Source of the DNA: a virus
Strand: one strand, 5' to 3'
IMG/VR virus record: IMGVR_UViG_3300032093_000663
Location: 1 to 28,041 of that record
Length of the DNA: 28,041 nt
The position numbers and the translations under genes are program-made. Below the pieces are notes generated by a model, which saw only the letters and a list, made by a program, of their open reading frames with translations, was not told the DNA's origin and did not search any database. Position 1 is the first letter of the stretch; every line of letters begins with the position of its first letter. Positions 1 through 28,041 of the stretch are shown here, one piece after another.

Positions 1-224
1 AAAAATCCACGCGCGCCAAGCTGACTTGCCGGAAGATTAAAAGGGTGTTACCTGCGACCAATCTAGGATGTATTCTAGAAATTGAGGGTCTGGATCAGAG
101 ATTTAAGTCTCTTAGGCATCCACAAAATGGTGAACGCTATGCTGGCATCTTACAGTGGGGTTTAGGTTATATGTTATACGGCTTATATTTGGATCAATTT
201 AAAACTACCTACAGGCTAATCTAG
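1..224 (+). CDS. 3' end of an unknown gene, truncated by the window edge
   Basis: An open frame enters from the left edge (first full codon at 3) and stops at TAG 222-224, giving about 73 residues of the C-terminus. The tail is basic at first (KSTRAKLTCRKIKR) and ends with an aromatic, hydrophobic stretch containing QWGLGYMLYGLYLDQF. I do not recognise the family. It ends four bases before the helicase ATG, the same tight packing as the genes downstream, which supports it being a real gene. No function can be given from this fragment. Confidence 0.55.
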   Translation, partial: KSTRAKLTCRKIKRVLPATNLGCILEIEGLDQRFKSLRHPQNGERYAGILQWGLGYMLYGLYLDQFKTTYRLI

Positions 225-227
225 CAA

Positions 228-1520
228 ATGAAAGCAGTCATAAGTAATAAAATATACTTAAATGATCCAGGTGCAGAACTATCTAAAAGAATTATTGATA
301 CTCTTACCTATAAGTTTAAAAAAGATACTGGTAGCAAACATTTTAGTAGTATAGAAACTATTAGAAACTATAAAATAATTGGTAATGGTATTATTAGTGT
401 TCCACAAGGCCGTAAAGATTTAATTCCCCAAGGCTGGGAAGTAGTAGATAAACGAGTACTTGTTCCTGCCCCATTTCCAGACCCTAAGTTTGAGCTACGC
501 CCAGAACAGCAGACCGTATGCGACGAGATTACAGATACCTGCTTTATTAATGCACTAGTAGGCTGGGGTAAAACATTTACCGCACTACATCTTGCTAGAA
601 AACTGGGTCAAAAGACGCTAGTAATTACGCATACTACTGCGCTTAGAGATCAGTGGTCTGAAGAAGTAGAAAACTTATTTGGTATTAGAGCTGGAATTAT
701 AGGTAGTGGTAAGTTAGATTGGGAAGATCATGCTATTACTGTGGCTAATGTGCAAACGCTTGTAAAGCACTGTAATACACTAAGCAAAGAATTTGGAACA
801 ATTATTCTAGATGAAGCACACCACTGTCCAGCAACAACATTTACACAAATTATTGACACTTTCCACAGTAGATTTCGCATTGCTCTGTCGGGAACAATGC
901 AACGTAAAGATGGAAAACACGTCTTATTTCAAGACTATTTTGGAAATCATGTTATCAAGCCCCCACAGAGTAACACACTGGCCCCAACGGTTAGGACAGT
1001 TAACACTGGAATCACACTTAAACATGGTGCTACATGGGTTGAAAAAGTAAATACACTAGCAAACGATACCAGTTATCAAGAGTTTATTGCTGGCATTGCT
1101 AAACAAGAAATAGAAACAGGGCATCAAGTACTTATAATTGCAGATAGGGTGGAGTTTTTACGAAATGTCAAAGAATACATCGGAGAAAATTGTGTGTTGG
1201 TTACTGGCGAAACATCCTTTGATGAGCGTCAGACAATTAAACAACAGCTCCTCAACCGTGAAAAAATGTCGATTGCTGGTAGCAGACAAATCTTTTCAGA
1301 AGGAATCTCAATCAACTCACTCTCTTGTGTTATCCTAGCAATACCAATGAACAACGATAGCTTGTTAGAGCAAGTTATTGGTAGAGTACAACGACAACAT
1401 CCTGGTAAACTAGATCCACTAGTAGTAGATCTACAGTTTGCTGGTTGGGCTGATAAAAAGCAAAACAGAAACCGCCTAGGCTTGTACCTTAGAAAGGGCT
1501 GGCACATTGAAACGGTTTAA
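228..1520 (+). CDS. UvsW-like superfamily 2 DNA helicase
   Basis: A 430-residue protein with the SF2 helicase set in order: a Q-motif-like LRPEQQ near residue 90, Walker A ALVGWGKT (109-116), Walker B DEAHH (195-199), motif III SGT (221-223), motif V around FSEGISI (356-362) and motif VI QVIGRVQR (382-389). In the T4 UvsW/RecG-like group such enzymes remodel branched DNA, drive branch migration and unwind R-loops, helping switch from origin-dependent to recombination-dependent replication. The roughly 90-residue N-terminal part before the helicase core fits the accessory DNA-binding domain of UvsW. It sits four bases after the preceding partial gene and upstream of SSB and SbcCD-like genes, a recombination setting. 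No strong Shine-Dalgarno is seen before ATG 228. The helicase class is secure; the exact UvsW orthology is inferred. Confidence 0.85.
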   Translation: MKAVISNKIYLNDPGAELSKRIIDTLTYKFKKDTGSKHFSSIETIRNYKIIGNGIISVPQGRKDLIPQGWEVVDKRVLVPAPFPDPKFELRPEQQTVCDEITDTCFINALVGWGKTFTALHLARKLGQKTLVITHTTALRDQWSEEVENLFGIRAGIIGSGKLDWEDHAITVANVQTLVKHCNTLSKEFGTIILDEAHHCPATTFTQIIDTFHSRFRIALSGTMQRKDGKHVLFQDYFGNHVIKPPQSNTLAPTVRTVNTGITLKHGATWVEKVNTLANDTSYQEFIAGIAKQEIETGHQVLIIADRVEFLRNVKEYIGENCVLVTGETSFDERQTIKQQLLNREKMSIAGSRQIFSEGISINSLSCVILAIPMNNDSLLEQVIGRVQRQHPGKLDPLVVDLQFAGWADKKQNRNRLGLYLRKGWHIETV

Positions 1521-1531
1521 AAAATTTTGAC

Positions 1532-1560
1532 TTGCAAAATATTCTACAAAGTGATATAAT
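1532..1560 (+). promoter_or_regulatory. Sigma70-type promoter with extended -10
   Basis: TTGCAA (1532-1537) is followed, after exactly 17 bases, by a perfect TATAAT (1555-1560) preceded by TG at -15/-14 (extended -10). It lies in the only clear gap of the left block (1521-1578). The predicted transcription start is near 1567, only about 12 bases before ATG 1579. It would drive the small unknown gene and the SSB, which is needed in large amounts. Confidence 0.7.
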
Positions 1561-1578
1561 ATTATTTTACTTCAAAGA

Positions 1579-1980
1579 ATGATCTTCTTTTTTAACCTAA
1601 ACAAATTAGAGTTTGCTACAAACAACGACCCTGAATATTTAGTTGCAGCTCTACAAAAGTGTTTTCTTGGTATTCGGATACCTAAAAATGCACGAGAAAA
1701 GTACAAACCTATTCCGGGGCTAGAAGCAGGCAGTAGTTATTTGTTAAATCCAAAAGCACTATTTGAAGATAAAATAACAGATGCAATATTTAAGGCACAG
1801 TATATTAGGCTAGCTGGACGCAGAGATTATCTTTCCTATAAAACCATAAAACAAAAACATCTTGACTTAACCTTATACCCAGACTTAAATATAGCTACAA
1901 TTAAACACAATCCGCTATTAATAATTGAACACGCACATTTAAAATTTATATACGAGGAAACAAATGGCACTCTCATTTAA
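1579..1980 (+). CDS. Hypothetical protein upstream of the SSB gene
   Basis: A 133-residue protein that I do not recognise. It starts with a hydrophobic run (MIFFFNLNKLEF), is rich in Lys and Leu, has no signal peptide cleavage site or metal motif that I can see, and shows no cysteine pairs (a single Cys near residue 28). ATG 1579 is the only reasonable ATG at the front of the frame. There is little Shine-Dalgarno sequence and the promoter is very close, so the leader would be unusually short. Its last 17 bases overlap the start of the SSB gene, which suggests translational coupling and supports it being real. A role linked to ssDNA metabolism is only inferred from position. Confidence 0.6.
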   Translation: MIFFFNLNKLEFATNNDPEYLVAALQKCFLGIRIPKNAREKYKPIPGLEAGSSYLLNPKALFEDKITDAIFKAQYIRLAGRRDYLSYKTIKQKHLDLTLYPDLNIATIKHNPLLIIEHAHLKFIYEETNGTLI

Positions 1981-2608
1981 ACAAACCAAAGGCAAAGCAC
2001 AAACATCTAAAGTTGAATCTTACGAGTACAAAGACGGAGAAAACTCTGTTAGGCTTATTGGTGGGGTTCTTCCACGCTATGTATACTGGGTAAAAGGTAC
2101 TAATAATAAAGATATTCCTATTGAATGTCTAGCTTTTAGTCGTGAAAAAGAAAAATTTGATAATTTAGAAAAAGATTGGGTACAAGAGTCTTATCCTGAC
2201 CTAAAGTGTTCTTGGAGCTATGCAGTCAATTGTATTGATCCTAAAGATGGAAAAGTTAAAGTACTAAATCTTAAAAAGAAACTGTTTGAGCAAATCCTAA
2301 CTGCTGCAGAAGATCTGGGTGATCCTACTGACTACGATACTGGTTGGGATGTAGTATTTAAACGAGTTAAAACTGGTCCGCTAGCTTTTAATGTTGAATA
2401 CACCTTGCAAGTTCTTCGCTGTAAACAGCGCAGTCTTAACGATAACGAGCGTAAGCTAGCTGATACCGCAGTATCTATTGATGAAAAGTATCCTCGCCCC
2501 ACCAGCGACGAAGTAAAAGCTCTAATCGAGAAACTGCAAAAAGGTCAAGAAGAAGAACAAGAGAATCAAACAGATAGCGAACGTGAAGCTGTTAAAGATT
2601 TAGCTTAA
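1964..2608 (+). CDS. gp32-like single-stranded DNA-binding protein
   Basis: A 214-residue protein with the layout of phage replication SSBs: a basic, Lys-rich N-terminus (SFKQTKGKAQTSK), a core with the gp32-like string NSVRLIGG (residues 28-35) and an aromatic YVYW, a central DPKDGKVKVLNL segment, and a strongly acidic C-terminal tail (EEEQENQTDSE). In T4 gp32 the acidic tail contacts polymerase and recombination proteins. The T4-type zinc cluster (His and three Cys close together) is not visible; the cysteines are scattered, so zinc binding is unlikely. It has a good Shine-Dalgarno (GAGGA 1954-1958), lies next to helicase and SbcCD-like genes, and is followed by a hairpin. The family call rests on pattern and context rather than a strict signature. 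Confidence 0.65.
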   Translation: MALSFKQTKGKAQTSKVESYEYKDGENSVRLIGGVLPRYVYWVKGTNNKDIPIECLAFSREKEKFDNLEKDWVQESYPDLKCSWSYAVNCIDPKDGKVKVLNLKKKLFEQILTAAEDLGDPTDYDTGWDVVFKRVKTGPLAFNVEYTLQVLRCKQRSLNDNERKLADTAVSIDEKYPRPTSDEVKALIEKLQKGQEEEQENQTDSEREAVKDLA

Positions 2609-2614
2609 TAATCC

Positions 2615-2648
2615 AGCCTGCTAAGCCAAAAGTTTAGCAGGCTATTTT
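2615..2648 (+). terminator. Hairpin terminator after the SSB gene
   Basis: AGCCTGCTAA (2615-2624) pairs perfectly with TTAGCAGGCT (2634-2643); inner G-U and C-G pairs reduce the loop to CAAAA. It is followed by ATTTTATCTT, a broken T-tract, so termination may be partial. It starts seven bases after the SSB stop and ends about 15 bases before the next ATG. Confidence 0.75.
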
Positions 2649-2658
2649 ATCTTATATT

Positions 2659-3627
2659 ATGAAATTACTTTTTACAGCCGACATTCACATTAAACTAGGT
2701 CAAAAGAATGTGCCCACAGAATGGGCTAAAAATAGATTTCAGCTATTTGTAGATCAATTTCATGAGATGCAAGATAAAGCTGATATGATTATTATAGGCG
2801 GTGATATATTTGACAGACTGCCTAATATGGATGAAGTCGAGCTATATTTTGACCTAGTAGCTAGCCTTCAAAAACCCAGTGTTATTTATAGTGGTAATCA
2901 TGAAATGGTTAAAAAGGATACTACCTTTTTAACATATCTTAAACGTGCAACTAATCGACTAAATAAACTAGTAACTGTATGTGATGATTATAGGAGTGAT
3001 TTACTTGGTGGAGACATTGATATTATTCCTTATAATAAATTACGGGATTTTCAAGATAATTACAGTACTTTAAATTTTCATGGTAGAGTACTAGTAACTC
3101 ATGTTCGTGGAGATATTCCTCCACACGTTAAATCAGAAATTAATCTAGAACTACTAAATCGTTGGCAAGTAGTACTAGCAGGAGATCTACACAGTTATGA
3201 AAACTCTCAGCGTAATATTCTCTATCCCGGTAGTCCTTATACTACTAGTTTTCATCGTAACAGAGTTGAAACTGGATGCATCTTACTTGACTTGGACAAT
3301 TTGGAACATGAGTGGTTAAAGTTTGATCTACCACAGCTTATCAAGCGAACAGTAGGTGTCGACGACCCTAAACCGCAGACATACCCCGATCATACAATCT
3401 ATGAGATTGAGGGTAACTTGCACGAATTAAGTCAACTAGAAGATAGTGACCTAATTGATAAAAAAGTAGTAAAACGAGCACAAGATACTCAGCTTATTCT
3501 AGACCCTAATATGACTATGGCTGAGGAGGTTCGTGAATATCTTACCTATATTCTAGAACTAGATCAGACTACAATTAATAGCGTATTAGAGGAATTTTAT
3601 AATGCCAGAGACAAACTTACAGATTAA
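2659..3627 (+). CDS. SbcD/Mre11-like nuclease subunit (T4 gp47-like)
   Basis: A 322-residue calcineurin-like phosphoesterase with all the metal-binding motifs: DIH (8-10), GGDIFD (47-52), GNHE (79-82), TH (147-148), GDLH (175-178), followed by PGSP (190-193). These residues bind two Mn ions in Mre11/SbcD nucleases. With its SbcC/Rad50 partner (3843-5639) it would resect DNA ends for recombination-dependent replication, as gp47/gp46 do in T4. The length fits phage gp47, which is shorter than bacterial SbcD. The start is placed at ATG 2659 because the DIH motif needs it, but no Shine-Dalgarno is visible and a hairpin lies just upstream. Its 3' end overlaps the glutaredoxin gene by 26 bases. Confidence 0.93.
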   Translation: MKLLFTADIHIKLGQKNVPTEWAKNRFQLFVDQFHEMQDKADMIIIGGDIFDRLPNMDEVELYFDLVASLQKPSVIYSGNHEMVKKDTTFLTYLKRATNRLNKLVTVCDDYRSDLLGGDIDIIPYNKLRDFQDNYSTLNFHGRVLVTHVRGDIPPHVKSEINLELLNRWQVVLAGDLHSYENSQRNILYPGSPYTTSFHRNRVETGCILLDLDNLEHEWLKFDLPQLIKRTVGVDDPKPQTYPDHTIYEIEGNLHELSQLEDSDLIDKKVVKRAQDTQLILDPNMTMAEEVREYLTYILELDQTTINSVLEEFYNARDKLTD

Positions 3628-3874
3628 ACAAGTTGTTGTATGGTCACAGCCAAATTGCCCTGGATGTGACACGGCTAAAAAATTATTAGATCAACTTGGT
3701 GTTCCGTATCAAGTTAACGTAATAGATACGCCAGAAACTAAACAATTATTCTTTACAACACTACCAGGTGCACGCAGTGTTCCACAAATTGTAGTAGATG
3801 GTAAATGGATTGGTGGACTACAGGAATTTAGAAGATTTTTAAATGATAACAATAAAGCACTTAAAATGGTCTAA
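3602..3874 (+). CDS. Glutaredoxin
   Basis: A 90-residue thioredoxin-fold protein with the dithiol active site CPGC (Cys19 and Cys22), the cis-proline motif SVP (59-61) and the glutathione-binding GG (71-72), all standard for glutaredoxins; the usual length is 80-90. It would reduce disulfides and could feed electrons to the ribonucleotide reductase encoded downstream (9264-11225), though the class of reductase here is usually served by thioredoxin, so the pairing is inferred. It is squeezed between the two nuclease subunit genes, overlapping the first by 26 bases and the second by 32. The Shine-Dalgarno GAGGAA lies inside the end of the nuclease gene. Confidence 0.9.
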   Translation: MPETNLQIKQVVVWSQPNCPGCDTAKKLLDQLGVPYQVNVIDTPETKQLFFTTLPGARSVPQIVVDGKWIGGLQEFRRFLNDNNKALKMV

Positions 3875-5639
3875 CTGTTTTAGTTACGGCAAAGATAATC
3901 AAATAAACTTTACTAGTGCTCCACTAATGCAATTAATTGGTAAAAACGGACACGGTAAAAGTTCTATAGCTCTTATACTTGAAGAAGTCTTATACAATAA
4001 GAATAGCAAGGGTATTAAAAAAGCAGATATTTTAAACCGGTATGTAAAAGATAACTGGTATAACATAGAACTTGCACTAACAAAAGATAACGATGAGTAT
4101 AAGATAGAAACAAAACGTTCTGGTTCTCAGGTAGTTAAGCTGTATAAGAATGGCAAAGATATAAGTGGACACACTGCTACTACAACCTATAAAATTATTG
4201 AAGATATTATAGGTATTGATCATAAAACTTTTACGCAAGTAGTTTACCAAAGTGGTGCAAATAGTCTAGAGTTTCTAACTAGTGCGGATACGGCTCGTAA
4301 AAAGTTTTTAATTGAACTCCTAAACTTAACTAAGTACACAGAAGCTGGTGATCAATTTAAACGCTTACATCAAGATCTAGGAGTACTAGTAGCCAGTGCA
4401 GAATCTAAGTTGCGAACAATTCAAGACTGGATTGATAAGTATAACAAACAAAATTTAGAACAAAAACCACTCCTACCAGTTCCTTCCCAACCAGAAGACG
4501 ATATAAGCCAATATACTAGTATTCGAGAAACTATTAGTACTATAAATGCTAAAAATAAAAAGATTTCTCAGAACAATACATATAAAACAGTTCAAGGTAA
4601 ATTAAAACTGTTACCTGTACCAGAAAAACCTACAGAAACTATTAGTGAATATATAGCTAAACGTGCTGAACATGATAAAGCTGCACAAGATGCTGAACAG
4701 TTTATTCGTAAACTAACTAATCTATCAGATTCTTGTCCTACTTGTTTACAAGCAATTAATAGAGAAAAAACTCAACAACTGCTTAGTGAGTATGAACAAA
4801 TTGTTACAACTAGTAAAGAGTTCAGTAAACAGGTAAACACAAAAATTCAAGATATTGAAACTAGGTTAAAGCTATGGAAAGAAGCTATAGAAGCTCAAGC
4901 AGAATGGGAAAAGTACTATCAACTAATTGATAATGATTTACCCAATGAACTCTTAGATGAAAAAATTCTACAAAAACAGCTAGATGAGTTGCAAAAATCC
5001 ATACAACAAGCTAAAACTGCAATTCAAACTATTGAGCTAGAAAATCAAGCACGACAACAGCATAATAGTAAAGCAGAGCTTTTAAGGTCTCAACTTGCTG
5101 ATATGCAAGAAGATCTAACTACTTGGCAAGCTAATCTTAATAGCTTACAAAGTCGCCTAAATATACTAGCAATTCTAGTAAAGACATTTAGTACAACTGG
5201 TTTAGTAGCCTACAAAATAGAAAACTTAGTAAAAGATCTAGAAGTACTAACTAATCAGTATTTAGCTGAATTAAGTGGTGGAAGATTTCAACTTGCGTTT
5301 GAGATTAGTGGTAATGACAAACTTAATGTTATTATTGTAGACAATGGTAATAACATTGACATACAAGCATTAAGCGGCGGAGAGCGTGCCAGAGTTAATG
5401 TAGCTACACTGCTTGCTATTCGTAAGCTAATGCAAAGCCTTAGCCAAAACAGAGTAAATTTACTAATCCTAGATGAAACCGTAGAAGCCTTAGACTTAGA
5501 CGGAAAAGAAAAACTAGTAGAAATTCTTTTACGCGAAGAAAACTTAAATACACTACTAGTATCACACGGCTTTACCCATCCCCTGCTAGAAAAAATTACG
5601 GTTGTTAAAAAACAAAACATATCTAGAATAGAGGACTAA
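3843..5639 (+). CDS. SbcC/Rad50-like ATPase subunit (T4 gp46-like)
   Basis: A 598-residue SMC/Rad50-type ATPase: Walker A GKNGHGKSS (33-41), Q-loop region YQSG (135-138), long coiled-coil arms of about 160-290 and 305-440, a zinc hook CPTC (298-301) at the apex, ABC signature LSGGER (510-515), Walker B LLILDE (540-545) and a switch His in SHGF (574-577). The hook dimerises two molecules through one zinc ion. It partners with the SbcD-like subunit at 2659-3627 in end resection. It is close to T4 gp46 (560 residues) in size, with much shorter arms than bacterial SbcC. The start at ATG 3843 overlaps the glutaredoxin gene; the aldolase gene follows with no gap. Confidence 0.94.
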   Translation: MITIKHLKWSNCFSYGKDNQINFTSAPLMQLIGKNGHGKSSIALILEEVLYNKNSKGIKKADILNRYVKDNWYNIELALTKDNDEYKIETKRSGSQVVKLYKNGKDISGHTATTTYKIIEDIIGIDHKTFTQVVYQSGANSLEFLTSADTARKKFLIELLNLTKYTEAGDQFKRLHQDLGVLVASAESKLRTIQDWIDKYNKQNLEQKPLLPVPSQPEDDISQYTSIRETISTINAKNKKISQNNTYKTVQGKLKLLPVPEKPTETISEYIAKRAEHDKAAQDAEQFIRKLTNLSDSCPTCLQAINREKTQQLLSEYEQIVTTSKEFSKQVNTKIQDIETRLKLWKEAIEAQAEWEKYYQLIDNDLPNELLDEKILQKQLDELQKSIQQAKTAIQTIELENQARQQHNSKAELLRSQLADMQEDLTTWQANLNSLQSRLNILAILVKTFSTTGLVAYKIENLVKDLEVLTNQYLAELSGGRFQLAFEISGNDKLNVIIVDNGNNIDIQALSGGERARVNVATLLAIRKLMQSLSQNRVNLLILDETVEALDLDGKEKLVEILLREENLNTLLVSHGFTHPLLEKITVVKKQNISRIED

Positions 5640-6287
5640 ATGTTAGAAACTATATGTGACATATTTCAAGAAGGGTATAAACGTGGCTGGGTAACTACCC
5701 GGGATGGAAATGCTAGTATTAGGTATCGTGAACAAAAATACTTTTATGTAACTCCTAGTGGTGTTCGTAAGCAAACACTTCAACCAGATCAATTTAAAAA
5801 ACTAAATATTATTAGTGGAATACATAGTGGAATAGTAGGTCCAGATATGTATTGGACAGACTGGAAAGAAGCTGAACATACTCCTATAAGTAAAAACTTA
5901 AAGCCTAGCGGCGAAATTCCTATGCACTTTGCCTTGCAAAAGGAAATTAACACAGATACCAGAGTTGTTCTGCACTTACATCCTACCTATACAACTGCGG
6001 CTATGTATAAGGGAATTGACTTAACAACTTTATCTGATAACTTTCCTGAGTTAAGTAGGTATACTAAAGTAGGTAAAACCGTTCCAGCATTTTTACCCTT
6101 AACTCAAGAATTAGCTGATGCGTGTGTTCGAAATCTTGAACTTGAACTAGACGGCTCATTAGAGTATAATATAGTAGGAATGGATAGGCATGGCGTTGTA
6201 GCTGTAGACACCAGTCCTTGGCGTGCTTTTGAACATATTGAAAGGTTAGAGCATATATGTAAAATTATCCTACATGGAGCTACATAG
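5640..6287 (+). CDS. Class II aldolase/adducin family protein
   Basis: A 215-residue protein of the zinc-dependent class II aldolase family (fuculose-phosphate aldolase, ribulose-phosphate 4-epimerase, methylthioribulose-phosphate dehydratase MtnB). Visible signatures are the phosphate-loop region DGNASIRY (22-29), the catalytic Glu in SGEIPMH (Glu92), the zinc pair HLHP (His112, His114) and the third zinc ligand in DRHG (His184). All key residues are present, so an active enzyme is likely. The substrate cannot be told from sequence; sugar-phosphate cleavage, epimerisation, or a step in methionine salvage are all possible. It begins directly after the SbcC-like stop codon with a Shine-Dalgarno (GAGGA) and its stop overlaps the next GTG start. 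A metabolic enzyme inside a recombination operon is unusual. Confidence 0.82.
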   Translation: MLETICDIFQEGYKRGWVTTRDGNASIRYREQKYFYVTPSGVRKQTLQPDQFKKLNIISGIHSGIVGPDMYWTDWKEAEHTPISKNLKPSGEIPMHFALQKEINTDTRVVLHLHPTYTTAAMYKGIDLTTLSDNFPELSRYTKVGKTVPAFLPLTQELADACVRNLELELDGSLEYNIVGMDRHGVVAVDTSPWRAFEHIERLEHICKIILHGAT

Positions 6288-6469
6288 TGAAGCCCAAACG
6301 CTCAAAGATTGTAAAAGGCAAGCATACTACATTTGTTTATCACGCTGGCGGTAAACTAGACATGATAACTGATTGGAATGCCCTAGCCCTAGAAATAAAT
6401 CAAGCCATAGATAACTGGAAAAATCCTAAGCCCGTAGGTTTACTTCCAAAAGTTCGTCGTGGTAGATAG
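6287..6469 (+). CDS. Small basic hypothetical protein
   Basis: A 60-residue, strongly basic protein (MKPKRSKIVKGKH at the start, KVRRGR at the end) with a predicted helix around DWNALALEINQAIDNW. It uses a GTG start that overlaps the aldolase stop by one base (TAGTG), with GGAG at 6275-6278. It also overlaps the next nuclease gene by 11 bases. The family is not recognised; charge and position would suit a nucleic-acid-binding accessory protein, but this is only inference. Confidence 0.6.
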   Translation: MKPKRSKIVKGKHTTFVYHAGGKLDMITDWNALALEINQAIDNWKNPKPVGLLPKVRRGR

Positions 6470-6914
6470 CCGACAAAAAGGTGCCAGAACTGAAACCAAA
6501 GTAAAAGAGTTTTTACGGGAACATACTCAGTTAAAGTGGGAACGCGTTCCAGGCTCTGGTGCCCTAAATGAAAAACATGGCCTAAAAGGTGACTTATATA
6601 TTCCGGGCGAAAAGAATATATATTGCATAGAAGTAAAAGGCTACGCAGACGATCACCTTACTAGCCATGTATTAACTAGTAAAAGTCCTACGCTTTTAGA
6701 TTGGTGGCAACAAACACTACGAGAAAGTGGTCAAGTTGGTAAACAACCCTTACTATTCTTTAAGTTTGATCGCAGTAAAATATTTGTAGCGTTTGAAAAT
6801 ATACCTAATGACCTATATCCTTATGTGTATATAAACAGAGACGAGTATAAGTTTTTTGTTGCACTAGCAGAAGATTGGATAACAAATGAAAATATTGAGT
6901 TTATCAAAACCTAG
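6459..6914 (+). CDS. PD-(D/E)XK nuclease, Hjc-like Holliday junction resolvase candidate
   Basis: A 151-residue protein with the layout of small archaeal-type resolvases: an N-terminal helix QKGARTETKVKEFL carrying Glu12, the basic segment WERVPGSG (27-34), then a metal-binding core with Asp45 in KGDLYIP and Glu58/Lys60 in IEVKGY. E-D-ExK in this spacing is the PD-(D/E)XK active site, and the early RxxGxxxE pattern is typical of Hjc-like enzymes that cut four-way junctions. Next to UvsW-like and SbcCD-like genes, a role in resolving recombination or replication intermediates is the best guess. It begins with GTG 6459 inside the previous gene. Another PD-(D/E)XK nuclease of different specificity (VRR-Nuc or restriction-type) is the main alternative. 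Confidence 0.72.
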   Translation: MVDSRQKGARTETKVKEFLREHTQLKWERVPGSGALNEKHGLKGDLYIPGEKNIYCIEVKGYADDHLTSHVLTSKSPTLLDWWQQTLRESGQVGKQPLLFFKFDRSKIFVAFENIPNDLYPYVYINRDEYKFFVALAEDWITNENIEFIKT

Positions 6915-6922
6915 GATTGCCT

Positions 6923-7933
6923 ATGATTAATAAATTAGTTGGAATTATTCTTGCTACAGCTTCTATTTCAGTTGCAGCTCAAACAATTACAGCAGCAGGA
7001 GCTACTTTTCCTTATCCAATATACGCTAAATGGGCTGAAGCCTATCAAAAAGAGACTAAAATTGGATTAAATTATCAAAGTATTGGCAGTTCTGGTGGTA
7101 TTCGTCAAATTAATAATAAAACAGTAACATTTGGAGCTACAGATGCTCCGGTTAAGGGTGAAGATCTAGATAAGATGGGACAAGTTCAGTTTCCCGCAAT
7201 TATAGGCGGAACAGTTCCTATTATTAATCTTGACGGATTTCAACCGGGTGAACTTGTTATTACTGGACCCGTACTGGCTGAAGTGTTTATGGGTACTATA
7301 GTAAAGTGGAATGACCCTAAACTACAGCAACTTAACCAAACTAAAAAACTACCTGACTTAGCTATTACTGTAGTACACAGAGCTGATGGATCGGGAACTA
7401 CTTTTAATTTTACTGATTACTTAAGCGCAGTAAGCCCAGACTGGATGAGTCGTGTAGGGCGTGGCGCAGCAGTAAAGTGGCCTGCTAGTAGCAGTGTAGG
7501 TGGCAAAGGTAATGAGGGTGTAGCGGCTAATGTGCGTAGAGTACGTGGTTCTGTGGGATATGTAGAGTATGCCTATGTTAAGAAAAATAACATGACCTAC
7601 ATGAAACTACAAAACAAGGACGGTGTGTTTGTTGATCCTGATGATACTACCTTTGCTGCAGCTGCAGCTGGTGCAGATTGGTTTAGCGTACCCGGCATGG
7701 GTCTAAGTATTGTTGATCAACCTGGTAAGAATACTTGGCCAATTAGTACTGCTAGTTTTATTATCATGTACAAAGATCCACAAGATAAAAAATCCAGCCA
7801 AGAAGCTATTAAGTTTTTTGACTGGGCATTTAAACACGGCGCTAAAATGAGCGAAGAACTTGATTATGTACATCTTCCAGAGTCACTACAAGCTCAAATT
7901 AGAACCCGTGTTTGGAGTCAGATTAAGCACTAA
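6923..7933 (+). CDS. pstS: Periplasmic phosphate-binding protein PstS
   Basis: A 336-residue protein close in length to bacterial PstS. It has a signal peptide (MINKLVGIILATASISVAA, cut near residue 19) followed by the PstS landmarks: GATFPYPIYAKW, YQSIGSSGGIRQ, FGATDAP and ADGSGTT, which carry the Thr, Ser, Asp and Arg/Ser/Gly/Thr groups that hold phosphate. It would be exported to the periplasm and load phosphate onto the host PstCAB transporter. Phage pstS is an established auxiliary gene in marine cyanophages and pelagiphages, thought to sustain phosphate supply during infection. ATG 6923 is preferred over an in-frame TTG six bases upstream because TAGGA (6912-6916) is well spaced from it. 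It lies between nuclease genes in the replication operon. Confidence 0.93.
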   Translation: MINKLVGIILATASISVAAQTITAAGATFPYPIYAKWAEAYQKETKIGLNYQSIGSSGGIRQINNKTVTFGATDAPVKGEDLDKMGQVQFPAIIGGTVPIINLDGFQPGELVITGPVLAEVFMGTIVKWNDPKLQQLNQTKKLPDLAITVVHRADGSGTTFNFTDYLSAVSPDWMSRVGRGAAVKWPASSSVGGKGNEGVAANVRRVRGSVGYVEYAYVKKNNMTYMKLQNKDGVFVDPDDTTFAAAAAGADWFSVPGMGLSIVDQPGKNTWPISTASFIIMYKDPQDKKSSQEAIKFFDWAFKHGAKMSEELDYVHLPESLQAQIRTRVWSQIKH

Positions 7934-7935
7934 AT

Positions 7936-8778
7936 ATGAGTAAATCATTTCAACAAGTAAGCGAACTAGAAAATACCTTAATGGTAGTTGATGCCTTAAA
8001 CTTAGCATTTCGCTGGAAACACAATGGCGCAACAGACTTTTATGAAGATTACCTGCGTACGGTAGATAGTCTTAAAAAGAGTTATAAAGCTCGTTGGGTT
8101 ATTATAGCTGCGGATCAAGGTTCAAGCAGCTATCGTAAACAGATTTATCCTGAATATAAGCAAAACCGAAAAGATAAATTTGCTGAACAAACTGAAGCGG
8201 AACGTGCAGCCTTTGAGCGATTTTTTGAAGACTACCAGCACACACTAGACTGGATTCGTACTCAGACTACATACCCGGTTGTTCAGTTTCCACAAACTGA
8301 GGCTGATGATATAGCTGCCTACATAACTCAACAAGTCAAAAATTATCCCGTTACCCATACTTGGCTAATCAGTAGCGATAAAGACTGGGACTTATTAGTG
8401 GGTGAAGATACTAGCAGATTTAGTTATGTAACACGCAAAGAAGTTACAGCTAATAACTGGCATACCCACTACGACTTTACACAAGATCAATACATTAGTA
8501 TTAAATGCCTAATGGGTGATACTGGAGATAATGTGCGCGGTGTAGAAGGCATTGGTCCTAAACGTGCTCATCAACTTGTGGAAGAATGGGGCACTGCTCT
8601 TGACATAGTTGCAAATCTACCTATCTCCAGCAAACTAAAATACGTTAAAACACTCAATGATAGTGCAGATACTATAATGCTAAACTATCAACTTATGGAC
8701 TTAGTTACATACTGTGCAGATGCACTAGGTTCTAATACACAACAAATAGACACTATCCTACAAGAGTATATTAAATGA
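7936..8778 (+). CDS. FEN/RNase H-type 5'-3' exonuclease
   Basis: A 280-residue structure-specific nuclease of the FEN-1/T5 exonuclease/T4 RNase H family. Acidic metal ligands lie in DALN (Asp19), AADQG (Asp60), TEADD (Glu122, Asp124, Asp125), SSDKDWD (Asp148, Asp150) and MGDTGDN (Asp195, Asp198). The helical-arch region has YRKQIYPEYKQNRK (66-79) and the helix-hairpin-helix-like GVEGIGPKRA (202-211) binds duplex DNA. The likely job is removing RNA primers and 5' flaps from Okazaki fragments. The 280-residue length fits stand-alone phage enzymes rather than the Pol I domain. It starts two bases after pstS without a clear Shine-Dalgarno and overlaps the dUTPase gene by four bases (ATGA). Confidence 0.9.
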   Translation: MSKSFQQVSELENTLMVVDALNLAFRWKHNGATDFYEDYLRTVDSLKKSYKARWVIIAADQGSSSYRKQIYPEYKQNRKDKFAEQTEAERAAFERFFEDYQHTLDWIRTQTTYPVVQFPQTEADDIAAYITQQVKNYPVTHTWLISSDKDWDLLVGEDTSRFSYVTRKEVTANNWHTHYDFTQDQYISIKCLMGDTGDNVRGVEGIGPKRAHQLVEEWGTALDIVANLPISSKLKYVKTLNDSADTIMLNYQLMDLVTYCADALGSNTQQIDTILQEYIK

Positions 8779-9254
8779 TAAACGGCGCAACAGTAACAGG
8801 AACAACTAATATAGCAGGGTTTTATAGTAGTACACTTAATATTCAATGTTTACGACTAACGGCAGATGCAGAATTACCTAAACGTCAGCATCCCACAGAC
8901 GCAGGAGCAGACCTGTGCTGCATAGAAACTATAGATCTGTATCCTGAAGAAACCAAAGCTGTTGGTACAGGTATAGCAGTCAAAATTCCGATGGGCTTTG
9001 TCGGGTTAATCTTTAACAGATCCAGTCAAGGAAAAAGGGGAATCATACTGCCTAATAGCGTAGGCGTTATAGACAGTGATTACCGTGGCGAACTAAAAGT
9101 TCTACTAAAAAATATTTCAGGTGATAAGTATAAAATTTCACAAGGCGACAGAATTGCTCAACTAGTAATAGTACCAATTCAATTAGCTACATTTACAGAC
9201 TGCTGGAATGATACCCAACGAGGTACAGGCGGATTTGGCAGCACAGGAACATAG
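8775..9254 (+). CDS. dut: dUTP diphosphatase (dUTPase)
   Basis: A 159-residue trimeric-type dUTPase with all five motifs: I DAGADL, II RSSQGKRG, III GVIDSDYRGEL, IV GDRIAQLVI and V RGTGGFGSTG at the C-terminus. It hydrolyses dUTP to dUMP and pyrophosphate, keeping uracil out of DNA and supplying dUMP for thymidylate. The motif II variant (RSS rather than GRSG) is a common tolerated change. About 25 residues precede the usual start of the fold; an internal start is possible, but ATG 8775 is favoured by the four-base overlap with the exonuclease stop. It sits directly before the ribonucleotide reductase, forming a dNTP-supply pair. Confidence 0.93.
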   Translation: MINGATVTGTTNIAGFYSSTLNIQCLRLTADAELPKRQHPTDAGADLCCIETIDLYPEETKAVGTGIAVKIPMGFVGLIFNRSSQGKRGIILPNSVGVIDSDYRGELKVLLKNISGDKYKISQGDRIAQLVIVPIQLATFTDCWNDTQRGTGGFGSTGT

Positions 9255-9260
9255 AGGAGT
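9253..9260 (+). promoter_or_regulatory. Strong ribosome binding site of the ribonucleotide reductase gene
   Basis: AGAGGAGT overlaps the dUTPase stop and ends three bases before ATG 9264. It is the strongest Shine-Dalgarno of the left block, fitting a need for abundant reductase, and it fixes the reductase start. Confidence 0.75.
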
Positions 9261-9263
9261 AAC

Positions 9264-11225
9264 ATGACAAGCACACGAGCACAAGTAATTACAAGACGAA
9301 CTTATAATAGACCCATCAGTGATGATGGCAAACAATTTGAAACTTGGCAGGATACAGTTAGCCGAGTAATCTCACACCAAGCTTGGTTGTGGGAACGTGC
9401 CGCTGATAGACAGCTCCTACCCAATGAGTACGCAGAACTAAATCGCCTAGAACAGCTTATGCTTGAGCGTAAGGTTTCTATGAGTGGTCGTACCCTATGG
9501 TTAGGCGGCACACAGGTAGCTAAAAATCGTGAAGCGTCACAGTTTAATTGTAGCTTTACAGAAGTAGAAACTGTGTACGATGTAGTAGATGTTCTATGGC
9601 TTTTACTACAAGGTTGCGGCGTAGGCTTTAAGCCTATTATAGGCACGCTAAATGGATTCTCAAAACCTATTCAGAATATTGAAGTAGTCAGATCACAACG
9701 TACTGAAAAGGGCGGCTGTGAGCACAATGTAGAAACTTGGGACCCACAAACAAAAACTTGGCGTATTCAGGTTGGCGATAGTGCAGAAGCATGGGCTAAG
9801 AGCATTGGTAAGCTAATGGCAGGAAAATATCCTGCTGATACTCTTGTCCTAGATTTCTCCCAACTGCGTCCTGCTGGTGAAAGGTTAAAAGGCTATGGAT
9901 GGATTAGTTCGGGTGACTCGGCTATCAGTACTGCTTATGTTGCTATCGCCCGTATCCTTAATGGACGGGCAGATTCACTACTCACCAGAATGGATATCAT
10001 GGATATTGTTAATTGGCTTGGTACCATTCTGTCTAGTCGCCGAAGTGCTGAGATTGCGCTTTTTGACTATGGCCAACCGGAATGGCAAGAATTTGCAGTA
10101 GCTAAAAAAGACTGGTGGTTGCATGGCAATGCACATCGTCAGCAGTCGAACAATAGCCTAGTGTTTAATGAGAAACCTACCTACGAGCAGCTAAGCGAAA
10201 TCTTTGCAATCATGCAAGAAGCTGGCGGGTCGGAGCCAGGGTTTATTAATGCACAAGAAGCACGTCGTCGTGCACCTTGGTATAAAGGAGCAAATCCTTG
10301 TGTTGAGATTTTACTCGGAAACAAATCGTTCTGTAATCTTACAGAAACAGATATTGGAAAGTTTAAGGGCAATACCGCAGGACTTCACGAAGCTATACGG
10401 CTTGCCGCCCGAGCTAACTATCGTCAAACCTGTGTTAACCTCAAAGACGGTATACTCCAAGAAGCATGGCATCTCAACAATTACTTCTTGCGACTGTGTG
10501 GTGTAGGCCTAACTGGTATTGCTAAGCGTCCAGACATGACTGGATATGATTACGAATACCTAAAACGTACAGCCACTAGTGCAGCAATTGGTATGGCGGA
10601 TGAGCTAGGCTTGCCTCGTCCTAAAAACATTACTTGTGTTAAGCCATCGGGCACACTAAGTAAAATTATGGATACAACTGAGGGAGTACATAAACCTCTA
10701 GGCAAGTACATTTTCAACAATGTACAGTTTAGCAAGTACGATCCAGTTGTAGATAAGCTGCGTGAAGCAAACTACCGAGTATTTAATCATCCCACAGATG
10801 ATACTGGTGTGTTAGTAACCTTTCCTGTAGAATGGTCGGATGTTCCATTCCACAAACAAGATGGCAAAGAAGTTAACCTAGAAACTGCTATTGATCAGCT
10901 AGAGCGTTATAAACTAATTCAGACTAGTTGGACTCAGCAAAATACGTCAGTAACTATTAGCTACGAGCCACATGAAGTTTCAGAAATTGTGGATTGGCTA
11001 ATGAATAATTGGGACTGCTATGTTGGGGTTTCATTTATTTATAGAAGTGATCCTACAAAAACAGCCAAAGATCTTGGCTACTTATATCTACCACAAGAAG
11101 TTGTCGACGAATATACGTTTCGCACATATATTCAAGACCTAAAAGCCGTCAATATAGATAGTGCCAATAGTTTTGATGCAATCTTAGATGACGAATGTTT
11201 AACCGGCGCATGCCCAGTGAAATAA
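9264..11225 (+). CDS. nrdJ: Adenosylcobalamin-dependent ribonucleoside triphosphate reductase (class II)
   Basis: A 653-residue monomeric class II ribonucleotide reductase of the Lactobacillus RTPR type. Visible landmarks are the first redox Cys96 in FNCSF, NPCVEI (344-349) carrying the thiyl-radical Cys346 with Asn344 and Glu348, the second redox Cys357 in SFCNLTE, the VKPSGTLS loop (459-466) and the C-terminal shuttle pair ECLTGACPVK (Cys645, Cys650). It turns NTPs into dNTPs with a B12-derived radical and needs no oxygen and no small subunit. Many phages of aquatic bacteria carry it. It depends on host adenosylcobalamin and on a thioredoxin or glutaredoxin; one is encoded at 3602-3874. It is followed two bases later by a small gene and then a strong terminator. 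Confidence 0.93.
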   Translation: MTSTRAQVITRRTYNRPISDDGKQFETWQDTVSRVISHQAWLWERAADRQLLPNEYAELNRLEQLMLERKVSMSGRTLWLGGTQVAKNREASQFNCSFTEVETVYDVVDVLWLLLQGCGVGFKPIIGTLNGFSKPIQNIEVVRSQRTEKGGCEHNVETWDPQTKTWRIQVGDSAEAWAKSIGKLMAGKYPADTLVLDFSQLRPAGERLKGYGWISSGDSAISTAYVAIARILNGRADSLLTRMDIMDIVNWLGTILSSRRSAEIALFDYGQPEWQEFAVAKKDWWLHGNAHRQQSNNSLVFNEKPTYEQLSEIFAIMQEAGGSEPGFINAQEARRRAPWYKGANPCVEILLGNKSFCNLTETDIGKFKGNTAGLHEAIRLAARANYRQTCVNLKDGILQEAWHLNNYFLRLCGVGLTGIAKRPDMTGYDYEYLKRTATSAAIGMADELGLPRPKNITCVKPSGTLSKIMDTTEGVHKPLGKYIFNNVQFSKYDPVVDKLREANYRVFNHPTDDTGVLVTFPVEWSDVPFHKQDGKEVNLETAIDQLERYKLIQTSWTQQNTSVTISYEPHEVSEIVDWLMNNWDCYVGVSFIYRSDPTKTAKDLGYLYLPQEVVDEYTFRTYIQDLKAVNIDSANSFDAILDDECLTGACPVK

Positions 11226-11227
11226 TT

Positions 11228-11401
11228 ATGAACGAACCTACACTAACTTTTACAGATCTTACTATTCAAGAAGCTAATGCAATCCTAGCAGGCCTACAAG
11301 AACTACCTGCTAAAATTAGCAATCCACTAACCCAAAAACTTCAGCAACAGGCTCAGCAACAACTACAGCCTCCTGCCGAAGCTCCAGCAGCAGCTGAATA
11401 A
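11228..11401 (+). CDS. Small Gln/Ala-rich hypothetical protein
   Basis: A 57-residue protein with a first half TFTDLTIQEANAILAGLQEL predicted to be helical, and a low-complexity tail of Gln, Pro and Ala (KLQQQAQQQLQ, then PPAEAPAAAE). Small proteins of this style, with a leucine-rich helix followed by a Q-rich tail, are common in tailed phages and have no known function. I place the start at ATG 11228, two bases after the reductase stop; the frame also runs upstream into the reductase gene, but that would be a long unsupported overlap. The stop codon is the first base pair of the terminator stem. Confidence 0.6.
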   Translation: MNEPTLTFTDLTIQEANAILAGLQELPAKISNPLTQKLQQQAQQQLQPPAEAPAAAE

Positions 11402-11436
11402 AAAAGCCCCGTTACTTTACAGTAACGGGGCTTTTT
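11401..11436. terminator. Perfect bidirectional Rho-independent terminator
   Basis: A 16-bp perfect stem, 11401-11416 with 11421-11436, closes a TTAC loop. The stem centre is GC-rich (GCCCC/GGGGC) and both flanks are A5/T5 tracts, so it works on either strand. It sits between converging operons: the + strand gene ends at 11401 and the - strand gene at 11438. Confidence 0.95.
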
Positions 11437-11437
11437 G

Positions 11438-12088
11438 TTATCTGGGTGAATCGTCAGTGTCTTGGTCACTGTCCTCGTCGTCCATGTCCTCTGAACTATC
11501 TTCATCGCTATCATATAGTGTACTAACTATTTCTACTAGTATATCTCGATAAGGTTGGTCTACGTCTGGTAAGTCTTGTAGGTATACATCAACATGACCA
11601 TTACGTAGTAATTCTGCATGGTACATAAACTGACCAAAAGCTTCTACTTCTTCTCCAATGTTTTGGTTAGCATAGTCTTCAATTGCTTGGGCAACAATGT
11701 CCAAGTATTCTTGTTTTACATATGCTTTTACTGTTAGGCTTAATAGTTTAAGAGCTTTGCCTTCACGTTCACGCATAATCTGGTTGCGTTTAGCACTACT
11801 CCACGAATAACCACCATCACCGCCCCAGAGATCCCAAGCTACACGACCTTTACTAGGAAATCCTTCTTCACCGCTACGAAAACCTGTAGCCTTTTTGTCT
11901 ACTTCATGTCTGGAGAAAAAACTGTACATTCGTAGCACAGTAGAAGCACTTAGTGGCTCTCTGTCTTTTAATTGATTAGCTCTGGCTAAACCTACTAGGG
12001 TACCACCAGGCTTACCTTCGTCTTTCCACTTTAGGGCACGACGAGCTGCCGATGCCATACCACTAGTGGGTTTGTAAGTTTTTGCCAT
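11438..12088 (-). CDS. Conserved phage protein with SFFSRH/WDLWGGD domain and acidic tail
   Basis: A 216-residue protein. Residues 8-95 form a domain that I recognise from many tailed-phage proteins, where it is often fused to prohead protease or other structural proteins: SGMASAARRALKWK, GLARAN, SFFSRHEVDK (56-65) and GRVAWDLWGGD (81-91). Its function is not established. Residues 100-190 look helical without known motif; residues 193-213 are almost all Asp, Glu and Ser (SDEDSSEDMDDEDSDQDTDD), a DNA-mimic-like or chaperone-like tail. The Shine-Dalgarno AAGGA lies within the end of the PhoH gene, and start and stop are separated by one base, so the two are cotranslated. As the last gene before the terminator it could be a head maturation factor; this is inference. 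Confidence 0.7.
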   Translation of the reverse strand: MAKTYKPTSGMASAARRALKWKDEGKPGGTLVGLARANQLKDREPLSASTVLRMYSFFSRHEVDKKATGFRSGEEGFPSKGRVAWDLWGGDGGYSWSSAKRNQIMREREGKALKLLSLTVKAYVKQEYLDIVAQAIEDYANQNIGEEVEAFGQFMYHAELLRNGHVDVYLQDLPDVDQPYRDILVEIVSTLYDSDEDSSEDMDDEDSDQDTDDSPR

Positions 12089-12089
12089 T

Positions 12090-12779
12090 TTAATCCTTAT
12101 ATGCTAAAATTATTTGTTTACACATTTTACTACGTACTATGTCTTGATCTAAAAATCTAATTACTTCAATACCTTCGATACCTTCTAGCCGTTTTATAGC
12201 ATCTTCTAGGCCTGAATTATTTAGATCTCGCTGGTCTGGATCACCGCTTAAAATTACTTTACAATTTTTACCTATGCGTGATAAGAGCATTTTTAGTTCA
12301 GTTTTAGTTAAGTTTTGTGCTTCATCGACTAAAACTATTGCATTATCAAATGTTGCTCCACGCATAAATCCTATAGGTCGGGGTTCTATATCTTTATTTT
12401 TAAGTGCATATTCATAGAATCCTTTACCTAAAGATCGTTGAAACACGTTATCAAATGGTTCTAAGTATGGAGCATACTTTTCCTCTAATTCACCTGGTAA
12501 AAATCCTAACCCGCGGCCAGTTTCTACATTAGGCCTGGTTAATATAATTTTATTTATGCGTCTATGAAAAAGCTCTCCTGCAGCATAGCTAGCAGCTACA
12601 AATGTTTTACCTGTACCTGCACTGCCTACTCCAAAAACTACCTCATTTTGTTTTATAGCACTTAAATATTGTTCTTGTATAAAATTAAGAGGTTTTACAT
12701 CTCTAAATCCATACTCAATTGGGTTTGATTGAGTATTGGTTTGTTGTTTACGAGCTTTTTTACCTGATCTAGTTGCCAT
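12090..12779 (-). CDS. phoH: PhoH-like ATPase
   Basis: A 229-residue P-loop protein of the PhoH family: Walker A GSAGTGKT (52-59), the PhoH-specific TRPNVETGRGLGFLPG (81-96), Walker B LVDEAQN (150-156) and SGDPDQ (178-183), the sensor-like motif. PhoH proteins resemble the SF1 helicase ATPase core; host copies are linked to phosphate starvation and RNA metabolism, and phage copies are very common in marine and freshwater phages without a settled function. The N-terminus is basic (RSGKKARKQQ). It is on the opposite strand to pstS, so the two possible phosphate-linked genes are not in one operon. The short 12780-12819 gap upstream shows no convincing promoter. Confidence 0.9.
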   Translation of the reverse strand: MATRSGKKARKQQTNTQSNPIEYGFRDVKPLNFIQEQYLSAIKQNEVVFGVGSAGTGKTFVAASYAAGELFHRRINKIILTRPNVETGRGLGFLPGELEEKYAPYLEPFDNVFQRSLGKGFYEYALKNKDIEPRPIGFMRGATFDNAIVLVDEAQNLTKTELKMLLSRIGKNCKVILSGDPDQRDLNNSGLEDAIKRLEGIEGIEVIRFLDQDIVRSKMCKQIILAYKD

Positions 12780-12819
12780 TGATTCGACCCTGTTAAGAAG
12801 TTAAAATTAAACACTTGGA

Positions 12820-13017
12820 TTACTTTTTTGTGTCTGGTTTTACCTCACTAGGCTTTTGCGCACTCTCTAGCTTCTTGTGCACTTTTATTGTTTTGCAGAC
12901 TTCTTTTTCTTTGCCTTGGCTATCTTTTTGCACCTCACAAACCCGTTTAGTTTCGGGTTCTGCTGTGACATAACCTGTACCAGATAAGGCAATTAACGCG
13001 GCTAAAATATATTTCAT
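12820..13017 (-). CDS. Small secreted protein with two cysteines
   Basis: A 65-residue precursor with a clear signal peptide (MKYILAALIALSGTGYVTA, cut likely after residue 19), leaving about 46 residues. The mature part is highly charged, with two cysteines 14 residues apart (VCEV and VCKT) that could form a disulfide, and ends in a Lys-rich tail. The Shine-Dalgarno AAGGA precedes ATG 13017, two bases after the neighbouring gene stop. The family is not recognised. It is the most downstream member of the run of membrane and secreted proteins, so a periplasmic role during infection or lysis is possible. Confidence 0.6.
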   Translation of the reverse strand: MKYILAALIALSGTGYVTAEPETKRVCEVQKDSQGKEKEVCKTIKVHKKLESAQKPSEVKPDTKK

Positions 13018-13019
13018 AG

Positions 13020-13238
13020 CTAGTCCTTTTTGGGTGGGCTAAACTTTTCAGTAACAATTACACCTAAACCTACTAATACTATATACATCATACTATCGTA
13101 TAATGTTCCGTCTATCTTATAACCAAAAAATAAATTAGCTACAAAACCTAGGCTACATAGCATAAAAGCTAAAAATGTTATTACACGTTTACTACTTAGG
13201 CTGCCATCTACTCCATCTTGTAGTAGTGATTTAAGCAT
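13020..13238 (-). CDS. Small two-helix membrane protein, holin candidate
   Basis: A 72-residue protein with a polar N-terminus (MLKSLLQDGVDGSLSSKR), two transmembrane segments (about 20-40 and 47-65) split by a short FGYKIDGT loop, and a charged C-terminus (EKFSPPKKD). Size and topology fit class II phage holins, and it is encoded in the same run as the endolysin and spanin-like genes. Similar short membrane proteins with an SSKR-type entry into the first helix occur in many phages without tested function. The neighbouring gene at 13239-13682 is a second candidate, so which one is the holin is unclear. Confidence 0.6.
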   Translation of the reverse strand: MLKSLLQDGVDGSLSSKRVITFLAFMLCSLGFVANLFFGYKIDGTLYDSMMYIVLVGLGVIVTEKFSPPKKD

Positions 13239-13682
13239 TTAAATCTCCGGTTGTGGTGCTTGTGGAGGCTTAGGTTTTCCACCATATCCTGCTTCTGGCT
13301 GACCACTAGCAAACAGTACTGGCTCTTGTCTGACGTGCTGCGGTTTAGGTTCTGGTGTACGTATAGCCTCAATAGTAGTTTTAAATCCTTCTTGTTGCTG
13401 TTTTTGTGCTTGAAGCATTACTTCTTGATCTTCTTTTTTAGCTCCTGCAAGCATAATACCACTAAGTGTACCAGTTAAAAATGTTGCTATAGGTACAATA
13501 AGTTCAAAGAACTTTTGATCGATTGGACTCATAGCATTAAGTGGCTGTGTAACAAATATTATAGAGTAGAGAACTACAAATACAATGCCTGTTAGTGTAA
13601 GTGCTAAACAAACTCCTATAAAGAATTTAAGTCTAGCCATTAGTTGTTCTTCGGTATAAATTAAAGTCTCCTTATTTTGCAC
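13239..13682 (-). CDS. Two-helix membrane protein with Pro/Gln-rich tail
   Basis: A 147-residue protein: a short cytoplasmic-like start, transmembrane segments at about 19-44 (FFIGVCLALTLTGIVFVVLY) and 62-84 (LIVPIATFLTGTLSGIMLAG), a helical, Gln-rich stretch (QAQKQQQEGF) and a Pro-rich tail (GGKPKPPQAPQPEI). It is not a recognised enzyme. It abuts the previous membrane gene without a gap and overlaps the next upstream gene by 11 bases. It could be a holin or a regulator of lysis; the long soluble tail is not typical of simple holins. Confidence 0.6.
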   Translation of the reverse strand: MQNKETLIYTEEQLMARLKFFIGVCLALTLTGIVFVVLYSIIFVTQPLNAMSPIDQKFFELIVPIATFLTGTLSGIMLAGAKKEDQEVMLQAQKQQQEGFKTTIEAIRTPEPKPQHVRQEPVLFASGQPEAGYGGKPKPPQAPQPEI

Positions 13683-13962
13683 CTTTAGCTCCTCCTTTAT
13701 CTGGTTGACACTGTTGGCAAGTTTGACCTATCGGTTCAACTCTAGTCTCTGGCGGCCCTAGTCTAGGATCTCGTTGTCCTTTAAATATATGCTCTGGACA
13801 AGTACGAGTAACGTCGCATAGTGGTTTCTGACACTGCTTAGTTTCCCAGTTTTGAGGATCTTGACAAGGATATCTAAACCTATCGCTACCAAAAGCAGCT
13901 AAGGCAACAGGTAGTGCAAGTAAAATTAACAAGAATAGAAATAGTTTTTTATCACTAATCAC
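13672..13962 (-). CDS. Cys-rich secreted or membrane-anchored protein
   Basis: A 96-residue protein with an N-terminal hydrophobic segment (KLFLFLLILLALPVALA) that could be a signal peptide ending at ALAA or a signal anchor. The remaining 70 residues contain six cysteines (33, 44, 49, 55, 82, 85), including CQQC near the end, an even number suggesting disulfides in the periplasm. The C-terminus is Gly/Lys-rich (KGGAKGAK). It is not a recognised family. It starts two bases after the endolysin gene stop and is part of the envelope-directed run. Confidence 0.6.
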   Translation of the reverse strand: MISDKKLFLFLLILLALPVALAAFGSDRFRYPCQDPQNWETKQCQKPLCDVTRTCPEHIFKGQRDPRLGPPETRVEPIGQTCQQCQPDKGGAKGAK

Positions 13963-13964
13963 CG

Positions 13965-14588
13965 TTAGCCTCCTAGTATGTGTAAGGCGTGCTCGTAGTG
14001 TTTTTTACGATCTTCTATGCCTATTGTACCACCATTAATTCGTTTTGTCAAGGTTAAAATATCCCCTTGGTCTGCCCAACGATTTAAGCTATTAGTTTCC
14101 CAAAACCAGCACGCACTTTGAGCAGCTCCTTCAAAGGTTTCTAGGTAATCTGCTGCTTCTTCTGGTTTGATTTCTATGCTGTGAGCAAACCAAGTATAAT
14201 TGTCTTTACCAGTTAGCTGAATAAGTCCACGACCACGATATCTCCACCCATCACCTGAAGCCTCATCACTATTACCCATACGATTAGCATATACTCGGTT
14301 AGCTATTGCCTCTTGCTTATTAGGTTTACCAGCATACTGTTGTGCTAATTCATCCGTAGGAAAGTATTTTGGAAATACCTTGCGTAGACTTTGCCAACGA
14401 TAGTTAAGATTTTCTTGTAAGACTGTAAACTCAGCTGATTCATGAGCACACTGTGCAATCCAAGCTGCTTGACGTAGTGGAGTGTTAATCTCATAATCAG
14501 GAAATAGCTGATTAATAACTTGTAACCAATAACTTGTATATTTATTTCGTGGTATTAATTTTTGTAATTGTTCTAGGGTTAAGGTCAT
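13965..14588 (-). CDS. Endolysin, GH19 chitinase-like
   Basis: A 207-residue single-domain glycoside hydrolase family 19 enzyme. The catalytic Glu is Glu50 in AHESAEF, with a second acidic residue in the following QENLNY (Glu59), and the family hallmark is YRGRGLIQLTG (117-127), then TKRINGG near residue 180. Phage GH19 enzymes cleave the peptidoglycan sugar backbone at the end of infection. There is no signal peptide, so export would need a holin; candidates are at 13020-13238 and 13239-13682. The start overlaps the stop of the lipoprotein gene by four bases. Its place among spanin-like genes confirms the lysis role. Confidence 0.92.
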   Translation of the reverse strand: MTLTLEQLQKLIPRNKYTSYWLQVINQLFPDYEINTPLRQAAWIAQCAHESAEFTVLQENLNYRWQSLRKVFPKYFPTDELAQQYAGKPNKQEAIANRVYANRMGNSDEASGDGWRYRGRGLIQLTGKDNYTWFAHSIEIKPEEAADYLETFEGAAQSACWFWETNSLNRWADQGDILTLTKRINGGTIGIEDRKKHYEHALHILGG

Positions 14589-14848
14589 TTTACATCCTCA
14601 AATAATTTACGTTGAGTTTTGTACCACTCCTGCCACATACTGGACTTTAAGCTACAATCATGGTAAAGGTGATAATTTTCTGTAACCGTTTTAGCTACAT
14701 CACTAAGTTTAGCATTTTGTTCTAGTGGTTTTAATGATTTACAAGGTTCTAGTAATATCTGTGGTGCTTCTGGAAACTTAGGTTTTAGCGGAACAGAAGT
14801 GCTACAACCTACTAACGCCAGTGATAATGCTATTACTATCGATTTCAT
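14585..14848 (-). CDS. Outer-membrane lipoprotein, o-spanin candidate
   Basis: An 87-residue precursor with a signal peptide and lipobox LVGC (lipidated Cys15). The mature part begins STSVPLKPKFPEAP, a Pro-rich section as in Rz1-type o-spanins, and carries two more cysteines, then a helical YHDCSLKSSMWQEWYK region. Phage lipoproteins with this KFPEAP start and WxxWYxTQ end are widespread near endolysins. Together with the adjacent coiled-coil membrane protein it would join inner and outer membrane and fuse them in the last step of lysis. ATG overlaps the stop of that gene (ATGA), as expected for a coupled pair. Confidence 0.78.
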   Translation of the reverse strand: MKSIVIALSLALVGCSTSVPLKPKFPEAPQILLEPCKSLKPLEQNAKLSDVAKTVTENYHLYHDCSLKSSMWQEWYKTQRKLFEDVK

Positions 14849-15279
14849 TGTATTTTTTCCGCCGCACGATTATGTGCGTCTACAAATGGTTGTGGAATTT
14901 CACACTTAGTATCATACTTAACTACTTCTCGGTCAACATACTGTACTATATTTTGACCGCGTTCGCGTACTATTTTCTGTTGCACAACTACTTTTTCTAC
15001 TATCTTAATATTTTCTTTTGCTGCCTCAGCTTCAGCTTGTGCTAGTTTAACTTCTAGTTCTTTTATCCTAGCCTGCCAAGCACGTTCATTAGCTATAGAT
15101 CCTAGCATATAAACTCCGATAACTACAAGTATAATAGACCCAATTTGTAGTGGAGTTTTGTACACATGAATTATGGGTAGTGGAATAAACTTAAGTAGGT
15201 AAGTTATCACTAGTCCAACTAATCCTAAGGCTAGTACCACATAAAATAGCCACCAAGGCAGCCATTGAAGAATCCACAT
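14845..15279 (-). CDS. Inner-membrane coiled-coil protein, i-spanin candidate
   Basis: A 144-residue protein with two hydrophobic segments (about 6-30 and 44-61), then a charged coiled coil (about 66-110, ELEVKLAQAEAEAAKEN) and a C-terminal KYDTKCEIPQPFVDAHN motif that recurs in phage Rz-like proteins. A membrane anchor plus periplasmic coiled coil plus an adjacent lipoprotein gene is the spanin layout; two anchors instead of one is a difference from lambda Rz. I choose ATG 15279 over the ATG 15 bases upstream because AGGAGA lies between them, correctly spaced for the second. The Shine-Dalgarno overlaps the stop of the preceding gene. Confidence 0.72.
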   Translation of the reverse strand: MWILQWLPWWLFYVVLALGLVGLVITYLLKFIPLPIIHVYKTPLQIGSIILVVIGVYMLGSIANERAWQARIKELEVKLAQAEAEAAKENIKIVEKVVVQQKIVRERGQNIVQYVDREVVKYDTKCEIPQPFVDAHNRAAEKIQ

Positions 15280-15287
15280 TGCGTCTC

Positions 15288-15806
15288 CTACCATCGGCCT
15301 GCTTCGCGGCCAATATCAAATAACCATACAAAAAATCTAATTGCAATACTAAGTGTTATAACTAGTAAGGTTCCCCAGAATAGGTTTTCAATAAACCGCT
15401 TTCTACGGCGAGCTTGATCACGAATCATACGCTCACGGCGCTCACGAATTTCACGACGTAGCTGATTAAACTGACTATAGCCCTCTGCTCCTAGGTGTTG
15501 AAGTTCGCCGTAATAAAACATATGATATATTTCAGCTTCCATTTCTCGCAATCTTTGCTGTGCTATAATTATATCAAAGGCCTCTGCTGTTGCGGTTTTA
15601 CCAAATCCTATTTTTTCAAATAAGCCAGGCTTTTGCTCGCCCGTATCAGTTTTATTATCATTAATTAGTTGTTGAAGCTGACCAGCAGCATCCGCCCACT
15701 TACTTAATTGACGGTATACTCCCTCTACTTCTTGACCTACTTTTACAGCAGCTTTTAGGCCATTAAATGCAGCTGTTACCGTACCCATTAGTGTTAGCGG
15801 ATCCAT
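15288..15806 (-). CDS. Membrane protein with C-terminal anchor, conserved phage hypothetical
   Basis: A 172-residue protein with an N-terminal amphipathic, Ala/Gly-rich stretch (GTVTAAFNGLKAAVKVG), a helical centre, a very basic segment (RREIRERRERMIRDQARRRK, 116-135) and one transmembrane helix (about 142-164), ending GREAGRW. The topology suggests a soluble cytoplasmic body anchored at its C-terminus with the Arg cluster on the inner face. I know similar hypothetical proteins beginning MDP from other environmental phages but no function. It lies between the hendecad coiled-coil protein and the spanin pair. Confidence 0.6.
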   Translation of the reverse strand: MDPLTLMGTVTAAFNGLKAAVKVGQEVEGVYRQLSKWADAAGQLQQLINDNKTDTGEQKPGLFEKIGFGKTATAEAFDIIIAQQRLREMEAEIYHMFYYGELQHLGAEGYSQFNQLRREIRERRERMIRDQARRRKRFIENLFWGTLLVITLSIAIRFFVWLFDIGREAGRW

Positions 15807-15814
15807 TAGGTCTC

Positions 15815-16483
15815 CTAGTTAGCAAGGGGATTATCTAGTGCCTTTTTAATCTTGTCATCTACCTCACGACGAATTGTTCGCAATTCTGCATTAGTATCAC
15901 GTTCAATTCGGTTTACGCGCTCATTTACACCTTGCACTGTACTATCAACTTGTTTTTGCATTTCACGAACACTGGTATCAGCACTACGACGTATTTCTTT
16001 TATTTCTGTATCAACTTGTCGTCGTATTTCTTTAACGTCATCGTCAACTTGTCTACGAATATTAGCCACTTCTTTTTCGGTTTCGCGCTGGGCAACTTTA
16101 GTTCCGCGCTCTACGCCTTCTAAGACAGTTTCTGTACGACGAATATCACCTTTTAAATTTTGATTAATATCTCGTGTATAGCCTACTACTTTTTCACTGT
16201 TTTCTTCTAGTTTAATTATGCGAGCTTCGTATTCACTAAAATCTGGAGCAACATAGTTTGCAATTTTCTTTTTCATGTTTTCGTAGTCTTTGTATGCTTC
16301 AAATACTCCGTACATACCCCCGACCACAGATGATACAATACCTGCAGCAATCATTAGTTTAGCAGGTGTAAAACTGTACCCACCAATACTAATAACAGTA
16401 TCTTTACTAGCATACTTTTTCATGGCAGCTTCTGCAGCTTCTACCTTTTTGTTAATGTCAACATTATCTTCTGTATTGCTCAT
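15815..16483 (-). CDS. Membrane-anchored hendecad coiled-coil protein
   Basis: A 222-residue protein: an acidic soluble start, one transmembrane helix (about 41-62, KLMIAAGIVSSVVGGMYG), then an almost wholly helical, charged domain. Residues 139-193 consist of five exact 11-residue units (VANIRRQVDDD, VKEIRRQVDTE, IKEIRRSADTS, VREMQKQVDST, VQGVNERVNRI), with hydrophobics at positions 1, 4 and 8, the hendecad pattern of straight or right-handed coiled coils. I place the start at ATG 16483, not the TTG codon before it, because GGAG is seven bases upstream. The start lies inside the end of the Cys-repeat gene (20-base overlap). The function is unknown; a periplasm-spanning or multimeric scaffold is plausible. 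Confidence 0.65.
   Translation of the reverse strand: MSNTEDNVDINKKVEAAEAAMKKYASKDTVISIGGYSFTPAKLMIAAGIVSSVVGGMYGVFEAYKDYENMKKKIANYVAPDFSEYEARIIKLEENSEKVVGYTRDINQNLKGDIRRTETVLEGVERGTKVAQRETEKEVANIRRQVDDDVKEIRRQVDTEIKEIRRSADTSVREMQKQVDSTVQGVNERVNRIERDTNAELRTIRREVDDKIKKALDNPLAN
15905..16069 (-). repeat. Five coding 11-residue (33-bp) repeats
   Basis: Five consecutive 33-bp units encode the hendecads of the coiled-coil protein. DNA copies are diverged (for example variants of CGTCGTATTTCTTT), so the repetition is kept at protein level and probably arose by old tandem duplication. Confidence 0.8.
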
Positions 16484-17912
16484 CAATCATCTCCTGGTGA
16501 AGCCGGTCGCTACGCTGTGAAAGTGCACGTTGAGCGCGCGGATTATCTGGTAGTGTACGATTACGATAAATTTCCTTGCTAGTATAAAATACAGCATCTG
16601 GTAGGTTAACTTGTTGATACTGATCAAACCCCGGTACACTACCCATTTGTGCAACTTGCTGTGCTTGTTGTTGCTGCTGTGGATCTTGCTTAGCGCGCTC
16701 CGCGCGCTGGGCTTGAGCGGCTTGGGTTCGACGTTGCTGTTGTGCTGTAGGTTGAGGTGTAATACCGGATACAGTTAGGCCTGTACCAAGTTGTGGGCTA
16801 GTATTAATTTGAGAAGTAGGACTGGTGGTACTAGTAATACTTGGCACAGTAATTGCTTGCTGCGCTTGAGGGTCTGCTATTAATACAGTTTCTGCTAGGT
16901 TATTAGTATTGGTTAAAAAATTTGATTGACTAGGGCTAGAATTAGGAGAAATATAACCGGCACACTGTGGACTACTCTGCGAATTAGATTTACACGCATC
17001 TGTTACCTGTTTTTCCTTAAAAGCGTTTGCATATCCTGGGCAACCAGAATTGTATAAAGGATTTGCTATGCATTGTTGATTGAAGTATGCCTGTTGGTAT
17101 AGCGGGCAAGATGTAGAAAAAAGGGGATTAGAAGCACATTGTTGATTTATATACGCTGATTCGTATCCGGGACACTCAGGAGAAAACAAAACATTCACCA
17201 AGCATTGTTGACTACGATATGCTTGTGCATATCCCTGACAATTTGGACTGTATAGAGAATTAATATTGCATTGAGATTGAAAATATGCTTGTTGATAGTT
17301 TGGACAGGTTGATGCATAAAGTGGATTTACAGCGCACTCATCAACCACATACATTGCATTTAAAGAAACATTTCTAACCTGCGGGCCATAATAACCCGCC
17401 CAATACCTATCATCTTTTCCACTAAAACTTACATCAAATCTATCAACAAAATCTAAATTAAATGGACTACCATAATTTCTTTTGCCACTTACAGTTTCCC
17501 ATCCATTTGTTTGATTAAGTGTATAACTATCTTTTTGTTTACTGAATCCAAATTGATCTTTTAAATCAACAGAAAAAGAAACAAATCCTCTATTAAATTC
17601 ACTATTCATGTATTGAAAAGAATAATTGTATCCATAGAGTCTTAGATGACTACCTTGTAGAGTTTCGCGTAATCTTATTTCTTGGTTAACAATTTGCTGT
17701 GTATAACCAAATAAGATTGTTTGTGTTTGAGGATTGTAAGCTGCGCGATTTCCTCCAGATGTTCCGCCTGAACTATAATTACCTGTAACAGTATTCGCCC
17801 AATTATTTTGTATTAAATTGGGTGTTGTCTGTATATCCTGAGCACTAGAAAAGAATGAGAAGAATAGCCAGGACGCCAAGCCCAGCACTAACTTTTTGCC
17901 AGAAACTTGCAT
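16464..17912 (-). CDS. Secreted protein with six cysteine repeats
   Basis: A 482-residue precursor. Residues 1-24 are a signal peptide (LVLGLASWLFFSFFSSA). Residues 25-190 look like a beta-rich domain, ending in GYYGPQVRNVSLNAMYVV. Residues 193-320 hold six units with paired cysteines exactly ten residues apart; the first five start every 22 residues (Cys 193, 215, 237, 259, 281) and the last at 307. The consensus is CxxNPLYxxxCPGYxxAYxxQQ. Residues 320-430 are low-complexity Ser/Thr/Gln, and the end is basic. Comparable repeats occur in uncharacterised phage proteins, but I know of no function. Paired cysteines suggest disulfides in the periplasm or on the virion. Shine-Dalgarno AAAGGAGAG supports ATG 17912, 68 bases inside the previous gene. 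Confidence 0.75.
   Translation of the reverse strand: MQVSGKKLVLGLASWLFFSFFSSAQDIQTTPNLIQNNWANTVTGNYSSGGTSGGNRAAYNPQTQTILFGYTQQIVNQEIRLRETLQGSHLRLYGYNYSFQYMNSEFNRGFVSFSVDLKDQFGFSKQKDSYTLNQTNGWETVSGKRNYGSPFNLDFVDRFDVSFSGKDDRYWAGYYGPQVRNVSLNAMYVVDECAVNPLYASTCPNYQQAYFQSQCNINSLYSPNCQGYAQAYRSQQCLVNVLFSPECPGYESAYINQQCASNPLFSTSCPLYQQAYFNQQCIANPLYNSGCPGYANAFKEKQVTDACKSNSQSSPQCAGYISPNSSPSQSNFLTNTNNLAETVLIADPQAQQAITVPSITSTTSPTSQINTSPQLGTGLTVSGITPQPTAQQQRRTQAAQAQRAERAKQDPQQQQQAQQVAQMGSVPGFDQYQQVNLPDAVFYTSKEIYRNRTLPDNPRAQRALSQRSDRLHQEMIDEQYRR
16962..17336 (-). repeat. Six Cys-pair repeats, 66-bp period
   Basis: This encodes the six CxxNPLYxxxCPGY units; five have an exact 66-bp spacing and the sixth is offset by 12 bases and lacks the PLY and AY parts. 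The DNA copies differ at many sites while the Cys, Pro and Tyr codons persist, indicating selection on the protein. Confidence 0.85.
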
Positions 17913-18390
17913 TGTTACTCTCCTTTATGGATTCAGGTTTTCGTTCTGGATTGTTGTCCCATATTCTCTTGGCTTCTTCGCCGATCTTACCGTCTACAGG
18001 ACAAGGAGTACCAGCATTCATCATGGCAGTAAATACTCGATCATCTTGGCATAGTGTAGATACGGCTGCAACTTTCATGCCCATGTCGTATAAGTTTTTT
18101 GCTAGTTTAATACGTTCACAGTTCATATCCCGAACAGTACTACCACCACTAATACCTAGGATTTGAGTTTGTACTGCTCCTGACACACCAACAGTACAAA
18201 GATCATTGTTAATTACAGTAATACCTGGACTAATAGCACTAGGTGGTGGAGATTTAACTGTAGTTTCATTTACACTAGTACTAGTCGAATTAGATTGACT
18301 ATTACTTGTTGATTCTGAGATAATCCTGTCTGTTGTTTGTGCAAAGGAAAGGGTTGAGATCAAGAATAATAGCCAAACTAATTGTCGCAT
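17845..18390 (-). CDS. Conserved exported phage protein with C-terminal membrane anchor
   Basis: A 181-residue protein with a signal peptide (MRQLVWLLFLISTLSFA), a Ser/Thr/Asn-rich linker (ISESTSNSQSNSTSTS), a conserved-looking core and a C-terminal hydrophobic helix (WQKVSAGLGVLAILLILF). The core contains VSGAVQTQILGISGGST, NCERIKLAKNLYDMGMKVAA and MMNAGTPCPVDG, wording that I recognise from hypothetical proteins of other aquatic phages; four cysteines could form two disulfides. The topology suggests a periplasmic protein held in the inner membrane. Its 3' end overlaps the Cys-repeat gene by 68 bases, so the C-terminal anchor is encoded in the overlap. The pair may act together. No function is known to me. 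Confidence 0.7.
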   Translation of the reverse strand: MRQLVWLLFLISTLSFAQTTDRIISESTSNSQSNSTSTSVNETTVKSPPPSAISPGITVINNDLCTVGVSGAVQTQILGISGGSTVRDMNCERIKLAKNLYDMGMKVAAVSTLCQDDRVFTAMMNAGTPCPVDGKIGEEAKRIWDNNPERKPESIKESNNASFWQKVSAGLGVLAILLILF

Positions 18391-18405
18391 AGTAACCTCT
18401 AAGTA

Positions 18406-18786
18406 TTAGGCAGTTGGCGAAGGAGCTGAAGTTTCGGTTGGTGGAATAGGAGTAGTAGGTTCAGGAGCTGGCGGTGCCCAAGGTAAGCTTTCTTGAGTTA
18501 AATCAGCTTTTGCTGCTTCTTTATTGAGTACAAGTTCAATATGTGCTTTTATAGGCTGTAAATCTACAGTATTTTCAATCCACTGAACTACCTGTTGTTC
18601 AGTTATTTGATTTAGGGGAATGAAACTAGCAGGTTCTGGATCTTGTAATGTAGTGGTTTGTGGTAGTGAAAATTTTTGACCACTAAGTTCGCCTTCTAGT
18701 ATCCACTCTACTAGTTTTACTACGCCGGTTAATCCGTCCAGAGTTTTAGTACGAATGCTTGTTGGTTTAATTGTAAAGGTTACCAT
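18406..18786 (-). CDS. Small conserved tail-region protein
   Basis: A 126-residue protein. The first 75 residues alternate like a small beta domain (KTLDGLTGVVKLVEWILEG) and contain SFIPLNQITEQQVVQWIE (54-71), followed by a helix and LPWAPPAPEP, then a Pro/Thr tail. The order, a short beta domain, FIPxxxLTExQVxxWI, then LPW, is that of a small protein often found beside phage tail-fibre genes (similar to the DUF7936 group as I recall it). It would be a virion or assembly factor; the exact role is unknown. Shine-Dalgarno AAGGA precedes ATG 18786. Confidence 0.6.
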   Translation of the reverse strand: MVTFTIKPTSIRTKTLDGLTGVVKLVEWILEGELSGQKFSLPQTTTLQDPEPASFIPLNQITEQQVVQWIENTVDLQPIKAHIELVLNKEAAKADLTQESLPWAPPAPEPTTPIPPTETSAPSPTA

Positions 18787-18798
18787 AATAATTCCTTA

Positions 18799-19257
18799 TT
18801 ATACGGGTTGGGTTGGCCATTCTACTGACCAAGGAAAATTTGATTGTGTGGTAATATCTCTAAGAGCTTGTCTATACGTTGCCCATGTTTGTTTATCTAC
18901 AGGAGCATCTGCTACTTGTGTCCAGTCTGAGTTTGAAAGTAGTTCATTTCTCCGTTTTCTTATGTCGTATGCAGCAGCATCAAATCTAGTTTGAATGTGT
19001 TCTGGAAGTGCATCAACTACACTCCAAACCCTTGTCCAAGTTCCGTTTTGTAGAATGGGTTGTAGTTCAACTAATTCTTTAGTATGATCAATCTGTGGCA
19101 TTACGCTTTCTGCTACCCTAAAAATACCCCTACTATTTAGAGAACTTTCTTCTGCAGGAATAGTAAACGATGTATTAGGAAAATCTACTCTTAAATCGTA
19201 CAGATTATAAGGGTATTTCTCAATTTCACCATTACTATTTAGTTTTACATATATCAT
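18799..19257 (-). CDS. Phage tail assembly chaperone-like protein
   Basis: A 152-residue protein whose C-terminal half carries the pattern of the phage tail assembly chaperone/gp31-like family (PF16778 type): RKRRNELLSNSDWTQ (about 100-114), then DAPVDKQTWATYRQALRD, then FPWSVEWP. Proteins with this end are coded next to tail fibres and are thought to help fibre folding or attachment. The N-terminal half (KLNSNGEIEKYPYNLYDLR) is also commonly seen in that family. Its position directly after the fibre genes agrees with the call. Confidence 0.75.
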   Translation of the reverse strand: MIYVKLNSNGEIEKYPYNLYDLRVDFPNTSFTIPAEESSLNSRGIFRVAESVMPQIDHTKELVELQPILQNGTWTRVWSVVDALPEHIQTRFDAAAYDIRKRRNELLSNSDWTQVADAPVDKQTWATYRQALRDITTQSNFPWSVEWPTQPV

Positions 19258-19270
19258 TAGTTTTCCTTAA

Positions 19271-19936
19271 TTAGTAGTCTGTACCTGCCATATAATATCC
19301 AGTATATATAGTCCATGCCGTACCGCCCGAAGCATTGCCTACAAAAACATAGCTTTGATTTGCTGAAAAATATCCTGCAGGAGAGGGTGTAGCTAGATAT
19401 GTACTTGTAGTAGCTATGCCGGATGCGCCGCTGGTACGACCGTGAGTTCCAAATAGTATTTCTACTATAGGTAAATTACCTGTTTTTGCACTATTAAAAA
19501 ATGTAGCTTCATAAACAATACCAGGAGATCCTGCTGTTCCGCTTGTTGCTGCCGCTCCCTCATATCTTATTCTTGTATAATCAGTGCCTGAATTTCTATA
19601 GGCAACTCTTTGGTATGAATTATCTGCAGCACCTAGGTGAATTTTATGTAAGGCAGGATTACTTGCACTTAATCCACTATAAACAGTTGACCCACTACCA
19701 AAAGTTATATATGTATTAGATCCAATATAGGCCGTAGTAAAAGCATTATAGTTAAGTGAAAAAGTTGGTATAGTAACACTAACAAAACTATCATCAACAG
19801 ATGCATTTTGAATGCTTACCCATCCAGAAGGCGTCCAACTTGTTCCACCAGCACCTAAAGTGGGAGCTTTAGTACCGGATCTTGGCCAATATGGTTGGCC
19901 ACTAGCCATAAAATTATTAAAAGATATTTGATCCAT
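19271..19936 (-). CDS. Beta-rich tail or adhesin protein
   Basis: A 221-residue protein rich in Ser, Thr, Gly, Tyr and Ala, probably beta-structured, with segments AYIGSNTYITFGSG, LHKIHLGAADNSYQR and YTRIRYEGAA and no signal peptide. I have seen similar stretches in fibre-tip proteins of aquatic phages, but I cannot name a family. It starts one base after the large fibre gene stops and precedes the tail assembly chaperone-like gene, so it is most likely a virion fibre component or receptor-binding tip. Confidence 0.6.
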   Translation of the reverse strand: MDQISFNNFMASGQPYWPRSGTKAPTLGAGGTSWTPSGWVSIQNASVDDSFVSVTIPTFSLNYNAFTTAYIGSNTYITFGSGSTVYSGLSASNPALHKIHLGAADNSYQRVAYRNSGTDYTRIRYEGAAATSGTAGSPGIVYEATFFNSAKTGNLPIVEILFGTHGRTSGASGIATTSTYLATPSPAGYFSANQSYVFVGNASGGTAWTIYTGYYMAGTDY

Positions 19937-19937
19937 T

Positions 19938-22900
19938 TTAATTATCGTAGTTAGTTAAATAAGAACCGCGCCATCTACTTCCAGCATCGTCTGTAACAAA
20001 CATAAATAAGTGAGTTTTACCAGTTGTTAGTGTAGGAGCAATATTACCCGGCCATTTTACAGTTGAAGGCCAAGTAACCGTACCACTAGTGTGTGTTAGT
20101 TCAAGTGTAAATGAGTATGCAACATTAAACCCGGATGCAGCAGGTACATTACTAAATGTAAATGTGCTATCGCTACTAATAGTTCTTGTAAAGTAATTGC
20201 CTTCTCTACAATCAATATCTAATGAAGAGGTAAATCCGCTGTAGGTGTAAATTACGGCTTTTACATTCATAATAAAAGTTTCGGCTACTTGCATAGAAGA
20301 AGAACTTCCTGCACGCAAAACTACGCGATCGTTTGTACCAGATCCAGCATCTAAGAATAAATCTTGTGAAGTTAAACGATTAAATGAGTAAATCTGTGAA
20401 GATATTTCGGTGCCCGAACTATTTTTATCAGCAAATCGTATCATTCCTCCAAATCTGCTACCAACAGGTGTTAGAGTTCTTCTAATAACAATAACAGGAT
20501 AGTCAATACTACTATTAACGTTATTTTCGATTAAAAATGTTGATTGAGTACGAGTACTACCAAACATATACATGGGTATGTCTGTTGCCGTTCCGTATGC
20601 ATTATCGCTTGGGCCGCTGGCAGTATTAACTCGTAGTTTACTATTAATAAACAGGGTACCAGTCATTGTGCCGCCGGTTAGTGGTACCTTATTAGGATCA
20701 GTTGCTGTACCGGTTATATTTATACCCCAAGTACCACTAGCTCCACCACCTGCGAGGGTTGGCGAATAGTTATTATAATTTGAGCTATCAAGAACTGTAG
20801 CTTGGGTACCGCCTCCATACGAATTTTTATTTACGTATGCGGTACCATCAGACCATCTAAACTGCCAGCCATAACTATTATTATGAAATCCTGATGTATT
20901 TGAGCTTGGGTCAATCATTAGGGATATATGACCATTATTAGCAGTAAACTCTAAGCCTCGCCAACCATTACGCGTACCCTCAATTCTCCAAGCACCATAA
21001 GTACCGTTATTTGGATAAAAATGAGCACCATTATTGCTTTCATAAAAGCCATAATAACCGTTTAGGTGTACCCAGCTATTAAATCGGCCGTAATCACTTC
21101 CGCCTTGTTGAATTTGAAAACCATTACCTAATCCAAATAAACCTGCACCAGTTACATTATTGCCGCCCATAGCAATAGAACCAGTCATAGTTCCGCCGCT
21201 TAAGGGCAAGGCATAACTACTATAATTAGTAGCATCTAAAATTGCTCGCCAACTTTGCCAAGTACCACTATTACGACCACGTACTGCTAGTTGACCAGTG
21301 CGGTAATCTCCGTATATTTGATGTACCCAACTAGAACTATGTGCTTGTGAATAAATTGCACCATCGGTTTGACCAAAAAGACTTACAGAAGTTACATATC
21401 CAGTTCCGTTGTTCGTAATGTTGTCTGGTCCAGTGCCGTTACTACTATCTCCATTACGAAATTCAATACCGTCTATTTGACCAGCAGTACCAGCACTAGT
21501 TGCGTATCCTGAATTATCAGCATAACCTACATGGGTATCGGCATGTGCAGTATCCCCACTACTGTAGCCATACAACCTCCAATAACTACCAGTCCAGTAA
21601 GTTTGTACACTGTAGTCGCTGTTGTCATCGCGGCGGTATAGGCGGTAGGGGCCTGGACGAGCAGCACTTGTCCACATACCAACCTGACCAGTAATTGCAG
21701 ATGCTGCAACACTACTAACACTACCTGCACTACCAGTTATATTAATACCCCAAGTACCTGACGCTCCACCACCTGTTAGGGTTGGTGAATAGCTGTTATA
21801 ATTTCCACTGTGAAGTATAGTACGTAAAGAGCCCCAAGCAGTATTAACGCCGCTTCTTAAGTACCAATTTTCATGGGTTGAAGTAGTAGCGCCACCAATA
21901 ATCTGCCAAGCAGCATAACCATTAGACCAACCTTGCATTGTTATAGCTGAATGCCAGTCACTAACAATCTGATTAGTAAATTCAAATGTTGCTCTGTTAT
22001 CTTGATAGTCGTTTGGCGTATACTGACCTGCTCTGGTATCAATAATTTGAGCATAAGTTGCCCAACCTGCGCTACCTGCACTGCCACTTACATTTATACT
22101 CCAAGTGCCATCCGCTACGCCACGAATCTGATTCTTTACATGTGCTAGTGAGCTTTTACGACTCCACCCATCACCATTATCAGTAATAAAGTTAGCAATT
22201 GTTGGGTTTTCAACACCAGTATTAAAATTTACATGATTGGCAAATATGTAACCATTTCCATCACGACGTACGATATCGTTAGCATTTACACCAGTTGAAG
22301 CCGTAATTGTTGCACTATTAGCTTGGCTAGTAATCGTAGCGGCATTACCAGTAATATTAATACCCCAAGTTCCACTAGCTCCACCGCCTGTGAGTGTTGG
22401 TGCGTAGCTATTGTAGTTGCCGGCGTGTAGTACAGTACTACCACCCACTGTAATATTAAATCCACTAGATATGCTTAAATTATCGTCTATAGTAACTGAA
22501 CCATTAAAGTAGCTGGAACCATTATTATAAAAATCAAAACTAGTATTGTTGGAACTACCAACACCTAACTGATTAATACGCGTGTTACCTGTAACAGTAC
22601 CACCACTTAGTGGTAGTGCGTAGCTACTATAGTTGCCGGCATGTAGTACCTGATTGCCGCCTTGTTGTAGTGCAGTATCAACATTTACAGTGCCGTATCC
22701 AAGACTTATTTGCTTTTGCCAACTAGAACCATTATTAGCCCAGAAGGTAAGACCAGGATCTCCTGCATCAATAGCCCCATACGCTCTAGAACCATTAGTC
22801 CACCATACTGATGGAGTATTACCATTACCATCAAAATTTACAACTCTATTGCTGGCCCCACTTACAGCTGATAGTGTATGTGAAAATAGTGTACTAGCTG

Positions 22901-23276
22901 GACTAGTATTCCAACCACTACCAGCTCTAAAAGATCCTTGTAGCTGAACTTTTCCATTACCATAATCAATACCAGTACCAACTAGTACATTACCACTATA
23001 CTGTGCAAATTTAACTAGTCCGGTATCTAATACTTCTATGCTGGGTATGCCCGACACATCGTTTACCGAATAAATAGTTCCAGTTAGTGTATTAGTTACG
23101 CTAAATAGCTGACCGGCGCTACCCTCCAAGCTAATAGTGCCACTACTAGTAGGGTATACTCTAAGAGTAATTGTTTGCGGGCCTAGTGTGCCATTTGCCC
23201 CAACAAACTCAATTTTAGGGTCTGCAGTTTGACTCCGATTAGGAGTAATTAAAATATTTTTGTCAGACAAGGCCAT
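19938..23276 (-). CDS. Large tail fibre protein
   Basis: A 1112-residue fibre. Residues 1-115 (ILITPNRSQTADPKIEFVGA, then DVSGIPSIEVLDTG) form a conserved N-terminal module seen in many phage fibres, presumably the virion-attachment part. The shaft contains repeated connector units: LHAGNYNSY followed by PTLTGGGASGTWGINITG at about residues 295, 500 and 845, and ALPLSGGTxTG-type units near 225 and 695. The C-terminus (NYFTRTISSDSTFTFSNVP, then LTHTSGTVTWPSTVKWPG) is another common fibre ending. No enzyme motif was seen. It would form a trimer that recognises the host surface. Shine-Dalgarno TAGGA precedes ATG 23276. Confidence 0.85.
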   Translation of the reverse strand: MALSDKNILITPNRSQTADPKIEFVGANGTLGPQTITLRVYPTSSGTISLEGSAGQLFSVTNTLTGTIYSVNDVSGIPSIEVLDTGLVKFAQYSGNVLVGTGIDYGNGKVQLQGSFRAGSGWNTSPASTLFSHTLSAVSGASNRVVNFDGNGNTPSVWWTNGSRAYGAIDAGDPGLTFWANNGSSWQKQISLGYGTVNVDTALQQGGNQVLHAGNYSSYALPLSGGTVTGNTRINQLGVGSSNNTSFDFYNNGSSYFNGSVTIDDNLSISSGFNITVGGSTVLHAGNYNSYAPTLTGGGASGTWGINITGNAATITSQANSATITASTGVNANDIVRRDGNGYIFANHVNFNTGVENPTIANFITDNGDGWSRKSSLAHVKNQIRGVADGTWSINVSGSAGSAGWATYAQIIDTRAGQYTPNDYQDNRATFEFTNQIVSDWHSAITMQGWSNGYAAWQIIGGATTSTHENWYLRSGVNTAWGSLRTILHSGNYNSYSPTLTGGGASGTWGINITGSAGSVSSVAASAITGQVGMWTSAARPGPYRLYRRDDNSDYSVQTYWTGSYWRLYGYSSGDTAHADTHVGYADNSGYATSAGTAGQIDGIEFRNGDSSNGTGPDNITNNGTGYVTSVSLFGQTDGAIYSQAHSSSWVHQIYGDYRTGQLAVRGRNSGTWQSWRAILDATNYSSYALPLSGGTMTGSIAMGGNNVTGAGLFGLGNGFQIQQGGSDYGRFNSWVHLNGYYGFYESNNGAHFYPNNGTYGAWRIEGTRNGWRGLEFTANNGHISLMIDPSSNTSGFHNNSYGWQFRWSDGTAYVNKNSYGGGTQATVLDSSNYNNYSPTLAGGGASGTWGINITGTATDPNKVPLTGGTMTGTLFINSKLRVNTASGPSDNAYGTATDIPMYMFGSTRTQSTFLIENNVNSSIDYPVIVIRRTLTPVGSRFGGMIRFADKNSSGTEISSQIYSFNRLTSQDLFLDAGSGTNDRVVLRAGSSSSMQVAETFIMNVKAVIYTYSGFTSSLDIDCREGNYFTRTISSDSTFTFSNVPAASGFNVAYSFTLELTHTSGTVTWPSTVKWPGNIAPTLTTGKTHLFMFVTDDAGSRWRGSYLTNYDN
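20711..20780 (-). repeat. Fibre connector repeat, copy A
   Basis: This encodes SPTLAGGGASGTWGINITG in the large fibre (about residue 845). The nucleotide sequence is close to copies B-D, with differences mainly at third codon positions. Confidence 0.8.
21731..21805 (-). repeat. Fibre connector repeat, copy B
   Basis: This encodes SPTLTGGGASGTWGINITG at about residue 500 of the large fibre. It is nearly identical in DNA to copy D in the other fibre gene: both carry the CCACCACCTGTTAGGGTTGG run. Confidence 0.8.
22345..22420 (-). repeat. Fibre connector repeat, copy C
   Basis: This encodes APTLTGGGASGTWGINITG at about residue 295 of the large fibre; it is the most diverged of the four copies at DNA level. 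Confidence 0.8.
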
Positions 23277-23293
23277 AATTAGTTCCTATTATT

Positions 23294-24373
23294 TTATATG
23301 CCAAATCTGGCACGTTCAGCATAAAAAATTGTTTGTATCTCTGCGTCCGTTAGTACTCGGTTATACGCATACACAAATGAAAATTCTGCATCTGAGTATT
23401 CGCCATTTGTGCCTATGCCTATACCGTTAGGCCCAGCACTAGCATTAGCATTAGGTCCGGCTACTAAATTACCATTTACGTATAAGCTAGCACTATCTGT
23501 ACCGGTATTCCAAGTTGCGGCATGTATTCGCCAAGTAGTATCGCTTGCTCCTGCTGCTACTCCGCTAACCCAACCCTCTGCATAGTAATTTTCTGTAGTA
23601 GTGCCCCAGTGACCAATCAACCAGTTGTTATTTATTCCATTAACTATTCTGCCACGAGTGCCCCCAGTATATCGGGCTGCAGATACTACCGTATAACTAC
23701 TACTAGCTAAATTTAGGTTAGTAATCTGAAGATTATTGCCAGCACTATAGCTAAGTTTTCCACCGTTATTAGGCGACCAAGTCATTGTACCAAACATAGG
23801 AGCTGAGTAAGTGGCCGCAACTAAGTCTTCTAGGCCTGCTCGTTTACATTGTACATCTTCTAGCCAGATACTTATGTTACTATAGTCATATCCCTGTACT
23901 ATAAAACTTGCAGCTGTTGAGCCTGTGGTAAAATATGCCCAAGTAAAGTAAAAACCATCACCTAGGTCTACTACATTACTAGACGAAAATATACCGTACT
24001 CCGAAATCTGAGACCCACTAGAATTGTACTGTCTAATGTAAAATAAGTTAGGGTTAGGAGTATTTGTTTGCCAGCGAACTCTAGCAGTTACTATATATGG
24101 AACACTTGGAGTGCAGGCTGTAACTGAATGATTACTGTTCCACCAGTTAACTCCACCACCATTGCTATTAGTAATCGTTATGGTAAGACCAGTTTTTCCT
24201 GTTTTACTAACATACGAGCCACTAGTCCCTACTAGACCATTCCAGTTATTAAAGCTAGAGTATGTACTCTGTATTCTTTCGGGGCCAGTACCCATCATAG
24301 ATTTAATATTACTAGCATCAATGGCAGCAATTAGTCCACTTGTTACGATTTGGGGTCCGTTATATACACTCAT
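23294..24373 (-). CDS. LamG/concanavalin-like lectin tail protein 1
   Basis: A 359-residue protein: an N-terminal motif IVTSGLIAAIDASN (9-22) shared in form with the next gene, a beta-sandwich-like middle (about 85-175, VTARVRWQTN to SIWLEDVQCKRAG) resembling carbohydrate-binding modules, and a C-terminal LamG/concanavalin-type lectin fold (about 200-350) with ASLYVNGNLVAG and the usual closing VYAYNRVLTDAEIQTIFYA. Such domains bind sugars, so this is probably a virion adhesin recognising host polysaccharide. Its start overlaps the stop of lectin gene 2 by four bases (ATGA). It is not an obvious depolymerase, as no catalytic motif is visible. Confidence 0.78.
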   Translation of the reverse strand: MSVYNGPQIVTSGLIAAIDASNIKSMMGTGPERIQSTYSSFNNWNGLVGTSGSYVSKTGKTGLTITITNSNGGGVNWWNSNHSVTACTPSVPYIVTARVRWQTNTPNPNLFYIRQYNSSGSQISEYGIFSSSNVVDLGDGFYFTWAYFTTGSTAASFIVQGYDYSNISIWLEDVQCKRAGLEDLVAATYSAPMFGTMTWSPNNGGKLSYSAGNNLQITNLNLASSSYTVVSAARYTGGTRGRIVNGINNNWLIGHWGTTTENYYAEGWVSGVAAGASDTTWRIHAATWNTGTDSASLYVNGNLVAGPNANASAGPNGIGIGTNGEYSDAEFSFVYAYNRVLTDAEIQTIFYAERARFGI

Positions 24374-25614
24374 AGTCCGTATATCCCCCGTTGTGCAGCA
24401 AAATTCTGCGCTACTTCATTAGCAGATAGTGGTCTATTATATATTTTAACTGTAGGTATGGTAGTGTTAGAATATACAGTACCATCAGTCCATCTGCCTA
24501 TTCTTACTAATGGTTGAGTTGCTGTCGGCATATTGCCTGAATATGTATTATTCAAGCTTCCATTTATGTAAAGCTTTGTATCTGTACTGCCATTTCGTAC
24601 AACAGCAGCATGGTAGTATATACCTTGAGTAATTGTAGAACCTCCTAGAAGAGTATAGCCTCCTCCTGTTGAGGGTCTAGTGGCGTATAAAATTTGATTT
24701 TGACTGCCTCCATGCCCCCCACCATAATCAACCACAATCATATTAGCACTTCCTCCAGTGGCATCCGTATCAACAATAACATTACCATAAGTTGCGTTAG
24801 AAGGTGCACCGTTTACTTTAAACCAGACTTCCATAGTCCATGCCCCTGTACCAGTAAGTCCGGAGGATATTACTGAATCTATGTAATCATCCACACCATC
24901 AAATTTAAAAGTGCCATCATTATTATATGTCAAACTAGTTGCAGTAATTGTATTACCACCAACTAGATCTCGTATAGCTTGTGTATTAGATCTTGTGCCA
25001 TTTACAAACGGATTATATCGCACATCGCCACGAAATTCAAACATGGGATTTTTCATTAGGATAAACCCACGACTAGCCATGTAAGCGTTACCACAACCTC
25101 CGGGATATAAGAACATAGCTTGCGTACCTGATCCACTGGTGGGTCCAGAATATCCGCGTATGGTTTGCCACTTGCCCATTATGCCGTTTCCGCCAGCACC
25201 GGTACCACCACCTAAAGCACTGCCACCATAATTTTCTAAAACTACTAGAGTACTGTCTGTTGGATAGTCTGACGCATCTGGGCTTATATAGTAATCAACC
25301 GAGTAACAAACATACTGTCCACTTGCAATTGCTGCACTATTACCGTGATAATGACAACCGTTTCCACCAAGATTGTATCTGTAAACAACATCAGTTGGTT
25401 TTATTGTGTAACCACCATATGTGCCACTATAAACTCTTTGAAATGTTCCTGTGCCATTTACATTAAATGAAACATTATTATTAGAGTCATAAGGATTTGG
25501 ACAAATAAACTGATTTGTTACAGGTTCGCCTTTCCATGATTTTTCAGTGTTGTACATATCATAGTAAAAGCTTAGTCCATTTGTAACAATTCCAGGGGAG
25601 TGTTGTAGACTCAT
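24370..25614 (-). CDS. LamG/concanavalin-like lectin tail protein 2
   Basis: A 414-residue protein with the same plan as lectin 1: N-terminal IVTNGLSFYYDMYN (9-22), a beta-rich middle (about 40-190), a linker with NPFVNGTRSNTQAIRDLVGG and a C-terminal LamG-type domain (about 235-405) with WTMEVWFKVNG, TKLYINGSLNN and VKIYNRPLSANEVAQNFAA. Both ends match lectin 1 while the middles differ strongly, as expected of paralogues with diverged specificity. It starts one base after the stop of the small Cys4 protein gene. It is probably displayed on the tail as a sugar-binding adhesin. Confidence 0.78.
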   Translation of the reverse strand: MSLQHSPGIVTNGLSFYYDMYNTEKSWKGEPVTNQFICPNPYDSNNNVSFNVNGTGTFQRVYSGTYGGYTIKPTDVVYRYNLGGNGCHYHGNSAAIASGQYVCYSVDYYISPDASDYPTDSTLVVLENYGGSALGGGTGAGGNGIMGKWQTIRGYSGPTSGSGTQAMFLYPGGCGNAYMASRGFILMKNPMFEFRGDVRYNPFVNGTRSNTQAIRDLVGGNTITATSLTYNNDGTFKFDGVDDYIDSVISSGLTGTGAWTMEVWFKVNGAPSNATYGNVIVDTDATGGSANMIVVDYGGGHGGSQNQILYATRPSTGGGYTLLGGSTITQGIYYHAAVVRNGSTDTKLYINGSLNNTYSGNMPTATQPLVRIGRWTDGTVYSNTTIPTVKIYNRPLSANEVAQNFAAQRGIYGL

Positions 25615-25615
25615 A

Positions 25616-25792
25616 TTACCACTTACCTATAGGACAAGTTTTAAATGAAAACATTGTTAGGGCTGATATAGGACACGCACACTTAGTACAATGTGCATTT
25701 TGATTATTTTCACAACCGGAACAAATTTCTATTCTTTTTAATTTTTCTTTAGGCAAGTTATGCAAGTCTGGATCGGTATAATTTTCAGTCAT
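25616..25792 (-). CDS. 58-residue putative zinc-binding protein
   Basis: A short frame of 58 codons plus stop that fills the gap between 25614 and 25792. It is highly charged at first (MTENYTDPDLHNLPKEKLKR), then has CSGC (24-27), CTKCAC (35-40) and ends KTCPIGKW with Cys53. Two CxxC pairs plus CPxGKW is the layout of a tiny zinc-binding family that I know from many phages near tail genes, function unknown. The start at 25792 overlaps the upstream stop by four bases (ATGA) and one base separates its stop from lectin gene 2, so the operon geometry strongly supports it as a real gene. Confidence 0.8.
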   Translation of the reverse strand: MTENYTDPDLHNLPKEKLKRIEICSGCENNQNAHCTKCACPISALTMFSFKTCPIGKW

Positions 25793-25992
25793 ATAAATCT
25801 CTCTACTTGAACTACCTGTATATCAGGAAATTGTCTTATTTGAGCTTCCCAATCATCAAAGTATTGTTTGTTTCTGTTTTCAGGATGCAATACCTGCGTG
25901 TTTTGCCACAAAACATTGCCTGCTAAATCCTCAACAATTTGGGTCCAAGTAGTTTCAGTATCTAAGATTTTTAATTTTACTAGTGTTTTCAT
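25789..25992 (-). CDS. Small hypothetical tail-operon protein
   Basis: A 67-residue protein (MKTLVKLKILDTETTWTQIV at the start, QVVQVERFI at the end) with predicted beta strands and no Cys or membrane segment. It shares ATGA overlaps with both neighbours, the fibrinogen-like gene upstream and the Cys4 gene downstream, so all three are likely translated together. The family is not recognised. It may be a fibre assembly factor for the adjacent adhesin; this is inferred from position only. Confidence 0.6.
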   Translation of the reverse strand: MKTLVKLKILDTETTWTQIVEDLAGNVLWQNTQVLHPENRNKQYFDDWEAQIRQFPDIQVVQVERFI

Positions 25993-26690
25993 TTTATGTA
26001 TACTGCTCCGTATTGATGAGTATCACTGCCTGAGCTATCCCAATAAGGACCGTTATCATAACCAAAATAATTTCCGCTCCAACATGCACCGTACCACCAA
26101 GGATTATTTCCATAAAAAGACGAGCAATTTGAACCACCATACGCATCTTGGTCAACATCGTATGTAGTTAAATTAAAACTGTTACCAGCATGATAATTAT
26201 AAAATCCAGGACTTCCAGTACCCGTTTCATCGCTAATTGCTGTGGCCCCAATCATCCCCCAACGACTACTAAATCCGTCAAATCTCCAGCGATAACGTTT
26301 TGTATGTGTACCATTTAGCTGAGTGCCGTTTGTACCGGCTACAAATTGTACTACTGTTACTTTATTTGCAGTAACTCTACCACTTAATAGCGACCAAAAT
26401 ACAGGAGCTATCCAAACATTATAATCAGCTAAACTACCTAATTTTGAACCTGCCGGAACAGCTACTCCACCTGTGCGAAAATTACAGTTAGTGGTTGCAT
26501 CCACATAAGTTAAGTTTTGCATACCGCCAGTACCCCAGCGGTTTGCTATAACTAAGCACCAGCCACCACCGTCATAGTCTTGATTTACATAAGTATGACA
26601 AGGCCCTGCACTAGTGTTGATTATATACCAGCCAGATGGTCCAACTATTTCGGAAACATTATTATATACTCCATTATAATAAACTGCCAA
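25989..26690 (-). CDS. Fibrinogen-like (FReD) domain tail adhesin
   Basis: A 233-residue protein that reads as one fibrinogen-related domain. Matches to the eukaryotic fold are VNQDYDGGGWCLV (35-47; compare FDGGGWTLI), a calcium-loop-like YDVDQD (177-182), the following Cys189, and WWYGACWSGNYFG (198-210; compare WWYxxCxxSNLNG of ficolins and fibrinogen gamma). The order and spacing of calcium loop, Cys and WWY-C fit the domain's C-terminal subdomain, which in ficolins and tachylectins binds acetylated sugars. There is no signal peptide; its place between fibre genes suggests a virion protein recognising host surface glycans. It is one base from the fibre gene upstream and overlaps the small gene downstream by four. 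The call is by pattern only. Confidence 0.72.
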   Translation of the reverse strand: MAVYYNGVYNNVSEIVGPSGWYIINTSAGPCHTYVNQDYDGGGWCLVIANRWGTGGMQNLTYVDATTNCNFRTGGVAVPAGSKLGSLADYNVWIAPVFWSLLSGRVTANKVTVVQFVAGTNGTQLNGTHTKRYRWRFDGFSSRWGMIGATAISDETGTGSPGFYNYHAGNSFNLTTYDVDQDAYGGSNCSSFYGNNPWWYGACWSGNYFGYDNGPYWDSSGSDTHQYGAVYIK

Positions 26691-26691
26691 G

Positions 26692-28041
26692 TTATTCCTC
26701 CACTATTAGTTTGTCCACATCACAGCGTTCTGCTTGTACAAAGTAGTAGCAGTCTATGTCACTAGTCCAAGCTCCGTCTATGTCAACCCACACGCAGTTA
26801 TCCCCAACTTCACGAACATATAGTTGCTGTGGTTTGCCGCGGGGGGTAAGCTGTACGGTTATACTATCCGGGTCTACTAATTTAGTCCAATATTCTGGTA
26901 GTTGAATACAATCTGTACCCTGCAATCTGCCACGAACATAAACACCATTTTCTGGACCCTCTAAGCTCCCGTATCTGAGCTTTTTGTTGGGTTTGGTTGG
27001 GTGTGGGATAAGAAATGACTTAGTAAGAGCCGTAAGTCCACCATTAGGTAAATTTAAGGATCCTGCGTTTGACAACGACATCCTAGTAACACCATCAAAC
27101 TGAAATTCTAAGCCTGTTTCAGCTCCGCGTGCATTGATATAGTGTGTTGCACCATCTGCATTAAGATCAAGAGAGTCCCAATCTGCCCCACCATTTTGAA
27201 CTCGTAAAATATTTTGAGCAATAAAACTACCGGTAGTCATGTAGTCGCCAGTACCAGCAGTTTTACCGGTTAAACTATCAAAAGAGTGTAAATAGCTAGT
27301 ATAGTTACCGGCATGTAATGCAATATGTGCACCACTACCCATTCGTATTGCACCATTGGTGTAGTAGTTAATATAAGTATCGCGATCTGAAGCCGAACTG
27401 TCTAGGTGAAGATTGCCATTAGTGGTAACTACACTTGCACGACCCGTTCCACCCCAACCATTGCCTCCTACACGCAGAGTTGATGCCCAAGTACTATTAG
27501 GTCCAAAATCAATATATCCATTACCAGAAATTGTACCGCCAGTTAGTGGTAGTGCATAGCTTGAATAGTTGCTGGCATGTAGTATCTGATTACCACTTAG
27601 TTTTACACTAGTTGTATTAAAATTAAGTGAAGTTGTTGTATCTGCATAAAAACCAAGTAAGGTACCATAAGCAGAGTTATTTGAGGAATAAAATCCTCCG
27701 CTTTCATATGCATAGTAAGAGCCATCGACTAGAGTATACCCTCGACCACCGTTTGACAGTAAAACAAACTCAGCCCCACCAGTCATTGACACGCCATTTT
27801 CGCGTGTAAACCCATTAGATCCTAAATCTCCAAGCCATGAACCAGATTGATACCATAATGCTGGTATGCTTGTTATGCCAGACCAGGGAACACTACCAGC
27901 ACTACCAGCACTACCAGTAATACTAATACCCCAAGTACCTGATGCTCCACCACCTGTTAGGGTTGGTGAATAGGTGTTATAGTTGCCGGCATGAAGTACC
28001 GTATTACCTGCAACTTGAACTGTGGTAATACTTCCTCTAAA
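26692..28041 (-). CDS. Tail fibre protein, N-terminus beyond the window
   Basis: The frame stays open from the stop at 26692 to the right edge (449 codons here). An internal GTG at 27792 is not the true start: the sequence upstream of it (HAGNYNTY, then SPTLTGGGASGTWGISITG) is fibre shaft like that of the large fibre. The visible part has further LHAGNYxSY and ALPLTGGTISG units. The C-terminus, HPTKPNKKLRYGSLEGPENG, then VYVRGRLQGTD, LPEYWTKL and ITVQLTPRG, is an ending that I recognise from T4-like and other phage fibres; its exact role (tip or chaperone) is not known to me. It is followed one base later by the fibrinogen-like gene, perhaps its tip partner. Confidence 0.82.
   Translation of the reverse strand, partial: FRGSITTVQVAGNTVLHAGNYNTYSPTLTGGGASGTWGISITGSAGSAGSVPWSGITSIPALWYQSGSWLGDLGSNGFTRENGVSMTGGAEFVLLSNGGRGYTLVDGSYYAYESGGFYSSNNSAYGTLLGFYADTTTSLNFNTTSVKLSGNQILHASNYSSYALPLTGGTISGNGYIDFGPNSTWASTLRVGGNGWGGTGRASVVTTNGNLHLDSSASDRDTYINYYTNGAIRMGSGAHIALHAGNYTSYLHSFDSLTGKTAGTGDYMTTGSFIAQNILRVQNGGADWDSLDLNADGATHYINARGAETGLEFQFDGVTRMSLSNAGSLNLPNGGLTALTKSFLIPHPTKPNKKLRYGSLEGPENGVYVRGRLQGTDCIQLPEYWTKLVDPDSITVQLTPRGKPQQLYVREVGDNCVWVDIDGAWTSDIDCYYFVQAERCDVDKLIVEE
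27911..27990 (-). repeat. Fibre connector repeat, copy D
   Basis: This encodes SPTLTGGGASGTWGISITG in the truncated fibre. It is nearly identical at DNA level to copy B at 21731-21805 in the large fibre gene, giving homology between two genes about 6 kb apart. Confidence 0.8.

Follow-up and report, generated by a model that had tools for sequence, protein, structure and literature searches.

The window analysed here is the whole 28,041-nucleotide stretch of a 28-kb record from an uncultured virus, and our statements on virion, tip and ligand are inferences. On the minus strand, a stand-alone fibrinogen-related domain (FReD) protein is encoded within a cluster of fibre-type and LamG-type genes (Table 1). 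Three motifs, DGGGW (residues 40–44), YDVDQD (177–182) and WWYGACWSGNYFG (198–210), stand in fibrinogen-domain order in its product, as the initial annotation had described. The TTG codon is probably the correct start, given that relatives carry ATG in the same column and that a GGAGG lies shortly upstream, within the 3′ end of the fibre-like gene, the stop of which is 1 nt ahead of the TTG. At the FReD stop, the gene for a 67-residue protein begins through an ATGA overlap (junction AAAATGAAA), and the 58-residue ORF that overlaps this gene in turn is a candidate member of the same module; in one relative (L159), a comparable Cys-rich ORF follows a LamG-type ORF.

Table 1 Features of the window, with the evidence for each assignment
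Feature	Coordinates	Strand	Evidence or remark
Stand-alone FReD protein	25989..26690	(-)	233 aa, TTG start
Small partner protein	25789..25992	(-)	67 aa; overlaps FReD stop by 4 nt
Zinc-ribbon-like protein	25616..25792	(-)	58 aa; two CxxC pairs; overlaps 67-aa gene by 4 nt
Upstream fibre-like protein	26692..27792	(-)	PHROG 17490, 1.6e-36; weak tail-fibre match
LamG (concanavalin A-like) adhesin-type protein	24370..25614	(-)	PF13385, 8.1e-18
Second protein of LamG/fibre cluster	23294..24373	(-)	Similar to PHROG 24074
Large tail fibre	19938..23276	(-)	1112 aa; C-terminus matches PHROG tail fiber, 1.5e-15
Repeat-containing protein	16464..17912	(-)	482 aa
PhoH	12090..12779		
Ribonucleoside-triphosphate reductase	9264..11225	(+)	Class II type by relatives' annotation
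Phosphate-binding PstS-like protein	6917..7933	(+)	PHROG 5385, 5.5e-65

Elsewhere in the window, the PstS-like protein (up to ~56% identity to proteobacterial PstS on plasmids) and the PhoH gene together suggest phosphate scavenging in infection, and the nearest relative of the reductase (70%) belongs to a Caudoviricetes record from Manatee Spring. The 482-residue protein begins with what resembles a signal peptide, contains about five repeats of ~22 residues that include Cys (CNINSLYSPNCQGYAQAY...), and finds no match in PHROG.

Fold and relatives of the FReD protein

Searched by itself against Pfam, PHROGs, PDB sequences and phage records, the window protein returns no significant match; its match to NCBIfam NF040941 is sub-threshold (E 5.7e-4; 19.9 bits against a cut-off of 30). 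As it lies under every family cut-off, the case for the fold rests on its relatives. Scans of IMG/VR for the family gave successively 2, 30 and 77 loci, with more than 40 distinct relatives, and a second genome scan gave 9 loci, the majority distant and from bacterial metagenome-assembled genomes (MAGs); distant relatives on such contigs (L126–L133) come from Bacteroidales, Myxococcales and others. When two family members were compared by tblastn with 50,697 phage records, the module was found in none, and its presence in IMG/VR phage contigs therefore indicates that culture-based work has largely missed it.

A profile of 18 members matches tenascin, ficolin, angiopoietin-like proteins, fibrinogen gamma and techylectin-5A (best 2.6e-10). 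Extended to 46 sequences and compared with 177,635 PDB sequences, the profile gives 45 matches at E ≤ 0.01 (best 1.9e-13), all of them fibrinogen-domain proteins, and this exclusivity argues that the motif pattern is not due to chance. Weak PDB matches to pterin dehydratase are absent from the 46-sequence list at this threshold, and we attribute them to chance. Conversely, the Pfam fibrinogen profile PF00147 matches 37 of the 46 members at E ≤ 0.01, with some scores above the curated cut-off of 22 bits (29.7 for L034, 29.6 for L069, 29.6 for L159 and 34.3 for L031). L034 is 63% identical to the window protein and exceeds the cut-off over the greater part of the domain (15–184 of 221 positions), so that membership in PF00147 comes through relatives, with the window protein itself unmatched. 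Alignment by hhalign of the family with FIBCD1, MFAP4 and ficolin-2 gives a probability of 98.6%.

The AlphaFold2 model built with the 46 sequences (mean pLDDT 90.9, pTM 0.91) supersedes one from three sequences (pLDDT 30.8), and its top Foldseek match in the PDB is M-ficolin (E 1.4e-10, probability 1.00, TM 0.62/0.68). Against known structures, the model reaches TM-scores of 0.62–0.68 at an r.m.s.d. of 4–5 Å, which marks it as a distant fold relative. The initial assignment to the fibrinogen/ficolin domain is thus borne out by profile, family and predicted structure alike: the model resembles M-ficolin rather than a different fold, and the profile does find the fibrinogen family. On the basis of these comparisons and the predicted structure, we regard the domain identity of the product as settled.

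Putative calcium site and ligand pocket

We counted conservation in the alignment of the 46 sequences and took residue equivalences to FIBCD1 from the hhalign profile alignment. Asp178, Asp180 and Asp182 are each kept in 45 members, and the latter two align with Asp393 and Asp395 of FIBCD1, which are calcium ligands in that protein (residue roles from PMC3908420 and PMC10825690). The calcium dependence put forward initially is therefore plausible, given that both ligand-equivalent Asp residues are so widely retained. Cys189 and Cys203, the counterpart of FIBCD1 Cys401–Cys414, are invariant (46/46), and the pocket tyrosines Tyr193 (equivalent to FIBCD1 Tyr405) and Tyr211 (Tyr431) occur in 43 and 40 members, respectively. 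Trp44 of the GGGW block is found in 44 of the 46. The family lacks the first disulfide of animal FReDs (Tyr34-Val35 in place of Tyr-Cys in the window protein), and no Cys of the N-terminal half is conserved among the 46 members; this disulfide, formed by the Cys of the YCD motif, is typical of animal FReDs and is not demanded by the PF00147 profile. The part bearing the putative site is the best-conserved stretch of the protein, with a mean frequency of the commonest residue of 0.67–0.73 from residue 161 onward versus 0.24–0.55 earlier. Conservation of the pocket in such diverse phages suggests a common ligand chemistry across the family.

What this chemistry might be is less straightforward. 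In FIBCD1, the acetyl oxygen is bound by the backbone NH of the cis Cys and of the following residue, and the acetamide N is held by Tyr431 (PMC3908420, PMC10825690). As the equivalent Cys203 and Tyr211 are retained along with Tyr193, an N-acetyl ligand, as initially proposed, is plausible. However, the pocket His415 of FIBCD1 is replaced by Trp204 in all 46 members and the pocket-floor Ala432 by Asp212 in the window protein, so that N-acetyl binding cannot be deduced from the animal proteins. An alternative, to which we assign slightly less than an even chance, is a tail adhesin whose pocket takes a neutral sugar or another group, much as in H-ficolin (ficolin-3), where a Tyr replaces the pocket His (the sequence there reads WWYASCY) and structures include galactose and fucose as ligands. 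The invariant Trp204 is in keeping with this alternative, as is position 212, where Gln, Ala, Ser and Asp predominate, given the argument of the FIBCD1 authors that Ala alone is able to close the acetyl pocket (PMC3908420). Weighing against it, besides the retained Cys203 and Tyr211, is the presence of Ala in 14 of the 46 members at a position that is itself uncertain because the alignment near 212 spans an indel.

Gene context and a proposed tail adhesin

The best phage matches of the upstream fibre-like protein are annotated as putative tail fiber-like protein, and its last ~110 residues form a conserved fibre C-terminal domain (KSFLIPHPTKPNKKLRYG..., KSFLIPHPTKPNKKLRYGSLEGPE...) that is common to phages of Synechococcus, Flavobacterium and other hosts and often lies directly before adhesin-type genes, including, in other phages, those for FReD or LamG proteins; perhaps it acts as a docking platform. 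Many relatives likewise have a fibre or LamG-type gene directly or closely upstream of the FReD, and several of the upstream proteins end in the same domain (HPTK...). In Flavobacterium phage immuto, LamG genes, with products annotated as structural, come directly after the gene for a tail fiber-like protein with this domain, an arrangement suggesting that one slot can hold either a FReD or a LamG protein. FReDs are also exchanged onto fibre N-termini: the first ~100 residues of the 1112-residue fibre in the window correspond to the N-terminus fused to the FReD in L069 (4e-14) and L088 (7e-12), and the FReD of L087 is joined to an N-terminus for which 192 cyanophage records have a match, among them that of S-CAM4, which is annotated as a virion structural protein. 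On the basis of the fibre cluster and this exchange, the FReD gene is probably a tail gene encoding a receptor-binding protein. The tail assignment and receptor-binding role proposed initially thus gain support from gene context and fusions, and the position at the tip is proposed by analogy.

Synechococcus phage S-CAM4 also encodes, at L134:3001–3855, a protein annotated as virion structural, the C-terminal part of which (SSGLYWIK...MYVDTTQDGGGY) is possibly a diverged FReD; the protein has no match in Pfam.

The coupling to the 67-residue protein, noted from the outset, extends well beyond the window. A small ORF of 62–133 codons lies on the 3′ side of the FReD in 41 of 45 non-redundant relatives, with its start no more than about 12 nt from the stop (for two of the 41, the listed start is an earlier TTG at −30), and the ATGA overlap is common among them. 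The window-type small protein can be aligned across about two dozen loci; cyanophage-like FReD loci have a different small protein in that place, and homology of the two kinds is unsupported (hhalign probability 0.1%). A search with the window-type protein alone returned 29 loci, 27 of them in contigs already known for their FReD; the other two were L159, in which a FReD just upstream was found only then, and L168, which is cut at the contig end. Apart from that cut contig, the small protein occurs only beside FReD genes, and it has no match among INPHARED phage records. We infer that it is a dedicated factor for folding, loading or capping. The paired small gene is a clear target in the search for a fibre-assembly or capping factor.

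The computed fold, conserved calcium and pocket residues, operon layout, small-gene linkage and fusions to fibre N-termini are best explained, and we think quite probably, by a receptor-binding tail adhesin with a dedicated small partner. The gene order (that is, a fibre with the conserved C-terminal domain, the FReD after 1 nt and the partner with a 4-nt overlap) fits such an adhesin. In this model, the FReD protein would be produced together with the fibre, folded, loaded or capped by the 67-residue protein, and docked on the tip of the fibre by its N-terminus, which is short and poorly ordered; it would thus be present in the virion. Its C-terminal subdomain would hold one calcium ion through Asp180 and Asp182, ordering the Cys189–Cys203 loop, which in turn would display an aromatic pocket (Tyr193, Trp204 and Tyr211) that binds a small surface group of the host, perhaps the N-acetyl of a bacterial glycan. 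A bolder extension, which we offer tentatively and consider rather unlikely, is that FReD and small partner make up a tail-tip module, exchangeable among tailed phages of a widespread but uncultured branch, and that this module recognises one conserved glycan chemistry, the same that ficolins of animals read on bacteria.

Other roles can be envisioned for the same fold. The protein might be an accessory lectin of the virion, anchoring the particle not to a host receptor but to surfaces, algae or mucus-like polymers; this would be in line with the several lectin-like (LamG) proteins of the cluster and with the tandem FReD genes of some phages (L031 and L112, with the extra copy just upstream), but seems improbable to us, as many loci have the FReD behind a tail-fibre gene or fused to one. 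Less probable still is a non-virion protein, secreted or exposed on the cell surface during infection (for example, to exclude other phages): the 67-residue gene could then be a regulator, yet the fusions and the 1-nt spacing from the fibre gene point to the virion, and the protein, as we read its sequence, begins almost directly with the domain and has no evident signal peptide. A resemblance of fold without common descent, to which the lack of significant matches for the window protein alone might point, is already contradicted by a profile that matches FReDs exclusively and by close relatives that exceed the Pfam cut-off, and we give it almost no weight.

Relation to known systems

A literature search for phage FReD adhesins or their function found nothing; nearest is a 'fibrinogen-like coiled coil protein' among the host-recognition genes of marine phages (PMC3909814), which may correspond to a different part of fibrinogen. 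FReDs are already annotated in phages, although these are distant. In the isolated Pseudomonas phage PaBG, gp217 ('putative fibrinogen domain-like containing protein'; 223 residues) also stands alone and adjoins a putative adhesin, but only its N-terminal GGxW half matches, and the calcium and WWYGACW block are lacking. Q58LR8 of Prochlorococcus phage P-SSM4, which like other phage proteins is labelled 'Fibrinogen C-terminal domain-containing', is a structural match in a library of viral models (E 3e-5) with a TM-score of only 0.47, and the family profile finds nothing in the P-SSM4 genome; a PF00147 match there at 19288–19518 lies inside gp5 and is probably due to chance. The bacterial YCDxxxxGGGW domain of NF040941 resembles the N-terminal half, being matched by 17 of 18 members, but spans only 46 residues, and the window protein falls under its cut-off.

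The T-even gp38 tip adhesins are encoded by a separate gene just after that of the trimeric fibre. It is by likeness to this arrangement that we propose a position at the fibre tip for the FReD protein; the folds are unrelated.

With the animal FReD lectins (ficolins, FIBCD1 and techylectin-5A), the phage protein shares the overall fold, the GGGW block, the DxD calcium loop, the Cys–Cys loop with WWY and the two pocket tyrosines. It differs from them in the missing first disulfide, the Trp and Asp in place of pocket His and pocket-floor Ala, a shorter loop ahead of Tyr211 and its setting in a phage tail; nor does its chain include a collagen or coiled-coil stalk. This is the fold with which ficolins recognise microbes. 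Should phages also find bacteria by it, the surface groups read by the two sides may be the same, and the phage proteins could be used as small probes for bacterial glycans. Compared with the FReDs annotated in phages before, what is new at this locus, as judged from the alignments, is a complete FReD with its putative calcium loop, an invariant Trp in the predicted pocket and a coupled small gene.
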